Below the pieces are notes generated by a model. The model saw only the letters and a list, made by a program, of their open reading frames with translations, had not been told where the DNA came from and ran no database searches. The position numbers were made by a program, and so were the translations under genes. Positions 1 through 64,000 of a stretch of DNA of 64,000 bases are shown here, piece by piece (the first letter of the stretch is position 1; the number at the start of each line of letters is the position of its first letter). The stretch covers positions 248,001 to 312,000 of the forward strand of contig JAFQTT010000003.1 in NCBI GenBank assembly GCA_017408885.1, given 5' to 3'. Origin of the DNA: Methanocorpusculum sp. (lineage in GTDB: Archaea; Halobacteriota; Methanomicrobia; Methanomicrobiales; Methanocorpusculaceae).

Positions 1-705
1 AGCAGCGGCAGTCACCAGAAACGCATTCGCGGCAAGACTGTCTGCGGCAAGGGCAGAACCTGCATTAAACCCGAACCATCCAAGAATCAGAAACATACCG
101 CCAATCAGCGTCATTGGAATATTATGCGGCGCAAAATTCTGCGCACCAAACCCAATCCGCTTTCCGATAACAAGTGCCAGGGCAAGCGCCGCAAAGCCGG
201 AACTGATATGAACAACCGTTCCTCCGGCAAAATCAAGCGCGCCAAGCTGGGAAGCCCAGCCTCCTCCCCATGCCCAGTGAGCAAGCGGAGCGTACACAAG
301 CGTCAGCCACAAAAGCCCGAACACAATATAGGACGAAAGCTTCACCCTTCCGACCAGACCGGACGTCAGAATCGCAAGGGCCAGACAGGCAAACATCATC
401 TGGAAACAGACAAACAGGATATCTGGAATCCCATTCGTCACCCCGTCAAACGGAATACCGCTGAGTCCGAAAAACTCCAGTGAACCAATCAGCCCTGCAA
501 CATCGCCGCCAAACGCCAACGTGTAGCCGATAATAATCCACTGAACAATACCAAGAGCAAGAGATACGAAAGAAAGCATCATCGTTGAGATAACATTCTT
601 CCGTCTCACCATTCCTCCATAGAAAAGGCCTACAGCGGGAACCATCAGCAATACCAATGCAGCTGAAATCAGAACCCAGGCCGTTGCACCAGTATCAAGA
701 ACCAT
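1..705 (-). CDS. amt: Ammonium transporter Amt (partial, C-terminus beyond window)
   Basis: Integral membrane channel for ammonium uptake. The 235 codons present start [14 protein letters not shown] and run as alternating hydrophobic helices. Recognisable Amt signatures include [18 protein letters not shown] near residue 22, the periplasmic AHWAWGGGW segment, and [20 protein letters not shown], which carries the first pore His region. The start at 705 is supported by AGGTGA a few bases upstream. The gene runs off the left edge, so a GlnB/GlnK partner, common downstream of amt, cannot be checked. A hairpin and a short upstream ORF lie in its leader. Confidence 0.95.
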
Positions 706-711
706 AATCGT

Positions 712-817
712 TCACCTGTACTGCACATGAAACAGAAAGAAAAACGAAAAACAGGAAAACCCCAAACGCGGAAAAACACCACGCCGAAACTCACCTGCCA
801 TCCGTTCTGTGGTGTTT
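712..817 (-). promoter_or_regulatory. amt 5' leader: hairpin with U-tract and 29-codon upstream ORF
   Basis: Nine-base inverted repeats (AAACACCAC and GTGGTGTTT, plus-strand 774-782 and 809-817) can form a hairpin in the amt leader. On the transcript strand the second arm runs into a short T tract. An ATG at 801 opens a 29-codon ORF rich in Phe codons whose TGA stop at 712-714 sits within the amt Shine-Dalgarno. The T-rich composition makes Phe codons likely by chance. A regulatory role is inference. Confidence 0.3.
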
Positions 818-1138
818 GAATGTGCCGGAATATGATTCATCACAATTACATAATAATTTAACCCGCTGTCAAAAAATTACCCAATAAAAACACAACAAGC
901 GGATAAAAAATAAATATTATCGATGAGTATATAGATGAAATGATATATGTTAATGTGTAACACAGAAATGATAAAACTCCCGCCTCCAAACCAACCGGAG
1001 ATGTGTTATTCTGCACATATATCACAGCAGTTTTCAGAATTTAGAACAACAGAGGAAGTATTCTCTCCCCGTATTGCTGCCAAAGATACAGGCAGCAGAA
1101 TGTCTCAATCAGGCAGCCGTACACAGAAGGGTTCTATT

Positions 1139-1405
1139 ATGACGGCGAAAAACGAATTACTTTCTCAATTAGAGCGTTTACATATCACTGAGCAGGGAAG
1201 CGAAAGAATCAGAAGAAACCTGCAGCTGGAAACAGCAGATGTGATGTCATGGTGTAAAGACAGAATAAAAAATTCCGAAGGTGCTGTTACCAGAATCGGG
1301 AAAAACTGGTATGCAGAGTCGGAGGACTACGTGATAACGATTAATGCAAACAGCAAAACCATTATCACCGCTCACAAGAAGTTCGTCCCGTACTATCTAC
1401 GGTAA
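1139..1405 (+). CDS. DUF3781 domain protein
   Basis: 88-residue soluble protein starting MTAKNELLSQLERLH. The middle resembles the small DUF3781 family: ERIRRNLQLET, a WCKDRI segment, GKNWYAESEDYVITIN and TIITAHK at the end. The frame is open upstream to 947, but those 64 residues look unlike protein and the family begins at about this Met, so I place the start at 1139. Function unknown. The last 13 bases overlap the end of purF on the opposite strand. Confidence 0.7.
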   Translation: MTAKNELLSQLERLHITEQGSERIRRNLQLETADVMSWCKDRIKNSEGAVTRIGKNWYAESEDYVITINANSKTIITAHKKFVPYYLR

Positions 1406-2784
1406 ACACACATTTTTTTCTTTTCGCAAACTTCTCCTGCAATCTCCAGAGGATACACCCCGGTCAGACATCCAAGACAGAGGGACTCTCTCGGCAGACC
1501 GGATGCTTCTATCAGACCGGACAGCGATACATGGGCAAGTGTTGACGCGCCGATGGTATCACGGACTTCATCAACCGTCTTTGCAGAAGAGATAAGCTCC
1601 TCTCTGGTCGGGAAATCCGTTCCAAGATAACAGGGGGCAATTACCGGAGGGGATGCTATCCGCAGATGAATCTCCTCTGCGCCAAAATCACGAACCAGAG
1701 ACAAAATCCGTTTCGCAGTGGTGCCGCGGACAATACTGTCATCCACCAGAATCACCGAGCGGTTTTGTACGTGAGAGCGAATTGGATTCAGTTTCATGCG
1801 GACGCCAAGCTCACGCTTCTCCTGACTGGGGAGAATAAAGGTTCTGCCCGTATAGCGGTTTTTGATGAGGGCTTCCCGAAACGGGATGCCGCTTTGTTTT
1901 GCAAATCCAACCGCGGAAGCAGTCCCGGAATCCGGGACAGGGGATACCATTTCCGCATCGGCAGACGATTCCCGGGCGAGAATCTCCCCGGTCTTTCTGC
2001 GGACATCATATACTGATACCCCGTCAAGAATCGAATCGGGGCGGGCAAAGTAGATGTACTCAAAGATACAGTGCGCAGGAGATTCCGCCTTCACCAACTG
2101 TGAAGAGACAATGCCGTCTGTGCCGACTAAGACAAACTCTCCCGGACGCACATCCCGCAGAAGCTCCGCCCCGACAGCGTCAAGTGCGGCGCTTTCCGAG
2201 GCAAGGATGTATCCTCCTGTCTTTGTTTTTCCCATGCAGAACGGCTTTATGCCAAGCGGATCGCGGAATCCGAAAAGCTGTCCGTCAAGCATACAGATAA
2301 CCGAGTATGAACCAGAGAGTTTCTGCAGTGCAAAGAGTACGGCATCCCCCAGACTTTTTCCCTTCACCAGCTCTCCGGCGAGAACCGTTCCGATAACCTC
2401 AGTGTCCGAGGTTGAGGAGAAGGTAACGCCATGGCCTGCATATTCATCCCGCAAAGCCTCAGTGTTTGCCAGATTTCCGTTATGTACAACCGACAAAGAG
2501 TGACCACGGAAAAGAAAATGAAACGGCTGGATATTTTCCGGCTTCGAGCCGCCGGTTGTCGGATACCGGACATGCCCGATACCAACCGTTCCGGTAAACC
2601 GTTTGAGGTCGGCATCACTGAACACTTCCGAGACCAGCCCGTATCCTTTCTGCTTCTGTACCGAAGTTCCGTCCCAGACAAATATTCCCGCACTCTCCTG
2701 ACCGCGATGCTGAAGCGCATGGAGAAGATGATAGAGAACAGGTGCTGCAAGTATTGTATCGGATGTCCCGGCGATTCCGCACAT
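1393..2784 (-). CDS. purF: Amidophosphoribosyltransferase
   Basis: First committed step of purine synthesis: PRPP plus glutamine to phosphoribosylamine. The start is fixed because the protein begins MCGIAG, Cys2 being the N-terminal nucleophile of the glutaminase domain (HALQHRGQES, HVRYPTTG and HNGNLAN follow). The C-terminal phosphoribosyltransferase domain has the PRPP motif VILVDDSIVRGTT. Four Cys in the positions of the Bacillus-type [4Fe-4S] ligands are visible (HCIFEY, APCYLG and the CLGC pair near the end), so this is probably the iron-sulfur type. 463 aa, usual length. Divergent from the gene at 2871. Confidence 0.96.
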   Translation of the reverse strand: MCGIAGTSDTILAAPVLYHLLHALQHRGQESAGIFVWDGTSVQKQKGYGLVSEVFSDADLKRFTGTVGIGHVRYPTTGGSKPENIQPFHFLFRGHSLSVVHNGNLANTEALRDEYAGHGVTFSSTSDTEVIGTVLAGELVKGKSLGDAVLFALQKLSGSYSVICMLDGQLFGFRDPLGIKPFCMGKTKTGGYILASESAALDAVGAELLRDVRPGEFVLVGTDGIVSSQLVKAESPAHCIFEYIYFARPDSILDGVSVYDVRRKTGEILARESSADAEMVSPVPDSGTASAVGFAKQSGIPFREALIKNRYTGRTFILPSQEKRELGVRMKLNPIRSHVQNRSVILVDDSIVRGTTAKRILSLVRDFGAEEIHLRIASPPVIAPCYLGTDFPTREELISSAKTVDEVRDTIGASTLAHVSLSGLIEASGLPRESLCLGCLTGVYPLEIAGEVCEKKKMCVYRR

Positions 2785-2870
2785 ACAGAAATATTTGCCA
2801 AAGCCGGATATACATTTAACCGACTGAGAGGTAGATATATCCCTTATGCGAAACTAACTATCTACTTAGA

Positions 2871-3797
2871 ATGACACTCGAAGAGAAAATCACCTTTTAC
2901 TCACACGAAGCCGCAGTGGACTTCCAGAAATTCCTCCGCGAAAAGGAATGCGGAAGCCGCATCGTTGTTGAGCACAGCTTCTCCGGAGAACCGTACTTTG
3001 AGGGAACCATCTCCCAGTTCATGAACCTCATCGACCTGCTTGCCAAAAAGGACGAAGAGGAAAACGAAGTCGATGAAGACCTCATCCACATGAAAAACGA
3101 CCTCATCGAAAGAAAAGAAACCCTCGAAGAGTTCCTCGAAGGACACAAGGAAGGAGACCTCTTATCCGACTCAACCCCGTCTCAGATGTTAGCACAGCTC
3201 CAGACAATTGATGCAACCGGAGATGACGCAATCAAGAAAGATGCCGCAGACAAATTCGTCTCCTCCTTAATGGTCCTTGCAACCTTAGAGGACAACGGAC
3301 TCCTCGAAGAAGAAGGGGAAAACTATCGTCTGAAAGAAATCAAAGCAGCTGACGAGATGACTGTCATGTATGCATACAACGACTTCCCGGCAGTAACCCA
3401 GGACGACTTAGCCGAATGCGGCATCGCAAGCCACGTCAGAACCTCTTCGACCACCGACTATGTAATCACCGTCGGAACAGAAGTTCTCTTCGTCAACACC
3501 GATGAAATTGCTGACTTCCTCGACCACGTAGATGTCGATGAAGAGGAGGCTGCAAAGTTCGTTGATGCAGTTTTCTTCAAGCAGGCATTCGTTGGAAAGA
3601 TTCACGAGCTTGTTGCAGAAGGCAACGCATCCGAAGAAGCACTGCTCGAAGCACTTGGTGCTCCGTCCTTCCCGCTTGAGGGAACGAATGACGTAATCTC
3701 ATTCGACATCACCGCGGACTATCTCAAAGCAGTGGTAAACGATTTACGCAAACTCGGTATTCTGAGCGGAAAAGACGGTAAGATTAAAAACACTTAA
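2871..3797 (+). CDS. Hypothetical acidic protein, 308 aa
   Basis: Not assigned to a known family. It starts MTLEEKITFYSHEAAVDF after a short divergent spacer shared with purF. It is strongly acidic, with a Glu/Lys-rich, probably coiled-coil stretch around residues 55-95 and three alpha/beta-looking segments after it (about 120-155, 165-215, 235-300). No signal peptide, membrane helix or Cys motif. Codon use resembles its neighbours. It looks like a real cytoplasmic protein of unknown role. Confidence 0.8.
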   Translation: MTLEEKITFYSHEAAVDFQKFLREKECGSRIVVEHSFSGEPYFEGTISQFMNLIDLLAKKDEEENEVDEDLIHMKNDLIERKETLEEFLEGHKEGDLLSDSTPSQMLAQLQTIDATGDDAIKKDAADKFVSSLMVLATLEDNGLLEEEGENYRLKEIKAADEMTVMYAYNDFPAVTQDDLAECGIASHVRTSSTTDYVITVGTEVLFVNTDEIADFLDHVDVDEEEAAKFVDAVFFKQAFVGKIHELVAEGNASEEALLEALGAPSFPLEGTNDVISFDITADYLKAVVNDLRKLGILSGKDGKIKNT

Positions 3798-3960
3798 CGC
3801 CATATATTATAGTTAGGTGGGGGATGTGGAGTACAAAGCAGTGTGGATACTGCTGCCCTCACCGGACTTTTACGGCTATTTTGCAATCCATTTCTTGAAT
3901 TAACAATTTAAAAGAGTTTTATTATTTTCTGTGGCATCGCAGGGCTGAAAATAATTGTTT

Positions 3961-4036
3961 TGCGCGGGTATAGCGAGCGGAGCGTTTCGCGAAAGCGAAG
4001 CCTGAAGCAAGACGCGACCGAAGGGCTTGCGACCCC
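3961..4036 (+). repeat. GC-rich repeat block A
   Basis: Contains the palindrome TTTCGCGAAA and a stem GCAAG (4007-4011) / CTTGC (4025-4029) enclosing CGCGACCGAAGGG. A related sequence occurs in reverse orientation at 4558-4636, with the stem changed to GCACG/CGTGC, a compensated change. The two blocks flank the 16-bp inverted repeat element. Nature unknown. Confidence 0.45.
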
Positions 4037-4286
4037 AGGGGCAGCCGATGCCGGAATTTATGACGGCATGGGCGACTGCCGCGAGGCTCGAAGAGACGTG
4101 CGAAAGCGGAGTCCGGGAAGAGGACGTGTGCTCAGAGAAGATGGGCATTACCGGATAGAGGAGACTGAGGGGGATAGGACGGATAGATAAATCGCAGAAA
4201 AACACACAGATAAGAAAATACAGAATAGACAGTAAAAGGAAGGTGATACCGGTTAACGGGCGGTTAATGACTCCTCCCAACCGGAC

Positions 4287-4477
4287 ATACCTCTATTAGA
4301 TTAACAGGAAATAATTAGTCTTCTAATGATATAATCATTTGCCTGCAAACCCCATAGGGGAGAAAACAATGAGGGTTTGACCCCTCATCGTTTTTTGATC
4401 AAAATCCAATACCATGCCCGTAATTCGTACGACAGCATGATTAGGATCATGAGATCGTTGAAATCTAATAGAGGTAT
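4287..4477. repeat. Element bounded by 16-bp perfect inverted repeats
   Basis: ATACCTCTATTAGATT at 4287-4302 recurs as its exact reverse complement at 4462-4477. Inside lie a CCCC-ATA-GGGG mini-hairpin and a strong hairpin at 4363-4394 (AAAACAATGAGGG paired with CCCTCATCGTTTT, one mismatch) followed by a T6 tract at 4391-4396, resembling a plus-strand terminator. No transposase or clear target duplication was seen. MITE-like remnant or structured RNA are both possible. Confidence 0.5.
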
Positions 4478-4557
4478 ATTATCACCTCCTGTTTAGTTAC
4501 TCTGGGTCATTACTCCAGGCATCTTATGATTCAATGTAGAAGTATATAAATCCCATA

Positions 4558-4636
4558 CCGCGCAATCGCACGCCCTACGGTCGTGCTTATGGCTTAGTCG
4601 CTGACGCTTCCTCGCCGTGCGAAAGTGCCTCGAATT
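4558..4636 (-). repeat. GC-rich repeat block B (inverted relative of block A)
   Basis: Read on the minus strand it contains GCACG-ACCGTAGGG-CGTGC (plus-strand arms 4568-4572 and 4582-4586), matching block A's GCAAG-acgCGACCGAAGGG-CTTGC. On the plus strand it lies about 25 bases downstream of TATATAAAT, so a transcribed structured RNA is an alternative reading. Confidence 0.4.
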
Positions 4637-4765
4637 CTGAAAACTGTGATACAATGTGTCATCTTGCAATATCCTCTAAAGTGGAGAAAAATTCAGAAGC
4701 ATATGGTAGGGTATACAATAGATTGGAGAGATATATTTTATAGTACATAATACAAATAAATTCAT

Positions 4766-4885
4766 ATGAAAGTAATTTATGAATCTATGGAGTGCGAGGC
4801 TGAATCAGATTCTCCAATGCCATATGTATGTTCTGATGTCTGTGTCTCTTGTGACTCATGTGCATGTAATGGTGGAGATCATTAA
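4766..4885 (+). CDS. Candidate RiPP precursor, Cys-rich 39-aa peptide
   Basis: A 39-residue ORF starting MKVIYESMECEAE and ending CNGGDH. The C-terminal half has the spacing C-x3-C-x2-C-x2-C-x-C (Cys22, 26, 29, 32, 34), plus Cys10 in the acidic N-terminal part. It ends 14 bases before a radical SAM/SPASM gene on the same strand, the normal place for the substrate of such an enzyme. A TATA-like ATATATTTTA lies at about 4731-4740, consistent with a short or absent leader. Probable role: substrate for thioether or other radical crosslinks (sacti-/ranthipeptide-like). The product is unknown, and later Met codons (8, 18) are possible starts. Confidence 0.72.
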   Translation: MKVIYESMECEAESDSPMPYVCSDVCVSCDSCACNGGDH

Positions 4886-4899
4886 TCTACTCTTTTTTA

Positions 4900-6147
4900 A
4901 TGTTCAAAAAATCTATATTTAATATCGAAGACGAAAGGCTAGGTTCTGTTGTAATATACAATACTTATTCCTCAAAGATTATAGAACTGGAGTTAGACGA
5001 GTACTTTTTTTGGACAACGGACATCAAGCGTTTAGATCCAGGGACATTTCAGTGGTTGCGTGACAATCATTTTATTGTTCCAACCTCTCTTGATGAGTCA
5101 AAGCAAGTAATTGAACAGTATGAGTGTGTTACTGGTAGTAATGAGGTGGGGAATTTATTTCGTATACTGCCAACTACAAAATGTAACGCAAGGTGTTACT
5201 ATTGTTTTGAAAAGGAATTGCCTGGAATCGATATGTCATTAGACGTAGCGGACAAAGTAGTTGACTTTATCAAAAAACGAACAGAACACGATAAAAGTAT
5301 AAAATTAGAATGGTTTGGTGGGGAACCATTATTAAAAAAAGACATAATTACGTACATCTCATCAAGGTTAATCGATGAACTTCCTGATAAAACAATCTAC
5401 TCAACGATGACAACAAATGCATCGTTGTTTGATTTACACACAATAAATGAATCCAAAAACTGGAACTTAAAGGCAATACAAGTTACATTAGATGGTTTGG
5501 ATGATGTATATGATTCCATTAAGAACTACAAATCAAAAAGATATAATTTTAATAATACAATTGAAAACGTCCACAAATTAATCGAGAATGGAATTGAAGT
5601 AACCATTCGTCTAAACTATAATGAGGATAACCTATTACACAATCTTGAGTTAATAGATTTTATTCAACATGAATTTGGAGACACAGTAGATGTTTATTGT
5701 TCTCAGATTTATTCAGTTGGAAATGTTCCTGAGTCATCTGTTCCAAGATTTGTAGAAAGTATTATTGTCAAAAAATTATTAGATGCAGGGTATTTTAAAT
5801 ATGAAACTCTTTTGAAGAGGAAATATGCTGTTTGTGGATTGGCAAGTTTTGATTCGTTTGTAGTTATTGGCCCTGATGGAAATGTATACAAGTGTGTTGA
5901 ATCTATGTCTTTTCCAGAGAAGTCATGTGTGGGGACTATTTTTGATAAAGAATTAAATAATGAATTAATTAATTATTGGAAAAAACCTATTGATGAAGAG
6001 AGGTGTTTACAGTGTCCATACCTTCCAATGTGTTCTGGAGGTTGTGTTAGTGCTCGAATGGGGCTTTGCTCATTACGATGTTTTAGATATATGAATATAG
6101 TTAATTTGTTAATTAATTGGGTTTCATGCAATCACCAACATGGTTGA
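4900..6147 (+). CDS. Radical SAM/SPASM peptide-modifying enzyme
   Basis: 415 aa. Residues 1 to about 85 form an N-terminal domain likely to bind the precursor. Next comes the radical SAM core with CNARCYYC (CxxxCxxC, SAM-binding [4Fe-4S]) and WFGGEPLL. The C-terminal SPASM domain has CGLASFD, GNVYKC and the Cys-rich run CLQCPYLPMCSGGC followed by late Cys for auxiliary clusters. Family members install crosslinks on ribosomal peptides. It sits directly behind the Cys-rich peptide at 4766. The AT-rich composition, unlike the housekeeping genes, suggests acquisition by transfer. Confidence 0.93.
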   Translation: MFKKSIFNIEDERLGSVVIYNTYSSKIIELELDEYFFWTTDIKRLDPGTFQWLRDNHFIVPTSLDESKQVIEQYECVTGSNEVGNLFRILPTTKCNARCYYCFEKELPGIDMSLDVADKVVDFIKKRTEHDKSIKLEWFGGEPLLKKDIITYISSRLIDELPDKTIYSTMTTNASLFDLHTINESKNWNLKAIQVTLDGLDDVYDSIKNYKSKRYNFNNTIENVHKLIENGIEVTIRLNYNEDNLLHNLELIDFIQHEFGDTVDVYCSQIYSVGNVPESSVPRFVESIIVKKLLDAGYFKYETLLKRKYAVCGLASFDSFVVIGPDGNVYKCVESMSFPEKSCVGTIFDKELNNELINYWKKPIDEERCLQCPYLPMCSGGCVSARMGLCSLRCFRYMNIVNLLINWVSCNHQHG

Positions 6148-6160
6148 TTAACAAAAATAG

Positions 6161-6289
6161 ATGCCAGCAGAAAAAGGCTTGCCTGATACTCAGTACTTTG
6201 TTGATATTTCGTATCTTCAGCAAAGGGAGAATACAGGGCTGTTGGGAAGTTACTGGTTATCTAACAACTTTTCTGTATCTTTCAAATAA
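6161..6289 (+). other. Unassigned 42-codon ORF between the two RiPP loci
   Basis: The 232 bases between the two convergent radical SAM loci contain one ATG-started 42-codon ORF preceded directly by an in-frame TAG. It has no Cys and no recognisable family, and begins MPAEKGLPDTQYFVDISYL. It could be a small protein, a gene remnant or chance. No terminator hairpin was obvious here. Confidence 0.2.
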
Positions 6290-6379
6290 GAAGCAACAGC
6301 CGACCGTAACATAGGTGAATAAATTGACATATACCTCCTTCTTTTTCGAATGTTCAAATAACATACACTACTACTATAT

Positions 6380-6691
6380 TCAAATCCTGATAAGTAATCC
6401 TGAATCATAAAATCCATTTATTACCTGTATCACATCATTATATAATCTCTGTCTCTGGTCTGACGGGATAGAGTAAAGAGAACACAACATGGAAACAATG
6501 TCATCTGTACTCACACTCTTGCCAGATGCTTCTGCCCCACTAATATATTCCCAGATAATAGATGCGCTTCTGTTCAACATAATACTCTGATTTTCCTCAG
6601 CATTGAACAATACCAGTTCCCCATCAATAGATTCTGTAACTAACTTTTTTACACGGGATTCTACATTATTAATAAACATCATTATCACCAT
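6380..6691 (-). CDS. PqqD-like RiPP recognition protein
   Basis: 103 aa. It has the PqqD pattern: a strand-rich N-terminus (GELVLFNAEENQSIMLNRSASIIWEYI), then a winged-helix-like C-terminal half ending in VINGFYDSGLLI. PqqD proteins bind precursor leader peptides and deliver them to radical SAM partners. It overlaps the 3' end of the SPASM gene upstream by 23 bases (later Met codons shorten the overlap), so the two are probably translationally coupled. Confidence 0.8.
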   Translation of the reverse strand: MVIMMFINNVESRVKKLVTESIDGELVLFNAEENQSIMLNRSASIIWEYISGAEASGKSVSTDDIVSMLCSLYSIPSDQRQRLYNDVIQVINGFYDSGLLIRI

Positions 6692-8045
6692 CTATGCGAA
6701 CAAGTTTTAACACTCCATAGCCAGAAATTTCCTCAATTGTATTAATTGGCTCTACTTTCCATCCAAAACACTCCTCACCTTTCAAGATCTTTCTGAACAC
6801 ATACATCCAATATTTTTCAATCATAGAACATTCCCAATTACTCAATGCAGTCTCGTGTTCTACAGTCATTAAGTGTTTTGCGGGGCAGCCGCCTTTGCAG
6901 AACCTGTATGCAATACAATCTCGACATTCGGAATATTTGATGATAGATTGAGTTAATAGTGGGTCAACACACTTTTTAAAAATCTCGACACCTGTATCAT
7001 TAATTGTACCAATTACTGTTTTTGTGTTTGGTGCATCAATACACGTGATAATATCCCTATTTGGAAGAAGCCATGGACACGCACAATTACATGATAAACC
7101 ACTGCAAAACAGGGCAATCAAATGATCTGAGAACATGGGTGTCCCAATCGATATGTCACCATATTTTTCTTTTGAATATTCTAAAGCCTCAATATAATAC
7201 TCCACAAAATCCTGGTTCTTGAGTTCATCGGATTTTCTATCAATACGATTCAAGGCTCGACCAGTTGGGAGAACCGGAAGTACTGTCCATTTTATTCTTG
7301 GACCAAAAGTGCTAACCATATAATCAATGATATCTTTCAAGCGGATACAATCATCCTGCCATAATGTTGTCCTAACAGTAAAATCAAGATTATGTGCCAA
7401 AAAGTATCGAATTGTATCCTCAACAATATTCGATGAGATAGGATACTCAGAAGAGATACGATTTTTATTCTGGAGTTCGGGCATTCCATCATAAGAGAGC
7501 ATAACATAGCTAAAGTGATTCATAATGAATTCACGCTGATATGGTATCAGAATACCATTTGTAGTCATCCTCAACGAGAGAGGGATGTGATTGTCTGCGC
7601 ATTTCTTTTCTATAAGCAATACTGTTTCCTGAAACAGATTCCAATTATATGTGGGTTCCCCACCTCCACTAATTGTAATTTCCAATGGCTCTTCTTTTCG
7701 TGTAACAAGTTTATTCAGCAACCATCGTTTCATAATCTCCTTCAGATATACAGCAACGTCATCCAGAGTAAGAGATACAAGATTTTCATTTGTAATGTTA
7801 TCTCCACAATACGTACAACGCAAATTACAACCATTTGTTAAACAAATACCTGCCTGAGTCAAAGCAGATAATCGAACAGTAGATGAAACGGGATCTTCCG
7901 CTTCCAATCTTTCCTTTAATGAGTCAAACAAATCATTTATTGGAATCAGTGTTTCAATTTTACTAACATCATCAGCGGCAAGTGATTGTTTGTAGAAGAT
8001 AAGTCGTTGCGAGTCGTAGATAAAATCAGTATCAATCTTATGCAT
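6669..8045 (-). CDS. Radical SAM/SPASM peptide-modifying enzyme
   Basis: 458 aa. The radical SAM motif CNLRCTYC lies at about residue 73, with ISGGGEPTYNW after it. The SPASM region shows CSGLSCNCACPW and the downstream cluster CRDCIAYRFCKGGCPAKH, then another Cys (NWECSM). The first 65 residues form a separate N-terminal domain. It lies between a small putative precursor (8096-8263) and a PqqD-like gene, all on the minus strand. The sequence is clearly different from the SPASM enzyme at 4900, so the two probably act on different peptides. Confidence 0.93.
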   Translation of the reverse strand: MHKIDTDFIYDSQRLIFYKQSLAADDVSKIETLIPINDLFDSLKERLEAEDPVSSTVRLSALTQAGICLTNGCNLRCTYCGDNITNENLVSLTLDDVAVYLKEIMKRWLLNKLVTRKEEPLEITISGGGEPTYNWNLFQETVLLIEKKCADNHIPLSLRMTTNGILIPYQREFIMNHFSYVMLSYDGMPELQNKNRISSEYPISSNIVEDTIRYFLAHNLDFTVRTTLWQDDCIRLKDIIDYMVSTFGPRIKWTVLPVLPTGRALNRIDRKSDELKNQDFVEYYIEALEYSKEKYGDISIGTPMFSDHLIALFCSGLSCNCACPWLLPNRDIITCIDAPNTKTVIGTINDTGVEIFKKCVDPLLTQSIIKYSECRDCIAYRFCKGGCPAKHLMTVEHETALSNWECSMIEKYWMYVFRKILKGEECFGWKVEPINTIEEISGYGVLKLVRIDGDNDVY

Positions 8046-8095
8046 AGAAACCTCGAGTTAAAAAGAAGAAAAAGGGTAGTCGTAGACGATACGAT

Positions 8096-8263
8096 TTATG
8101 CTCTAGCGTGATTGCCGTTACCACAGTGATACTCTGCATGTGTGCATGCATATGCAATTGGCAGTCTCTCAGAGTTTGGAGTAACAACATCAGTGAGGAT
8201 GGTGAAATGTGGAGGTTCATACACCATGTCCGGCATACCAGAATTTGTGGAGATGGAATCCAT
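8096..8263 (-). CDS. Candidate RiPP precursor, 55 aa
   Basis: 55-codon ORF immediately upstream of, and on the same strand as, the SPASM/PqqD pair. It starts MDSISTNSGMPDMVYEPP with an in-frame TAA 3 bases before the ATG, which limits the start. The N-terminal 35 residues would be the leader. The C-terminus, YACTHAEYHCGNGNHARA, contains two Cys (40, 47), two Tyr, three His and Gly/Asn residues, and is a plausible core for radical crosslinking. No strong Shine-Dalgarno. It resembles no class I can name. Identification rests on size, position and composition. Confidence 0.65.
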   Translation of the reverse strand: MDSISTNSGMPDMVYEPPHFTILTDVVTPNSERLPIAYACTHAEYHCGNGNHARA

Positions 8264-8337
8264 AATTTATGATAGGCATTATATCAATATAATGTTTCTC
8301 ATATTCAGAAGAAGGGTGAGAGTTTTCTTACACTAGC

Positions 8338-8703
8338 CTATCTATTATCTAACAGCCCATCAATCAGAACACGCACCCTCTCCGCTTCCTCATCCCAACC
8401 CAGGTCACAAAGAGCCCGCCAGTAACCAATTGTTTCCTGAAGATTATGTGACTCACACTGCAGCCCACGTTCCAGAGATGCAGCAGCTGCTTCATGCTTT
8501 CCCTCCACACGATAAACCACAAATAGCCACAAATGGGAATTTGGAAGTGCAGGATTTACCCGCAAACCGCGAAGGAAACAGCGTTTAGCCTGCTCAACAC
8601 GTCCAAGCCAGAGAATACTCCGGCCTTTACCCCAGAGAAGATGATAAAGAAAATCTGAGTCTCTCAAACGCGGGAAATCAAAGAGGCAGGTCAAACCTTC
8701 CAA
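8338..8703 (-). CDS. TPR-like repeat protein (short, start uncertain)
   Basis: 121 aa of helical repeats. Segments such as GRVEQAKRCFLRGLRVNPALPNSHLWL and EGKHEAAAASLERGLQCES fit tetratricopeptide repeats. The best start is a TTG directly behind a G6 run, and the frame is open further upstream into the end of rpsB, so the gene may be truncated or use another start. No function can be assigned. Position between rpsB and the RiPP locus marks the right border of the AT-rich island. Confidence 0.55.
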   Translation of the reverse strand: MEGLTCLFDFPRLRDSDFLYHLLWGKGRSILWLGRVEQAKRCFLRGLRVNPALPNSHLWLFVVYRVEGKHEAAAASLERGLQCESHNLQETIGYWRALCDLGWDEEAERVRVLIDGLLDNR

Positions 8704-8768
8704 CCCCCCTTCACAAACACCAAATAAACTATTACAAAAAAAAGGATATGATTTTCCGAAAACCGAAC

Positions 8769-9377
8769 TTAGAGTTCAGCTTCGAAGTCTTCAACAGTCA
8801 GGGAAGAAACAATGCCCTTCTGCTTCATGATCTCTCTGGTTAAGAGGAAGTAGATCATGGAGAGTGCCTTGCGTCCCTTGTTGTTGGTCGGGATAACGAG
8901 ATCAACGTTGTTGGTCTGGTTGTTGATATCACAGAGTGCGATAACCGGGATGCCGCACTGGACAGCTTCAGTGATAACCTGAGAATCTCCGATTGGGTCG
9001 GTAACGATAACGACTTCCGGCTCAACGTACTTCGGGAGTTTCGGGTTGGTTAAGGTTCCCGGGATGAATCTGCCAACGTGGGAGATTGCACCAAGAGTGT
9101 CTGCGAACTTCTGTGCCGGGTACTGACCGTACTGACGGGAAGTGACAACGAAAATCTTTCCTGGCTCGTAGCGGGAAAGGAACTTTGCAACCTGCTTGAT
9201 ACGCTCGTCAGTCTTTCTGATGTCGATGATGTAAAGACCGTCGGAACGAACACGGTAGATGAAGTCCTTCATGTCATTGTCTTTCTGCTGGGTACCGATG
9301 TGGACACCTGCAGCAAGATATTCTTCTACAGATACTAATGGTTCAGTTAATTCAATTCCAAGTTCATTGTCGGCCAT
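8769..9377 (-). CDS. rpsB: 30S ribosomal protein S2
   Basis: 202 aa, small-subunit protein near the head-body junction. Typical S2 features: [39 protein letters not shown] and [12 protein letters not shown]. The start is taken as MADNELG, one base after the enolase stop and preceded by GAGGAG. The frame stays open six codons upstream into eno, but that start lacks support. Last conserved gene of the ribosomal/RNA polymerase operon before the accessory island. Confidence 0.96.
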
Positions 9378-9378
9378 T

Positions 9379-10581
9379 TTAGAAATGCTCCTCAATTCTT
9401 ATAAGTTCATTTAATTTAGCGATGCGCTCGCCTCCGACGACACCGCACTTTAAGAAGCAGCACTCGAATGCAGTTCCTAAGTGTGCAATGGTGGCATCGG
9501 TTGTTTCACCTGATCTGTGGGACATGACAGTCTCGTAACCGCAGCGGTGTGCGAGGTCAATAGTCTCAAAGGTATCAGTCAGGGTACCAATCTGGTTCGG
9601 CTTGATTAAAACACAGTTGCCTGCGTTCATCTCAATACCCTGTGCCAGACGCTCAACGTTGGTGACAAACAGATCGTCTCCGCAGATGAGAGTATCGCGG
9701 TCCTTAACTTCGGCGGTGATAGCGGCAAAGCCTTCGAAGTCTTCTTCCTGAATCGGGTCTTCGACGTAAATCAGGTTGTAGTCATCGATGAGCTCTGCAA
9801 TATACGCAATCTGCTCCTCAGTTGTACGCTCTGCGTTCTTATAGACATACCGCTGTTTCTCTGCATCCCACATCTCGGAAGAGGCAACATCAAGACCCAT
9901 GCGGACCTCGATTCCAGTCTCATCAAAGACCTTGTCAGTTGCTTCTTTTACGATTTCGAAGGCTTCAAGGTCGGAAATCTTCGGTGCCCATCCTCCTTCG
10001 TCGCCTTTGCCGCATCCCTTGCCGCGCGCAACAAGAATCTCTTTGATGCGCTTGTGGACAAGAGCGTTGGTAAAGACTGCTTCAGATGCGTTTCCAGCGC
10101 CGGTCGGGACAATCAGGAACTCCTGAATGTCGGTTGCATCAACTGCGTGTGCACCACCGCCGATAACGTTTCCGAGCGGAAGCGGAGTCTGGTGCTGAAC
10201 GAAAGCCCCTCCAAGGTACTGGAAGAGTTCCATTCCCTGTGCGGATGCTGCTGCCTTTGCGTTTGCAAGGGAGAGAGCAACAGCCACGTTTGCACCGATA
10301 CCGGAGAGGTTCTCGGTTCCGTCGATTTCGTGAAGGACGTAGTCGAAGCCTCTCTGGTCAGCTGCATCAAGTTCGATGAGCTGCGGGATGAGAGTCTTTC
10401 TTGCGTCTTCGATTGCCTCGTCACACGGGCGGACGTGGGCTTCGTAAATTCCGGTAGATGCACCGCTTGGGGCACATGCACGGCCGAAGCCGCCGGAAAC
10501 GGTGGTAATCTCTGCCTCAACAGTCGGATTGCCGCGGGAGTCGACAATCATACGGAGAAGAATATCTGCAATCTCAGTCAT
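9379..10581 (-). CDS. eno: Enolase
   Basis: Interconverts 2-phosphoglycerate and phosphoenolpyruvate. 400 aa. Landmarks in order: [11 protein letters not shown], the catalytic loop [15 protein letters not shown], metal ligands in [22 protein letters not shown] and GDDLFVTN, the lysine in [10 protein letters not shown] and SHRSGETTD. It sits inside the information-processing operon between rpoK and rpsB, an arrangement common in Euryarchaeota, with a 1-base gap to rpsB. Confidence 0.98.
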
Positions 10582-10779
10582 TTAAAGATCCTCAACAACG
10601 TTACCGAACTGTCTTCTGACAGTGATTGGGACACGGTTCTCATCGAATTCCACAAGAGCGATGTCAAGCGGATCGATTTTTGCAGTGCGGACAAGGACAG
10701 GAGCTCCCATCGAAATCTGCAAAGCACGTGCTCCGACAATTCTGGCACGTTCATAACGAGTATAACTAGTAGCTGTCAT
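10582..10779 (-). CDS. rpoK: DNA-directed RNA polymerase subunit K
   Basis: 65 aa, Rpb6/omega homologue that stabilises polymerase assembly. It has the family core [24 protein letters not shown] and the terminal IPITVRRQF. It abuts eno with no spacing and lies downstream of tRNA-Pro. Confidence 0.96.
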
Positions 10780-10816
10780 TATAGAAAATCACATCCATGA
10801 ATCAGGGAGAAAAAAA

Positions 10817-10891
10817 TGGGGCCGCTGAGATTCGAACTCAGGTCACTACGTCCCGAACGTAATAGGATGGTCCAGGCTACCCTACGGCCCC
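10817..10891 (-). tRNA. tRNA-Pro (CGG)
   Basis: 75-nt cloverleaf on the minus strand. Acceptor GGGGCCG pairs with CGGCCCC plus A73, the T arm contains GTTCGAATC, and the anticodon loop TTCGGGA gives CGG. No intron and no encoded CCA. Embedded between rpoN and rpoK in the operon. Confidence 0.95.
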
Positions 10892-10906
10892 GCTCATTCT
10901 CATGCT

Positions 10907-11095
10907 TCACGTGTAGGGGTACAACTCATCAACAGTCTCTTTGTGAGACAGAAGCATTCTTCTGCAGCAGTAACGGTCTAATCCAAGTGAATCAAGGACA
11001 TCTTTCGGGTCCTCACCGGCTGCTGTTCTCTGTTGATATTCTTCCCAGTATGTGGAAACAACTTTCCCACATGTGAAACATCGAACTGGTATCAT
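10907..11095 (-). CDS. rpoN: DNA-directed RNA polymerase subunit N
   Basis: 62 aa, Rpb10 homologue. It has the atypical zinc-binding pattern: [11 protein letters not shown] at the N-terminus and the adjacent Cys pair in [15 protein letters not shown]. Essential small subunit that links RpoD and RpoL to the core. In the operon between rpsI and tRNA-Pro. Confidence 0.97.
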
Positions 11096-11169
11096 AAGTT
11101 ATCTTTGTGTCCTTATTAAAGTTTCGAATTGGAGGGAGGTTTCCCCCCAATATATTCGACCTTCGGTAC

Positions 11170-11568
11170 TTAACGGTAGGATTTCTGGAAGCGCGCACGT
11201 GCTCCACGGCCGTGTGGCTTCTTCATTTCCTTCTGACGGGAGTCGTTGACAAGGAGAGTTCTGTCGTAGGACAGGTAGACTTCCTTAATCTTCGGGTCGT
11301 TGGTCCAGCCAAGGATTCCGCGACCAAGTGCAGTGCGGACTGCCTCTGCCTGGCCCATGACTCCTCCGCCGGAGACTTCGATGTCAACATCGACGTTGTC
11401 GATTGCTCCCGGAGCGAGTGCAATTGCCTCGGAGATCTTCATTCTGATGATCTCGTTGGAGTAAACCTCTAATGGTACGGAGTTGATACGAACTCTGCCC
11501 TTGCCCTCGCGGAAGGTTGCGCGTGCAATAGCGGTCTTTCTCTTTCCACTGGTGTTAATTACTTTCAT
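11170..11568 (-). CDS. rpsI: 30S ribosomal protein S9
   Basis: 132 aa. [12 protein letters not shown] at the N-terminus and the basic C-terminal tail ending RARFQKSYR, which reaches the decoding site, identify S9. The central [19 protein letters not shown] is typical. Pairs with L13 upstream, as in most genomes. Confidence 0.97.
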
Positions 11569-11584
11569 GTTTCATTCACCTGTT

Positions 11585-12007
11585 TTAGAACTTTGCTCCA
11601 AGGTTCTTGCTGATCTCGCCGACTGCAACATAGCGTGCACCGGAAAGTCTGTCGCGGTGTGCGTCTGCAAGGACTTCTGCTTCTGCGTCTTTGAACTCGT
11701 ACGGAACGCCGACGTATGCCTTGACACGGCGGAAAGCTGCTGCTCCCGGGCGGGTCTTGTATGGAAGCATACCGCGGATGGTGCGCTTCACAAGCTGGTC
11801 TGGGCGTCTCGGGTAGAACGGACCGCCTTCGACGGATCCGCGTACGCGCTTGACGTAGTATTCGTTTAAGACCATTGCACGGTTTCCGGAAACGATTGCT
11901 TTCTCAGCGTTGATGATTGCAATCTCTTCACCTGCAAGTACGCGGGTGGCAACGATACTGGAGAGTCTTCCAAGAAGAAGGTTTTCTGCATCAATAACGG
12001 TAACCAT
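11585..12007 (-). CDS. rplM: 50S ribosomal protein L13
   Basis: 140 aa. Archaeal L13 features: VIDAENLLLGRLSSIVATRVL, IINAEKAIVSGN and IRGMLPYKTRPGAAAFRRVKAYVGVP. It sits between L18e and S9 with short spacers (6 and 16 bases). Confidence 0.97.
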   Translation of the reverse strand: MVTVIDAENLLLGRLSSIVATRVLAGEEIAIINAEKAIVSGNRAMVLNEYYVKRVRGSVEGGPFYPRRPDQLVKRTIRGMLPYKTRPGAAAFRRVKAYVGVPYEFKDAEAEVLADAHRDRLSGARYVAVGEISKNLGAKF

Positions 12008-12013
12008 TTCAAT

Positions 12014-12367
12014 TCACCTCAGAATTCTTACACGGCTTCCCTTCGGATTTGCTGCAACGAGCTCTTCAATGGTCATGCAGGTTCCGTTTGCCTCGGTGAT
12101 TTTCTCGCGTGCTGCATCGGAGAAGTTTAATGCTGCAACTTTGACAGCTGCACCAATGGTTCCTGCGGCAAGGACTTTGCCCGGAACGATGATGATTTCG
12201 TTCTCGTTTGCGTAGCGGTTGATCTTACTGACATTTACTTCTGCGTGGTTCTTGCTGGAGGTCTCAAGACGTCCTGCAATCTCGCGCCAGATGTTTGCCT
12301 CGTTCTCTCTAGATGCGCGTTTAAGCATCATGATTAAGGATTCGAGGCGGGGGTTGGATTTATTCAT
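12014..12367 (-). CDS. rpl18e: 50S ribosomal protein L18e
   Basis: 117 aa archaeal/eukaryotic-type protein related in fold to L15. Typical segments: SNPRLESLIMMLKRASRENEANIW, VNVSKINRYA and VPGKVLAAGTI. Abuts rpoD without spacing. Confidence 0.96.
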   Translation of the reverse strand: MNKSNPRLESLIMMLKRASRENEANIWREIAGRLETSSKNHAEVNVSKINRYANENEIIIVPGKVLAAGTIGAAVKVAALNFSDAAREKITEANGTCMTIEELVAANPKGSRVRILR

Positions 12368-13195
12368 TTACAGTCCCTCCTGTAATGCATCAATTAAGTC
12401 TGTGGATACTGATTTGATATGCAGCAGTGCACGTTCGATGATTTCTTTTACCGGCAGTGAGCCGTCGCTTTCTACAACAAAGATGAATCTGGTGGAATCT
12501 GCATCGATCTTGATTGCGGATTCGTCTCCGATTTCACTGTCCATGCATGCGGTCTCACAGAGACGGCACATCGAACAGTCCTTTTCTTTGCTCTCACCGT
12601 TTACAACACGGATGGATACTTTGCCGTCGGCAATTTCCAGAACTTCGCGTGGACACTCGGATACGCATTTTCCGCAGCCGTCGCATTTCTCGGAGATGGT
12701 AATAACCGGGAATTCTTTGTAGCCGCATGCGAGAGTCGGTTCCCACTTTGCGTGTTCTTTTCCGTAGTTGACTTCAGCAGTTGCTTCCAGAACAACCTTC
12801 TGTCCTTCCCAAAGTTTGATGATTGGGATATTGTCGAGGACTGGAACGGTCTTTGGATCCATAGATACAAGATCTCCGGAAGTAACCATCTTCGGGCCTT
12901 CAGCGCTCAGGGTGAAGGTAACCGTACATCCAGGGCATCCAGCGCCGCCGCAGGAGCAGTCTGCTCTTGGGGTGTACTGGGACAGGTCGGTCTTGATTGG
13001 AATCATACCGAGTCTGTGTGCGAGAATCTCATCAAAGAGAACGCTGGTGTTGTCGTAGATACGGATGTCTTCGATTGCGAGAGTTGGAACCTCTCCAATC
13101 ATTGAGCGACGAAGGGCGTTAGCGAATGCAGGCGTCGCTCCGTGGATAGTGAAACGTGCGACAGAGTCATCGAGCCTGCTGAATACCAGATCCAT
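12368..13195 (-). CDS. rpoD: DNA-directed RNA polymerase subunit D with ferredoxin-like domain
   Basis: 275 aa, alpha/Rpb3 homologue. The N-terminal dimerisation part includes GATPAFANALRRSMIGEVPTLAI and HRLGMIPIKTD. A Cys-rich insertion (CSCGGAGCPGC, residues 80-90) follows. Residues about 165-225 hold two complete four-Cys iron-sulfur motifs: Cys171, 174, 177, 181 and Cys207, 210, 213, 217. Some archaeal RpoD subunits have lost these clusters; here both sets are intact, suggesting redox-sensitive assembly of the D-L subcomplex. Confidence 0.97.
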   Translation of the reverse strand: MDLVFSRLDDSVARFTIHGATPAFANALRRSMIGEVPTLAIEDIRIYDNTSVLFDEILAHRLGMIPIKTDLSQYTPRADCSCGGAGCPGCTVTFTLSAEGPKMVTSGDLVSMDPKTVPVLDNIPIIKLWEGQKVVLEATAEVNYGKEHAKWEPTLACGYKEFPVITISEKCDGCGKCVSECPREVLEIADGKVSIRVVNGESKEKDCSMCRLCETACMDSEIGDESAIKIDADSTRFIFVVESDGSLPVKEIIERALLHIKSVSTDLIDALQEGL

Positions 13196-13591
13196 TCAGA
13201 CTCTCCTGCCTCTTCTTCCGCCCTTGACACGAATGGAGTCGTGCGGTACGGGAGTCACGTCTTCAATTCTTCCGATACGGATTCCGGCACGGGAGAGTGC
13301 ACGGATTGCTGCCTGTGCTCCTGGTCCCGGAGAGCGCTGTCTGCCGTTTCCTGGTGCGCGAACACGGATGTGAAGGCCGGTAATTCCTTTGTCTTTTGCT
13401 GCCTGTGCAATGTTGATTGCCATCTGCATTGCTGCGTACGGCGAGGATTCATTGCGTGCCTGCTTAACGACCATTCCACCGCTGGATTTGCAGATGGTCT
13501 CTGCACCGGATAAGTCGGTGACGGTGATGATGGTGTTGTTGAACGAGGCGAAGATGTGGGCAATGCCCCATTTTTCAGCTGCTTCTGCCAT
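13196..13591 (-). CDS. rpsK: 30S ribosomal protein S11
   Basis: 131 aa. S11 signatures: [24 protein letters not shown], the [13 protein letters not shown]-like stretch (here [29 protein letters not shown]) and the basic C-terminus GGRRGRRV. Abuts rpoD. Confidence 0.97.
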
Positions 13592-13593
13592 GG

Positions 13594-14139
13594 TTATGCC
13601 CTCTGGTTCATGATACGCTGGCGCTCACCGTTTGCTTCATCAACAAACGAGGAGGTTGCGTAGTATGCGATGTTTGCTTCTTCGGAAACAGTGACCATGT
13701 AGCTTGGGACACTGACACGCTTGCCGTTGATTGCAATGTGTCCGTGAGTGATAAGCTGACGTGCCTGTTTCATGCTGCGTGCAAGACCCTTGCGGTAAAC
13801 GACGGTCTGAAGGCGGCGTTCTAAGATGTCCTCAACCTTTAAACTGAGAATGTCATCCATTCCAGCGGTTGCTCCGACGATGCCGTAGCGCTGAAGGGTG
13901 CCGAGAAGCTCCTCACGGCGTGCGACAGTCTTCGGGGTTTCACCCATAGAGGAAGTCATTGCGAGAACTTCACGTGCTCCTCCACGGTGCTTTCTTAAAA
14001 CTTCAGTTGCTCTCCAGATTTCGCGTTTGTTACGAAGTCCATAGTTGATTGCAAGGACGCGCTCAGTCTCGATACGTGCTTTTTCAAAGCGGCGTTTTGG
14101 AGATGAGTACTGTTTAGTGTTCTTTCCTGGGTATCCCAT
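13594..14139 (-). CDS. rpsD: 30S ribosomal protein S4
   Basis: 181 aa archaeal S4. The start [20 protein letters not shown] is characteristic. An S4 RNA-binding domain lies at about residues 100-165 ([43 protein letters not shown]). Two bases from rpsK. Confidence 0.97.
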
Positions 14140-14154
14140 TTTTACTCACCTTAA

Positions 14155-14607
14155 TTACTTCTTTCTCTTGGAAACGCCGACGATCTTACCGAATCTGCCG
14201 GTAGATTTAGTGCACTGTCCACGGACTTTTAAGCCGTTCTCATGACGAACACCACGGTAGCACCGCATTTTCTTCATGAGGTTGATGTCATCTTCCTTTG
14301 CGAGTGCAAGGTCGCTGCCATAGAGGTGTTTCTTTTCACCAGTGTACACATCTACGGGGCGGTTGACCATCCATTTTGGTACAGTTGCGGCATATGCAAG
14401 AACCTGTTCTTCGAGTGCTGCGACCTGCTCATCTTCTAAGAGACCTGCGATTGCATGGGTGTCAACACCTGCACGGCGGGAGATGATAAGTGCTGCGTGA
14501 AGACCGATTCCCTTAATACCGGTCAGCGCAAGCTGAACAGGCTGGGTACCGTCCAGATCAGTGTTAATGATCCGCACAAAATATTTTAATTCTGACTCTT
14601 CAACCAT
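14155..14607 (-). CDS. rpsM: 30S ribosomal protein S13
   Basis: 150 aa. Contains the helix-two-turn-helix core (GIKGIGLHAALIISRRAGVD), the RCYRGVRHENGLKVRGQCTKS segment, and ends in a basic GVSKRKK. First ribosomal gene of the long minus-strand operon S13-S4-S11-rpoD-L18e-L13-S9-rpoN-tRNA-Pro-rpoK-eno-S2. A TATA-like TTTTAAAC region lies upstream. Confidence 0.97.
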   Translation of the reverse strand: MVEESELKYFVRIINTDLDGTQPVQLALTGIKGIGLHAALIISRRAGVDTHAIAGLLEDEQVAALEEQVLAYAATVPKWMVNRPVDVYTGEKKHLYGSDLALAKEDDINLMKKMRCYRGVRHENGLKVRGQCTKSTGRFGKIVGVSKRKK

Positions 14608-14722
14608 TGTTTTACCTCTCTGTTGTGAGAGTGGGACGTCTTATTTCATACGTTCCTGAAGTTACACATTAATCCGTTTAAAACGAATGCAGTGCCGGGG
14701 TGTGGTTATGCGTGAAAATAAG

Positions 14723-14807
14723 CGCAGACGGAGGGATTTGAACCCCCGAGTCCCAGAGGGACACAGGGTTAGCAACCCTGCGCCATACCAGGCTTGGCTA
14801 CATCTGC
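14723..14807 (-). tRNA. tRNA-Ser (GCU)
   Basis: 85-nt class II tRNA on the minus strand. Acceptor GCAGATG pairs with CGTCTGC and G73. The anticodon loop TTGCTAA gives GCT. The long variable arm between the anticodon and T arms is typical of serine tRNA. T arm GTTCAAATC. Lies between rpsM and rpoL. Confidence 0.93.
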
Positions 14808-14967
14808 TACAGATAATTCCGCATCATAACTCTTCTTTCGAAGAGGTGACACTCGCAGTATCTTTCGAGTACTGCTCCACTAAACTGAGTGCTCTATTAT
14901 ATTAGCCCTCAGACATAATAATACTTTGGGCAGTATTCCCCACACTGGAGATAATTCACCATAGCAG

Positions 14968-15014
14968 GAAACCCGCAATAAATATAGGTTTAGAGCAGCA
15001 AATAATACTACACA
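14968..15014 (+). promoter_or_regulatory. rpoL promoter
   Basis: AATAAATATA at about 14976-14985 is a good archaeal TATA box. With the usual spacing of about 25 bases, transcription would begin a few bases before the rpoL ATG at 15015, implying a nearly leaderless mRNA. Confidence 0.55.
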
Positions 15015-15287
15015 ATGAAGCTGAAGATTATTGAGCTTGAAAAGGAAAAAATACAGCTCGTCCTTGAAGGTGAAGGACACACCTTCGTAAACGCACTTGT
15101 CGAAGAGCTTCTCTTAGACGAGGAAGTGGATGTAGCAAAATACGTTATCGAGTTCCAGTTCTCCGACCCGGAGATGCTTGTTACCATGAAGCAGGGTGCA
15201 AAGAAGGATGCAGCAACCGCAATCCTTGAAGCAGCAAAGCGCATCAACGCACGCTGCGACGACCTTCTCTCCTGCCTGAAAAACTAA
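15015..15287 (+). CDS. rpoL: DNA-directed RNA polymerase subunit L
   Basis: 90 aa, Rpb11 homologue that dimerises with RpoD. Core LEGEGHTFVNALVEELLLDEEVDVAKYVIEFQFSDPEMLV matches the family. Stand-alone gene with its own promoter, tail-to-tail with dnaG. Confidence 0.95.
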   Translation: MKLKIIELEKEKIQLVLEGEGHTFVNALVEELLLDEEVDVAKYVIEFQFSDPEMLVTMKQGAKKDAATAILEAAKRINARCDDLLSCLKN

Positions 15288-15322
15288 TCCGCAAAATCAG
15301 CGGACACAAATATTTTCTTTTT
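15288..15322 (+). terminator. rpoL terminator
   Basis: TCCGC (15288-15292) and GCGGA (15300-15304) form a short stem. T-rich sequence follows at 15310-15322, consistent with archaeal oligo-T termination. Confidence 0.5.
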
Positions 15323-15331
15323 TCAAAAAAA

Positions 15332-16570
15332 TTAGAGTGGAATCAGTCTGATTCCTGCCGGTCTGTGAACAATACCTGTAAATTCACGGGCTGCGATATA
15401 CTTCAGACCTTTTTTGTAGGCAGAATCCACCAGCTTCTGCCCGCAGGAAGCATCCATAATAATTCCTGCGGCATCAGAGTCCAGTTTTGGAAGAATATCC
15501 TCGAGCTCCTTTATTGTATAATCCCCAAGAATTACTGCATCAGAGTTCAGAACACGTGCACGCCCAGTCCCCTTCATATAATCAGCATGTCCTTCGACAG
15601 AAGAGATTGCCTCTCTTGGCTCAGGTTTTTCTTCGGCTGCTAATACTTCTGCTTCCTGCACTGCTGGTGAAGCCTGGGATGCAGGCTCTGCTTCATCTTC
15701 GGGTGCTGTAATTTCAAAAACCAAATCAGAGAGAGGTTCATTTCTTGCAACCTGTGCGCGGACAACATCAGCAGGTACTTTGTTTCGAAGAGATTTGATA
15801 ATCTCTTTTCTAGTCATGTCCTCCACACTTCTTCCGCGCGGGGAAAAAGCAACAAAGTCAACATCTGCAACCTGCAAAAGCTCTTTTAAGATTAAATCTC
15901 CTCCGCGGTCTCCGTCAACAAACACAGTTGTGTTCTTCTTACGCGAAAGTTCGGCCACAATCTCCGGGACTTTGGTTCCCTCGACAGCCACAGTATTCTT
16001 GATTCCGCAGCGGAGAAGATTCAACACATCAGCTCTTCCTTCGAGAATAATAATTGCGTCAGACTCAAGAACCGTAGGACCGGCCGGCAGACGGTCATCT
16101 CCGATAGCTGTGATTTTAACAACCCGGCTTGCCTCGCGGACTTCTGCTAAGATTTCATTCGTCGAAAGACCAACCTCATCAAAGGACTCCATCAAAAGCT
16201 CCTTTGCACGGTCGACAATCTTTCGGCGCTTAATTGCCCGAAGATCCTCGATACCCTCAACACTGATGCGGGAAACACAAGGACCGATTCTCTCAATGGT
16301 CTCAAGAGCCGCAGCCAGAATCGCTGTTTCAGCACGGTCAAGTGATGAAGCGATATACAAATCTCCAGAAGTCTTTCCGTGTTTGGAAGTAAGCGTTACA
16401 TCAATTCTTCCAACTCTTCCGCTTCGCTGAAGATCACGCAAATCCATATCTTCGCCCAAGAGCCCTTCGGTCTGTCCGAAGATTGCGCCGACTACGTCGG
16501 TTTTTTCAACCACCCCCTCTGCTTCGATTTTAATGTGAATGAGATACTTGGTAGTGTCAGATAAGTACAT
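15332..16570 (-). CDS. dnaG: Archaeal DnaG-type primase
   Basis: 412 aa. The archaeal DnaG N-terminal domain (DTTKYLIHIKIEAEGVVEKTDVVGAIFGQTEGLLG) is followed by a TOPRIM domain with the catalytic Glu in IILEGRADVLNLL and the acidic pair in FVDGDRGGDLI. A Glu/Ala-rich linker (about 275-320) separates a C-terminal part. Archaeal DnaG associates with the exosome, where it promotes A-rich RNA degradation, and has been reported to have primase activity. Confidence 0.95.
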   Translation of the reverse strand: MYLSDTTKYLIHIKIEAEGVVEKTDVVGAIFGQTEGLLGEDMDLRDLQRSGRVGRIDVTLTSKHGKTSGDLYIASSLDRAETAILAAALETIERIGPCVSRISVEGIEDLRAIKRRKIVDRAKELLMESFDEVGLSTNEILAEVREASRVVKITAIGDDRLPAGPTVLESDAIIILEGRADVLNLLRCGIKNTVAVEGTKVPEIVAELSRKKNTTVFVDGDRGGDLILKELLQVADVDFVAFSPRGRSVEDMTRKEIIKSLRNKVPADVVRAQVARNEPLSDLVFEITAPEDEAEPASQASPAVQEAEVLAAEEKPEPREAISSVEGHADYMKGTGRARVLNSDAVILGDYTIKELEDILPKLDSDAAGIIMDASCGQKLVDSAYKKGLKYIAAREFTGIVHRPAGIRLIPL

Positions 16571-16686
16571 GTGATAAGTCTCCTATGGAATTTGTGAATG
16601 AATAATGAATCCATAGATGAGGTTATGTTGGTGTTCAAGGTACATTAGGGTTCTTTAAAAGACAGGCAAAAATAGAGGGGCAAAAT

Positions 16687-18264
16687 TCAACGTCTGCTCT
16701 TTCCTGAATAGACTTTCTTGATTGTATCTCCTGCCGTTCGAAGACGTCCGTTCTCGATTAAATTCTCAACAGTATTTGTAACCACAGACCTTTGATAGTA
16801 CTTCGCAACACCGTAACTTTTGTGCTTTCTAAGTCCGAGAGTCTTTGTTTTTAATCGATCAAGACCTATTAGGAATGAAACAAACTCAGGAACAGTAAGC
16901 AATCCTTCAAGTTCGCCGACCGCAAAGACAATCTCCTCTTCCATCTCCTTTGGCAGAAGCTCTGCTGATTTTTGAGGCAATGATTTTCTAGATGCGCGCT
17001 TCTTTGCCGCACAGTTATCACAGTTTCCGCAGTTGTCCATCTCCTGATCGAAGTATTTCAGAAGCAGTTTTCTTCTGCACTCCTTTGTCTCGCAGTAGAA
17101 GTAAAGCTGATAGAGCCTCTCGCGAACAGCAGGCATTTTCGCTTCATCAGTCTCCTTTTCCATTAAGCGAAGCATCTTTGCTCTATCTCCTGCTGAGTAG
17201 AACAAAAGACAGTCAGAAGCAAGACCGTCACGTCCGGCACGGCCTGTTTCCTGGTAATATGACTCCAAATCCTTCGGCATGTGCGCATGGATTACATAGC
17301 GTACATCCGGCTTATCAATTCCCATTCCGAAAGCTATTGTTGCGCAGACAACTGAGATTGTATTTGACTGAAACATCTCCTGCACGCGGGCACGGTCACG
17401 TGTGGACATTCCGGCATGGTAAGGTGATGCCATAATGTGTGACTTCATCAGATATGCCGCCATCTCCTCTGTATCAGCACGCGAGAAACAGTAGATGATT
17501 CCTGATACATTTCGATGAGCCATAACATAACTCGCGATTTTTTTCATGCGAACCTCGCGGTGAGGCTCTTTGTAGACTGCATATCTCAGGTTCGGGCGGT
17601 CAAAGTTTCCGATAAAGATATCAGGACTTTGCAGGCGCAGTTCATTTATGATATCTTCACGAACTCTTCTGGTTGCAGTCGCCGTAAATGCTGCAAATGG
17701 AACTCCGGGGAAAAATGCCCGAAGTCCTTTAATTCTCCTGTACTCTGGTCTGAACTGGTGTCCCCACATAGAAATACAGTGTGCTTCATCTACAGCGAAA
17801 AGCGAGACATTACATTTCTGAAGCATATCAACAAAGTCCGCCTGCACTGCACGCTCGGGAGAAACATAGAGAATGCGGATTTTCCCGGCAACCGCCGCCG
17901 CTTCAATAGACCGCTGTCTGTCATACGTCAGCGAAGAGTTGAGCATCGCGACATTGACACCCTGAGACAAAAGTGTGTCCACCTGATCCTTCATCAGTGC
18001 GATAAGCGGAGAGATGACAACAGTCATCCCTGAAAGCATCAGAGCCGGAAGCTGATAACAAAGCGATTTGCCGCCTCCGGTAGCCATCACTGCCAAAACA
18101 TCATGACCGGAGACAATCGACTGGATAATTGCCTCCTGATTCGGGCGAAATGTCTGGAGATGGAAGAATCTCTCTAAAGTATCCTGTATTTCGTGATGCT
18201 TTTTCAACTGATTATACACCAGGGATAAATGATGATGATTCTTTGTAATACGGGATATAAACAA
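16687..18264 (-). CDS. recQ: ATP-dependent DNA helicase RecQ
   Basis: Superfamily 2 3'-5' helicase, 525 aa from the ATG. Walker A in MATGGGKSLCYQLPAL, the DEAH box in AVDEAHCISMWGHQFRPEY, motif III SAT-like FTATATRRV, motif VI QETGRAGRDG, and a zinc-binding CRRKLL...CGNCDNC segment, then a winged-helix region. No HRDC domain. The start is uncertain: the ATG at 18264 overlaps the upstream gene by 53 bases, while an in-frame GTG at 18219 would overlap it by only 8. Confidence 0.94.
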   Translation of the reverse strand: MFISRITKNHHHLSLVYNQLKKHHEIQDTLERFFHLQTFRPNQEAIIQSIVSGHDVLAVMATGGGKSLCYQLPALMLSGMTVVISPLIALMKDQVDTLLSQGVNVAMLNSSLTYDRQRSIEAAAVAGKIRILYVSPERAVQADFVDMLQKCNVSLFAVDEAHCISMWGHQFRPEYRRIKGLRAFFPGVPFAAFTATATRRVREDIINELRLQSPDIFIGNFDRPNLRYAVYKEPHREVRMKKIASYVMAHRNVSGIIYCFSRADTEEMAAYLMKSHIMASPYHAGMSTRDRARVQEMFQSNTISVVCATIAFGMGIDKPDVRYVIHAHMPKDLESYYQETGRAGRDGLASDCLLFYSAGDRAKMLRLMEKETDEAKMPAVRERLYQLYFYCETKECRRKLLLKYFDQEMDNCGNCDNCAAKKRASRKSLPQKSAELLPKEMEEEIVFAVGELEGLLTVPEFVSFLIGLDRLKTKTLGLRKHKSYGVAKYYQRSVVTNTVENLIENGRLRTAGDTIKKVYSGKSRR

Positions 18265-19705
18265 TTTCCGCAGAGGTCACATCAAAGTTGTATCTGAGAA
18301 CCTGAAGGATTCCGGGTTTCATGGTTTCGTATCTGAGATACAGGAACTCTGAAAGTTCTGTTGCCGTCTTCTTGTTGATTAAAACAGGCATCCTTCCTTC
18401 AATATCCAAAGCCGCTTCAAGTTCAGGATTGCGGATTGTCAAATCAATTTCCCAAGGCTCTGAAAGATAACGCGGGATGTCTCCGGCACAGATATAGTAA
18501 CTGCGTTTTCCTTCAATTGATGGAAGACCAGTCTCAGAGTCGCCTTCGGTTAAGTAATCAGAGATTGAAATCTCAGCCTCAAACTTCCAGAACGGAATAT
18601 ATTCGGGCTTTTTGTCCTTCATCGCTGCGACAGACAGAAGATTCGGTTTTGCTGTCATGTAGTTGATTACCTCAACCTCGTCGGCTGTAACATCCAGAAG
18701 TTTTGAGCATCCTGCACAGTGGGTAACAACTTCTCCCCATGGCTGTTCAACCTTTGCCCCGCACTCAGGACATGTTAAGATACTGTTCTCGCGGGTTAGG
18801 ATTTCGTAGTCAGTAAGTTCCTTTGGAACACGAAGCGATGGGCGAAGGCGTTCGATGTTTTTCATAGTTCCTGAGGCCTCAAACGTTTTACCCGCACGAA
18901 ATGCCGGATACGCAGCCATACAAAGCGCAACTCCCATAAGAAGCAGAATGAGCTGGATGAGTTCAGATATTGCAAAAGCTCCCGAGTGCAGAATCATTCC
19001 AAGAGCTGTTCCAATCATAAGGCCTCCTGCCGCAAAGGAGAGAATCATAAAGCGTGTTCTAGCCGTAAGATTCGCAGGAGCAGTACCGCCTAAAATATCT
19101 CCTCTGACACCATCCACGATTACAGTAAAGTGCCCGCCTTCATAAGTGTAGTGCGCAATCCAGACCGGAGCATACACAAGTTCAAAAACCTTCGGGATAA
19201 GGAAAGTCTTATCGAGTGTAACATTTTCGATGCGCTTTACCATTTTCTGCCGAATCATTTCGTGAACTGCTTCACGACCTCTGGTGCTTGCATCAATTGC
19301 AGAACCTCCTGCATCCATCGATGAGACGCTTCCAGGAACATAGGGCACTTCTCCTCCGGGGTCAAGCCAGAGCTCATGGATTCCATACTTTCCTGTATCG
19401 CAGGCACACTCTGTCCAGACAAACTCCTCGTCAACTAACTCTTCAAAGACATTTCGAAGAACATTTCCTGTTGATTCATGATATTCAGAGTATCCGCATC
19501 CGACAGCTTTTCCCTGAGCAATGAAGCGCCAGAATGGGATGTACAGCAGATAGTTCTCTGTGATGTGGGCTTTCTTTGCCAGGTCGGGCGCTTTAACACC
19601 TTTGGAGAACCATCTCTGGATATTTTTGTCAGCAACCCCTTTTGTAATCAGGGCAGGATACATAGTCTCGACAATCCTGTCTTCTACTGAACGTTCAAGA
19701 ACCAT
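18212..19705 (-). CDS. Membrane protein with zinc-ribbon-like motif, unknown function
   Basis: 497 aa from MVLERSVEDR. This start has GGAGGG upstream and overlaps the preceding gene by 11 bases. Two hydrophobic segments lie near the middle (about 230-275). After them is a four-Cys treble-clef/ribbon-like motif, CPECGAKVEQPWGEVVTHCAGCS. The pattern YIPFW recurs (LLYIPFWRF, PEYIPFWKFEAE), as in the neighbouring gene at 19695, suggesting a shared repeated domain. Family not known to me. Confidence 0.8.
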   Translation of the reverse strand: MVLERSVEDRIVETMYPALITKGVADKNIQRWFSKGVKAPDLAKKAHITENYLLYIPFWRFIAQGKAVGCGYSEYHESTGNVLRNVFEELVDEEFVWTECACDTGKYGIHELWLDPGGEVPYVPGSVSSMDAGGSAIDASTRGREAVHEMIRQKMVKRIENVTLDKTFLIPKVFELVYAPVWIAHYTYEGGHFTVIVDGVRGDILGGTAPANLTARTRFMILSFAAGGLMIGTALGMILHSGAFAISELIQLILLLMGVALCMAAYPAFRAGKTFEASGTMKNIERLRPSLRVPKELTDYEILTRENSILTCPECGAKVEQPWGEVVTHCAGCSKLLDVTADEVEVINYMTAKPNLLSVAAMKDKKPEYIPFWKFEAEISISDYLTEGDSETGLPSIEGKRSYYICAGDIPRYLSEPWEIDLTIRNPELEAALDIEGRMPVLINKKTATELSEFLYLRYETMKPGILQVLRYNFDVTSAEIVYIPYYKESSSFIPGV

Positions 19706-20369
19706 TCTTACCCTCCTTCTTCTCATTTATGAGCGAGAACATTCTGCTCTGGTAAACAAGGAATACTACAACTGCCGCATCCAGAATAAAGAGAGCCGGA
19801 TGCAGGAGGATAGCTGTCATGCTGATTAGTACAAGCGGGATAAATGCAACAAGAGCAATCTTTCTCCAGTTCACGCGCTCTCTGAACGGATGCCACTCAG
19901 GAAGTGCGATACCTGTTTCCGCATCGATTTTGAGCATGTAGATGCTTTTGTTTATTTTATAGCTGATAAGCCAGAATGGAATTGCAACAAGTCTTTCACC
20001 GCGCGGGATTCCATGGATTTCCGGATAATAATATGAAGCATTGATTGATATTGGAAGGGTGGTGAGGTTTTTTGGGATTTCTTCTGTTAAAGATACAGCA
20101 CGGTTTATTTTCTGTAAATCCGTCATGAGCGTTCCGCATGCCGGACGGTATGATGTCTTTATCTTAGAGCCGTCTTCACGTACAAATTCCCAGAATGGGT
20201 AGTAGACCATTACCGCTTTTCCAATTCTGTATGATTGTTTTTTGAGCGGCAGGTTATTTGACTCAATCCACTCGCGGGCAAGCTCTTTTGCCTGTTCTTC
20301 GTCTATTTGCGGCAGGACTGCGGCCTGGATATTGGATTTTTCAGCGGCTTTTGGAGGAGTGTCGGCCAT
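19695..20369 (-). CDS. Membrane protein related to its downstream neighbour
   Basis: 224 aa. Soluble N-terminal two thirds with YYPFWEFVREDGSKI and RLVAIPFWLISYKI, echoing the YIPFW segments of the next gene, then two adjacent membrane helices (about 168-205) and a charged tail. The two genes overlap and form a pair, perhaps followed by recQ. Function unknown. Confidence 0.78.
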   Translation of the reverse strand: MADTPPKAAEKSNIQAAVLPQIDEEQAKELAREWIESNNLPLKKQSYRIGKAVMVYYPFWEFVREDGSKIKTSYRPACGTLMTDLQKINRAVSLTEEIPKNLTTLPISINASYYYPEIHGIPRGERLVAIPFWLISYKINKSIYMLKIDAETGIALPEWHPFRERVNWRKIALVAFIPLVLISMTAILLHPALFILDAAVVVFLVYQSRMFSLINEKKEGKNGS

Positions 20370-20424
20370 AACTATTCTATAGTTTATCTCGAGATTAAAA
20401 AGATGTTGCCTTTGAGGAAGGCAT

Positions 20425-20532
20425 CAATATCGCCTATAGAGATAATTCATATATATATTCTATATTTTCTTGATTTTACTATATCTATGTCGAATATGCC
20501 TATATCGAATCAGATGTAATGTGTATTTGGTT
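20425..20532 (+). promoter_or_regulatory. pst operon promoter with repeated motifs
   Basis: AT-rich region upstream of pstS. GCCTATA occurs twice (about 20432 and 20498), and TCGAAT occurs twice in the 3' part (GTCGAATATGCCTATATCGA). TATATATAT-type sequence between them can serve as TATA box. Repeats flanking a promoter of a phosphate operon suggest a phosphate-responsive operator. The regulator is not identified. Confidence 0.4.
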
Positions 20533-21360
20533 ATGACTACTCGCAAAAACCATATAATTGGAGGAGTTGTCCTTTGCGTACTTCTCCTGACAACAGTCTT
20601 TGGTGCAGGATGTATCAGCACAGGAGACACAGAGACTATTAGTATTTCAGGTTCTACTACTGTCCTGCCGGTTGCACAGGCCGCTGCTGAAGAGTACATG
20701 AATCAGAACAGCCATGCAGACATTCAGGTTTCCGGCGGCGGTTCCGGCGTTGGCGCAACATCTGTTATCGGCGGAACTTCCGACATCGGTATGCTTTCCC
20801 GCGACCTGAAAGCATCTGAAAAAGATGGTAACAACTTAAAAGAGTTCATTGTCGGAAAAGATGGTATTGCTCTCGTCGGCCACCCGTCCAACACGGTATC
20901 TGACTTGAGCTTAGAACAGGTAAAGGCAATCTATCAGGGAGAGATTACCAACTGGAAAGAGGTCGGAGGCGCTGATTTGAAAATTGTCTTAATCGGACGC
21001 GACAGCTCATCCGGTACTCGAGAATTCTTTACTGAGTTCGTCTTAGACAAAGAGGATGCCGCAAAGGACATGCAGGAGTTAAACTCCAACGGTGCAGTTG
21101 CTCAGGCAGTCTCAATCACTCCGGGGGCAATTGGATATGTCTCCTTAGAGTATGTTGATGACAGCCTCAAAGCATTCAGCATCGGCGGGGTTGCTCCAAC
21201 CGTTGAAAATGTCATCTCCGGAGTTTATGAAATCAACCGTCCGCTTCTGATGGTCACCAACGGTGAGCCGGAAGGACTTGCAGCAGACTACCTTGCCTTC
21301 ATCCTCTCTGAGGAAGGACAGCAGATTCTCAAAGACAGCGGATTTATCCCGGCTGTGTGA
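20533..21360 (+). CDS. pstS: Phosphate ABC transporter substrate-binding lipoprotein
   Basis: 275 aa from MTTRKNHIIGG. The N-terminal hydrophobic stretch ends in a lipobox-like LTTVFGAGC, so the mature protein is probably lipid-anchored outside the cell. PstS features: SISGSTTVLPVAQAAAEEY, SGGGSGVGATSVIGGTSDIGMLSR and IGRDSSSGTREFF. The frame opens 21 codons earlier, but the upstream part would spoil the signal sequence. First gene of pstS-pstCA-pstB-phoU. Confidence 0.95.
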   Translation: MTTRKNHIIGGVVLCVLLLTTVFGAGCISTGDTETISISGSTTVLPVAQAAAEEYMNQNSHADIQVSGGGSGVGATSVIGGTSDIGMLSRDLKASEKDGNNLKEFIVGKDGIALVGHPSNTVSDLSLEQVKAIYQGEITNWKEVGGADLKIVLIGRDSSSGTREFFTEFVLDKEDAAKDMQELNSNGAVAQAVSITPGAIGYVSLEYVDDSLKAFSIGGVAPTVENVISGVYEINRPLLMVTNGEPEGLAADYLAFILSEEGQQILKDSGFIPAV

Positions 21361-23135
21361 GATTCATGAGTAAAATCGCAAACTGGAAGGAAAACGGCAT
21401 TCGCGGAGTGTGGTTCACCTCCGCCCTTTTTGCCTCCCTTGCAGTCATTTTTATTCTCGGCTATCTTCTGATAACCGCACTGCCGGCGTTTCTTGAAGTA
21501 GGGATTTTTGAGTTCCTCTTTGGAGCAGAGTGGAATCCAACCGGAAGCACTCCGTCATATGGAATCAGTGCATTAATCGTTGGGACGCTTCTGGTAACTG
21601 CAGGCGCAATGCTGATTGCAGTTCCGCTTGGGCTTTTAACCGCTATTTTCCTCGCATACGTCGCACCGAAAAAACTCCGAGATGCAGTAAAGCCGGCGGT
21701 TGAACTTCTGGCAGGCATTCCGTCTGTGGTGTACGGATTTTTCGGAATGCTTGTCTTATGCAGTTTTCTCCAGAGAACACTTGACATCCCGAGCGGTTTT
21801 TCGTGGGCCGCTGCATCTGTTCTTCTTGGAATAATGGCTCTGCCAACCATTGTCTCTGTTTCAGAGGATGCACTCTCTGCTGTTCCAAAGGATTTCCGTG
21901 AGGCATCCTTAGGACTTGGAGCAACCAGATTCCAGACCATATCCCGTGTTCTTCTGCCGGCTGCTGCCTCCGGAATTTCTGCGGCGGTTGTTCTTGGAAT
22001 GGGCAGAGCGATTGGAGAGACAATGGCTGTGATGATGGTTGCCGGAAACAGTGCAGTGATTCCATCTCCTCTCTGGGACATTCTCTCACCGATTCGGACA
22101 CTGACTGCAACGCTCGGTATTGAACTTGCCGAGGTTTCTGCCGGTTCAATGCACTATCATGCACTCTTCGGCATTGCAGTGATTTTGCTGGTGGTAACTC
22201 TTCTGGTAAATCTTGCATCCCGCTTTGTGACAAAGAGAATCGAGCAGGGAAAAGCACTCTTTGTTCTGCCCTCCCTTCCATCCCTTCCGTTCAGGATTTC
22301 TCCGCGCATCACAGAGAAAGCAGCATTCGCTTGCATTTATATTGGAACATTTGCTGTTCTTGCCGTCCTCGCAGTAATTCTTGGTAATATTTTCATAAAC
22401 GGAATTCCTGCAGTAACCTTTGAGTTCCTGACAGAATCTCCAAAGGATTTGGGAAGATCAGGCGGTATCTTCCCGGCAATTATCGGAACACTTGAACTGG
22501 TATTCGGTGCGATTCTCATCGCTCTTCCGATTGGAATAGGAGCTGCTGTTTATCTGAACGAGTATGCAGGAGGTTCCCGCATCACCTCCCTTCTTCGAAC
22601 CGGCATCGACCTGCTCTCCGGAACTCCGTCGATTGTCTTCGGTGTGTTCGGATTTGCATTCCTGGTGCTTTTCCTTGGATGGGGAGTCAGCCTGCTTGCC
22701 GGAATGATTTGTCTTGCTTTGATGATTCTTCCAACAATTATCAAGACCACCGAAGAAGCACTCAAAGCAGTTCCAGCCTCCCTTCGCGAAGCATCCTTTG
22801 GTCTCGGCGCTACCCGTTCGCAGACAATTCTTCGGGTAGTTCTTCCGGCTGCAGCATCCGGTATCATCACCGGAGCAGTCCTTTCGCTTGGGCGTGCCGC
22901 AGGAGAGACTGCTCCAATCATGTTTACCGCAGTGGTATTTTCCAAACGGTTCATCACCCCGGACCTCTTTGAACCGGTAATGGCTCTCCCATTCCACCTC
23001 TATGTACTGACGACCAGTGTTCCAAACACTGAACCTCAGCAGTATGCGACTGCTGTCGTTCTTATCTGTCTGGTTGCGGTCTTCTATATCGCTGCCGCAG
23101 TACTTCGCAGAAAACTTCAGAAAAATCTCCCATGA
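21357..23135 (+). CDS. pstCA: Fused phosphate ABC permease PstC-PstA
   Basis: One reading frame of about 590 codons carries both permease subunits. Half one (about 1-305) has the PstC-like opening helix and the ATPase-contact loop [22 protein letters not shown]. Half two (about 320-590) repeats this with [22 protein letters not shown]. No stop or frameshift separates them. Start is either GTG 21357, overlapping the pstS stop, or ATG 21366. PstC and PstA are usually separate genes. The four-base overlap with pstB implies translational coupling. Confidence 0.95.
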
Positions 23136-23881
23136 CACCAATACTTGAAGCAAAAAATCTCAGCCTCTTCTATGGACAGAAGCAGGCACTCTTCGATGTG
23201 AGTTTTCCCTTCGAAGAGAATGCCGTAACGGCTTTAATCGGCCCTTCCGGCTGCGGAAAGTCAACACTTCTCCGCTGTATGAACCGAATGAATGACCTGA
23301 TTCCAAACTGTCGGATTGAAGGAGACCTTTTCTTCAAAGGAAAGAATATCCGGGATTGTGATGCAGTATCTCTTCGAAAAGATATCGGCATGGTGTTCCA
23401 GCGTCCGAATCCGTTTCCGAAATCCATCTATGACAACATTGCCTATGGACCGAAAGTGCATGGAATCAAAAACAAAAACACTCTCGATGGTATTGTCGAG
23501 GAGTGTCTGAAAAAGGCTGTCCTCTATGATGAAGTAAAGGACCGCCTGCATGAATCAGCGCTTGGTCTTTCCGGCGGACAGCAGCAGAGGCTCTGCATTG
23601 CAAGAAGTCTTGCAGTAAATCCTGAGGTTATTCTGATGGATGAGCCGTGCTCGGCTCTTGACCCGATAGCCACCGCAAAAATTGAGAACCTCATTGGAGA
23701 TTTACAAAAGGAGTACACAGTTTTGATTGTAACACACAGCATGCAGCAGGCAGCCCGCGTCTCGGACATTACCGGCTTTATGTATATGGGAAAGCTTGTT
23801 GAATACGGGGAGACACCGCAGATATTTTCCTGTCCGCAAAATGAACTAACGGAAAAGTACATCACCGGGAGGTTTGGATGA
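23132..23881 (+). CDS. pstB: Phosphate ABC transporter ATP-binding protein
   Basis: 249 aa. Walker [21 protein letters not shown], the Q loop in [22 protein letters not shown], signature [16 protein letters not shown], Walker [14 protein letters not shown] and the H loop [12 protein letters not shown]. The family-typical NRMNDL is present. ATGA overlaps with both neighbours. Confidence 0.97.
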
Positions 23882-24531
23882 GCGACCATTTCCATGCAGA
23901 ACTTGCGTCTTACAAGGACGAGGTTATCTGGTACGGACGTTTTGCGCTGGATGTTTTGAAACATTCGGTCTCTGCGTTTGAAGCAGGAGACACCAGAGTG
24001 GCGTCTGATATCGTACGGCAGAAATCATATGTTTCCTCTCAGTATGAACATCTCTATGGGAAAGGTATTCTTCTGATTGCATTAAACCAGCCGATGGCAG
24101 CAGACCTGCGTCTTATCTCCTGCGCAATGGATGTGGTGACTTCATCTGAACGTATCGGAAGATATGGAAAGGATATTGCAGAGCTTGTATCCGCTGAGAC
24201 AGAGAAGTATTTCCTTCCGGAAAAACTGTATGAGATAGGGGAGCTTACCGGCAAAAATCTGGAGCATATATACAATGTCTTTGCATCAGATGACCTCTCG
24301 CTTCTGAAGGAATGCGCATCTATTGAGGATACGGTTGACCGTCTGTACCATGAGGTGTATGCAGAGCTTGTAGAGCAGATTGAGGAAAAGACCGTCTCTG
24401 TTGCATACGGCTGTGCCTGTCTGATGATGAATAGGTATCTGGAACGCTGTTCTGATCATGCATGCAGAATGGGCGAGAAGATGTATTATATGCAGACGGG
24501 AAAACATCTCCCTCTTGCAGAGATAGAGTAA
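23878..24531 (+). CDS. phoU: Phosphate signalling protein PhoU
   Basis: 217 aa, all helical, with two PhoU repeats. E/DxxxD metal-cluster patterns occur in each half (for example [16 protein letters not shown] and [18 protein letters not shown]). PhoU normally restrains Pst uptake and phosphate signalling. Last gene of the pst operon, overlapping pstB by four bases. Confidence 0.93.
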
Positions 24532-24581
24532 GAAAAAATGAGAGGTTCAAAACCTCAGATATTTTTTGTGCTTATGGGCGT

Positions 24582-24767
24582 TTAGAAACCGAGCTTTGCT
24601 GCAAGCTCTTCTAATGGGATTCCGTGAACCATTGCAGCCTCACGGATGGTTTCGTTGTTTGCGATTGCGCATCCGAGACATCCCATGCCGAAGCTCTGGA
24701 GGACTGCTGCGCTTTCCGGCTTCTCACGGAGAAGGTCGGCAATAGTTGAATCTAAAGTAAGTGCCAT
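24582..24767 (-). CDS. DUF1858 domain protein
   Basis: 61 aa from MALTLDSTIADLLREKPESAAVL, with the family's central GMGCLGCAIANNETI, where two Cys may form a redox disulfide or bind metal, and a terminal ELAAKLGF. Domains of this kind accompany hybrid-cluster and sulfur-redox proteins. The frame opens earlier, but the family begins here and an ACATATAGTA TATA-like box lies just upstream. Downstream of the nitrogenase-like operon on the same strand. Confidence 0.85.
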   Translation of the reverse strand: MALTLDSTIADLLREKPESAAVLQSFGMGCLGCAIANNETIREAAMVHGIPLEELAAKLGF

Positions 24768-24847
24768 ACCTATTATTTTGGTTCGGCTACTACTATATGT
24801 TTTTTCATATGATACCGTCTTTTGCAGTTGTTGAATGTGTCTGAGTG

Positions 24848-24908
24848 TTGGCTTTATTCCGCGTGCCACGCCGGAATAGAGCCAACCGCTTAGGCTGGCA
24901 TGCTAAGC
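24848..24908 (-). terminator. Double hairpin downstream of the nfl operon
   Basis: A long stem at 24848-24885 pairs TTGGCTTTATTCCG with CGGAATAGAGCCAA (one G-T pair) and continues into an inner CGTG/CACG. A second stem at 24888-24908 pairs GCTTAG with CTAAGC. They lie just after the last nfl gene, so termination or mRNA 3'-end protection is likely. There is no long T tract. Confidence 0.5.
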
Positions 24909-24919
24909 ACAACAAAAAA

Positions 24920-26032
24920 TCACCGTTTATGATAATCCATCAGCGCATTCAAAACCCCTTCCATAAACATCACTCCCCCTTCAACACCGGAAACCGCACG
25001 CGCCGACATAGAAATCCTACTTCTGTCAGGGTGGGTGATGCCGAAGAATGCGGCATCATAAACAGATGCTTCAAACGTAGAGCCAAGAATCAAATCCGGT
25101 TCTGCTGCAGAAATCTTCTCGGAAACCTCAGTATAATCCACAACCTCCTCGCGTGGAAGAGACACAGCAATGTCTGAGCCGAAATATCTGGTAAGCATCG
25201 CAGACGCAAAGCGGCAGTAACTTCCCTGCCCCGCAACAGCCGCAACAGGCGGAGTGTACTTTCGAAGATACTTATCCGCATAGTAAAACATCGTCTCATC
25301 CGCCTTCTTCCACTCTTCCTCGAGGGCTGCATAATCAGCATTGGGGAATCTCTTTTCCAGAGCAGACATTGTATCTTTGATATCCAAAAACAGGAGAGAA
25401 CCAAGGTTCTCACCAACTCCGGAATCCCATGCAGGATTTACTGACACGGAAAATGGGGCAGCCCCATCTTTCAGCTTCGAATAAGAATCTGCGGCAAACG
25501 ACAAACGCACAGGAATTCCAAGAAGCGAGAGCATACGGCGTGCCTCATGCAAATTTCCGCGTGCAAAAAGGTCAAGCCCGCACACACCGTCAATATTTAC
25601 CGCAGAAACATCTGCTGTTTTGATGTCCAATGCCGTGTATGCTGCTTTAACTCCTGCCTCCGCATTTCCTGAAAAACCCGGAGAATCCACAAACACCGCA
25701 TTCGTGCCTTCGAAAGCATTCGCCAAATCCTCCCCGGTAAGGGCTGGAATACAGGTATTCACAACAGCCACAGGTTTTCCTTCCGCCTCAAGAGAAGACA
25801 CCACCTCACGCAGACGGTCAACCGTTCCAAATACAATCTCAGACTCTAAAAGATAAGTCGAATAAAGCTGTGCCCGAAGAATCGACCGCGGATAATAATA
25901 GCATCCGGAAGAACCATGAACAACAACCGACAGCCCGGAAAAGCCGGACAGAACAGCGCATGCACCAGTCATTGCACAAGGCATCACAGGATTTTCCATA
26001 CAAGATGTCATTTTCTCTTCTCCCTCCGCCAA
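24920..26032 (-). CDS. Nitrogenase-like component 1 subunit (NifK/BchB-like)
   Basis: 370 aa, oxidoreductase/nitrogenase component 1 fold. Cys at positions expected for an interfacial iron-sulfur cluster: Cys25 in GACAVLSGF, Cys44 in VVVHGSSGCYYYP and Cys94 in VNTCIPALTGED; extra Cys at 11 and 19. Much shorter than NifK. It overlaps the NifD-like gene upstream by 25 bases (a second Met at 26011 reduces this). With its partner it would form the catalytic component reduced by the NifH-like protein. Substrate unknown. Confidence 0.85.
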   Translation of the reverse strand: MAEGEEKMTSCMENPVMPCAMTGACAVLSGFSGLSVVVHGSSGCYYYPRSILRAQLYSTYLLESEIVFGTVDRLREVVSSLEAEGKPVAVVNTCIPALTGEDLANAFEGTNAVFVDSPGFSGNAEAGVKAAYTALDIKTADVSAVNIDGVCGLDLFARGNLHEARRMLSLLGIPVRLSFAADSYSKLKDGAAPFSVSVNPAWDSGVGENLGSLLFLDIKDTMSALEKRFPNADYAALEEEWKKADETMFYYADKYLRKYTPPVAAVAGQGSYCRFASAMLTRYFGSDIAVSLPREEVVDYTEVSEKISAAEPDLILGSTFEASVYDAAFFGITHPDRSRISMSARAVSGVEGGVMFMEGVLNALMDYHKR

Positions 26033-27051
26033 AGATACAGCATCTTCAAAACACCAGACAGGCCAACAGGCAGATAGAACGGCAGCTTAATCTCCATCCC
26101 GTCTGCTGTTTCATGGATGTTTAGCCTCTGCATCGCCTCGCGGGCAACTGCATGACATCCGGCAAACGGCTCGAAACCTAGAGAGACCTTCATTCCGGAA
26201 AGCTCCTTGAAAATTGAAAGCTGTTCTGCCTGATACGCCTCCTCAGCTGATACTGCATCTTCGATTTCTGCCTCTGAAATTCCGCAGGCCAACCCAGCCT
26301 CACGAATGAAACGAACACAGCCTGAAAGTCCCGAAGGGAATGATGAAACATATGGTCTTCCAAAATTCTCTGCAATCGTACGTCCTGCCTCTTCCACACG
26401 CTCATCACGAATGATAAAGAAATCAGCAGTTCCAAGCTTTATGATATCTGCTGCAGAAATGTTTCTGCAGAAGCGAAGAGATACAGAGATTCCAAGACGG
26501 GATAGAAGCCGGCAGACCTCAGCATAATTCTCCTCCACCTCTGACTCAAGATTCTTCTCTCCAATAATTACAGCTGTTCTTGGAACAATTTCGGAAGGGG
26601 AGACACGTTTGGAAATGCTGATTAACGCGATATTTTCTCCATCCTGAGAGGAACCTCCAAGAAAACCGGACGCCGGAACATAGACAATTTTATCCGCCGC
26701 CGCATGTGATGCACATACTCCTTCCACATCATCACCGATAGTTTCCGGAACGCAGGAGGTAACAACTGAGATGAGAGCTGGATTTTCTGCATCGGCACGG
26801 TCGAGTGCTTCGAGAAGAGCCTCTTCTCCTCCAAAGATTACCTCACGGTTTGTGATGTTTGAAACAATCACCTTTGGAATGCTGAAAGAATCAGAGTCCG
26901 CGGCCATCGCATGGTAAGCAGAAAACATCTGATGAGCACAGCCCTGAGGCGAATGGATTATAGTAATACCGTCACGTATGAAGGAGGTTACAGCAAGCGA
27001 ACCGCCAAGAGCACAGCCGCCAAGTCTTTTTTCAGAGATACTTTCTTGCAA
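26008..27051 (-). CDS. Nitrogenase-like component 1 subunit (NifD/BchN-like)
   Basis: 347 aa. Cluster-ligand Cys candidates: Cys13 (LGGCALGG), Cys38 ([10 protein letters not shown]) and Cys100 ([17 protein letters not shown]). The [11 protein letters not shown] motif is classical for component 1 proteins. A C-terminal [16 protein letters not shown] resembles the chlorophyll/F430-type branch more than true nitrogenase. Overlaps nifH-like upstream by 20 bases and its partner downstream, indicating coupled translation. Confidence 0.86.
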
Positions 27052-27838
27052 GGTCTTCCAGCTCTTCGAGTGATAAGGGATTTGGTATTCTGAAATCTGT
27101 ATTATTTAGAATCGCATCAGCACACTTACGGTAAACATCAGCCTGTTCTGATGCAGGGTCATGCTCGATTACCGTCATGCGGTTGACTTCTGCCGCCTGC
27201 ACGGATTTGCTTCTCGGGATATAGCAAATCAGCTTCGAACCAATTCTTTCAGCGAACTCTTTGACGAGTTCATATTCATTATCCATATTTTTTGCATTGC
27301 ATATGACACCGCCAAGCTTGCACTTCGCAGAGCTTCTGCCCGAAAGTCTGGCTACTGCCTTGCTGATGTTGTTTGCGGCATAGAGACTCATCAGCTCTCC
27401 GGATGTTACAAGGTAAACCTCCTCTGCATAGCCGTCACGCATTGGAAGAGCAAAACCCCCGCAGACAACATCTCCCAAGACATCGTAGACCACAACATCC
27501 CCAAAGAGAGCCTTCATCTTTTCCAAAAGCTGGAACGTTGCGATAATTCCTCGTCCCGCACATCCGATTCCAGGCTCAGGCCCTCCTGCCTCCACACAGC
27601 GTACACCCCCGAATCCTTCAAAGATGATGTCTTCTTCTTTGATGTCCTTTTTCTCGTACATCTGCTCTAAGACAGTTGGGATCCATCTTCCATGCATGAG
27701 CATTCTGGTACTGTCATGTTTTGGATCGCAGCCTATCTGCATGACGCTTAAGTTCTTCTCAGAAAATGCCGCCGAGAGATTTGCCGATGTGGTGGATTTT
27801 CCAATTCCGCCTTTACCATACAGAGCAATCTGTCTCAT
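27032..27838 (-). CDS. Nitrogenase-like reductase (NifH family)
   Basis: 268 aa ATP-dependent electron donor. Walker [13 protein letters not shown] (residues 7-18); the two [4Fe-4S] ligands Cys93 ([10 protein letters not shown]) and Cys126 (GDVVCGGFA) are intact; switch region [24 protein letters not shown] is typical. First gene of the nfl operon. A TATA-like ATATTTAT and a TCCC-ttaaac-GGGA dyad lie between it and the divergent gene at 27934. Two distinct component 1 genes argue against it being CfbC of F430 synthesis, which pairs with a single CfbD. Confidence 0.93.
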
Positions 27839-27933
27839 TGAATATATGTTGTCCCTTAAACGGGATAAATATTGAGTTAAGACAGATTAGACTGTTCAAA
27901 TAGTATATCCCCTGAGAGGTCCAATCATAAATT

Positions 27934-29352
27934 ATGAGTGAACGCCCGATTATCAACTTCCTGACAAACCACGCGGACAAAAAGACGGTCTCCTTCCACA
28001 TGCCCGGACACAAAGGTTCAGCAATTTACCGCAAATACGGATATACCGAGTTTCTGGAAAAGATGATGGACTGCGACATCACAGAAATCATCGGAGCAGA
28101 CAACCTGTTTCAGACTGAGGGAATCTTAAAAGCCGCTCAGGAAGAGTATGCGAAACTCTATGGAGTAAAACGGGCGTATATGCTTGTAAACGGAACTTCA
28201 GGAGGTGTAATCGCTGCAATTATGGCAAGTGTTTCAAAGGGAGGAAAGCTTGTGATGGCAAGAAACAGTCACAAAGCAATCTACAATGCTTTGCTCTTAG
28301 CAGACATTCAGCCAGTCTATGCATACCCAGAGATGATTGAGGAGTACGGAATATCGGGAGAGATTACGGCTGATGAAATCACCCGCTGTCTGGATGAGAA
28401 TCCTGATGCGTCAGCTGTCATCCTGCCGTCACCTAACTACTACGGAATCTGTTCTGACATCAAAAAGATTGCAGAGATTGTACACTCAAGGGGCAAAATC
28501 CTCATCGTTGACCAGGCACACGGTGCTCACCTGAAGTTTTTCAGCGACTGCGGATTTACTGACATGCCGAAGTCTGCCGAAGAGCAGGGAGCAGACATTG
28601 CAGTCAACTCGATTCACAAAACCCTTGCCTCCTTTACCCAGAGTGCAGCACTCACCTTCAACTCAGATACACTCGACCACTATGTCTTAGAGGATAAACT
28701 CCAGATGATTCAGTCTACAAGCCCGTCATATATTCTGATGGGCTCTTTGGATATTAACGCAGACATCATCAAGAACCACAAAGAAGAGGCCTTTTCCGCC
28801 TGGCATGATGCACTTGTCTACTTCTATGATGAGGCCAAAAAGATTGAAGGCCTTGAAGTTATCCGAAACGAAAAGCTGGACTTTACAAAGATTAACCTTG
28901 ACATGAGTGCTTACGGGCTTTCCGGCTCTGAGCTTGAGCATCTCTTAATGGAGAAGGGAATCTATGCTGAGCTTACAACAGGAAACATTCTGATGTGTAT
29001 GACGGGAATCGGCAACACCAAAGAACATATGGAACGCCTCCTTAAAGCCCTAAAAGAGATTGCAGAAAGCAGACCAAAGGTCGAGGGAAAGAAACAGACA
29101 CCGCCGGCAGTTCTTGAAGCACGCTTTGAACTCTGTGCAGTTCCGTCAAAGAAGGAGAGAGTGCCTCTTGAAAACGGAGCTGGAAGAATATGTGCTTCAT
29201 CAATTATCCCGTACCCTCCTGGAATTCCGTTCATCTGTCCGGGTGAGAGAATTACAGAAGAGGTTATCACCTACATTAAGGCATTAAGGGAAGCTGGAGA
29301 AAAAGTAATCGGCGTAAATGCAGAAGGGGAAATTATTGTAGGGGTTGAATAA
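27934..29352 (+). CDS. PLP-dependent Orn/Lys/Arg decarboxylase family protein
   Basis: 472 aa, fold type I. SFHMPGHKGSAIY near the N-terminus, NGTSGGVIAAIMAS for phosphate binding, DQAHGAHLKF, and the PLP lysine in NSIHKTLASFTQSA. The C-terminal IPYPPGIPFICPGERI is typical of the major domain of basic amino-acid decarboxylases. Likely makes a polyamine or precursor (lysine, arginine or ornithine as substrate). The short length resembles SpeA/Cad proteins of Gram-positives. Specificity cannot be read from the sequence. Confidence 0.92.
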   Translation: MSERPIINFLTNHADKKTVSFHMPGHKGSAIYRKYGYTEFLEKMMDCDITEIIGADNLFQTEGILKAAQEEYAKLYGVKRAYMLVNGTSGGVIAAIMASVSKGGKLVMARNSHKAIYNALLLADIQPVYAYPEMIEEYGISGEITADEITRCLDENPDASAVILPSPNYYGICSDIKKIAEIVHSRGKILIVDQAHGAHLKFFSDCGFTDMPKSAEEQGADIAVNSIHKTLASFTQSAALTFNSDTLDHYVLEDKLQMIQSTSPSYILMGSLDINADIIKNHKEEAFSAWHDALVYFYDEAKKIEGLEVIRNEKLDFTKINLDMSAYGLSGSELEHLLMEKGIYAELTTGNILMCMTGIGNTKEHMERLLKALKEIAESRPKVEGKKQTPPAVLEARFELCAVPSKKERVPLENGAGRICASSIIPYPPGIPFICPGERITEEVITYIKALREAGEKVIGVNAEGEIIVGVE

Positions 29353-29357
29353 CCCCT

Positions 29358-29519
29358 TTATTTTGCAAGAATGTGATTTGCAACCCTTATAACAAGGCAT
29401 TCGCCAGTTGAGAGTTCATAAATAGTATCTGCTTTTTTATCGTATTTTGCATCAGCCCGCCAGAATTTGCAGGCCTTTCCCATACAGCGTTCTTTGGTTA
29501 TCGGACAAATATTCCCCAT
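29358..29519 (-). CDS. Small Cys-containing protein, 53 aa
   Basis: Starts MGNICPITKERCMGKACKFW, with Cys5, 12, 16 and a fourth at about 44 (GECLVI), a spacing suited to a zinc or iron-sulfur site. ATG at 29519, TAA at 29358-29360. Fills the gap between the decarboxylase and the GNAT gene on the opposite strand. No family recognised, but the composition is protein-like. Confidence 0.6.
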   Translation of the reverse strand: MGNICPITKERCMGKACKFWRADAKYDKKADTIYELSTGECLVIRVANHILAK

Positions 29520-29574
29520 ATCTACAAATGGGGACTGTCAGATAATAAATATTGGGAATTGCCTATATTATTCT

Positions 29575-30060
29575 ATGAGTATTACTGTGCGTCCGTATGA
29601 AGAGAGGGATTTACAGGCAATAACAATTATCTGGAATGATATTGTAAACGAAGGAACATCATTTCCGCAGGACATCCCGCTTGATGCAATGTCTGCCTCA
29701 GAGTTTTTCAGAATGCAGAGCAGGACTGCTGTTGCAGAAGAGGATGGAAAAATTCTCGGGCTCTATATTCTTCACCCGAATAATGTCGGACGCTGCGGGC
29801 ATATCGCAAATGCAAGCTACGGTGTTTCTTCTGCCGCACGCGGAAAAGGAGTTGGAGAATGCTTAGTCCGTGATTCTCTTGAGGCAGGAAAGGAACTTGG
29901 ATTCCACATCTTACAGTTCAACGCTGTTGTAAAAACCAACGAACGGGCAATTCATCTCTACACAAAACTTGGGTTTACTCCGCTTGGTGTAATCCCGAAA
30001 GGATTCTACATGAAAGACGGTCACTTCGAAGACATTATACCATTCTATAAGGAGTTATAA
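29575..30060 (+). CDS. GNAT family N-acetyltransferase
   Basis: 161 aa from MSITVRPYEERDLQAI. Acetyl-CoA-binding motif VSSAARGKGVGECLV, followed by LGFHILQFNAVVKTNERAIHLYTKLGF typical of phosphinothricin/amino-acid-type acetyltransferases. The frame opens at 29467, but the added residues do not fit the family. The acceptor substrate is unknown. Confidence 0.9.
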   Translation: MSITVRPYEERDLQAITIIWNDIVNEGTSFPQDIPLDAMSASEFFRMQSRTAVAEEDGKILGLYILHPNNVGRCGHIANASYGVSSAARGKGVGECLVRDSLEAGKELGFHILQFNAVVKTNERAIHLYTKLGFTPLGVIPKGFYMKDGHFEDIIPFYKEL

Positions 30061-30062
30061 TT

Positions 30063-30233
30063 ATGAAGAAAATTCTGTTTGGAATAGCTCTGATTCTTTT
30101 CGGATTCAATATGACCTATGTTGGAACTATCTCAGGTGGGGGATTATTCGAGGTATTGGGACTTGGATGTTCATTTGTTGGAATCCTGTTATCGATTGTC
30201 GGATACTTCAGCAAGTCTGAAAAATCTGCATAA
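30063..30233 (+). CDS. Small membrane protein, 56 aa
   Basis: Begins two bases after the GNAT stop: MKKILFGIALILFGFNMTYVG, then a Gly-rich turn and a second helix around LGLGCSFVGILLSIVGYF, ending in a charged tail. Two predicted membrane helices. Probably cotranscribed with the acetyltransferase. Function unknown. Confidence 0.6.
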   Translation: MKKILFGIALILFGFNMTYVGTISGGGLFEVLGLGCSFVGILLSIVGYFSKSEKSA

Positions 30234-30276
30234 ATCCGAATAACTTCTTTTTTTCAAAACAGTAAAAAAAATTGAA

Positions 30277-30338
30277 GCCCATATCTCTCAGAGCGAATCT
30301 AAAGCGACCGCTCGTGAGGTGCCGCGGTTGATATGGGC
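30277..30338 (-). terminator. Structured element downstream of rps6e
   Basis: GCCCATATC (30277-30285) pairs with GATATGGGC (30330-30338), nine bases exactly. Inside, CTCAGAGCG can pair with CGCTCGTGAG (one bulge). On the minus strand a T-rich run follows, so it can terminate the rps6e transcript. Its 44-base GC-rich interior is larger than a terminator needs, so a small RNA is an alternative. Confidence 0.5.
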
Positions 30339-30360
30339 GAATTAAATATGTGGGAGATAT

Positions 30361-30759
30361 TTATTCTGCTGCTGGCTCTTCGCCGCCGAAGATTTCTGCA
30401 AGGGTCTTCTCGCCGTATGCAGTAATCTTTGCGTTGACCTGAACGAAGTCCGGTGCGATTTCAGAGCCGCGCTGGGTCTTTCTTCTTCTCTGACCGTTGT
30501 GGTGGGAGTGGAATCCGAATCCGTCGGAGAGAAGGAGTCTTCTCTTTCCGTTGCCCGGAAGGTCTGCACGTGCCGGAGTTCCGGTCTTGTCAGATCCGCC
30601 GGTGATGGTAATCTTGTATCCTGCAAGTCCGAACGGAGTTCCGTCGATTTCAGTTCCGATGGTCTTTCCGATGATTGCACCAGCTGCTGCGCCGGTTGCA
30701 TCAATGTTGTATGCCTTTCCGGTCTGTGGGTCAGAAAGGACGACTTTTAAATCTGCCAT
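30361..30759 (-). CDS. rps6e: 30S ribosomal protein S6e
   Basis: 132 aa. KVVLSDPQTGKAYNID, FGLAGYKITITGGSDKTGTPARADLPG and a basic HHNGQRRRKTQRG segment identify S6e. The acidic C-terminal tail is short, as usual in Archaea. Downstream of infB, a conserved archaeal neighbourhood. Confidence 0.96.
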   Translation of the reverse strand: MADLKVVLSDPQTGKAYNIDATGAAAGAIIGKTIGTEIDGTPFGLAGYKITITGGSDKTGTPARADLPGNGKRRLLLSDGFGFHSHHNGQRRRKTQRGSEIAPDFVQVNAKITAYGEKTLAEIFGGEEPAAE

Positions 30760-30830
30760 TATTATTACATCTCCTCGATATCTATTTGCGATTCCGAAGT
30801 ACCTATATTATTGGTTCCAACTTATTTATA

Positions 30831-32600
30831 CTACTTTCCCCAGAAGGGCTGTGTTCTGCGGTGTAAAGCAACGTATTCTTCGAGTGCTTCAACAGTTCCC
30901 GCATTGAGAGACTTGAGCATTTCAGTCTCTAAAACTTTGACGTGACGCTCAGGCACTGCGACGTATAAAACATCTCCAACGTCAATCTGGCGTCCGATTG
31001 TAACTCCGTCAATGGAAACAGCGACTTCTGCTCCTTCCTTTGCTTCAGACACGTTTTCCTTGTTGAGCTTAATCTGTTTGACCTCGCCGACAATTTTACC
31101 CTCGCGCGTCATTACATCGACTCTTGGACGAAGAGTTCCGCCAAGCACGCGCACGCCGACAACAGCAGGTCCGCTCTGACGGAAAACACAGTCCGGAAGG
31201 AGCGTAATCTTTGCCGGAAGGATGACTGTTTCGAAACGCTTTGCCTCTTTGGCGCGCTCAAGCTCATCGCGCCACTCAATGTAGTCATCGATTAATTTGT
31301 AGATGACACGGTCAGAGAAAATTTTGACATCGCTTTCGCCGTCGTTTACCATTGCTTCTGCATCAGGAAGCATTGGTACGTTGAAGAGGAGAGCTGTCTT
31401 GTAATTGTCCTCCTTCATGACGCCTATTTCAATTAAGTCACGGCGGGAGAGAGGACCTACATCTGCTCTCATAATTGGGATGCCCTTCTCCTCTAACTCT
31501 TTGGAGAGTGCTTCAAGAGCGCCGATGGTATCAGCACGAACAGAAATTCCAACCTCGGAGAACTTGACGTTAATCTCCTGCATCTCATCCTCAATCTTTG
31601 CGAGGACTTCATCCTTGTTTCCGCGAATAACACGAATCGGAGAGCCTGCAACAACGCCTGCGAGATTTGGCGCAGTAATCTTCACACCGGCTGCCGCAAC
31701 GACTGACTTTACTCTCTGGAACTTATCCTCGATTAAAATCTCCTTCATTGGTCTTGGCTGAAGCAGAGCTCTGACTTTTGTCGACATCGCTCCGTCAGCG
31801 GTGGCTATTCCAATCTCATCTCCGATGTTGATGATACCGTCATAAAGAATGACATCAAGAGTTGTTCCAAGACCTTTCTCTTCCTTAACTTCGAGAACGG
31901 TTCCAACACCAGGACCTTCGACAGTTGTCTTGAGACCTTCGGTTAAGAATCTCTGGGCAAGACCAATCATGACCATTAAGAGATCTCCAATTCCTTCTCC
32001 GGTCATGCTGCTGACAGGAACAATCACGAGGTTTCTCTGGAAGTCGGAGACGCGGTCGAAACGCTCGGAGTTGAATCCCATCTCGGCGAGTTTTCCAACC
32101 AGTTCATAAATCTTGGTCTCGCAGTCCATCTGAACGCGTTCGCTCTGGTTCTTGAAGGTCTTCATGAAGGATGCATTCTCGGTCTGTCTCCATCCCGGAA
32201 TCTTATCGAGTTTGGTTGCGGCGATGACAAACGGAGTCTTACAGTTTCTTAAGATCTGCAGTGCCTCAATGGTCTGCTGCTTGAATCCTTCATTTACATC
32301 AACGACAAGAATTGCAATATCAGCGAGTGCTCCTCCGCGTGCGCGAAGAGTTGTAAATGCATGATGTCCCGGAGTGTCGATGAAAAGCAGTCCCGGCACA
32401 TTGGTCTTGATTTTGCCTAAGTCACCGTTGAGTTTGACGATGGAATCGAGCGGAATGAGCGTAGCACCAATGTGCTGGGTGATAGCTCCTGCTTCACCTG
32501 CGGTTACTTTTGATCCGCGAATCCGGTCAAGCAGTGATGTTTTACCGTGATCTACGTGACCAAGCACACAGACAATCGGTGTTCGTAAATTTTCTGCCAT
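30831..32600 (-). CDS. infB: Translation initiation factor aIF5B
   Basis: 589 aa GTPase for subunit joining and initiator tRNA placement. G1 GHVDHGKTSLLD (14-25), G3 DTPGHHAF, G4 in ATKLDKIPG, then domains II-IV with ILPDCVFRQSGPAVVGVRVLGG. No intein and no long N-terminal extension, typical of archaeal IF5B. Confidence 0.97.
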   Translation of the reverse strand: MAENLRTPIVCVLGHVDHGKTSLLDRIRGSKVTAGEAGAITQHIGATLIPLDSIVKLNGDLGKIKTNVPGLLFIDTPGHHAFTTLRARGGALADIAILVVDVNEGFKQQTIEALQILRNCKTPFVIAATKLDKIPGWRQTENASFMKTFKNQSERVQMDCETKIYELVGKLAEMGFNSERFDRVSDFQRNLVIVPVSSMTGEGIGDLLMVMIGLAQRFLTEGLKTTVEGPGVGTVLEVKEEKGLGTTLDVILYDGIINIGDEIGIATADGAMSTKVRALLQPRPMKEILIEDKFQRVKSVVAAAGVKITAPNLAGVVAGSPIRVIRGNKDEVLAKIEDEMQEINVKFSEVGISVRADTIGALEALSKELEEKGIPIMRADVGPLSRRDLIEIGVMKEDNYKTALLFNVPMLPDAEAMVNDGESDVKIFSDRVIYKLIDDYIEWRDELERAKEAKRFETVILPAKITLLPDCVFRQSGPAVVGVRVLGGTLRPRVDVMTREGKIVGEVKQIKLNKENVSEAKEGAEVAVSIDGVTIGRQIDVGDVLYVAVPERHVKVLETEMLKSLNAGTVEALEEYVALHRRTQPFWGK

Positions 32601-32767
32601 AAAGTATAATCCCCCTCTTTCCGGCAGGAAATCCTGCCGAAGATGAATACTGCTTATATATTTGCGATACTTGGTATTAAAAAGACTGGGGCAGATTAAG
32701 AGATATGTTAATATCTTAGTACATCATATGTTATAGAGTATTTTGGCGATATGCCGAAATGTATCAT

Positions 32768-32840
32768 GCTAAGGTAGGGTAGCTGGACATCCTTTAAGAC
32801 TGTGGATCTTTAGACCCGGGTTCGACCCCCGGCCTTGGCC
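32768..32840 (+). tRNA. tRNA-His (GUG)
   Basis: 73-nt cloverleaf. Acceptor GCTAAGG pairs with CCTTGGC (one T-G pair) plus C73, the discriminator expected for histidine. T arm GTTCGACCC. The anticodon loop CTGTGGA gives GTG. The base before G1 is T, so the G-1 required by HisRS is not encoded and would have to be added after transcription. The 27-43 pair of the anticodon stem is mismatched. Confidence 0.85.
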
Positions 32841-32900
32841 TTTCTTTTTCAGAATTTTCTATCACAAACATCTTAACACATGATTTCCATATAATTTTTC

Positions 32901-33245
32901 ATGGGATTCTTTGATGATTTAAAAGCAACCGCAAAAACTGAGATGGACGGGGTTAAGAAAAGTGTAAAAGCCGCTCAGCTTCAGTCAGAATTAAATGACT
33001 TAAAGCGCGAGGAAACTGAAGCCTACGCCGCAATTGGAAGGCAGGCAGTCTCTGAGGCAGGTGTGCAGAAGTTCGGAGATGCGGGAGCAAAACTCTTAGA
33101 AATTCAGGAGAAAATAACTGCAAAAGAAGCTGAGATTTCCGAAGTCAAAGGACTGGAAGCAGAACTCATCTGTCCAAATTGTAAAACCCCATACACAGAA
33201 GGGGCAAAGTTTTGCGGAAACTGCGGAGCAAAGCTTTCTGAATAA
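32901..33245 (+). CDS. Zinc-ribbon coiled-coil protein
   Basis: 114 aa. Residues about 5-85 form an amphipathic helix/coiled coil (SELNDLKREETEAYAAIGRQA, KITAKEAEISEVKGLEAEL). The end is a zinc ribbon CPNCKTPYTEGAKFCGNCG. Common archaeal/bacterial architecture of unknown function. A T6/A8 run after the stop serves as terminator. Confidence 0.85.
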   Translation: MGFFDDLKATAKTEMDGVKKSVKAAQLQSELNDLKREETEAYAAIGRQAVSEAGVQKFGDAGAKLLEIQEKITAKEAEISEVKGLEAELICPNCKTPYTEGAKFCGNCGAKLSE

Positions 33246-33273
33246 ATCTTTTTTAAAAAAAAGTGTTTGAGGA

Positions 33274-33893
33274 TTACTCAAACAGATTGTTGAAGTACTG
33301 TGCGGCAAAGATTCCGATAAACGGACCAAACAGCAGAATGAGGATTGCACCAATTACCGGAATCACTGAGAAGATACCAATAACAATGGCAAAGACTACC
33401 GCGACAATGAAGTAGACAATCCATGCGAGGATGTACTTGGCAAGTCCAAGCTTTCCAATCATACCGAAGATTTCTCCAAAGGCGAATGCCGCTCCAAATG
33501 ACTGCCTGCGGGCAAAGTTTACCTGTACCGAAATCAGAATGAACTCGATGATAAACGCCAAAACGATTCCAACAACAAGTCCAATCAGAGTAATCACGCT
33601 CAGGGATTCAGATGCACTGAATAACGCACTCAGAATGATAATCAGAACCGGAATTAGAGTATAGACAAATTCTGCGATGAACATCAGCAGTCCCTGGATG
33701 AAGGATTTTCCGGCATTGGAAAAGTCCGGCTCTTCTCCGCGGTATATCTTCATGAAGATACCGGATACTATAAACTGCGCAATCGGAATGTACAGGAGAA
33801 TTGACATCCCAATCCAGCGAAGAATCTTTTTACGGTGTTTTCATAGGCAAACTTCAGTGAGATACCAACATTGTCAACAAGTCCAACAGACAT
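33274..33893 (-). pseudogene. DUF4013 membrane protein, single-base frameshift
   Basis: The 177-aa frame beginning MSILLYIPIAQFIVSG is a DUF4013-type multi-helix membrane protein without its usual N-terminus. That N-terminus is present in another frame: ATG at 33893, MSVGLVDNVGISLKFAYENTV. The frames meet at an A5 run on the coding strand (plus-strand T5, 33827-33831). One more A would give ENTVKKILRWIGMSILL as a continuous product. So this is a recent frameshift, a sequencing error in a homopolymer, or a slippage-controlled gene. The remaining frame is intact with five or six helices. Confidence 0.75.
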
Positions 33894-34012
33894 GGTATAG
33901 ACCTCTGTATACTTAGCATAAACACAGAACACATTTAAATATAACTGCAGAGGAGAAGGAATGGATATACCCAATGCTGATATTTTTATCTCCCGACATC
34001 CTATAATCAATC

Positions 34013-34525
34013 ATGTTAGACGAGAAAGTCATCGCACTCTTAAACCAGCAGGTAAACAAGGAGTTCTACTCCGCATACCTCTACCTCGAAATCTCGAACT
34101 ATTATGACAGCATCAGCCTTGACGGCTTTGCAAACTGGTTCATGATTCAGGCACAGGAAGAAAGAGACCACGCAATGCTCTTCTACCGCTACCTGTTAAA
34201 CAACGGAATCAAGGTTCAGCTTGAAGCAATCGACAAGCCTGACAAAGTCTTCGCAGACAAGAAAGCACCGCTCGCTGCAACCCTTGAGCATGAGATGTAT
34301 GTTACCTCCTTAATCAACGACATCTATGCCGCAGCATACGAAGCCCGCGACTTCCGCTCTATGCAGTTCTTAGACTGGTTCGTTAAAGAACAGGGAGAAG
34401 AAGAGAAGAACGCAAATGACCTCATCGCCAAGATGGAGTTATTCGGAGACGATGCAAAGAGCCTCTACATGTTAAACTCAGAGCTTGCAGCACGCGTCTA
34501 CTCTGCACCATCTCTGGTGCTCTAA
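34013..34525 (+). CDS. ftn: Ferritin
   Basis: 170 aa non-heme ferritin. Ferroxidase ligands are visible: Glu in QVNKEFYSAYLYLEIS, the EERDHAMLFY pair, and Glu in FLDWFVKEQGEEEKNA. Oxidises and stores iron in a 24-mer shell. Stand-alone gene tail-to-tail with nikR, with T8/A8 between them as a shared terminator (34526-34543). Confidence 0.96.
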   Translation: MLDEKVIALLNQQVNKEFYSAYLYLEISNYYDSISLDGFANWFMIQAQEERDHAMLFYRYLLNNGIKVQLEAIDKPDKVFADKKAPLAATLEHEMYVTSLINDIYAAAYEARDFRSMQFLDWFVKEQGEEEKNANDLIAKMELFGDDAKSLYMLNSELAARVYSAPSLVL

Positions 34526-34543
34526 TTTTTTTTGAAAAAAAAG

Positions 34544-34963
34544 TTATGAAATTTTAATGGTTGTCAGTTTCACCGACTCGACACCTTTCAAAGCCATTAA
34601 GCTCTCGGTTAAGCTTCTGAGTTTTTGTCCATCTCCTCTGACCATAATCACTTCCATGCAGCGCTCATGAGTTAAGTGTGAGTGAATCGAGGACTGAATT
34701 ATATCGATATTTGCATGCTGAACCTCGGTTACTGCCTCCATAAGTCCTCTCTGATCATGGTCATAAACCATAGTAATCACTCCCTGACGCTCTCCTTCAA
34801 CATCGTTCATCCATTCGTAGTATGTAATATATGAGCGGATTGCATCACGGATTCCTTCAGAGCGCGAGGAATATCCACGCTTATCGATAATGGAATCAAA
34901 CTTATTCAGAAGGTTTTCCGGCAGTGAAATACCAATACGGGAGAGCTCAGAGTCGCCTACCAT
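34544..34963 (-). CDS. nikR: Nickel-responsive regulator NikR
   Basis: 139 aa. N-terminal ribbon-helix-helix DNA-binding domain ([33 protein letters not shown]) and C-terminal ACT-like nickel domain with the ligand set in VYDHDQRG and [15 protein letters not shown]. It represses nickel uptake when nickel is sufficient, relevant to a methanogen with nickel enzymes. No nickel transporter gene is in this window. Confidence 0.95.
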
Positions 34964-35238
34964 GACAGAATATTTGCTCTGAAACTATATTAGTATTGTT
35001 ACAGAGTGTGAAAAAGATAGAGAAGAGAACATACAAAAGACTACAAAACATGAGACTCCCTGCTTTCTGCCTGCGGCAGGCATACAAAAAACAGGGCGGC
35101 TATTTTTGCTGAGGGGTATTTGCAATACAGCGCTTATCTGTCTCTATATATTCATATAATCAGGAAGTAATTAACTCTTTCTCTCGAAGAATAAAAATAG
35201 TAATGAGTTCTAACTTCAAATGAAGAGACCTTCTGTCA
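34964..35238. other. Intergenic region with nested hairpin
   Basis: 275 bases between nikR and the NSS gene. A compact palindrome TGCCTGCGGCAGGCA (35068-35082) sits inside a wider CCCTG/CAGGG pair (35058-35062, 35092-35096). T-rich sequence follows on the plus strand. It probably ends the minus-strand NSS transcript or insulates nikR. No coding sequence seen. Confidence 0.4.
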
Positions 35239-36576
35239 TTAGAACATACCGATAATATTTGTGATGAAAATTATCGCAATACATGCAGGACAAACAATCT
35301 TCAGCATAAACCATAGTCCCTTTCGTGCAATGCCCTTCTCTTTTAAGTTCATCTCATCCAGGATAACCTTTGGTTTGACAAAGTAAGCAACAAGAATACA
35401 GGTGAAGAAGACCATAAGCGGCATCAATATTGTTCCGCTCATGAAATCGAAGAACTCAAGAAGGTACATATCACCAATCTGAATCCAGTTTAATGCACCA
35501 TATCCAAGCGAGATGAATCCTCCAAGGATGAGCGTGTAAACACTCATAATAATTACACCCTTTAAACGTGAGAATCCAAGTCTGTCCTTTAATGCGGTAA
35601 CGATTACCTCGAACTCCGCAATCGTCGAAGTAAGAGCAGCTAAGGATAACAAAATAAAGAATGCGCCGCCGCTAACCGTTCCAAACGGCATCATGTCAAA
35701 AACCATCGGAAGTGATTCAAACATTCCGCCTGAGCCAACGGCAGCCGGATTGCCGTTCGTGTAGAGATAACTAGCCGGGACAATAAGGGCTCCTGCAAGC
35801 ATGGAGACGAGGAATGTGAAAAAGACAGTTGAACATGAGGACTTAATGACATTGACCTTCTTGGAAAGATACGATCCAAAGGTTACCATCACACCAAGAC
35901 CAAGAGACAGCGAGTAGAACACCTGCCCCAAAGCCGCAAGTACTGCATCAGGCGTAAAATTATCAAAGTTCGGGGCAAGGAAATAAACAAGTCCGTCAAG
36001 TGCTCCTGGGAGAGACAGACAGTCAATGGCGAGAATTGCGATTAAGAAGACTTCTATCGGCATCACAATCTTGCAAACCCGCTCAATTCCGGCCTGTACA
36101 CCAAAGTACACAATAACAGCGGCCACTGCAATATAGAGTATCAGCCATAAGAGCGGCTCGAAGTTTGAGGCGATGTAGGTCGAATAGAATCCGGCTTCAG
36201 CTGCTGCCGATCCGCTGCCTGACATATAGAGGAAGCTGTACTTTGTGATACATGCACCGAGAACCGCAAAGTAGGGCTGACTGAGTGCACAGACGAGAAC
36301 ACATATGATTCCAAGGAATCCGAACTTCGGGTTCAGTTTTCCAAACGCATCGAGAACGCCAACCCCGGTTTTTCTGCCGATGGAAAACTCAACCGCAAGA
36401 AGGGTGATTCCAAGAGTTAAGAGGATTGCAACATAGCAGAGGATGAATATTCCGCCGCCGTGTTCTGCTGCCAGATACGGAAATCTCCATATACATCCAA
36501 GGCCGACGGCTGTTCCGGCGGCTGTTAAAATAAAACTCAGCGAACCGGTAAATCCTCCGCGTTCTCCATCTGCCAT
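35239..36576 (-). CDS. Sodium-dependent transporter, neurotransmitter:sodium symporter family
   Basis: 445 aa with 11-12 helices in a LeuT fold. TM1 signature GTAVGLGCIWRFPYLAAEHGGGIFI; TM6-TM8 region with SLSLGLGVMVTFGSYL and the Na2-site-like helix LSLAALTSTIAEFEVIVTAL. Takes up an amino acid with sodium. Substrate not deducible. Confidence 0.94.
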   Translation of the reverse strand: MADGERGGFTGSLSFILTAAGTAVGLGCIWRFPYLAAEHGGGIFILCYVAILLTLGITLLAVEFSIGRKTGVGVLDAFGKLNPKFGFLGIICVLVCALSQPYFAVLGACITKYSFLYMSGSGSAAAEAGFYSTYIASNFEPLLWLILYIAVAAVIVYFGVQAGIERVCKIVMPIEVFLIAILAIDCLSLPGALDGLVYFLAPNFDNFTPDAVLAALGQVFYSLSLGLGVMVTFGSYLSKKVNVIKSSCSTVFFTFLVSMLAGALIVPASYLYTNGNPAAVGSGGMFESLPMVFDMMPFGTVSGGAFFILLSLAALTSTIAEFEVIVTALKDRLGFSRLKGVIIMSVYTLILGGFISLGYGALNWIQIGDMYLLEFFDFMSGTILMPLMVFFTCILVAYFVKPKVILDEMNLKEKGIARKGLWFMLKIVCPACIAIIFITNIIGMF

Positions 36577-36694
36577 GTTTGATTATATGACGCATGAGAT
36601 GATAATGATTGGGATTTATTTGGCTTTGTCCCTAAATTGAATAATCATGTGTTTTCATAAGCTCCGGATACATGAAAAAAAGGGTTGTTGATTT

Positions 36695-37732
36695 TTAGAT
36701 AAGAGGGAGCTTTCTCTGGGAAAATGTTGCGACAGCCAAATAGAGTGCGATTAATGCCGGAATTCCGTTGACCGCGACAGCCAGAATCATAATTCCTGCA
36801 CTCGCGGCAACAGGTCCAATGAAGTAACTAACCCCGTAAACCACAAACATAAGTCCGGGAAGGATACGGGATTCGGTTCTGAGAACTGCAAAGATTCCAA
36901 GGACGATAAAGAGAATTCCTAAGATGAACTCAGAGGTAGCTCCAATTACAGAACTTACGGCAAGGAGACTGCCTGCAAGCAGGAACATCACCGGAGTAAA
37001 CCTCATCTTGGCAACAGCGAAGAGCAGGATGCTTACTAAAATCAGAAGAGCTGCATAAACTCCATCGAGTGCGTAAATTGTGTTGGCAACAATTTCGGAT
37101 TTATTGAAGAGATAGTAAATTGCCCAGACAAGCATGCTTGCCGAAATCGTGAGATAACCAAGAGCAGATGCAGACTTCTTGAAATCAGTCTCCTGATCTG
37201 CGGTTAAGATCTTTGAGCATGGGAAGCAGATTCTTTCAGATGCACAGGCAAAGGCATAGTAGAGGGCAATAACAGTCAGGATAAGGCGGGTGTATCCAAT
37301 AACAGAAGACATAATCTCCTCAGACGGGATGATATAGCTAACAGTCGTGAAGAGTGCCTGTAATGCGATAAGTATTGCAAGCGGATATTTTGCTTTGTCT
37401 TTTGCTGTTAAAAGAATTACTGCCAGAATCAGGAGGAACAGATACAGAATAATATTGATACCCGGGCTTACAAAACCGGTTGCTAACATCAAAAGCTTTA
37501 TCGAGCCGAGCATAAGGAAGGTAATTGCCGTCAGGTCACGCTTTCCGATTACTGCAAGAAGAACTCCAACTAATAGAAGGAGAAGTGTGCTGATAATAGT
37601 TATGTTCTTCTGCTCAGCTCCGACAGTTCCGGAGAGATATGATACTCCGATAGCCAGAGTAGATACGGCAAATACAAAGAATCCTGCGGCAGACAAATAG
37701 TTCCGCATTTCATTTTTTGCGTTTTCATCCAT
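36695..37732 (-). CDS. Duplicated multi-pass membrane protein, unknown function
   Basis: 345 aa with about ten to twelve helices. Two similar halves (about 8-150 and 180-340), each opening with a YL.A/S..A...FA.....-like helix, point to internal duplication. The linker carries a CFPCSK Cys pair. No transporter signature recognised. Monocistronic between NSS and the surface protein. Confidence 0.75.
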   Translation of the reverse strand: MDENAKNEMRNYLSAAGFFVFAVSTLAIGVSYLSGTVGAEQKNITIISTLLLLLVGVLLAVIGKRDLTAITFLMLGSIKLLMLATGFVSPGINIILYLFLLILAVILLTAKDKAKYPLAILIALQALFTTVSYIIPSEEIMSSVIGYTRLILTVIALYYAFACASERICFPCSKILTADQETDFKKSASALGYLTISASMLVWAIYYLFNKSEIVANTIYALDGVYAALLILVSILLFAVAKMRFTPVMFLLAGSLLAVSSVIGATSEFILGILFIVLGIFAVLRTESRILPGLMFVVYGVSYFIGPVAASAGIMILAVAVNGIPALIALYLAVATFSQRKLPLI

Positions 37733-37922
37733 AGTAAATACTCCAAGTAAGACCAGAGAGAAACAGTCTACATCCTACTGTAGATGGATAATATGTTTTT
37801 ATACATGATAAAATGTTGTCAGGGTATGTACTTTGAATAATTTTTGAACTAAGAAAAACCATCAGCCAACAAAGCAGGCTTTTATGAAGAAAAGATTTGG
37901 TCAGAGTTATCTCTGACAGATG

Positions 37923-40886
37923 TTATCTTTTTCTAAGCAGTACGGCAGTACCAAGTCCGGCGAGTACTGCAAGGAACGGCATGGGACTTTCTGGAATTTC
38001 CGGAATCTCAGGGTTCTCTACCGGCTCTTCTGCAGCAACGAACGGGCTTTCCTCGTGTTCTTCGATGAAGACTGCGGCAAATGGAGATAAGCCGTTGTAG
38101 TGGACTTTGTACTGTCCGTTTCCGAGGTCTTCGACTTTGCAGTCTTCCCAGACGCCGTCTTTGTAGTGTCCGACTGCGAGCTTCTTGCCTTCTGGGACAG
38201 CAGCATCCAGAACGAAGTATCCGGAGGATTTGACTTTAACCGGCTTTCCTTCTGTGTCAACAACTGCAAGGTCAAGAATTACGTGTACGTCTTCTGTTGT
38301 GACATCGCTTGGAAGGAGGACTGTATCTTTGTTTCCTTCAGTCACCATGACAGATGCTCCGGGGTTTTCTTCTGCAATCTCTTCAGGTACTGCAACGCTC
38401 TGGATGATTTCGGTGTCTTCGAGTTCAACAACGGTTACTGTCTCTCCGGTTTCAAGGACTTCGGTGTTCTCTTCGCTTACGACGATTTCTTTGGTGTCTT
38501 CCACGATGGTTTCAGACGGAGTGATAATTCCAGGCTCAGACGGTTCTTCCGGAATTTCAGGCTCTACAGGTTTAGAGGGTTTGGATGGTTTGGAACTGCT
38601 GCCGCTGTTTCCGCTTGGGGTGTCATCTTTCTGCAAATATTCGATAACAACATATTTGTATTCAGACCCCACTTCAGTCACAACAGACGGACTGACCTCT
38701 GAGAGACCCGTTCCTTCGATGTTCTCTGACGCCCGTACAGTAAGAGTTGAAGCAACAATGAGTCTATCTGAGGAGTCCGAAGCGGCAAATGCCCAATTGT
38801 CCCCGATTGCAGTTATCTTTCCGCCGGTGATTTCACTTTTGTGATCGCCAACACCGTATGCATATCCTAAATCACCAGTTACTTTTGCCCTTGTGCTGAC
38901 CACTCCGTTTGTCAGGGCAAATACACCGCCATAGTCGACATAGACACCACAGGCATCACCATCAGTCGCTTCTGCATCTGCGTATATCGAACCTTCAGAG
39001 ATTGTGATTTCTGATTCTGCACTGAGACCATATGCATCTGCCTTTTCAGTTGCTTTGGCATTTGCTGTTACCACGCCGCCAGAGATTTCAATTACGCCCC
39101 GTTGTGACTGGATACTGTAGGCAGAAATGTCATACTCAGATTCACCACCTGCTTTTGCATTTACAGTTACTTCACCGCCGGAGATGAAAATATCATCCCG
39201 ATAACTGTAGAGACCATAGGCAGGACCGTTGAGCGAGATAGCATTTACGGTCACAGCCCCACTGGAAATGACAACATCAGAATAGGAGATGATGCCCTGA
39301 GTAAGACATTCAGCAGCAGTTGCCTGTACATCTACAGTAACTGTACCTCCGGAGATTTCTATGGCTCCTTCCACATCGATACCGGATGCAGACAGGCCGG
39401 TTACCTCAGTTACCGTAATTTCAGTAGTGTCAGAGATTGTGAGATATCCATCGTAAACGATGATGCCATAGGCATACACATGAGAGGGAATCTCAGATTC
39501 ACTGTATGCAGTCACATCTGCTACATTTACCTTCGCAGAGTCGGAGATTAAGAGGTTGTCGTATGTATAGATGCCATAGGCGGAATCATCGGTTGAATTA
39601 ACTGCGGTTACTTTTACCTCAGCAGTGTCGGATATGATGAAGTCGCCATATACACAAATACCAGCGGAACAACAACCGGTTACCTCAGATACTGTCACCG
39701 TTGCAGAATCGGAAATTACAAGGTCTCCATCATCAACATAGATTCCATATGCCTCAGATGATTCATAATTTGCAGTTACCTCTGCTACATCTACCTTCGC
39801 AGAGTCAGAGATAGTAAGAGTACTGGCCGCAGACAGACCACAAACCATAGATTCACCAGTCACACGTATCGAAATCTCAGCGGAGTCAGAGATACTGGTA
39901 CTACCGATTGGAGAAAAAAGACCGCGAACAATGCCGACGCCGGTTACATCTGCTGTTACTTTTCCACCAGATATGATAATATCCCCAAATGTCATGATGC
40001 CGGTGGTAGAATTGCCATTTACGATTACTGCAACCTCACTGCCTAAGATAGTAACACCCCCAGCCGTGATGCCAGTGATGTCAGTATTGCCATTTGCGAG
40101 CACTTCAACCTTTCCGCCGGAGATGGTAAGGTTTTCTTCGGACCAGATACTTTCGGCGGAACCGTTAATGGAAGTCACATTTACTATTACAGTTCCCCCT
40201 TCAATGTCAACATCAGAAAAAGAACCAATACCTTCAGCACGACCAGAGGCACCAGTTGCCTGTGCATCTACAGTTACCGTACCGCCGGAGATTTCGATGA
40301 TACCGGCTGCTGTGATACCATATGCGACATACTCACTGGTTACTTCCGTAACTGTCACAGTTCCGCTGATGACACTGAAATCATTACCTGCACGGATGCC
40401 ACATGCAATGTGCATCCCTGTTGTATTTGCATGAACCTCCACGATACCGCTTTGGATAGTGATATTCTCAGATGAGTATATACCGGAAACCCTCTTAGAC
40501 GTGCCCGCTGTCGTGACATTCAGAAAGCCTTCGATACCGTCCTGAACTGTAAGATTACCTAACACATAAATGCCATAGAGAGATGAACCAACCTCACATC
40601 CGCCCGTAATGTTGTTTGTGCCGTTGAGTTCGATAATCAAGTCCCCGGCACCTGTGGCATTGATATACTCCCATGTGCCGCCATTAAGCGTTAGTGTCTC
40701 GTTCAAAGAATCATACGCCCAGTTATCACCAGAAGCAGGAGTACCCAATGTAATATCAATACCTGAAGCCCCTGCCGCTCCGGCAAATCCCGCAGTTAAA
40801 ACAATCAGACAAAACAGAACCCCAAGAACCCTAAGCGATTTCCAATGAGGGGGGGTTGCCTTCGACTCGAAGCGTACATTTCTCAT
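37923..40886 (-). CDS. Large repetitive cell-surface protein with C-terminal sorting tail
   Basis: 987 aa from MRNVRFESK, where GAGG sits 8 bases upstream; the frame opens 29 codons earlier. Signal peptide around LRVLGVLFCLIVLTAGFAGAAGA. Residues about 90-730 are beta-rich repeats built on ISGGTVTV/ISDSAKVNVAEVT units, carbohydrate-binding or adhesin-like. A Ser/Pro/Glu linker and two globular segments follow. The end is SPMPFLAVLAGLGTAVLLRKR-type (short motif, hydrophobic helix, basic tail), as processed by archaeosortase-like enzymes. A C7 tract lies 11 codons after the start. Confidence 0.9.
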   Translation of the reverse strand: MRNVRFESKATPPHWKSLRVLGVLFCLIVLTAGFAGAAGASGIDITLGTPASGDNWAYDSLNETLTLNGGTWEYINATGAGDLIIELNGTNNITGGCEVGSSLYGIYVLGNLTVQDGIEGFLNVTTAGTSKRVSGIYSSENITIQSGIVEVHANTTGMHIACGIRAGNDFSVISGTVTVTEVTSEYVAYGITAAGIIEISGGTVTVDAQATGASGRAEGIGSFSDVDIEGGTVIVNVTSINGSAESIWSEENLTISGGKVEVLANGNTDITGITAGGVTILGSEVAVIVNGNSTTGIMTFGDIIISGGKVTADVTGVGIVRGLFSPIGSTSISDSAEISIRVTGESMVCGLSAASTLTISDSAKVDVAEVTANYESSEAYGIYVDDGDLVISDSATVTVSEVTGCCSAGICVYGDFIISDTAEVKVTAVNSTDDSAYGIYTYDNLLISDSAKVNVADVTAYSESEIPSHVYAYGIIVYDGYLTISDTTEITVTEVTGLSASGIDVEGAIEISGGTVTVDVQATAAECLTQGIISYSDVVISSGAVTVNAISLNGPAYGLYSYRDDIFISGGEVTVNAKAGGESEYDISAYSIQSQRGVIEISGGVVTANAKATEKADAYGLSAESEITISEGSIYADAEATDGDACGVYVDYGGVFALTNGVVSTRAKVTGDLGYAYGVGDHKSEITGGKITAIGDNWAFAASDSSDRLIVASTLTVRASENIEGTGLSEVSPSVVTEVGSEYKYVVIEYLQKDDTPSGNSGSSSKPSKPSKPVEPEIPEEPSEPGIITPSETIVEDTKEIVVSEENTEVLETGETVTVVELEDTEIIQSVAVPEEIAEENPGASVMVTEGNKDTVLLPSDVTTEDVHVILDLAVVDTEGKPVKVKSSGYFVLDAAVPEGKKLAVGHYKDGVWEDCKVEDLGNGQYKVHYNGLSPFAAVFIEEHEESPFVAAEEPVENPEIPEIPESPMPFLAVLAGLGTAVLLRKR

Positions 40887-41041
40887 AAGAATCCTCACAA
40901 ATGGTCGATAGACAATATCTGTGTTTTTGCTGTACATAAAAATTCCGAGAGCAAAAGCGATACAGTAGTTCAATAAATTTTATTTGTCTGTGTTTTTACT
41001 AAAGACACCCATGTCCCACAGAAAAACCTCCTAAAAAATAT

Positions 41042-42232
41042 TCAGTGATGTTCTACTTCAAAGGACATCACTTCATTCCACGGAAGAACAACCCACTCGC
41101 CGTCTCTTACCTGCATCACGTCATAGACCGGATATCTGTCCCCATTTTCATCGAAGACAATAGCTCCTGAAAGCCCAACATACCTGATATCCAAAAGACC
41201 ATCACGAATCTGTTCAGCAGTGTATCCTCTGCTGTTGACTGCTTCTGAGACCATCATCATCGCATCATATCCGTAGATTGAGTCCTGAATTTTCATTGGA
41301 GCATGGAACTTATCCTCATATCGTTTGGCATACGTTACATCCGATCCCTTCTTGGAAGGTACTGCGGCAATAACTCCTTCTGCAAACACACCGGAACTTG
41401 CAACCTCGGAGCTTGCCGAGTTATCAGTCACAAACCACTGCGGAGAAAGACCTTCTGCATCAGCTTTCTTCATAAGCTCGACAAAACTTGCCGAGTTTGG
41501 AGTGACAGCAAACACTGCATCGGGATTAATCTGCTTCATCAGATAAACAGCCGCATCGATATCGAACTCAGTCTCATAAGTCTCGAGCGGAATCTCAACT
41601 ACTGCCTTTGGCTCTTTGTGATACTTCGCAAGCTCTTCTACGAACAGATCCACAAGACCAATTCCGTAACTGTCGTCGGTGTGGAGGATCATGATATCTT
41701 CAAATGCCTCATTTCCGCCGACAATTTTTCCAAGACCAAGCCCTAAGTACCTGTCAGAGGAAACCGTTCTGAACACATAGTCACGATACTCGGTAAGTTC
41801 ATCCGTTGTCGCACCCGGAGAGAGCAGAACAACTCCCAGAACCTCCGCATACTTGGCAATTGCAAGCGCCTCAGTCGAGGTCATAGGACCTATGACAACC
41901 GGATATCCTTCGTTGTAAATCTCAAGGAAGGTGTTTAAAAGTGACATGGTGTCACCTTTCGTATCGAAGTACTCAACGACATATGTCCTGCCTCCCGGAA
42001 GCACATGATAATTCAGCTCTTCAACTGCAATCTCGACACCGCGGGCGTACTCGATTCCAAACTCCTCCATGCCTCCTGAAAACGGCAGAAGAACAGCCAC
42101 GCGGATCTCATTATCCTCCGGATAGTCGCCGACCGAGACGAACAGGAGATTTACCAGAATCACAAGAATTGCAATCATGATAATTGTACCCTTCTTCGGA
42201 AGACCGATGCGGTGCTCTTCGTCACGGCTCAT
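41042..42232 (-). CDS. Membrane-anchored amino-acid-type substrate-binding protein (LivK/Peripla_BP_6)
   Basis: 396 aa. One N-terminal membrane helix (about 16-34), no lipobox Cys, then a periplasmic-binding fold: VAVLLPFSGGMEEFGIEYARGVEIAVEEL, VVIGPMTSTEALAIAKYAEVLGV and ILHTDDSYGIGL. Such proteins feed branched-chain amino-acid ABC transporters or receptors, but no ABC permease or ATPase is nearby. Overlaps the NRAMP-like/5TMR gene upstream by four bases, so both are one operon. Confidence 0.88.
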   Translation of the reverse strand: MSRDEEHRIGLPKKGTIIMIAILVILVNLLFVSVGDYPEDNEIRVAVLLPFSGGMEEFGIEYARGVEIAVEELNYHVLPGGRTYVVEYFDTKGDTMSLLNTFLEIYNEGYPVVIGPMTSTEALAIAKYAEVLGVVLLSPGATTDELTEYRDYVFRTVSSDRYLGLGLGKIVGGNEAFEDIMILHTDDSYGIGLVDLFVEELAKYHKEPKAVVEIPLETYETEFDIDAAVYLMKQINPDAVFAVTPNSASFVELMKKADAEGLSPQWFVTDNSASSEVASSGVFAEGVIAAVPSKKGSDVTYAKRYEDKFHAPMKIQDSIYGYDAMMMVSEAVNSRGYTAEQIRDGLLDIRYVGLSGAIVFDENGDRYPVYDVMQVRDGEWVVLPWNEVMSFEVEHH

Positions 42233-44211
42233 TTGGCATCCTCCTCGTGAGAGATAAGACTTCGAATCTCTGCTGCGATGCTCTTTGGCGTCATCTTTTT
42301 CAGACCACTTTCAAGAAGCGGGAACTTCTGCGAGAAGTGGGCAAAAATCATCAGACCTGCGGCGTTGACAATGGTCATCGGAAGAAGCGTTGTCACAATG
42401 ACGTCCTGAATCATTACAAAGGTCATAGAACCGGTTGCCAGAACATAGATCGGGAAGATGACAAGAAGATGTAAAAGCTCAACCACTGCCGCTATATACA
42501 CTGCCCGGCGCATTGTAAATCTGCCCTTCCATGAGCGAATGGCACATCCTGCAAGAACACCTGCCGCAAGCGTTGCAAGGAAACAGGGAACAGCAGTCAC
42601 TCCGCCAACAGAGAGACGATAGAGGCCGCCGATTAGAGCCGCAAAGAATCCGACAACAGGCCCTCCTAAAACTCCGGCGACCATAGCTCCAAGATCTCTG
42701 AAGTTTAGGATGTAGCTTCCATACTCTCCGGCAATGGTGATTCCGCTGTAGGTACCGTACACCGAGATGATTCCAAAGATGAAGATAACCCAGAACTTAT
42801 CGACGATGTTGGATGTCCCCGATGCCATCCGCTCGAAGGTCTTTGTACGGCAGAAGATATAGAAGATAACTGAACAGACTAAAACGCTTTCAAAGAGCGG
42901 AAGCCCGAACTCCAGAAATGAGCCTTCAATCAGAAGAGCCACATAAACAGACAACACGCTTCCGATACCAATCACCAGCATCCAGAGCCTGCTTGCCCGT
43001 GCATATTCAGGAAGGCGGGTGTTTACGTAAATCAGAATGAAGCCGAACACACCAAAGAGCAGTGCGCAAAGAACCGCACTCGTTCTGATGACTGCCATCG
43101 GCTGGTTGATTCCAATCGACAGAAGAATGATTGCGACAAATAACCAGATGAAGAACTGGTAAACTCTGCCGCTTTTGATTTTTGTCTTTCCGGCATTCTC
43201 CCGCATTGAGATGACAACACGCGTCAGTGCCTTGGCTCTTGCATCAATTCCGACAACAACAGAGCCGAAGAAGATAACTGCCACGAACAGCAGGAAGAGG
43301 TATGTACCGTACGGAATAGAGCTGAAAAGATAGAGAACCTGGGTGATTAGGATGTTTAAGTTAAGCTCTGCTCCGTGCGGCATAAAAGACACGGCAAATC
43401 CGGCATATCCAAGGCACATAAAGCCGAAGGTAACAAGAGCGACTATGAGGAAACCAAGCGCAATGTCGAAGTTTACACTCTTGATGAACTTCTTGAAAAA
43501 TGCCTCATTTCTAACATAACATCCCTCGCCTTCGAGTTCTTTTTTGTCGGTCTTTTCCTTGAGCCACACAGAGTAAAGCATTAAGTTAAGACCGGAACCG
43601 ACAACCCCAAGTATTGCAAGAATCGCAGTCTCTGAACCCGTTGGAATATTCGGGATGAGGCCTGATGTTATCATCTCGAAAGTGAACGGAAACGCAGAAA
43701 GAACAATAATCATAGATATTCCCATCACGAGAACGATTACGGCCATAATCTGCTCAAACTTGTGGTAGATGTGGGTTCGAAGAAGTGCCAGGGCTGCAAC
43801 AAGGAGTGTTATCGACAGAAGGAATATGGAAAATACTCCCGGTATAAGATAGTCGAGGAAGGTCGCAGCAAAAAGAACCATAGCCCCTATCGCAAACATC
43901 TCAAGACAGTAGGATACAATGACTAAAACCGGACCCCAGTTCTTCGGTCCCGGAAGTTTGGGTAAGACGTCGAAGATGGTCTGTCCTGTTGCAAGAGTAT
44001 ACCGGGCAATTCCGTTGGTGAATGCATATTTGAATAAGAGCGTGATAATGACTACCCAGAGTAGAGCAAGCCCGAAGTGTGCTCCAATCTCAATCGCTTC
44101 AGTGATTCCGGCCTCGCCTGCGGCAGTAATTGCCAGAAGAAGACCTGGTCCGAAGAACACAAACGTGTTTGCGAACCATTTCCTGAAACGGGACAGTCTG
44201 CTCTCCTTCAT
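42229..44211 (-). CDS. NRAMP-like transporter fused to a 5TMR_LYT-like membrane domain
   Basis: 660 aa. Residues about 12-470 follow the NRAMP fold (VFFGPGLLLAITAAGEAGITEA, AHFGLALLWVV, NWGPVLVIVSYCLEM). The metal-site motifs are replaced: DPGN of TM1 reads AGEAG (31-35), MPH of TM6 reads SGL (206-208). Residues about 480-600 resemble the 5TMR_LYT sensor domain (ILNFRDLGAMVAGVLGGP, ALIGGLYRLSVGG). A divalent metal substrate is therefore doubtful. Cotranscribed with a LivK-like protein and divergent from a BMP-like protein. Confidence 0.85.
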   Translation of the reverse strand: MKESRLSRFRKWFANTFVFFGPGLLLAITAAGEAGITEAIEIGAHFGLALLWVVIITLLFKYAFTNGIARYTLATGQTIFDVLPKLPGPKNWGPVLVIVSYCLEMFAIGAMVLFAATFLDYLIPGVFSIFLLSITLLVAALALLRTHIYHKFEQIMAVIVLVMGISMIIVLSAFPFTFEMITSGLIPNIPTGSETAILAILGVVGSGLNLMLYSVWLKEKTDKKELEGEGCYVRNEAFFKKFIKSVNFDIALGFLIVALVTFGFMCLGYAGFAVSFMPHGAELNLNILITQVLYLFSSIPYGTYLFLLFVAVIFFGSVVVGIDARAKALTRVVISMRENAGKTKIKSGRVYQFFIWLFVAIILLSIGINQPMAVIRTSAVLCALLFGVFGFILIYVNTRLPEYARASRLWMLVIGIGSVLSVYVALLIEGSFLEFGLPLFESVLVCSVIFYIFCRTKTFERMASGTSNIVDKFWVIFIFGIISVYGTYSGITIAGEYGSYILNFRDLGAMVAGVLGGPVVGFFAALIGGLYRLSVGGVTAVPCFLATLAAGVLAGCAIRSWKGRFTMRRAVYIAAVVELLHLLVIFPIYVLATGSMTFVMIQDVIVTTLLPMTIVNAAGLMIFAHFSQKFPLLESGLKKMTPKSIAAEIRSLISHEEDAK

Positions 44212-44255
44212 ATCAAGTAAATATTTGTATTGGGGAAATAAATACTATTGTAGAT

Positions 44256-45281
44256 ATGAAAATCCTCGACATTCTGGGCATAGCCGCAGTGATTCTGACA
44301 GTATGTTTTGTCGGCTATATTTTTACAGCAGACACACTGTTCGCCCCAGAGGAGGAGGAGTACACCGTTGGTCTGGTGATGGAGCTTGAAAGCGGTTTTG
44401 ATTCGTTTACTTTGCAGATTGCAGAAGGTGTCTATCTGCTAAGCAAGGAGGCAGGAGTAGTAACCGTTCCCTACATTGAAGACGCGGTAAGCAAGGTCTG
44501 GGGTTCGGCAGAAGAGCTGATTCACCAGCATGAAGCAGACCTAATTGTAACCGGCGGATATACGGTCATCGACTCGATGACCTCTTCAGCTCTGGCAAAT
44601 CCGAAGCAGAAGTATCTGATGGTGGATACGGACTATTCCGCAGGAGAACAGCCGGAGAATGTGGGAAATATTATTTTCCGCTCGAATGAGCCGAGTTATG
44701 TCGCAGGATATGTTGCCGGAATGGTGACTGAGTCAAAGATTATCGGATTCGTCGGAGGGGTGCAGACCTATATCGTAGAGGACTTCTACTATGGATTTGC
44801 CGCAGGAGTTGAGAGAGCGGAAAAGGAAAGAGGTGTTAATATCGAGGTTTTAGTCGACTACACCGGTTCGTTCCTCGAAACAGGTCTTGGCTACTCGTCT
44901 GCTCTTTCGATGTATGACGCAGGAGCAGACATTGTGTATCAGGTTGCCGGAACCTGCGGTACGGGTGTTATCGAAGCGGCAGACGACAGAGGAAAGTATG
45001 TAATCGGTGTTGATGTCGACCAGAGTTATCTTGCCCCTGATGCGGTGATTTTCAGTGTTGTAAAACACATACCTAAGGCAGTATCTGATACTGTTCTTCT
45101 CTACAAAGCAGGAGAGGATTTCAGCGGGGAGACAATCTCTTTAGGTTATTCAGACGGTGACTATGTGGGGCTTTCCGGATATATGAAGGATGTTATCCCA
45201 GAATCGGTTATCAAAAAAGCAGAGGCTGTTGAAAAAGAGATTGCAGAAGGAAAGCTCACTGTTCCTTCTGCACGTAATTAA
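44256..45281 (+). CDS. BMP/PnrA family membrane-anchored binding protein
   Basis: 341 aa. N-terminal membrane helix (about 5-26) without lipobox Cys, then the Bmp fold: ADLIVTGGYTVIDSM, YVAGYVAGMVTESKIIGFVGG, YYGFAAGVERAEKERG and GADIVYQVAGTCGTGVIEAA. Relatives bind nucleosides. It is transcribed divergently from the NRAMP-like gene across 44 bases, suggesting shared control. No ABC partners follow. Confidence 0.9.
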   Translation: MKILDILGIAAVILTVCFVGYIFTADTLFAPEEEEYTVGLVMELESGFDSFTLQIAEGVYLLSKEAGVVTVPYIEDAVSKVWGSAEELIHQHEADLIVTGGYTVIDSMTSSALANPKQKYLMVDTDYSAGEQPENVGNIIFRSNEPSYVAGYVAGMVTESKIIGFVGGVQTYIVEDFYYGFAAGVERAEKERGVNIEVLVDYTGSFLETGLGYSSALSMYDAGADIVYQVAGTCGTGVIEAADDRGKYVIGVDVDQSYLAPDAVIFSVVKHIPKAVSDTVLLYKAGEDFSGETISLGYSDGDYVGLSGYMKDVIPESVIKKAEAVEKEIAEGKLTVPSARN

Positions 45282-45284
45282 ATC

Positions 45285-45701
45285 TCATGCAGAGGTAATC
45301 AGGTACGATGCGGTTGTCTTTGAAAGGAGTTTGCCGTCAACACTTCCCTCGCGAACCTCAGCTTCTGCAAAAATAATCCTGCGTCCTTTTCTGATAATCT
45401 TTGCAGAAGCATACATCTCTCCTTCTTTAATTCCACGGATAAACTCGGTTGTCTCCGTAACAGTAGTTGTTCCTTCGGTCTCAGATAGTTCAGCAAGAAC
45501 AGCTAAAGCGATTGCTTCGTCTGCTAAGATTACATAAAATCCGCCCTGCAAAAAACCTGAACCGTTGTGGATATGCTCATCAACATTCATCTTCAAAACA
45601 GCAGATTCATTTCCCCAGGACACAGGCTCGATGCCTAATGTCATAAAAGTCGGATTTGCCTTTGCGCCAATCTTTGCAATCTGTTCTGCGTACGGATGCA
45701 T
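45285..45701 (-). CDS. PaaI/hotdog-fold thioesterase
   Basis: 138 aa from MHPYAEQIAKIGAKAN. Hotdog fold with HIHNGSGFLQGGFYVILADEAIALAV, where the family usually reads HxxxxxHGG, so one catalytic His is replaced by Gln. TEFIRGIKEGEMYASAKI and the terminal TASYLITS are typical. A TATA-like box about 30 bases upstream of 45701 suits a leaderless start here; five earlier codons are also open. Substrate unknown, probably an acyl- or aryl-CoA. Confidence 0.85.
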   Translation of the reverse strand: MHPYAEQIAKIGAKANPTFMTLGIEPVSWGNESAVLKMNVDEHIHNGSGFLQGGFYVILADEAIALAVLAELSETEGTTTVTETTEFIRGIKEGEMYASAKIIRKGRRIIFAEAEVREGSVDGKLLSKTTASYLITSA

Positions 45702-45788
45702 GATATGTATTAGCATAGCATGGTAGAAAAATATAACGATTACTATCTTTTGAGGAACGCAAAAAAAGAGGTGTGTATATTTGAAGAA

Positions 45789-47363
45789 TTATTGAAGAGC
45801 CATCTGCTCTTCCTTTGTCACCCGTTTCTTGTCAAACGGCAGAAGTACCAGAAGCAGAACAACTGAGATAACCGTTCCGATAACCAGCGGGTCAACGAAA
45901 CACAGCGGGCTTGGCGCAAGCGTTGTGACACCAAATATCATCTCGCAGATACCAAGGGCACTCGACTCTGCCGTGTGGGCAAAGACAGTCCAAAGCAGCC
46001 ATCCAAGAGCACCGCCGATGATACTCCAGGTAGCCGCAAGACGGGACGGGCGTTTGGAGATGATTCCGTGGATGAATGCCGGAAGAAGTGCTGCCGTACA
46101 AAGACCCATGAACATAGCAGTCGCACGGGCGATAATACTTCCCGGCATAACCACTGCGATAATAATGCTTGCCAGAAGCATGATGCCGATACCTGCCTGA
46201 TTTGCACGAACCGAGTACTTCTCCCCCTTTATGCGGGAGAACAGGTCACCGCCTAAGGTCGTTCCCATGGTGTGGAGAAGAGATGAGAGTGTCGACATCG
46301 CAGCAGACAGAAGCGTCAGCATGAAGATGATAACGAACAGCTCCGGCATTGCCGAGTTGATGAACAGCGGAATAACCGAATCCGCGTTTCCGCCGGCTGC
46401 TTCAAGTGCGAGCTGTCCTGTGGTCTGCATGAAGTACACATTTGTCAGAGGTCCAACAGTGAAGGCAACACCTGTCATCATAACGATGAAGAGTGCACCC
46501 ATAGGCACAGCACGGTTTAATGACTTACCATCCTTTGCAGTCATGAAGCGCACGGCAAGCTGCGGCTGGGATAAGACACCGATTCCAACACCCAAAACGA
46601 GCGTTGTGATAACTGTCATCCATAAGGGACTGCCAAGCTCCGGCATGGACGTCCATCCAGTCATACCCATATCCAGAAGATTTGCCGGGACAAGCGGAGT
46701 CATGGCTTCAAGCGCTCCGTTTGCTGCGGAAATTCCGCCAAGCATGACATAGGTAAACACCAGAAGAATACCCATTCCAACAAACATAATAGCTGCCTGT
46801 ACTGCATCGGTGTACATCACGGCAATCAGACCGCCGATGATAACATAGAGCGCGACAACGACCGCGAATCCAAGAAGGGCCGTCATGTATGGGATGCCTA
46901 AGGTCGTCTCAATGAAGCGTGCTCCGCCGATTAATACTGCTGCAGTATAGAGCGGCATGGAGGCGATGAAGATGATACTGACTGCATAGATGATTTTCTT
47001 GGAAGCGAAAAGTTTGCCCAAGAGTTCCGGGTAAGTCATGGCACCGAGTTCTTTTCCCTTTCTTCTGACTCTCTTTCCAAAGAAGAGGAAGGCTATGATA
47101 ACTCCAACGACGATACAAAGAACCGTCAGCCACATCAGACTCATACCGTACTGTGCAGCCATTCCGCCGAAGCCGACGATTGCAGAGGTGCTGATAAATG
47201 TCGCACCATAGGATAGTGCAAGAACCAGCGGAGGCGTGTTTCTGCCGGCTACCATGTAGTCGTCAGCGGACTTTGTTCTCTTATATCCGTAATATCCGAT
47301 TCCTAAGATGAGCGCCAGATAAATGATGGCGATTCCAACCAAAAGTTGAGTACTAACAGCCAT
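45789..47363 (-). CDS. Sodium:solute symporter (SSS family)
   Basis: 524 aa with 13 helices. YMVAGRNTPPLVLALSYGATFISTSAIVGFGG, GARFIETTLGIPYMTALLGFAV and the TM8 Na2-like SAAMSTLSSLLHTMGTTLGGDLF identify the family (PanF/PutP-like). Several Met codons near 47363-47372 could start it. It overlaps a 40-residue accessory protein upstream. Solute unknown. Confidence 0.93.
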   Translation of the reverse strand: MAVSTQLLVGIAIIYLALILGIGYYGYKRTKSADDYMVAGRNTPPLVLALSYGATFISTSAIVGFGGMAAQYGMSLMWLTVLCIVVGVIIAFLFFGKRVRRKGKELGAMTYPELLGKLFASKKIIYAVSIIFIASMPLYTAAVLIGGARFIETTLGIPYMTALLGFAVVVALYVIIGGLIAVMYTDAVQAAIMFVGMGILLVFTYVMLGGISAANGALEAMTPLVPANLLDMGMTGWTSMPELGSPLWMTVITTLVLGVGIGVLSQPQLAVRFMTAKDGKSLNRAVPMGALFIVMMTGVAFTVGPLTNVYFMQTTGQLALEAAGGNADSVIPLFINSAMPELFVIIFMLTLLSAAMSTLSSLLHTMGTTLGGDLFSRIKGEKYSVRANQAGIGIMLLASIIIAVVMPGSIIARATAMFMGLCTAALLPAFIHGIISKRPSRLAATWSIIGGALGWLLWTVFAHTAESSALGICEMIFGVTTLAPSPLCFVDPLVIGTVISVVLLLVLLPFDKKRVTKEEQMALQ

Positions 47364-47475
47364 CGTCATCACTGTCCTTGTTCCATTTGAGGATTCCGTA
47401 GATGATGCAGAATATGAGCGAAACTATGCATATGACATAGGTCATCCATACCCAGGGATCACTTATTCCAAACAT
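47353..47475 (-). CDS. Symporter small accessory protein
   Basis: 40 aa: MFGISDPWVWMTYVICIVSL, one membrane helix, then KWNKDSDDDG. This single-helix WVW-containing peptide is a known companion of SSS transporters in Archaea and Bacteria and overlaps the symporter start by 11-20 bases. GGTGGA-like Shine-Dalgarno 8 bases upstream. Confidence 0.82.
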   Translation of the reverse strand: MFGISDPWVWMTYVICIVSLIFCIIYGILKWNKDSDDDGC

Positions 47476-47528
47476 GTGTGCTTTCCACCTGATTTTGTTC
47501 ATGCGGCAGCGTCAGCAGAAGAGGTGTG

Positions 47529-47556
47529 TAAAAACCGTCTGCCGAAGCTGACGGTT
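47529..47556 (-). terminator. Intrinsic-type terminator between leuB and the SSS operon
   Basis: AACCGTC (47533-47539) pairs with GACGGTT (47550-47556) on a 10-base loop, followed on the minus strand by T5. It either ends the leuACDB transcript or acts as an attenuator just upstream of the symporter genes, 54 bases before their first start codon. Confidence 0.65.
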
Positions 47557-47558
47557 CC

Positions 47559-47633
47559 TTAGTTAAATCTAAAGAAGAAAACAGTGCCCGCATCCACGGT
47601 TTTGTTGAGCAGGATTAGTGTGTGTGCGGGCAT
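47559..47633 (-). CDS. Possible leader ORF of the SSS operon, 24 aa
   Basis: ATG at 47633 opens MPAHTLILLNKTVDAG, then VFFFRFN and a TAA. The TATA-like TTTAAATA at 47663-47670 would start transcription close to this ATG. The ATG lies in one arm of an eight-base stem (TGCCCGCA 47585-47592 with TGCGGGCA 47625-47632), and the stop abuts a terminator hairpin. The alternative is that it is chance sequence within the leu operon 3' end. Confidence 0.3.
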   Translation of the reverse strand: MPAHTLILLNKTVDAGTVFFFRFN

Positions 47634-47707
47634 CTGAATCACTATCTTATTTGCAGAGAAAGTATTTAAATTATGTTAATTGTTGTCATGGCACATGTTG
47701 TCATAAA

Positions 47708-48778
47708 TCACAGCATTTCAGAAACAAGCTCACCCATCTTCGAGCAGGACACACGTGTGCAGCCCTCCTGCATGATATCTCCTGTGCGGTAACCTGCATT
47801 CAAAACAGCAGAAACTGCCGTTTCCACTGCATCAGCCTCCGTCCCCATACCAAATGAATAGCGAAGCATCATAGATGCAGACAGAATTGTACCAAGCGGA
47901 TTTGCGATATCCTGTCCTGCAATATCAGGTGCCGAGCCGTGAATCGGTTCATACATACCCGGACCATCCGCAGAGAGAGAAGCAGAAGGCATCATACCTA
48001 TAGAGCCTGTAAGCATAGATGCTTCATCAGACAGGATATCCCCAAACATATTCTCAGTCACGATAACATCGAACTGCGCAGGATTTCTGATTAACTGCAT
48101 CGCACAGTTATCCACCAGAATGTCCGTGTACGAAACATCCGGATACTCCGCTGCCAGGCGGTGCATCACCTCGCGCCAGAGACGTGATGTGTCGAGTACA
48201 TTTGCTTTGTCAACAGAAGCGAGCCTGCGGTTTCTTCTCCGTGCCGTTTCAAAAGCGACGCGTCCAATTCTCTCAATCTCATGCTCCGAGTACTCCATTA
48301 CATCTGATGCAACCAGTTCGCCATCTCTTTCCACAGTACTCCTTTTGCCAAAGTAGATTCCACCAGTGAGTTCTCTGACAATCATCAGATCAATACCGCA
48401 CCCAATAACCTCAGGCTTCAGAGGAGATGCAGATGCAAGCTCTTGGAACAGCTTTGTAGGTCTCAGGTTTGCAAACAGCCCAAGTTCCTTTCGAACTGCC
48501 AGAAGTGCCTTTTCCGGACGGATATCTGCCGGACATAAATCCCACTTAGGCCCACCAACTGCTCCGAGAAGAACCGCATCTGCGGCTTTGCAGCGCCCCA
48601 TATTCTCATCTGTGATTGGCACACCGTACTTGTCAATCGAACAGCCCCCGATATCAATGTGCTCGTACGAAAAAGTATGACCGAACTTTTCGGCGACAGC
48701 ATCTAAAACACGAACAGCTTCAGATGTGACCTCAGGACCTATTCCATCTCCTGCAAGAATGCAAATTCTCTTCTCCAT
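47708..48778 (-). CDS. leuB: 3-isopropylmalate dehydrogenase
   Basis: 356 aa from [21 protein letters not shown], preceded by GGAGGTGAG within the end of leuD. Catalytic/NAD features: [11 protein letters not shown], the [15 protein letters not shown] lysine, [30 protein letters not shown] and GSAPDIAG. The sequence is close to bacterial LeuB rather than the archaeal isocitrate/homoisocitrate-like type. Last gene of leuA-leuC-leuD-leuB. Confidence 0.95.
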
Positions 48779-48779
48779 C

Positions 48780-49268
48780 TTACTCACCTCCGGAAATTGC
48801 ATTTAAGAGACCGCCTTTTTCGATAATCTCCTGAATGAACGGCGGAAAAGGTTTGGCACAGTATATCTCGCCTTTTGTGTGGTTGATGATGCTTCCGTCA
48901 TCAAAATCCACTTCAACAACATCACCTGCATCAATGTGAGCAACCGCATCTTCTGATTCCAAAATAGCCAGACCGATGTTAATCGCATTGCGGTAGAAAA
49001 TTCTGGCAAAGGTCTTTGCGATGACGACCGAAACCCCGGATGCCTTAATCGAAATCGGCGCATGTTCGCGTGACGAGCCGCATCCAAAGTTTGCTCCGGC
49101 GACAATAATGTCCCCTTCATTCACGCGGGAAGCAAAGCCTGCATCAATATCCTCCATACAGTGAGAAGCAAGCTCAGCGTGGTCTGCCGTGTTCAGATAC
49201 CGTGCAGGGATGATGACATCTGTATCAACATTATCACCAAATTTGTGTACTCTTCCTTTTGCCTTCAT
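48780..49268 (-). CDS. leuD: 3-isopropylmalate dehydratase small subunit
   Basis: 162 aa. [19 protein letters not shown], the swivel-domain motif [16 protein letters not shown] and [14 protein letters not shown]. Completes the aconitase-type active site with LeuC. Overlaps leuC by four bases; one base from leuB. Confidence 0.96.
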
Positions 49269-50530
49269 TCCATAACCTCCCTTGGATCACATATGTGTCC
49301 TTTCACCGCGGAGACTGCGGCGGTCTCCGGACTGCTTAAGTAAACTTTCGAGGTCACATGCCCCATGCGCCCTACAAAATTTCTGTTCGTTGTCGCGACT
49401 GCAACCTCGTCAGCGGCTAAGATTCCCATGTGGCCGCCAAGACACGGGCCGCAGGTCGGAGTTGAAACAACGCACCCTGCATCGATGAAAATCTCAATGT
49501 ATCCGCGCTTTGCACATTCCTTGTAAATCTCCTGCGTTGCAGGGATGATGATACATCTGACGCCTTTTGCAACATGCCGTCCCGCAAAGATTTTTGCCGC
49601 GACTTCCATATCGGAAAGGCGGCCGTTGGTACACGAACCAATCACGCACTGATCGATTTTAACCTCAGTAAGCTCTGAGGCTGGATGAGTATTCTCCGGC
49701 AGGTGAGGACAGGCAACGGTCGGCACAATTTCTGAGAGGTCTATGTCGATTACCTCATCATACTCCGCATTTTGATCTGCTTCAAAGATACAAGGCTCTC
49801 CTGCCCCGTGCTCTTTGCAGTAGGCAAGAGTTTTCTCGTCAACTTCGAAGATTCCGTTTTTCGCTCCTGCTTCGATTGCCATGTTTGCCATGCAGAGCCG
49901 GTCGTCAACAGATAAGCTGTGCAGCCCAACTCCTCCAAACTCCATCGATTTGTAGAGAGCACCATCGACACCGATTTTTCCAATGATGGAAAGAATAACA
50001 TCCTTGCCGGAGCACCCTGGCTGAAGAGCTCCTTTCAGATTGAAACGAATCGCAGACGGCACTTTGAACCATGCTTCACCCGTGGCCATGCCCGCTGCCA
50101 TATCAGTCGAGCCGACACCTGTTGAAAATGCGCCAAGTGCTCCGTAGGTACAGGTGTGCGAGTCAGCACCAATTACCACATCCCCAGGCTTCACCAGACC
50201 TTTTTCCGGAAGCAGAGCATGTTCGATTCCCATATCTCCTGCGTCAAAGTAGTTGACGATGCCGTGGCATCCGGCAAAGCAGCGGCACTGTTTCGCCTGC
50301 TCTGCTGCTTTGATGTCCTTGTTTGGGACAAAGTGGTCCATGACCATCGAGATTTTTGTTTTGTCGAATACCTCGCAAAATCCTGCTTTCTCAAACTCAT
50401 TGATGGCGACAGGTGATGTGATGTCATTTCCAAGAACCATGTCGAGCTTGACGCGGATGAGGTCTCCCGGCGATACGGACTCGACGCCTGCATGGGCGGC
50501 GAGGATTTTCTGAGTCATTGTCATTGGCAT
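49265..50530 (-). CDS. leuC: 3-isopropylmalate dehydratase large subunit
   Basis: 421 aa. [4Fe-4S] ligands in [11 protein letters not shown] and the [17 protein letters not shown] segment; [21 protein letters not shown]. Length matches the archaeal-type LeuC. The start ATG follows the leuA stop directly (TAAATG), and Met3 and Met5 are alternatives. Confidence 0.96.
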
Positions 50531-52192
50531 TTATTCTCTCTCCATAGAGCGGTTCACCGCTGAGAACAGCGCGTTAATCGAAGATACGATGATATCATCG
50601 TGGATTCCAACACCCCAGACCGTGCCTTTTTGGGTGTTGATACTGACATAGGTAATGGCTTTAGAAGAAGAACCGCGGGATATTGCATGCTCTTCATAGG
50701 TAAGATTCGAGAACTCGATTCCAAGATATTTTTTCACCGCGTTTGCGACAGCATCGAGACGACCGTTTCCGCAGGACTTCAGTTCATGAGATACTCCGTC
50801 TGCTTCGAGCGTGAGCGATGCACAGATTCCGGTCTTCTTTTCGAAGTGATAATCGGTGAGCCGGACATGTGTCTCGATGTTGACATAGGTATCGGTAAAG
50901 GCGGCGAGGACTTCTGCCGGTGTGAGTTCTGCGTGTGCATGGTCAGAGATGTTCTTTACAAGATATCCCACCTCCTCACGCATTTTTGCCGGCAGAACAT
51001 ATCCGAAGTTGTGTTCCAAGAGATATCCTATTCCGCCTTTCCCGGACTGAGAGTTGATGCGGATGACATCAGTTTCATACTCGCGGCCAACATCTGCCGG
51101 GTCGATTGGAAGGTAGGGAACAGTCCATGTTATGCAGTTTTTCTCTTCGCGCCAGTGCATGCCTTTGGCAATCGCATCCTGATGCGAGCCGGAGAATGCT
51201 GCAAATACTAATGCCCCTGCATAAGGCTGACGATCTGGAACATGCATGCGGGTTACTCTCTCATAGACTTCTACAATTTTCGGCATCTCTGCAAAGTCAA
51301 GCCCAGGATCCACACCCTGCGCATACATGTTCAATGCAAGAGTTACGAGATCGGTGTTTCCGGTCCGTTCTCCGTTTCCAAAGAGTGTTCCTTCGATGCG
51401 GTCTGCACCTGCCAAAATCCCGAGCTCGGCATCAGCAACAGCACAGCCTCTGTCGTTGTGCGGATGAAGGGAGACAACGACCTCTTCGCGGTATTTGAGG
51501 TTGTCGCACATGAACTCGACCTGATCTGCATAGACATGAGGGCTTGAGAGCTCGACTGTTACCGGCAGGTTGATGATTGCTTTTCTGTCCGGCGTAGGCT
51601 TCCAGATATCAAGGACAGCGTTACAAACAGAAAGAGCGAACTCTGGTTCTGTTCCGGTGAATGATTCAGGTGAGTACTCAAAGCGGTATGGAGCTCCGGT
51701 TTCTTCGGCGATTTTTTTGCAGAGTACGGCTCCTTCAACTGCGATTTTGGTAATCTCTTCTTTGGATTTTCTAAACACCTGTTCTCTTTGTGCAACGGAT
51801 GTTGAGTTATAGAGGTGAACGACTGCATTTTTGCAGCCTTCAAGTGCCTTGAAGGTTTTTCTGATGATGTGCTCTCTGCTTTGGGTTAAAACCTGTACAG
51901 TGACATCGTCTGGTATCATGTCCTGTTCGATTAAGGTCCGAAGGAAGGTGTATTCAGTCTCAGACGCGGCAGGGAAACCAACTTCGATTTCTTTGAAGCC
52001 AATGTCTACTAAGAGCTTGAAGAACTCGAGTTTTTCTTCGAGGCTCATTGGGATGATTAAGGACTGATTTCCGTCTCTTAAGTCAACTGAGCACCAGACA
52101 GGGGGCTGTTCTATTCTGCTTTTCTCAACCCATTTACGGGCGGGGTTCTTTACTGTAAAGAACTGTGTTGTGTATTTTTCTGCGTTGTGCAT
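50531..52192 (-). CDS. leuA: 2-isopropylmalate synthase, type 2 LeuA
   Basis: 553 aa. Condenses acetyl-CoA with 2-ketoisovalerate. Starts MHNAEKYTTQFFTVKNPARKW, then PPVWCSVDLRDGNQSLIIPMSLEEK, EVGFPAAS, SLHPHNDRGCAVA and EGTLFGNGERTGNTDLV. The C-terminal regulatory domain (about 430-553) binds leucine. The N-terminal arrangement is that of the actinobacterial/fungal type 2 enzyme, not the shorter archaeal LeuA/CimA, suggesting bacterial origin. Preceded by a leader ORF at 52278-52376. Confidence 0.95.
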   Translation of the reverse strand: MHNAEKYTTQFFTVKNPARKWVEKSRIEQPPVWCSVDLRDGNQSLIIPMSLEEKLEFFKLLVDIGFKEIEVGFPAASETEYTFLRTLIEQDMIPDDVTVQVLTQSREHIIRKTFKALEGCKNAVVHLYNSTSVAQREQVFRKSKEEITKIAVEGAVLCKKIAEETGAPYRFEYSPESFTGTEPEFALSVCNAVLDIWKPTPDRKAIINLPVTVELSSPHVYADQVEFMCDNLKYREEVVVSLHPHNDRGCAVADAELGILAGADRIEGTLFGNGERTGNTDLVTLALNMYAQGVDPGLDFAEMPKIVEVYERVTRMHVPDRQPYAGALVFAAFSGSHQDAIAKGMHWREEKNCITWTVPYLPIDPADVGREYETDVIRINSQSGKGGIGYLLEHNFGYVLPAKMREEVGYLVKNISDHAHAELTPAEVLAAFTDTYVNIETHVRLTDYHFEKKTGICASLTLEADGVSHELKSCGNGRLDAVANAVKKYLGIEFSNLTYEEHAISRGSSSKAITYVSINTQKGTVWGVGIHDDIIVSSINALFSAVNRSMERE

Positions 52193-52253
52193 GCTCTTTT
52201 TGAGGATGACAAAAGCTTTCGCTTCCGGATATTTGATGAAATTCGATACGGTA

Positions 52254-52267
52254 TGACGAATACGTCA
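52254..52267 (-). promoter_or_regulatory. Hairpin after the leuA leader ORF
   Basis: TGACG-TATT-CGTCA, beginning 10 bases after the leader peptide stop. The same GACGTATTCGTC occurs 13 bases after the stop of the ilvB leader peptide (59193-59204). Conservation in position and sequence in two otherwise diverged leaders points to function. A small AAGC-GAAA-GCTTTT hairpin with T4 lies further downstream (about 52216-52227). Confidence 0.55.
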
Positions 52268-52277
52268 GTGGTTTGAA

Positions 52278-52376
52278 TTATGCACGTAGTGCGGATAGGA
52301 AAAGAGCTGCGGCAGATAGGGTTGCCTGGGTGGAAGAGTATTTCGATGCGGTACAGGGTTTGGTGTGTGTTTGCAT
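52278..52376 (-). CDS. leuA leader peptide, 32 aa
   Basis: ATG at 52376 behind CGAGGTGAAG, TAA at 52278-52280. The peptide begins MQTHTKPCTASKYSSTQATL and ends LSAAALFLSALRA. It matches the ilvB leader peptide over residues 1-26 (pattern ASKxSSTQAxLSAAxLF). Leu codons at positions 20, 27 and 30 are all CTA; position 25 is CTT. Leu codons near the end of a short ORF before a leucine operon are the hallmark of ribosome-mediated attenuation. TATA-like ATAAATAA (minus TTATTTAT) at 52428-52435. Confidence 0.75.
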   Translation of the reverse strand: MQTHTKPCTASKYSSTQATLSAAALFLSALRA

Positions 52377-52481
52377 TGGTTTCTTCACCTCGGCGTATGT
52401 GTGTTAACATATGTCATACTTGTAAGGATAAATAAGTATGGGTAAGCTATCTGTCACTCGGCTGAAAATGAGGGTAAACCC

Positions 52482-52856
52482 TCACAAAACCTCCGCCACT
52501 GCTTCCACTTCCACCAAAGCCCCACGCGGCAAATCTTTTACTGCAACACAGCTTCGTGCAGGCTTATTCGGCATAAACTCCGCATACACCGCATTAAATG
52601 CGGCAAAGTCCGCCATATCCGAAAGGAAACACGTTGTCTTGACAACCGTCTCCGGCGATGCCCCGGCAGCCTCGAGTACCGCACAGAGATTTTCCATAAC
52701 CTGCCGTGTCTGGGTGGTGATATCCGCCCCCACAATCTCTCCTGTCTCCGGGGAAAGGGCAATCTGTCCGGAGGTAAAGCAGAGTCCGCCGGATACAACT
52801 GCCTGCGAATAGGGGCCGAGTGCTGCCGGTGCCCAGTCGGTATGTATCTGCTTCAT
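52482..52856 (-). CDS. ridA: RidA family enamine/imine deaminase
   Basis: 124 aa. YjgF/RidA core: PAALGPYSQAVVSGGLCFTSGQIALSPETGEIVG, VKTTCFLSDMADFAAFN and RSCVAVKDLPRGALVEVEAVA, with the conserved Arg. Hydrolyses the reactive 2-aminocrotonate released by threonine dehydratase, fitting its four-base overlap with ilvA. Last gene of the ilv operon. Confidence 0.96.
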   Translation of the reverse strand: MKQIHTDWAPAALGPYSQAVVSGGLCFTSGQIALSPETGEIVGADITTQTRQVMENLCAVLEAAGASPETVVKTTCFLSDMADFAAFNAVYAEFMPNKPARSCVAVKDLPRGALVEVEAVAEVL

Positions 52857-54070
52857 GGTTCCCGCTCCAGAAGCTTAAAGCCCGCACCGCACAGCGCATC
52901 TTTAATGGCTTTGATATGGTCGAAGTTTCTCGTCTCCAGCGTCAGGCGCAGATAGCATCCGTTCACATCCGCTCCTTCGCAGGTGTGTTCATGGAACACT
53001 GCTGTTACATTGCCGCCTTCGCGGGCGATAATCTCAGATACCTGCATGAGCTGTCCCGGCTTGTCCACGAGTTCGATTAAGAGCTGACAGCTTCGTCCGG
53101 ACATCAGCAGACCGCGGGCAATGACGCGGGAGAGGATGGTCACATCAATGTTTCCTCCGGAGAGAAGACAGACTGCCTTCTTTCCCGCAAGATCCACTTT
53201 GCCAAACATCGCAGCGGCCACCGCAACCGCTCCGGCTCCTTCGGTTACCAGTTTGTGCCGCTCCATCAGCGCCAGAATCGCCGCAGAGATTTCATCGTCG
53301 GTGACCGTTACAATCTCATCCACGTACCGCGAGCACAGCTCATAGGTAAGCGATCCTGGCTGTTTTACCGCGATACCGTCTGCGATAGTAAATACCGAGT
53401 CGAGCGCTTCGATGTGCGAATCATGAATCGAGTTCAGCATGGAGGGAGCGCCTGATGCCTGCACGCCGTAGACTTTGACATTCGGATTCAGCGCTTTCAG
53501 AGTAAAAGCGATGCCGGAGATTAATCCGCCGCCGCCGATCGGCACTAAGACCGCGTCTAAATCCGGTACCTGCTCTATGAGTTCGAGGGCGATTGTTCCC
53601 TGGCCGGCAATCACATCCGCATCATCAAACGGGTGGATGAATGTATATCCAAACTCGTTTTGCAGTTCCAGCGCCTTCTGATATGCATCATCATAGACGC
53701 CGTCGACCAGACAAATCTCCGCCCCGTAGCTTCGCGTTGCTTCAACTTTGGAAATCGGCGCACCGTTCGGCAGACAGATTACTGCCCGGATGCCGTTTTT
53801 CTGTGCGGCAAGGGCAACCCCCTGGGCATGGTTTCCGGCAGAGCAGGCGATAACGCCTTTTGCCTTCTCCTCTGCCGAGAGCTGCGACATCTTATAGCAT
53901 GCCCCGCGGACCTTGAAGGAACCTGTTACCTGCAGGTTCTCGGTTTTCAGATACAGTTCGAGCCCCGGCGCAAGTTTCGGGGCATAGAGTACGTCAGTTT
54001 TCCGCACCACATCGCGGAGGACGTAGCTTGCTTTATAGACACTGTCCAATGTGAGTTCTTTTTCCGTCAT
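52853..54070 (-). CDS. ilvA: Threonine ammonia-lyase
   Basis: 405 aa. PLP lysine in TGSFKVRGACYKM, SAGNHAQGVALAAQ, phosphate loop VPIGGGGLISGIA and LLSGGNIDVTIL. The C-terminal ACT domain (about 325-400) suggests isoleucine or valine feedback. Makes 2-oxobutyrate for isoleucine. Placed in the ilv operon before ridA. Confidence 0.95.
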   Translation of the reverse strand: MTEKELTLDSVYKASYVLRDVVRKTDVLYAPKLAPGLELYLKTENLQVTGSFKVRGACYKMSQLSAEEKAKGVIACSAGNHAQGVALAAQKNGIRAVICLPNGAPISKVEATRSYGAEICLVDGVYDDAYQKALELQNEFGYTFIHPFDDADVIAGQGTIALELIEQVPDLDAVLVPIGGGGLISGIAFTLKALNPNVKVYGVQASGAPSMLNSIHDSHIEALDSVFTIADGIAVKQPGSLTYELCSRYVDEIVTVTDDEISAAILALMERHKLVTEGAGAVAVAAAMFGKVDLAGKKAVCLLSGGNIDVTILSRVIARGLLMSGRSCQLLIELVDKPGQLMQVSEIIAREGGNVTAVFHEHTCEGADVNGCYLRLTLETRNFDHIKAIKDALCGAGFKLLEREP

Positions 54071-54080
54071 AGTTTCCCTC

Positions 54081-55751
54081 TCAGCCGCGGAACTGGTTGA
54101 TGACTGCTCCGCGGTCCGCAGAACTTACCTGCTCTGCATACCGTGCCAGACAGCCGGTAAGGCCGGTCTTCTTTTTGATTTCCATTGTTTCTTTGCGTGC
54201 TGCTATCTCTTCGTCTGATACATCAAGCGATATCGAGTACTCCGGGATGTTGATGGAGATTCTATCCCCGTCTTTGACATAGGCAATCAGCCCGCCGCGG
54301 ACTGCCTCCGGTGAGACATGTCCAATAGATGCCCCGCGGGTAGCACCGGAGAAGCGTCCGTCAGTGATTAACGCCACATCGCGGTCCAGTCCCATGCCGG
54401 CGATAGCAGATGTCGGAGACAGCATCTCCCGCATGCCTGGTCCTCCGGCAGGACCTTCATAGCGGATGACCACCACATCGCCTTTTTTAATCTCTCCTGC
54501 GTAAATTGCCGATATTGCCTCCTCTTCGGAGTCAAATACCCGGGCAGGACCTGCGTGCACCAGCATCTCCTCTGCAACCGCACTTCTCTTGACCACACAG
54601 CCGTCCGGTGCTAAGTTTCCGCGAAGAACCGCGATACCTCCTGTTTTGCTGTACGGATTGTCTGCAGGGCGGATGACCTCCGGGTTTTTGTTCTTTGCCT
54701 GTGCGATGTTTTCGCCTATGGTCTTTCCAGTGCAGGTTAGAGCCGAGAGATCGAGAAGTCCTATCCGGTTAAGTTCAGAAAGCACCGCATAAACTCCGCC
54801 TGCCTCGTCCAAGTCTTCCATGTAGGTGTTTCCGGCAGGAGCCAAGTGGCAGAGGTTCGGCGTTTTCTCACTGATTTCGTTTGCCATGTCAAGGTTCAGA
54901 GTAATACCGCACTCGTTGGCGATTGCCGGCAGGTGGAGCATACTGTTCGTGGAACATCCAAGCGCCATGTCTGCAGTGAGTGCATTTCTGAATGCCGCCT
55001 CGGTCATAATATCACGCGGACGGATGTTTTTCCGGACAAGATCCATTACCTGCATGCCCGCATGTTTGGCAAGCGCGATTCTGGCGGAATAGACCGCCGG
55101 AATCGTGCCGTTGCCGGAAAGTCCCATGCCGAGCACCTCAGTTAAGCAGTTCATCGAGTTTGCCGTGTACATGCCGGAGCACGAACCGCAGGTAGGACAC
55201 GTCTTCTGCTCGCAGACGGCAAGCTCTTCTTCGGTGATTTTTCCAGCGGTATAGGCGCCGACTGCTTCAAACATGCTGGAAAGACTCGTCTTTTTCCCGT
55301 TCAGCTTTCCGGCAAGCATGGGACCTCCGGAAACAAAGATTGTCGGGATGTTGAGACGGGCGGCTGCCATCAGCAGTCCCGGGACATTTTTGTCGCAGTT
55401 TGGGACCATGACAAGACCGTCAAAGCCGTGAGCTCGGACCATTGCCTCGGTGGAATCGGCGATGATGTCGCGGGTAATCAGCGAGTACTTCATGCCGGTA
55501 TGTCCCATGGCGATGCCGTCACAGACCGCAATCGCCGGGAACATAATCGGGGTTCCTCCGGCCATGGCAACACCGAGCTTTACAGCCTCGACAATCTTGT
55601 CGAGGTTCATGTGTCCCGGTACAATCTCATTGTGTGAACTGACGATACCGATTATTGGCCGCGAAAGCTCCTCTCCGGTCAGACCTAACGCGTGGTACAG
55701 ACTTCTGTGCGGAGCATTGGCAAATCCGTCAACGATAGTATCCTGTATCAT
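54081..55751 (-). CDS. ilvD: Dihydroxy-acid dehydratase
   Basis: 556 aa from [23 protein letters not shown], which begins two bases after the ilvC stop; 12 earlier codons lie inside ilvC. Iron-sulfur Cys in [12 protein letters not shown] and [24 protein letters not shown]-type [18 protein letters not shown]. Converts dihydroxy acids to 2-keto acids for valine, leucine and isoleucine. Confidence 0.96.
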
Positions 55752-55753
55752 GA

Positions 55754-57275
<1,522 letters not shown>

Positions 57276-57279
<4 letters not shown>

Positions 57280-58982
57280 GCGGCTTCCTCCTTTGCGGTG
57301 ATGATATCGTCGATTGAGCCTCCTGGCGGAAGCATCGGGAGGACAAATTCATCTTTGTCGATTACGGTGTCGATGACAAACGGGCCTTCGTGAGAAAGGG
57401 CCGCAGACAGTGCGGCACGGAGTTCTTCTTCGGTGGTGACGCGGACCGCTTTTGCGCCGAATGCTTCGGCAAGTTTGACGAAGTCGGTTTTGCGGTTGAG
57501 CAGAGTGTGCGAGTATCGTTTTCCGTAGAAGAGCGTCTGCCACTGGCGAACCATGCCGAGGACGCCGTTGTTGAGGAGGACAACGGTTACCGGCAGATTG
57601 TACGAGACAGCGGTTGCCATTTCGTTTAAGTTCATGCCGAAACTGCCGTCTCCTGTGACAAGGATGCTTCTGCCTCCTGTTCCAACAGCCGAACCAACAG
57701 CAGCCCCAAGCCCGAATCCCATCGTACCGAGCCCGCCGCTTGAGGCAAACGTCCGCGGACGTTCAAAGGCGGCGTACTGTGCGGTCCACATCTGATGCTG
57801 TCCGACATCTGTTGCGATTACGATATCCGGGGTTTTTGCGGCGTTGATACAGTCGAAGATCTTCTTCGGCGTCAGAGCATCGCCTGCGGCAGCTTCGGCG
57901 GCGTCTAAGATGCGGCGTCCTTCTTCTTTGAGGGATGCAACTTTTGCCGTCCATGCCGGATGAGATGCAGATGCGCACTGTTCCAGGATGCGGGAAACCG
58001 TTGATGTGATGTCTCCGGAGATTCCGCAGTCGACATGGATGTTTTTGCCGATTTCCGCAAAGTCTGCGTCGATATGGATGACTTTTGCGCCGCTGGCGTA
58101 CTTTTCGGCGTTTCCGGTTGCCCGGTCGCTGAAGCGAACCCCGATACCAATGACAAGGTCTGCTTCTTTGTTTGCCATCGAAGATGCATAGGTTCCGTGC
58201 ATGCCCTGCATGCCAAGGAACCGCGGCGAGTGTCCAAGCCCTGCGGTAAGGCCCATGAAGGTACATCCGATGCAGGCGTCGATTTTGTCAGCGAGTGCTA
58301 AAACGTCCTCCGCGGCGCCGGATGCAGCAGCCCCTCCGCCGATGTAGAGGTATGGGCGTTCTGCGGCATTGATGAGCGAGACGGCTTTTTCTATCAGAGA
58401 TTCGTCTGCTTTCTTCTGCGGAAATGCTTCAACAACTCCGCATGGCTCAAAGAGGCATTCAGCTGTCTGGACGTCCTTTGGGATGTCAATGAGCACAGGT
58501 CCGGGTCTTCCAGACTTGGCGATTTGGAAAGCTTCGCGGATGGTGTCTGCGAGGTCTTCGACATCTGATACGAAGTAGTTGTGCTTCGTAATCGGCATGG
58601 TAACCCCTGTGATGTTGATTTCCTGAAAGCTGTCCTTTCCAATCTGAGAAGATGCGACGTTTCCGGTGATTGCGATTAAAGGGATGGAGTCAAGCATGGC
58701 TGTCGCGATTCCTGTGACGAGGTTGGTTGCACCCGGTCCAGAGGTCGCGATGACTACGCCGACTTTTCCGGTTGCCCGGGCGTAGCCGTCGGCTGCGTGT
58801 GATGCACCCTGTTCATGTGCTGTCAGCACATGGGATAGCCGGTCGCTGGCGTTGTAGAGTGCATCATAGATGGTCAATACCTGACCTCCGGGATAGCCGA
58901 AGACATCGGTAACTCCCTGTTCTATGAGAGTCTCAACGACGATTTCTGCGCCGTTCATCTTTTTGCAAGTGGTCGTTGTCAT
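57276..58982 (-). CDS. ilvB: Acetolactate synthase large subunit
   Basis: 568 aa from MTTTTCKKMNGAEIVVETL. ThDP enzyme: catalytic Glu in LTAHEQGASHAADGYARATG, FAD/central domain IDIPKDVQTA, and the ThDP motif VTGDGSFGMNLNEMATAVSYNLPVTVVLLNN. First structural gene of ilvB-N-C-D-A-ridA. Twenty-four further open codons upstream belong to the leader. Preceded by a 38-residue isoleucine-rich leader peptide. Confidence 0.96.
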
Positions 58983-59054
58983 ACGATTCTTCCAGATTTT
59001 GTTTACGAATACAATCATGCCGAATGTTAGCGCGCGGCATGGTAACACATACAA

Positions 59055-59135
59055 TCAGTACAATTGGTGAAGATATCCCGACAGGAATTTCTGAAACAAC
59101 CCCGTCCTTCTCGAACAGACTTCTGCATTGTGCAT
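59055..59135 (-). other. Relict of the leuA start region inside the ilvB leader
   Basis: Positions 59121-59141 match 20 of 21 bases of the leuA start region (52178-52198), including the ATG and the codons for MHNAE. Here the frame continues as an unrelated 26-codon ORF ending at 59055. It shows that the ilvB leader and the leuA leader share descent through to the first leuA codons. A hairpin TGCAT-a-CTCT / AGAG-c-ATGCA (59132-59155) forms over the relict start. Confidence 0.6.
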
Positions 59136-59192
59136 GCTCTTAACAGAGAGTATGCAGGAACGTTCGTTTAACGGATAAAGTCGGGTTTAATT

Positions 59193-59204
59193 GACGAATA
59201 CGTC
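59193..59204 (-). promoter_or_regulatory. Hairpin after the ilvB leader ORF
   Basis: GACG-TATT-CGTC, 13 bases after the leader stop, identical in core to the hairpin after the leuA leader ORF. Flanking AATT on both sides can extend it with a two-base bulge. No long U tract follows, so it is not a classical terminator by itself. Confidence 0.5.
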
Positions 59205-59217
59205 TGAATTTTCAGCT

Positions 59218-59334
59218 TTATGCAATAATGGCAATAATGCTAATAATACTAATAATGAAAAGAGATGCGGCAGATAGGCGTGCCTGAGTAGAGGATGATT
59301 TCGATGCGGGTGTTGTTTGCGTTGTTCTTTGCAT
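59218..59334 (-). CDS. ilvB leader peptide, 38 aa, isoleucine-rich
   Basis: ATG at 59334 behind CGAGGTGAAGAAACC, TAA at 59218-59220. Residues 1-26 (MQRTTQTTPASKSSSTQ then ARLSAASLF) match the leuA leader peptide. Residues 27-38 are IISIISIIAIIA. All eight Ile codons are ATT. It is placed directly upstream of an isoleucine/valine operon that includes ilvA. The composition, the strong ribosome site and the paralogous leuA leader make translation very likely. Sensing of charged tRNA-Ile by ribosome stalling is the natural inference. Confidence 0.82.
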   Translation of the reverse strand: MQRTTQTTPASKSSSTQARLSAASLFIISIISIIAIIA

Positions 59335-59361
59335 GTGGTTTCTTCACCTCGTAGTATGTAT

Positions 59362-59396
59362 GTCAGATTATATCTGACCTGATATAATAAAAAGGT
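59362..59396 (-). promoter_or_regulatory. ilv operon promoter and operator-like dyad
   Basis: TTATTATATC (minus strand, 59381-59390) is a good TATA box. Directly downstream lies the perfect dyad GTCAGAT-TAT-ATCTGAC (59362-59378), between the TATA box and the expected start site (about 59358). A repressor there would block initiation. The leuA promoter lacks this dyad. Confidence 0.6.
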
Positions 59397-59494
59397 TGCG
59401 CATCATAAATTCAGCTATGCCTTGTAATCAAGGAATACCTAATCTGATTACTAATTGGAGAGGGATAAAAACCCTCAAAAAATATTGATTTTCA

Positions 59495-59515
59495 AAACAC
59501 CTGATACAGGTGTTT
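59495..59515 (-). terminator. Terminator of the ACT/aryl-CoA ligase operon
   Basis: AAACACCTG-ATA-CAGGTGTTT is a perfect nine-base-pair hairpin overlapping the stop codon of the ACT gene, followed on the minus strand by T-rich sequence to about 59475. A second hairpin GAGGG/CCCTC (about 59460-59476) lies beyond. Confidence 0.65.
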
Positions 59516-59948
59516 AGAAATTATAATCCTTTGCCGGAAGCAGCTCAAGACCGGATTTCTTAATCTTCTCAACAGCCTCAACCGGATTTTCGACCTTTGC
59601 AATCAGTGCTCCATAGTCTTTGGTACGGTAACCGTAAGAGTACTCGATGTTGATTCCAAGGTCACCTAAGAGACCGACTACCTCATAGAGACCTCCTGGC
59701 ACATCGTTCATCTTGATTGCCAAGACATCCGTGTACTTTAACACATAATTCTTCTTCGCAAATGCCTCGAATGCAACCTCCGGTTTATCAACAATCGCAC
59801 GGACAACACCGAAATTGTTTGCCTCTGCAATATAGAATGCCTGAATTGAGATACCTGCATCAAGGAAAATTTTTGCAATTGCAGCAAGCTTTCCTGCTTT
59901 GTTCTCTGAGAAGATAGACAGCTGTTTGATGATATACTCTTCACTCAT
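59514..59948 (-). CDS. Tandem ACT-domain protein
   Basis: 144 aa with two ACT domains (about 7-65, KQLSIFSENKAGKLAAIAKIFLDAGISIQAF, and 72-140, DVLAIKMNDVPGGLYEVVGLLGDLGINIEY). Binds an amino acid as regulator. One base from the aryl-CoA ligase upstream, an arrangement common in methanogens, suggesting regulation of aromatic amino-acid recovery from aryl acids. Confidence 0.92.
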   Translation of the reverse strand: MSEEYIIKQLSIFSENKAGKLAAIAKIFLDAGISIQAFYIAEANNFGVVRAIVDKPEVAFEAFAKKNYVLKYTDVLAIKMNDVPGGLYEVVGLLGDLGINIEYSYGYRTKDYGALIAKVENPVEAVEKIKKSGLELLPAKDYNF

Positions 59949-59949
59949 T

Positions 59950-61254
59950 TTACATCACTCTCTTGTCGATAACACGTCTTGCTTTACCCTCAAAACGCGG
60001 AAGGGAATTCGGCGGACACAGCTCAACTCTTGCGGAGACATTTAATGCATCGCGAAGAGTACGCTCTGCGATTCTCTGCATCTCCATAAGTCCGTTGACG
60101 CCGTCAGTCATTGCATCCGGCTTCAGCTCAACCTTGACCAGCATATCATCCAGACGTCCCTCGCGGGAAACCTCAATCATGAAGTGGCTGGTTAAGAACG
60201 AGTTCTTCAGGAGAGCATGCTCAACTGCCGATGGGAATACATTGATTCCGCGGATAATAAGCATATCGTCCACACGACCGCTTAAGCGGGCAATTCTGGG
60301 GCTTGTTCTGCCGCACGGACAGTCACCCTCAAGGATAGAAGTGATGTCTCCGATTCTGTAGCGAATCATCGGGATTGCCTCCTTCTTTAAGACAGTCATG
60401 GTAAGCTCTCCCTTCTCTCCAGGCTCTAACTGCTCGCCGGTTTCAGGATCAATGATTTCAACGTATGCTAAGTCTGCGCCGATGTGGATACCGTTGAGTT
60501 CGGAACAGTCGGTAAACATTGGTCCTGAAATCTCGGAAGTTCCAAAGATATCGTGTGCAACGATTCCGGACTTCTCGTAGATGTACTTTCTCATCTCGTC
60601 AGTCCATGGTTCCGCACCAAGGATTGCGGTTCTGACCTGAGTATCCTTTCTCATGTCAACGCCCATCTTCTCTGCAACATCGAGTAAGTGGATTAAGTAA
60701 GACGGAGTACAGGCGATGGCAGTAGAGCCTAAGTCCTGTGCAAGTTCAATCTGACGCTTGGAGTTTCCAGTGGATGCCGGAATAACAGTGGCTCCAACCT
60801 TCTCTCCTCCGTAGTGGAGACCAAGACCTCCGGTGAAGAGACCGTATCCGTAACAGACCTGTAAAACATCTTTTTTGCCGATGCCGCAGGAAACAAGTGA
60901 GCGTGCAAGGGCTTCAGTCCAGAGATTATCAATATCGCCCTGTGTGTAGGCGACAACCGTTGGCTTTCCGGTAGTACCGGAGGAAACATGGTATCTCACG
61001 ACATCGTCTTTTGGAACACAGACAAGCTTATCCGGATAATTGTCGCGGAGGTCGGTCTTGCGCATAAACGGAAGCTTGGTGATGTCCTGAATACACTTAA
61101 TATCATCAGGACGAACACCTGCTTCCTTCATCTTTCCGCTGTAAAACGGAGAGTTAGCATATAAGCGGGTGACTAACTGTTTTAATTCCTGATACTGGAG
61201 CTTTTCCATCTCCGGTTTCGGCATCGTCTCAATCTTTTCGTTGTAGTACTGCAT
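59950..61254 (-). CDS. paaK: Phenylacetate-CoA ligase family protein
   Basis: 434 aa from MQYYNEKIETMPKPEME. Adenylate-forming enzyme: SSGTTGKPTVVAYTQGD (P-loop-like), HDIFGTSEISGPMFTDC, YRIGDITSILEGDCPCGRTSPRI and the C-terminal KARRVIDKR. Activates an aryl acid such as phenylacetate or indoleacetate. The Cys pair CPCG is typical of the PaaK group. 28 earlier codons are open but overlap the upstream paralogue. Confidence 0.93.
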   Translation of the reverse strand: MQYYNEKIETMPKPEMEKLQYQELKQLVTRLYANSPFYSGKMKEAGVRPDDIKCIQDITKLPFMRKTDLRDNYPDKLVCVPKDDVVRYHVSSGTTGKPTVVAYTQGDIDNLWTEALARSLVSCGIGKKDVLQVCYGYGLFTGGLGLHYGGEKVGATVIPASTGNSKRQIELAQDLGSTAIACTPSYLIHLLDVAEKMGVDMRKDTQVRTAILGAEPWTDEMRKYIYEKSGIVAHDIFGTSEISGPMFTDCSELNGIHIGADLAYVEIIDPETGEQLEPGEKGELTMTVLKKEAIPMIRYRIGDITSILEGDCPCGRTSPRIARLSGRVDDMLIIRGINVFPSAVEHALLKNSFLTSHFMIEVSREGRLDDMLVKVELKPDAMTDGVNGLMEMQRIAERTLRDALNVSARVELCPPNSLPRFEGKARRVIDKRVM

Positions 61255-61258
61255 TTTT

Positions 61259-62545
61259 TTAAACCGTCCTGCGGTCAATAACACGTTTTGCTTTTCCTTC
61301 AAAGCGGGGAAGGGATCCCGGCTCTTTGAGTTCGACACGGGCGCGAATGGTCAGCGTCTCCTGAAGAGCTTTCATAATTTTTGCCTGGAGTCTTGAAAGG
61401 TCCGCGAGTTCGCCGGAGAAGACAGACTTGCTCATCTCGACTTCTATTGTCATCTCGTCAAGGTGGTTGATTCTGTCGATGTAAACCATGAACTGGTCTC
61501 CGACATCCGGGATGTTCTTTAAGACGTGTTCAATCTGACTCGGGAATACGTTGATTCCGCGAATCGTGAGCATATCGTCGCTTCTTCCAAAGAAGCGGGC
61601 AAGCTTCTGTCCCCTGCCGCATGGACAGTCATCTTCCATGAGCATGGTGATATCTCCTGTGCGGTAGCGCAGAAGCGGCATTGCTTCTTTGACGAGCGGT
61701 GTTACGACGAGTTCTCCTTTCTCGCCGGCTTCGAGTGTTTCTCCGGTCTTGGGGTCAATAATCTCGACGAGGTAGCTGTCGTGCCAGATGTGAAGACCGT
61801 CCTGTTCCTGACATTCAAAGGCGACGCCCGGACCGAAAAGTTCGCTCATTCCATAGCTGTCGTAGGCTTTGACGCCTAAACGGTTTTCAAGGTCACGTCT
61901 TGTGTTGTCAGACCATGCTTCGGCACCAAAGCATCCGATTTTAAGAGAACTTAAGTCAGCGTTCATCTCTTCGGCTACTTCGGTTAAGTGCATGGCGTAA
62001 CTTGGAGTACAGTGAAGAGCGGTTACGCCGAAGTCCTGAATCATTTCAATCTGACGTTTGGTGTTTCCAACGCCTGACGGGACTACAGCACATCCGATGG
62101 CTTCGGCTCCCATGTGGATTCCAAGACCACCGGTGAATAAGGAATAGTTTGCTGCGTTCTGGAAGATATCGCCTGCTTTGATTCCAACCATGGTGAAGTT
62201 GCGGGCTAAGAGTTCAGTCCATGCGGCAAGATCGTTTTTGGTGTAGGCGACAACAGTCGGCTTTCCTGTGGTGCCGGATGTTGTGTGGATACGGTTTACC
62301 TGGTTCATCGGTACGGCTAAGAATCCGAATGGATATCCGCCGCGAAGATCTGCCTTTTTGGTGAACGGGATTTTGGTGATGTCGTCTAAGGTCTTGATGT
62401 CATCAGGAGAGATTCCTGCCTCTTTGAACATCTGTTTGTAAAATCCGACATTCTGAGTCTGCTTAATGGTTGCCTTTAGGCGTTTTAGCTGGAGCTCTTT
62501 TAGGTCTTTGCCCTTTAAGGTCTCCATCTTTTCATTCCAAAACAT
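61259..62545 (-). CDS. paaK: Phenylacetate-CoA ligase family protein (paralogue)
   Basis: 428 aa, MFWNEKMETLKGKDLKELQ. TSGTTGKPTVVAYTKNDL, SYGMSELFGPGVAFECQ, YRTGDITMLMEDDCPCGRGQ and GKAKRVIDRR. Tandem duplicate of the downstream gene, four bases apart. Two ligases may cover different aryl acids. A TATA-rich promoter region lies at 62546-62640. Confidence 0.93.
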   Translation of the reverse strand: MFWNEKMETLKGKDLKELQLKRLKATIKQTQNVGFYKQMFKEAGISPDDIKTLDDITKIPFTKKADLRGGYPFGFLAVPMNQVNRIHTTSGTTGKPTVVAYTKNDLAAWTELLARNFTMVGIKAGDIFQNAANYSLFTGGLGIHMGAEAIGCAVVPSGVGNTKRQIEMIQDFGVTALHCTPSYAMHLTEVAEEMNADLSSLKIGCFGAEAWSDNTRRDLENRLGVKAYDSYGMSELFGPGVAFECQEQDGLHIWHDSYLVEIIDPKTGETLEAGEKGELVVTPLVKEAMPLLRYRTGDITMLMEDDCPCGRGQKLARFFGRSDDMLTIRGINVFPSQIEHVLKNIPDVGDQFMVYIDRINHLDEMTIEVEMSKSVFSGELADLSRLQAKIMKALQETLTIRARVELKEPGSLPRFEGKAKRVIDRRTV

Positions 62546-62675
62546 AATTTATTCCTGCTCTTTGCTGTACGTGTGTATGGCACAAGGTGTCATGCTACTC
62601 GTTAGCACCCTACATATATGATGTGCTACATATTAAGGGTTGCTTAATCACTTCAAAAAAGATGTGAAAAAAGTA

Positions 62676-63275
62676 TTATTTGCGGCAGACAATCGCCGCG
62701 TGGTCGATGTGATACGGATTAAGCCACAGGCTCTTTTCGATTGTAAGACCGGCTGCTTCAAGCTCTGCGCAGCTTTCCGCAAAGACCTCTTCTGGAGTTT
62801 TTCTGATGTCGACAGAACGTGTCTTAAGCATCAGAATAAGCCTGCCTCCTTTTTTCAGGAATGGAATGTGGCGGACTGCAATTCCTGCCTGATTGGGCTG
62901 AGCCACATCCATGTACACCATGTCAGCAGGCTCTAAAAGGGCTGCATACTCTCTTGGTCTTGTGGCATCTCCATAGATTGGGATGATGTTTTTACGTCTT
63001 GCAGAAACAGCCAGTAAATCCTGCATCGGGCGCGGAGCGAACTCGACAGCATAGACGCACTCGGTGTAGTCTGCAACGTGCGAGACTGTCGTACCGTTGG
63101 CCGCTCCTAAGTAGAGCACAACCTCATCTTTTTTCAGGTCTGTTGTCTTGTCAAGATACCAGAGTGCAGAAAGTTTGCTTCTGTACGGATCCCAAACGCG
63201 GCATCCTTCAAGCATTCTTTCTCCATAGACGCCGCCTGCACCTTCAGACACCAGAGTTCCCCGAATGTCCTTCAT
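62676..63275 (-). CDS. flpA: Fibrillarin-like 2'-O-methyltransferase
   Basis: 199 aa. VYGERMLEGCRVWDPYRSKLSALW, SAM-binding VLYLGAANGTTVSHVAD, VYAVEFAPRPMQDLL, and the catalytic Asp/Lys region MDVAQPNQAG...LMLKTRSVD. Catalytic subunit of archaeal C/D box RNPs that modify rRNA and tRNA. Overlaps nop5 by four bases. Confidence 0.96.
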   Translation of the reverse strand: MKDIRGTLVSEGAGGVYGERMLEGCRVWDPYRSKLSALWYLDKTTDLKKDEVVLYLGAANGTTVSHVADYTECVYAVEFAPRPMQDLLAVSARRKNIIPIYGDATRPREYAALLEPADMVYMDVAQPNQAGIAVRHIPFLKKGGRLILMLKTRSVDIRKTPEEVFAESCAELEAAGLTIEKSLWLNPYHIDHAAIVCRK

Positions 63276-64000
63276 TTGGAAACCTCCATGAGTTTGTCAA
63301 TCTTTTCGTTTGCATCAGCGAGGAATGCCTCGTCAAGTTCTCCCCGAAACGCATCAAGGCGGGCTGCGATTGCAAGTTTGGAGGCTAAAATTCTCGCAAG
63401 CTTTCCTCTTACATCACGCGGGGCGTTGTGAACTCTTCTGTGCTGAAAAATCAGACCGTGTTTTGGGGAAGGAGTGCCTGCTCTGATATGGGAGAATAAC
63501 GCAGACTCAGCTCCAAGAACCTGAATCGAAGAAGCGGCCATTCTGGAAATTATGGAAAGACCGCCTGCTCTAGACATTAACCGTGCGGCAACCAGCCCTC
63601 CGACTAAGGCACTCATATTCGGGATTACCTCATCTGCTTTGCGTGAGACATCCTTCATGAGCTGGGTTCTAAGATTTGTGAGAGACAAAATCTCGCGGGC
63701 TACATGTTTCATCGAAGGGTTTTTGGATTTTGCAATGGTCTGAATGAACTTCTTCGATGCGGCTTTATTGTATTTTCTGGATGAATCCGGGGTTGTTGAC
63801 TGATGCCATTCAGTAAGCCTCTCTGTTAAAAGATTGATGACCTCATCAAGTTCATCGAGCATACGCACCATCTGCAGAAGGTCTGTGTCCTTTTCAGAAA
63901 GAGAGGCGGCAATTCCTTCTTCAGCCATTGAGGAGGCGACAGCTCTGACAGATGCTATATATTCGGCTCTGGATGATACAAGCCCTGCATCTTTTAGCTC
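63272..64000 (-). CDS. nop5: Nop5/Nop56/58 C/D box RNP core protein (partial, N-terminus beyond window)
   Basis: 243 codons present, open to the right edge. Coiled coil (about 40-110) and the Nop domain ALVGGLVAARLMSRAGGLSIISRMAASSIQVLGAESALF followed by SPKHGLIFQHRRVHNAPRDVRGKLAR, which binds the C/D RNA with L7Ae. Short C-terminus without the eukaryotic KKE tail. Partner of fibrillarin. Confidence 0.96.
   Translation of the reverse strand, partial: ELKDAGLVSSRAEYIASVRAVASSMAEEGIAASLSEKDTDLLQMVRMLDELDEVINLLTERLTEWHQSTTPDSSRKYNKAASKKFIQTIAKSKNPSMKHVAREILSLTNLRTQLMKDVSRKADEVIPNMSALVGGLVAARLMSRAGGLSIISRMAASSIQVLGAESALFSHIRAGTPSPKHGLIFQHRRVHNAPRDVRGKLARILASKLAIAARLDAFRGELDEAFLADANEKIDKLMEVSK

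Follow-up and report, generated by a model that had tools for sequence, protein, structure and literature searches.

Isoleucine- and leucine-codon leader ORFs before the ilv and leu operons of a Methanocorpusculum genome: a candidate for amino-acid-sensing attenuation in an archaeon

In the window, the whole stretch of 64,000 nucleotides analysed here, two short open reading frames (ORFs) with strong Shine-Dalgarno (SD) sequences lie upstream of the ilv and leu operons, one rich in isoleucine codons and its paralogue carrying rare leucine codons. The preferred reading, with a probability of about three in four, is that ribosome-mediated sensing of Ile-tRNA and Leu-tRNA gates the two operons. 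That this would be the first archaeal case of amino-acid-sensing leader-peptide attenuation, in which a bacterial operon had its T-box replaced by a leader that was duplicated and re-aimed through its codons, with competition by FttA or occlusion of the start site as the archaeal output instead of a terminator hairpin, is judged only a little better than an even bet. Attenuation by the ilv leader had been proposed from an earlier, sequence-only reading of this DNA. The translated, Ile-specific ORF of that proposal is well supported, because it is conserved, is absent from the relatives of the gene donors and, above all, has a paralogous leu leader switched to Leu codons; a classical terminator was not found, and the RNA structures around the leaders are conserved only in part.

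The two leaders and their control codons

The window lies within a 363-kb contig of a 13-contig assembly of 1.55 Mb. The organism is probably a host-associated Methanocorpusculum, a methane-making gut archaeon. No archaeal SSU (16S) match was found in the assembly, and its archaeal nature therefore rests on the fibrillarin and Nop genes of the same contig, located 3-5 kb from the ilv leader, on a tRNA set typical of archaea, and on its relatives. Methanocorpusculum is known as a herbivore-gut dweller that holds genes of bacterial origin (PMC10035134). The genes concerned are:

62676..64000, minus strand: fibrillarin and Nop genes, which give this contig an archaeal context
57276..58982, minus strand: ilvB, of foreign (Clostridia) origin, weak SD (-3.8)
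56785..57279, minus strand: ilvN
55754..56842, minus strand: ilvC, start codon uncertain
54081..55787, minus strand: ilvD
52853..54070, minus strand: ilvA, 78% identical to the bacterial genome G061 in the segment compared
52482..52856, minus strand: ridA
50531..52192, minus strand: leuA, first gene of leuACDB, of foreign descent, 81% identical to a Clostridia genome, SD weak (-5.0)
47708..50530, minus strand: leuC, leuD and leuB

The ilv leader and its surroundings consist of the following elements:

59381..59393, minus strand: AT-rich TATA-like stretch, putative ilv leader promoter, aligned by eye with TATATATC / TATTTATC of the other leaders
59364..59380, minus strand: stretch with a palindrome, GTCAGATATAATCTGAC, where transcription is expected to start, a possible operator
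59344..59350, minus strand: SD sequence GAGGTGA (anti-SD duplex -11.8 kcal/mol)
59218..59334, minus strand: ilv leader ORF of 38 codons, MQRTTQTTPASKSSSTQARLSAASLFIISIISIIAIIA, upstream of ilvB
59257..59277, minus strand: codons 20-26, with potential pairing to 59123-59141
59221..59256, minus strand: control region, codons 27-38, with eight Ile ATT codons by count
59193..59204, minus strand: hairpin GACG-TATT-CGTC, 13 nt past the leader stop
59123..59141, minus strand: AAGAGCATGCACAATGCAG, by alignment an apparent relic of the leuA start region within the ilv 5' UTR
59101..59119, minus strand: weak terminator-like hairpin followed by GTTGTTTC, T-poor and not called as a terminator

The sequence-only reading had described the 38-codon ORF with its strong SD, the eight Ile codons that are all ATT, the hairpin 13 bases past the stop (59204-59193) and the downstream operon ilvB-N-C-D-A-ridA, and all of these were recovered; leuACDB behind the ilv genes and the second leader before leuA had both been overlooked. 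With 8 Ile in 12 residues, the ilv leader has the highest Ile content among the 939 short ORFs of the window (the runner-up has 6), and in 20 shuffles of the window the maxima were 5-6, so that 8 was never reached. At the Ile frequency of the genome, the probability of at least eight Ile in 12 given residues is 3e-7. In the 1.55-Mb assembly, 123 short ORFs preceded by an SD lie upstream of genes; the ilv leader ranks first among them in single-residue richness, and no other comparable leader peptide was found in this set. In addition, ATT makes up 43% of the Ile codons genome-wide versus 8/8 in this leader (P 1e-3) and 7/7 in a second version of the ilv leader (P 3e-3). Elsewhere, near position 62881 of contig G000:C12, a short ORF with a very strong SD, MFFFFRCFESRHFLR, about 280 nt upstream of a gene without an assigned role, is a candidate Phe-rich leader or a chance occurrence.

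The second leader comprises three elements:

52402..52419, minus strand: GTATGACATATGTTAACA element, leu leader promoter, occurring free of mismatches in the genus only before these leaders
52385..52391, minus strand: SD sequence GAGGTGA (-11.8 kcal/mol)
52278..52376, minus strand: leu leader ORF of 32 codons, MQTHTKPCTASKYSSTQATLSAAALFLSALRA, with a 78% DNA match to the ilv leader

This leader lies 85 nt upstream of leuA, and 235 nt separate the ilv leader from ilvB. Its Leu enrichment is modest (4 Leu in 13, P 0.02). Three of its four Leu codons are the rare CTA, which accounts for 3.1% of Leu codons genome-wide and is the third-rarest sense codon; this share is improbable by chance (P 1e-4), as is that of the leu leader of G023, another genome of the genus, in which two of four are CTA (P 5e-3). 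The G023 leu leader, MKTQPSAKPAVQTSSSSAAILSAPSLFLALRA, also precedes leuA, and an ilv leader precedes ilvB 3.5 kb further on. The four leaders (ilv and leu, window and G023) have in common a TATA-like box, the SD, a LSAxSLF or LSAxALF motif and the GTATGACATATGNTAACA element, which has diverged in the ilv copy of the window. The leu leaders of both genomes resemble the ilv leaders in promoter, SD and N-terminal half, and past the motif, Ile follows in the ilv copies and Leu in the leu copies. The GACG/CGTC hairpin also follows both leu leaders, with a different loop in G023. Because AAGAGCATGCACAATGCAG in the ilv 5' UTR is almost identical to the leuA start region, AAGAGCATGCACAACGCAG, the alignment suggests the leu leader region as the source of the ilv one by copying.

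For both leaders, palindromic elements are present where transcription is expected to begin (59364-59380 and 52402-52419) and are possible repressor sites. No exact promoter-element sites were found outside the leaders in the genus, and thus no wider regulon.

Conservation within the genus and origin of the operons

A search for the leader in related genomes, suggested as a check by the sequence-only reading, was carried out at the DNA level across 25 genomes of the genus and returned leader-like sequence in three, namely the window genome, G002 and G023, which represent three species, two of them nearly identical in this region. In all three, the leader precedes the same ilvB, and every genome with this ilvB has an ilv leader. 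Relatives lacking an Ile-rich ORF before ilvB had been named as evidence that would count against the proposal; such relatives do exist, but their ilvB differs in ancestry. No leader was found with a second foreign ilvB group of the genus (G004, G005, G018 and G019). The ilvB genes of this group (L004-L007) stand beside Brachyspira and Anaerosphaera in the tree. Since this second species group has an ilvB of another bacterial affinity, the tree indicates that ilvB was replaced at least twice in the genus.

The ilv leader of the window is 90% DNA-identical to that of G002 and G023, with both flanks diverged. Over codons 1-27, the window and G002 differ by the in-frame indel of one codon and by five substitutions, none of which alters the amino acid. 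Because changes in this part are synonymous only, the indel comprises a whole codon and the flanks have diverged, it is well supported by the substitution pattern that the ilv leader is a translated ORF. The amino acid changes I28V, I29T and S30I (G002 numbering) all lie where the Ile run begins, within the control region, and the G002 leader retains seven Ile codons, all ATT. The leu leader was seen in the window and in G023; the leuA start and upstream region of G002 read N (L146, G002:C3).

The order of the genes differs between the species, being leuACDB-ilvBNCDA in G002 and G023. Between the window (52482-57279) and G002 (L146, L145), protein identity is 98-99% for ilvN, C, D and A but only 87% for ilvB and 80% for leuB, and these mosaic identities suggest a recent exchange of ilvNCDA between species.

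It is unlikely that the leaders act as ribosome loading platforms only, with the strong SD keeping the transcript translated or stable and aiding ilvB and leuA by coupling, and with no sensing involved. The SDs of the structural genes are indeed weak (-1.5 to -5.0 kcal/mol versus -11.8 for the leaders), and the N-terminal half is better conserved than the control region, both of which fit such a role. However, gaps of 85 and 235 nt are long for coupling, and the occurrence of Ile before ilv and of rare Leu before leu in otherwise similar leaders would stay unexplained.

The operons themselves have a bacterial affinity. ilvB is 72% identical to that of a Clostridia genome from roe deer rectum versus about 48-55% to other archaeal ilvB, and leuA is 81% identical to the same genome versus 25-29% to other archaeal homologues. 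In a maximum-likelihood tree, the three archaeal ilvB fall inside the Clostridia, beside L031-L033 (support 96/91). These comparisons place the source of the ilv and leu genes in a Clostridia-like bacterium. The gene order ilvB-N-C-D, then ilvA-ridA-leuA, is shared with the relatives. A T-box is located immediately upstream of ilvB in L031 and L032, and G061 has a ridA-leuA gap of about 14 nt with neither leader nor T-box. In the window, the same gap measures 289 nt and holds the promoter and leader. No T-box (RF00230) was detected in the window, L145 or L146, and three tRNAs were the only Rfam RNAs in the window.

The family of G061 (398 genomes) yielded no match to the leader, nor did other archaea in a phylum sample of 394 genomes. 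Two apparent archaeal matches, L189 and L193, were rejected as chance matches, as they lie antisense beside another gene. Import of the leader together with the genes from the donor was also rejected, since none is present in the nearest bacterial relatives or their family. Because these nearest relatives have a T-box or the 14-nt gap instead and the 398 genomes are leaderless, the promoter-leader modules were most likely gained in the archaeal clade after the transfer and copied between the two operons.

More distant bacterial ilvB loci (L045, L051 and L055) have their own leader-like ORFs with intrinsic terminators and no sequence relation to the archaeal ones. Probable Ile/Val-rich ilv leader peptides, unannotated and 75-320 bases upstream of ilvB, were observed in L041, L045, L051, L055 and L106, from Lentisphaerota, Oribacterium, an uncultured bacterium and Brachyspira, several of them followed by a hairpin and a T-run. 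The Ruminococcus contig L047 combines a T-box (650-900, before leuA) with an Ile/Val leader-like ORF before ilvB (upstream of 3001), an apparent coexistence of two sensing types. Within bacteria, a given gene is known to switch between control by a T-box and control by a leader peptide (PMC2965389).

Slightly less probable still than mere loading platforms is that the leaders are passive relics of bacterial attenuators from an unsampled bacterium, with control exerted by a repressor bound to the palindrome close to the start site. The bacterial nature of the operon, the Ile/Val-rich leader-like ORFs with hairpin and T-run before other bacterial ilvB relatives, and the strict association of GTATGACATATGNTAACA with the leader promoters are consistent with this. 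It is opposed by the T-boxes or 14-nt gap of the nearest bacterial relatives, the leaderless 398 genomes of the donor's family, the archaeal copies being without a terminator, and the persisting selection on the ORF. A repressor could act in addition to the leader. Least probable of all, the ORFs would be small functional proteins, for example a membrane peptide, that merely sit before the operons: the ilv peptide has a C-terminal hydrophobic stretch of about 19 residues and the amino acids of its first 27 codons are conserved, but the hydrophobic stretch of the leu peptides is too short for a membrane segment, there is no Pfam match, the peptide ends change with the operon behind them, and the codon choice is unusual.

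The proposed mechanism and its output step

In the preferred reading, that of ribosome-mediated sensing, an archaeal promoter (the TATA-like box) would start the transcript about 25 nt before the leader, and ribosomes would load on the strong leader SD, the sequence of which is plainly present. The Ile codons of the ilv leader would serve as a gauge of charged tRNA-Ile that sets the expression of ilvBNCDA-ridA, and the sister leader with its rare Leu codons would play the same role for leuACDB. When Ile or Leu is plentiful, ribosomes would reach the stop codon and leave, the downstream RNA would fold, and ilvB or leuA with its weak SD would stay low. When Ile or Leu is short, stalling at the ATT or CTA codons would leave ribosomes over codons 20-26 and release the region downstream. 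The arrangement would be suited to start-site control, because codons 20-26 would be masked by a ribosome halted in the control region but not by one at the stop.

The statement of the sequence-only reading that no strong U-tract terminator is seen holds for both copies: no intrinsic U-tract terminator was found, the ilv copy having just the weak T-poor hairpin at 59119-59101 and the leu copy none. In the leu copy of the window, codons 20-26 of the leader can pair with the stretch about the start of leuA, AAAAAGAGCATGCACAACGCAG, and 0 of 500 shuffles were as stable. The homologous pairing in the ilv copies of G002 and G023 was less significant, equalled by 27-31 of 500 shuffles; that of the window ilv copy, between codons 20-26 and 59123-59141, was not significant (215/500), and in G023 the pairing between leu leader and leuA start is absent (414/500). 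A simple folding model of the stalled ribosome, with a blocked footprint, gave no gain in accessibility at the ilvB or leuA start, and opening of these starts by a stalled ribosome is thus unsupported by this model.

For the leu copy, a translational output is more likely, as judged from the predicted pairing. The ilv copy may instead be controlled through continuation of the transcript, with the leading ribosome competing against FttA (aCPSF1), and a Rho-like output is as plausible for this copy, with 235 nt to ilvB. FttA and the ribosome are hypothesised to be competitors on the elongation complex (PMC11616081); because FttA is proposed to police transcription-translation coupling, it could provide such an output.

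Relation to known attenuation systems

In the literature searched, mostly without subscription journals, so that absence is not proof, no archaeal amino-acid leader-peptide attenuator was found, which agrees with the earlier remark that none is established. Small ORFs in 5' UTRs of a methanogen have been reported without a role as amino-acid attenuators (PMC11456600), and uORF regulation in archaea is mentioned in general terms only (PMC10219788). If the proposal is true, ribosomes of archaea are able to sense amino acids in cis, and the two leaders offer a ready system for testing for a response of archaeal FttA or of start-site occlusion to stalled ribosomes. The operons would, moreover, clearly exemplify a gene set that crossed domains and was given a new regulatory device of similar logic replacing the T-box.

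Leader-peptide attenuation is a textbook illustration of how transcription and translation are coupled. Three of its general hallmarks, a short SD-bearing ORF before a biosynthetic operon, matching control codons and conservation together with the operon, are found here at the sequence level. For a further one, mutually exclusive RNA structures switched by the position of the ribosome, the pairing was significant in the leu copy of the window only and the stall model showed no effect; the GC hairpin and U-run of the classical trp/ilv/leu attenuators are not. The enterobacterial attenuators of ilvBN (ivbL), ilvGMEDA (ilvL) and leu (leuL) likewise have a short SD-bearing ORF with control codons for the product and precede the same operons, and leuL of Salmonella uses rare CUA codons, as the archaeal leu leader does. 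The ilvBNC attenuator of Corynebacterium glutamicum (PMC11857589) also has a short ORF with its own SD and control codons. The archaeal leaders differ from these bacterial branched-chain attenuators in their archaeal host, their apparent archaeal promoter, the absence of a GC hairpin and U-run, the use of Ile only in the ilv leader, and the lack of any detectable sequence relation.

The T-box (RF00230), which precedes the same operon in L031 and L032, reads tRNA charging like the proposed leaders, but it binds tRNA directly and without a leader ORF. In translational attenuators of the ermC type, stalling on the leader could expose a downstream start so that no terminator is needed, as proposed here; ermC, however, is induced by a drug and not by a missing amino acid, and start-site sequestration is predicted here for the leu copy of the window only. 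Termination by FttA (PMC11616081) is the candidate for a Rho-like output, and a leader-controlled case of it is not reported in the literature searched. Taken with these likenesses and differences, the leaders of Methanocorpusculum look like a case of leader-peptide attenuation, the logic of which has to date been described for bacteria only, in a new domain of life and without the classical terminator.
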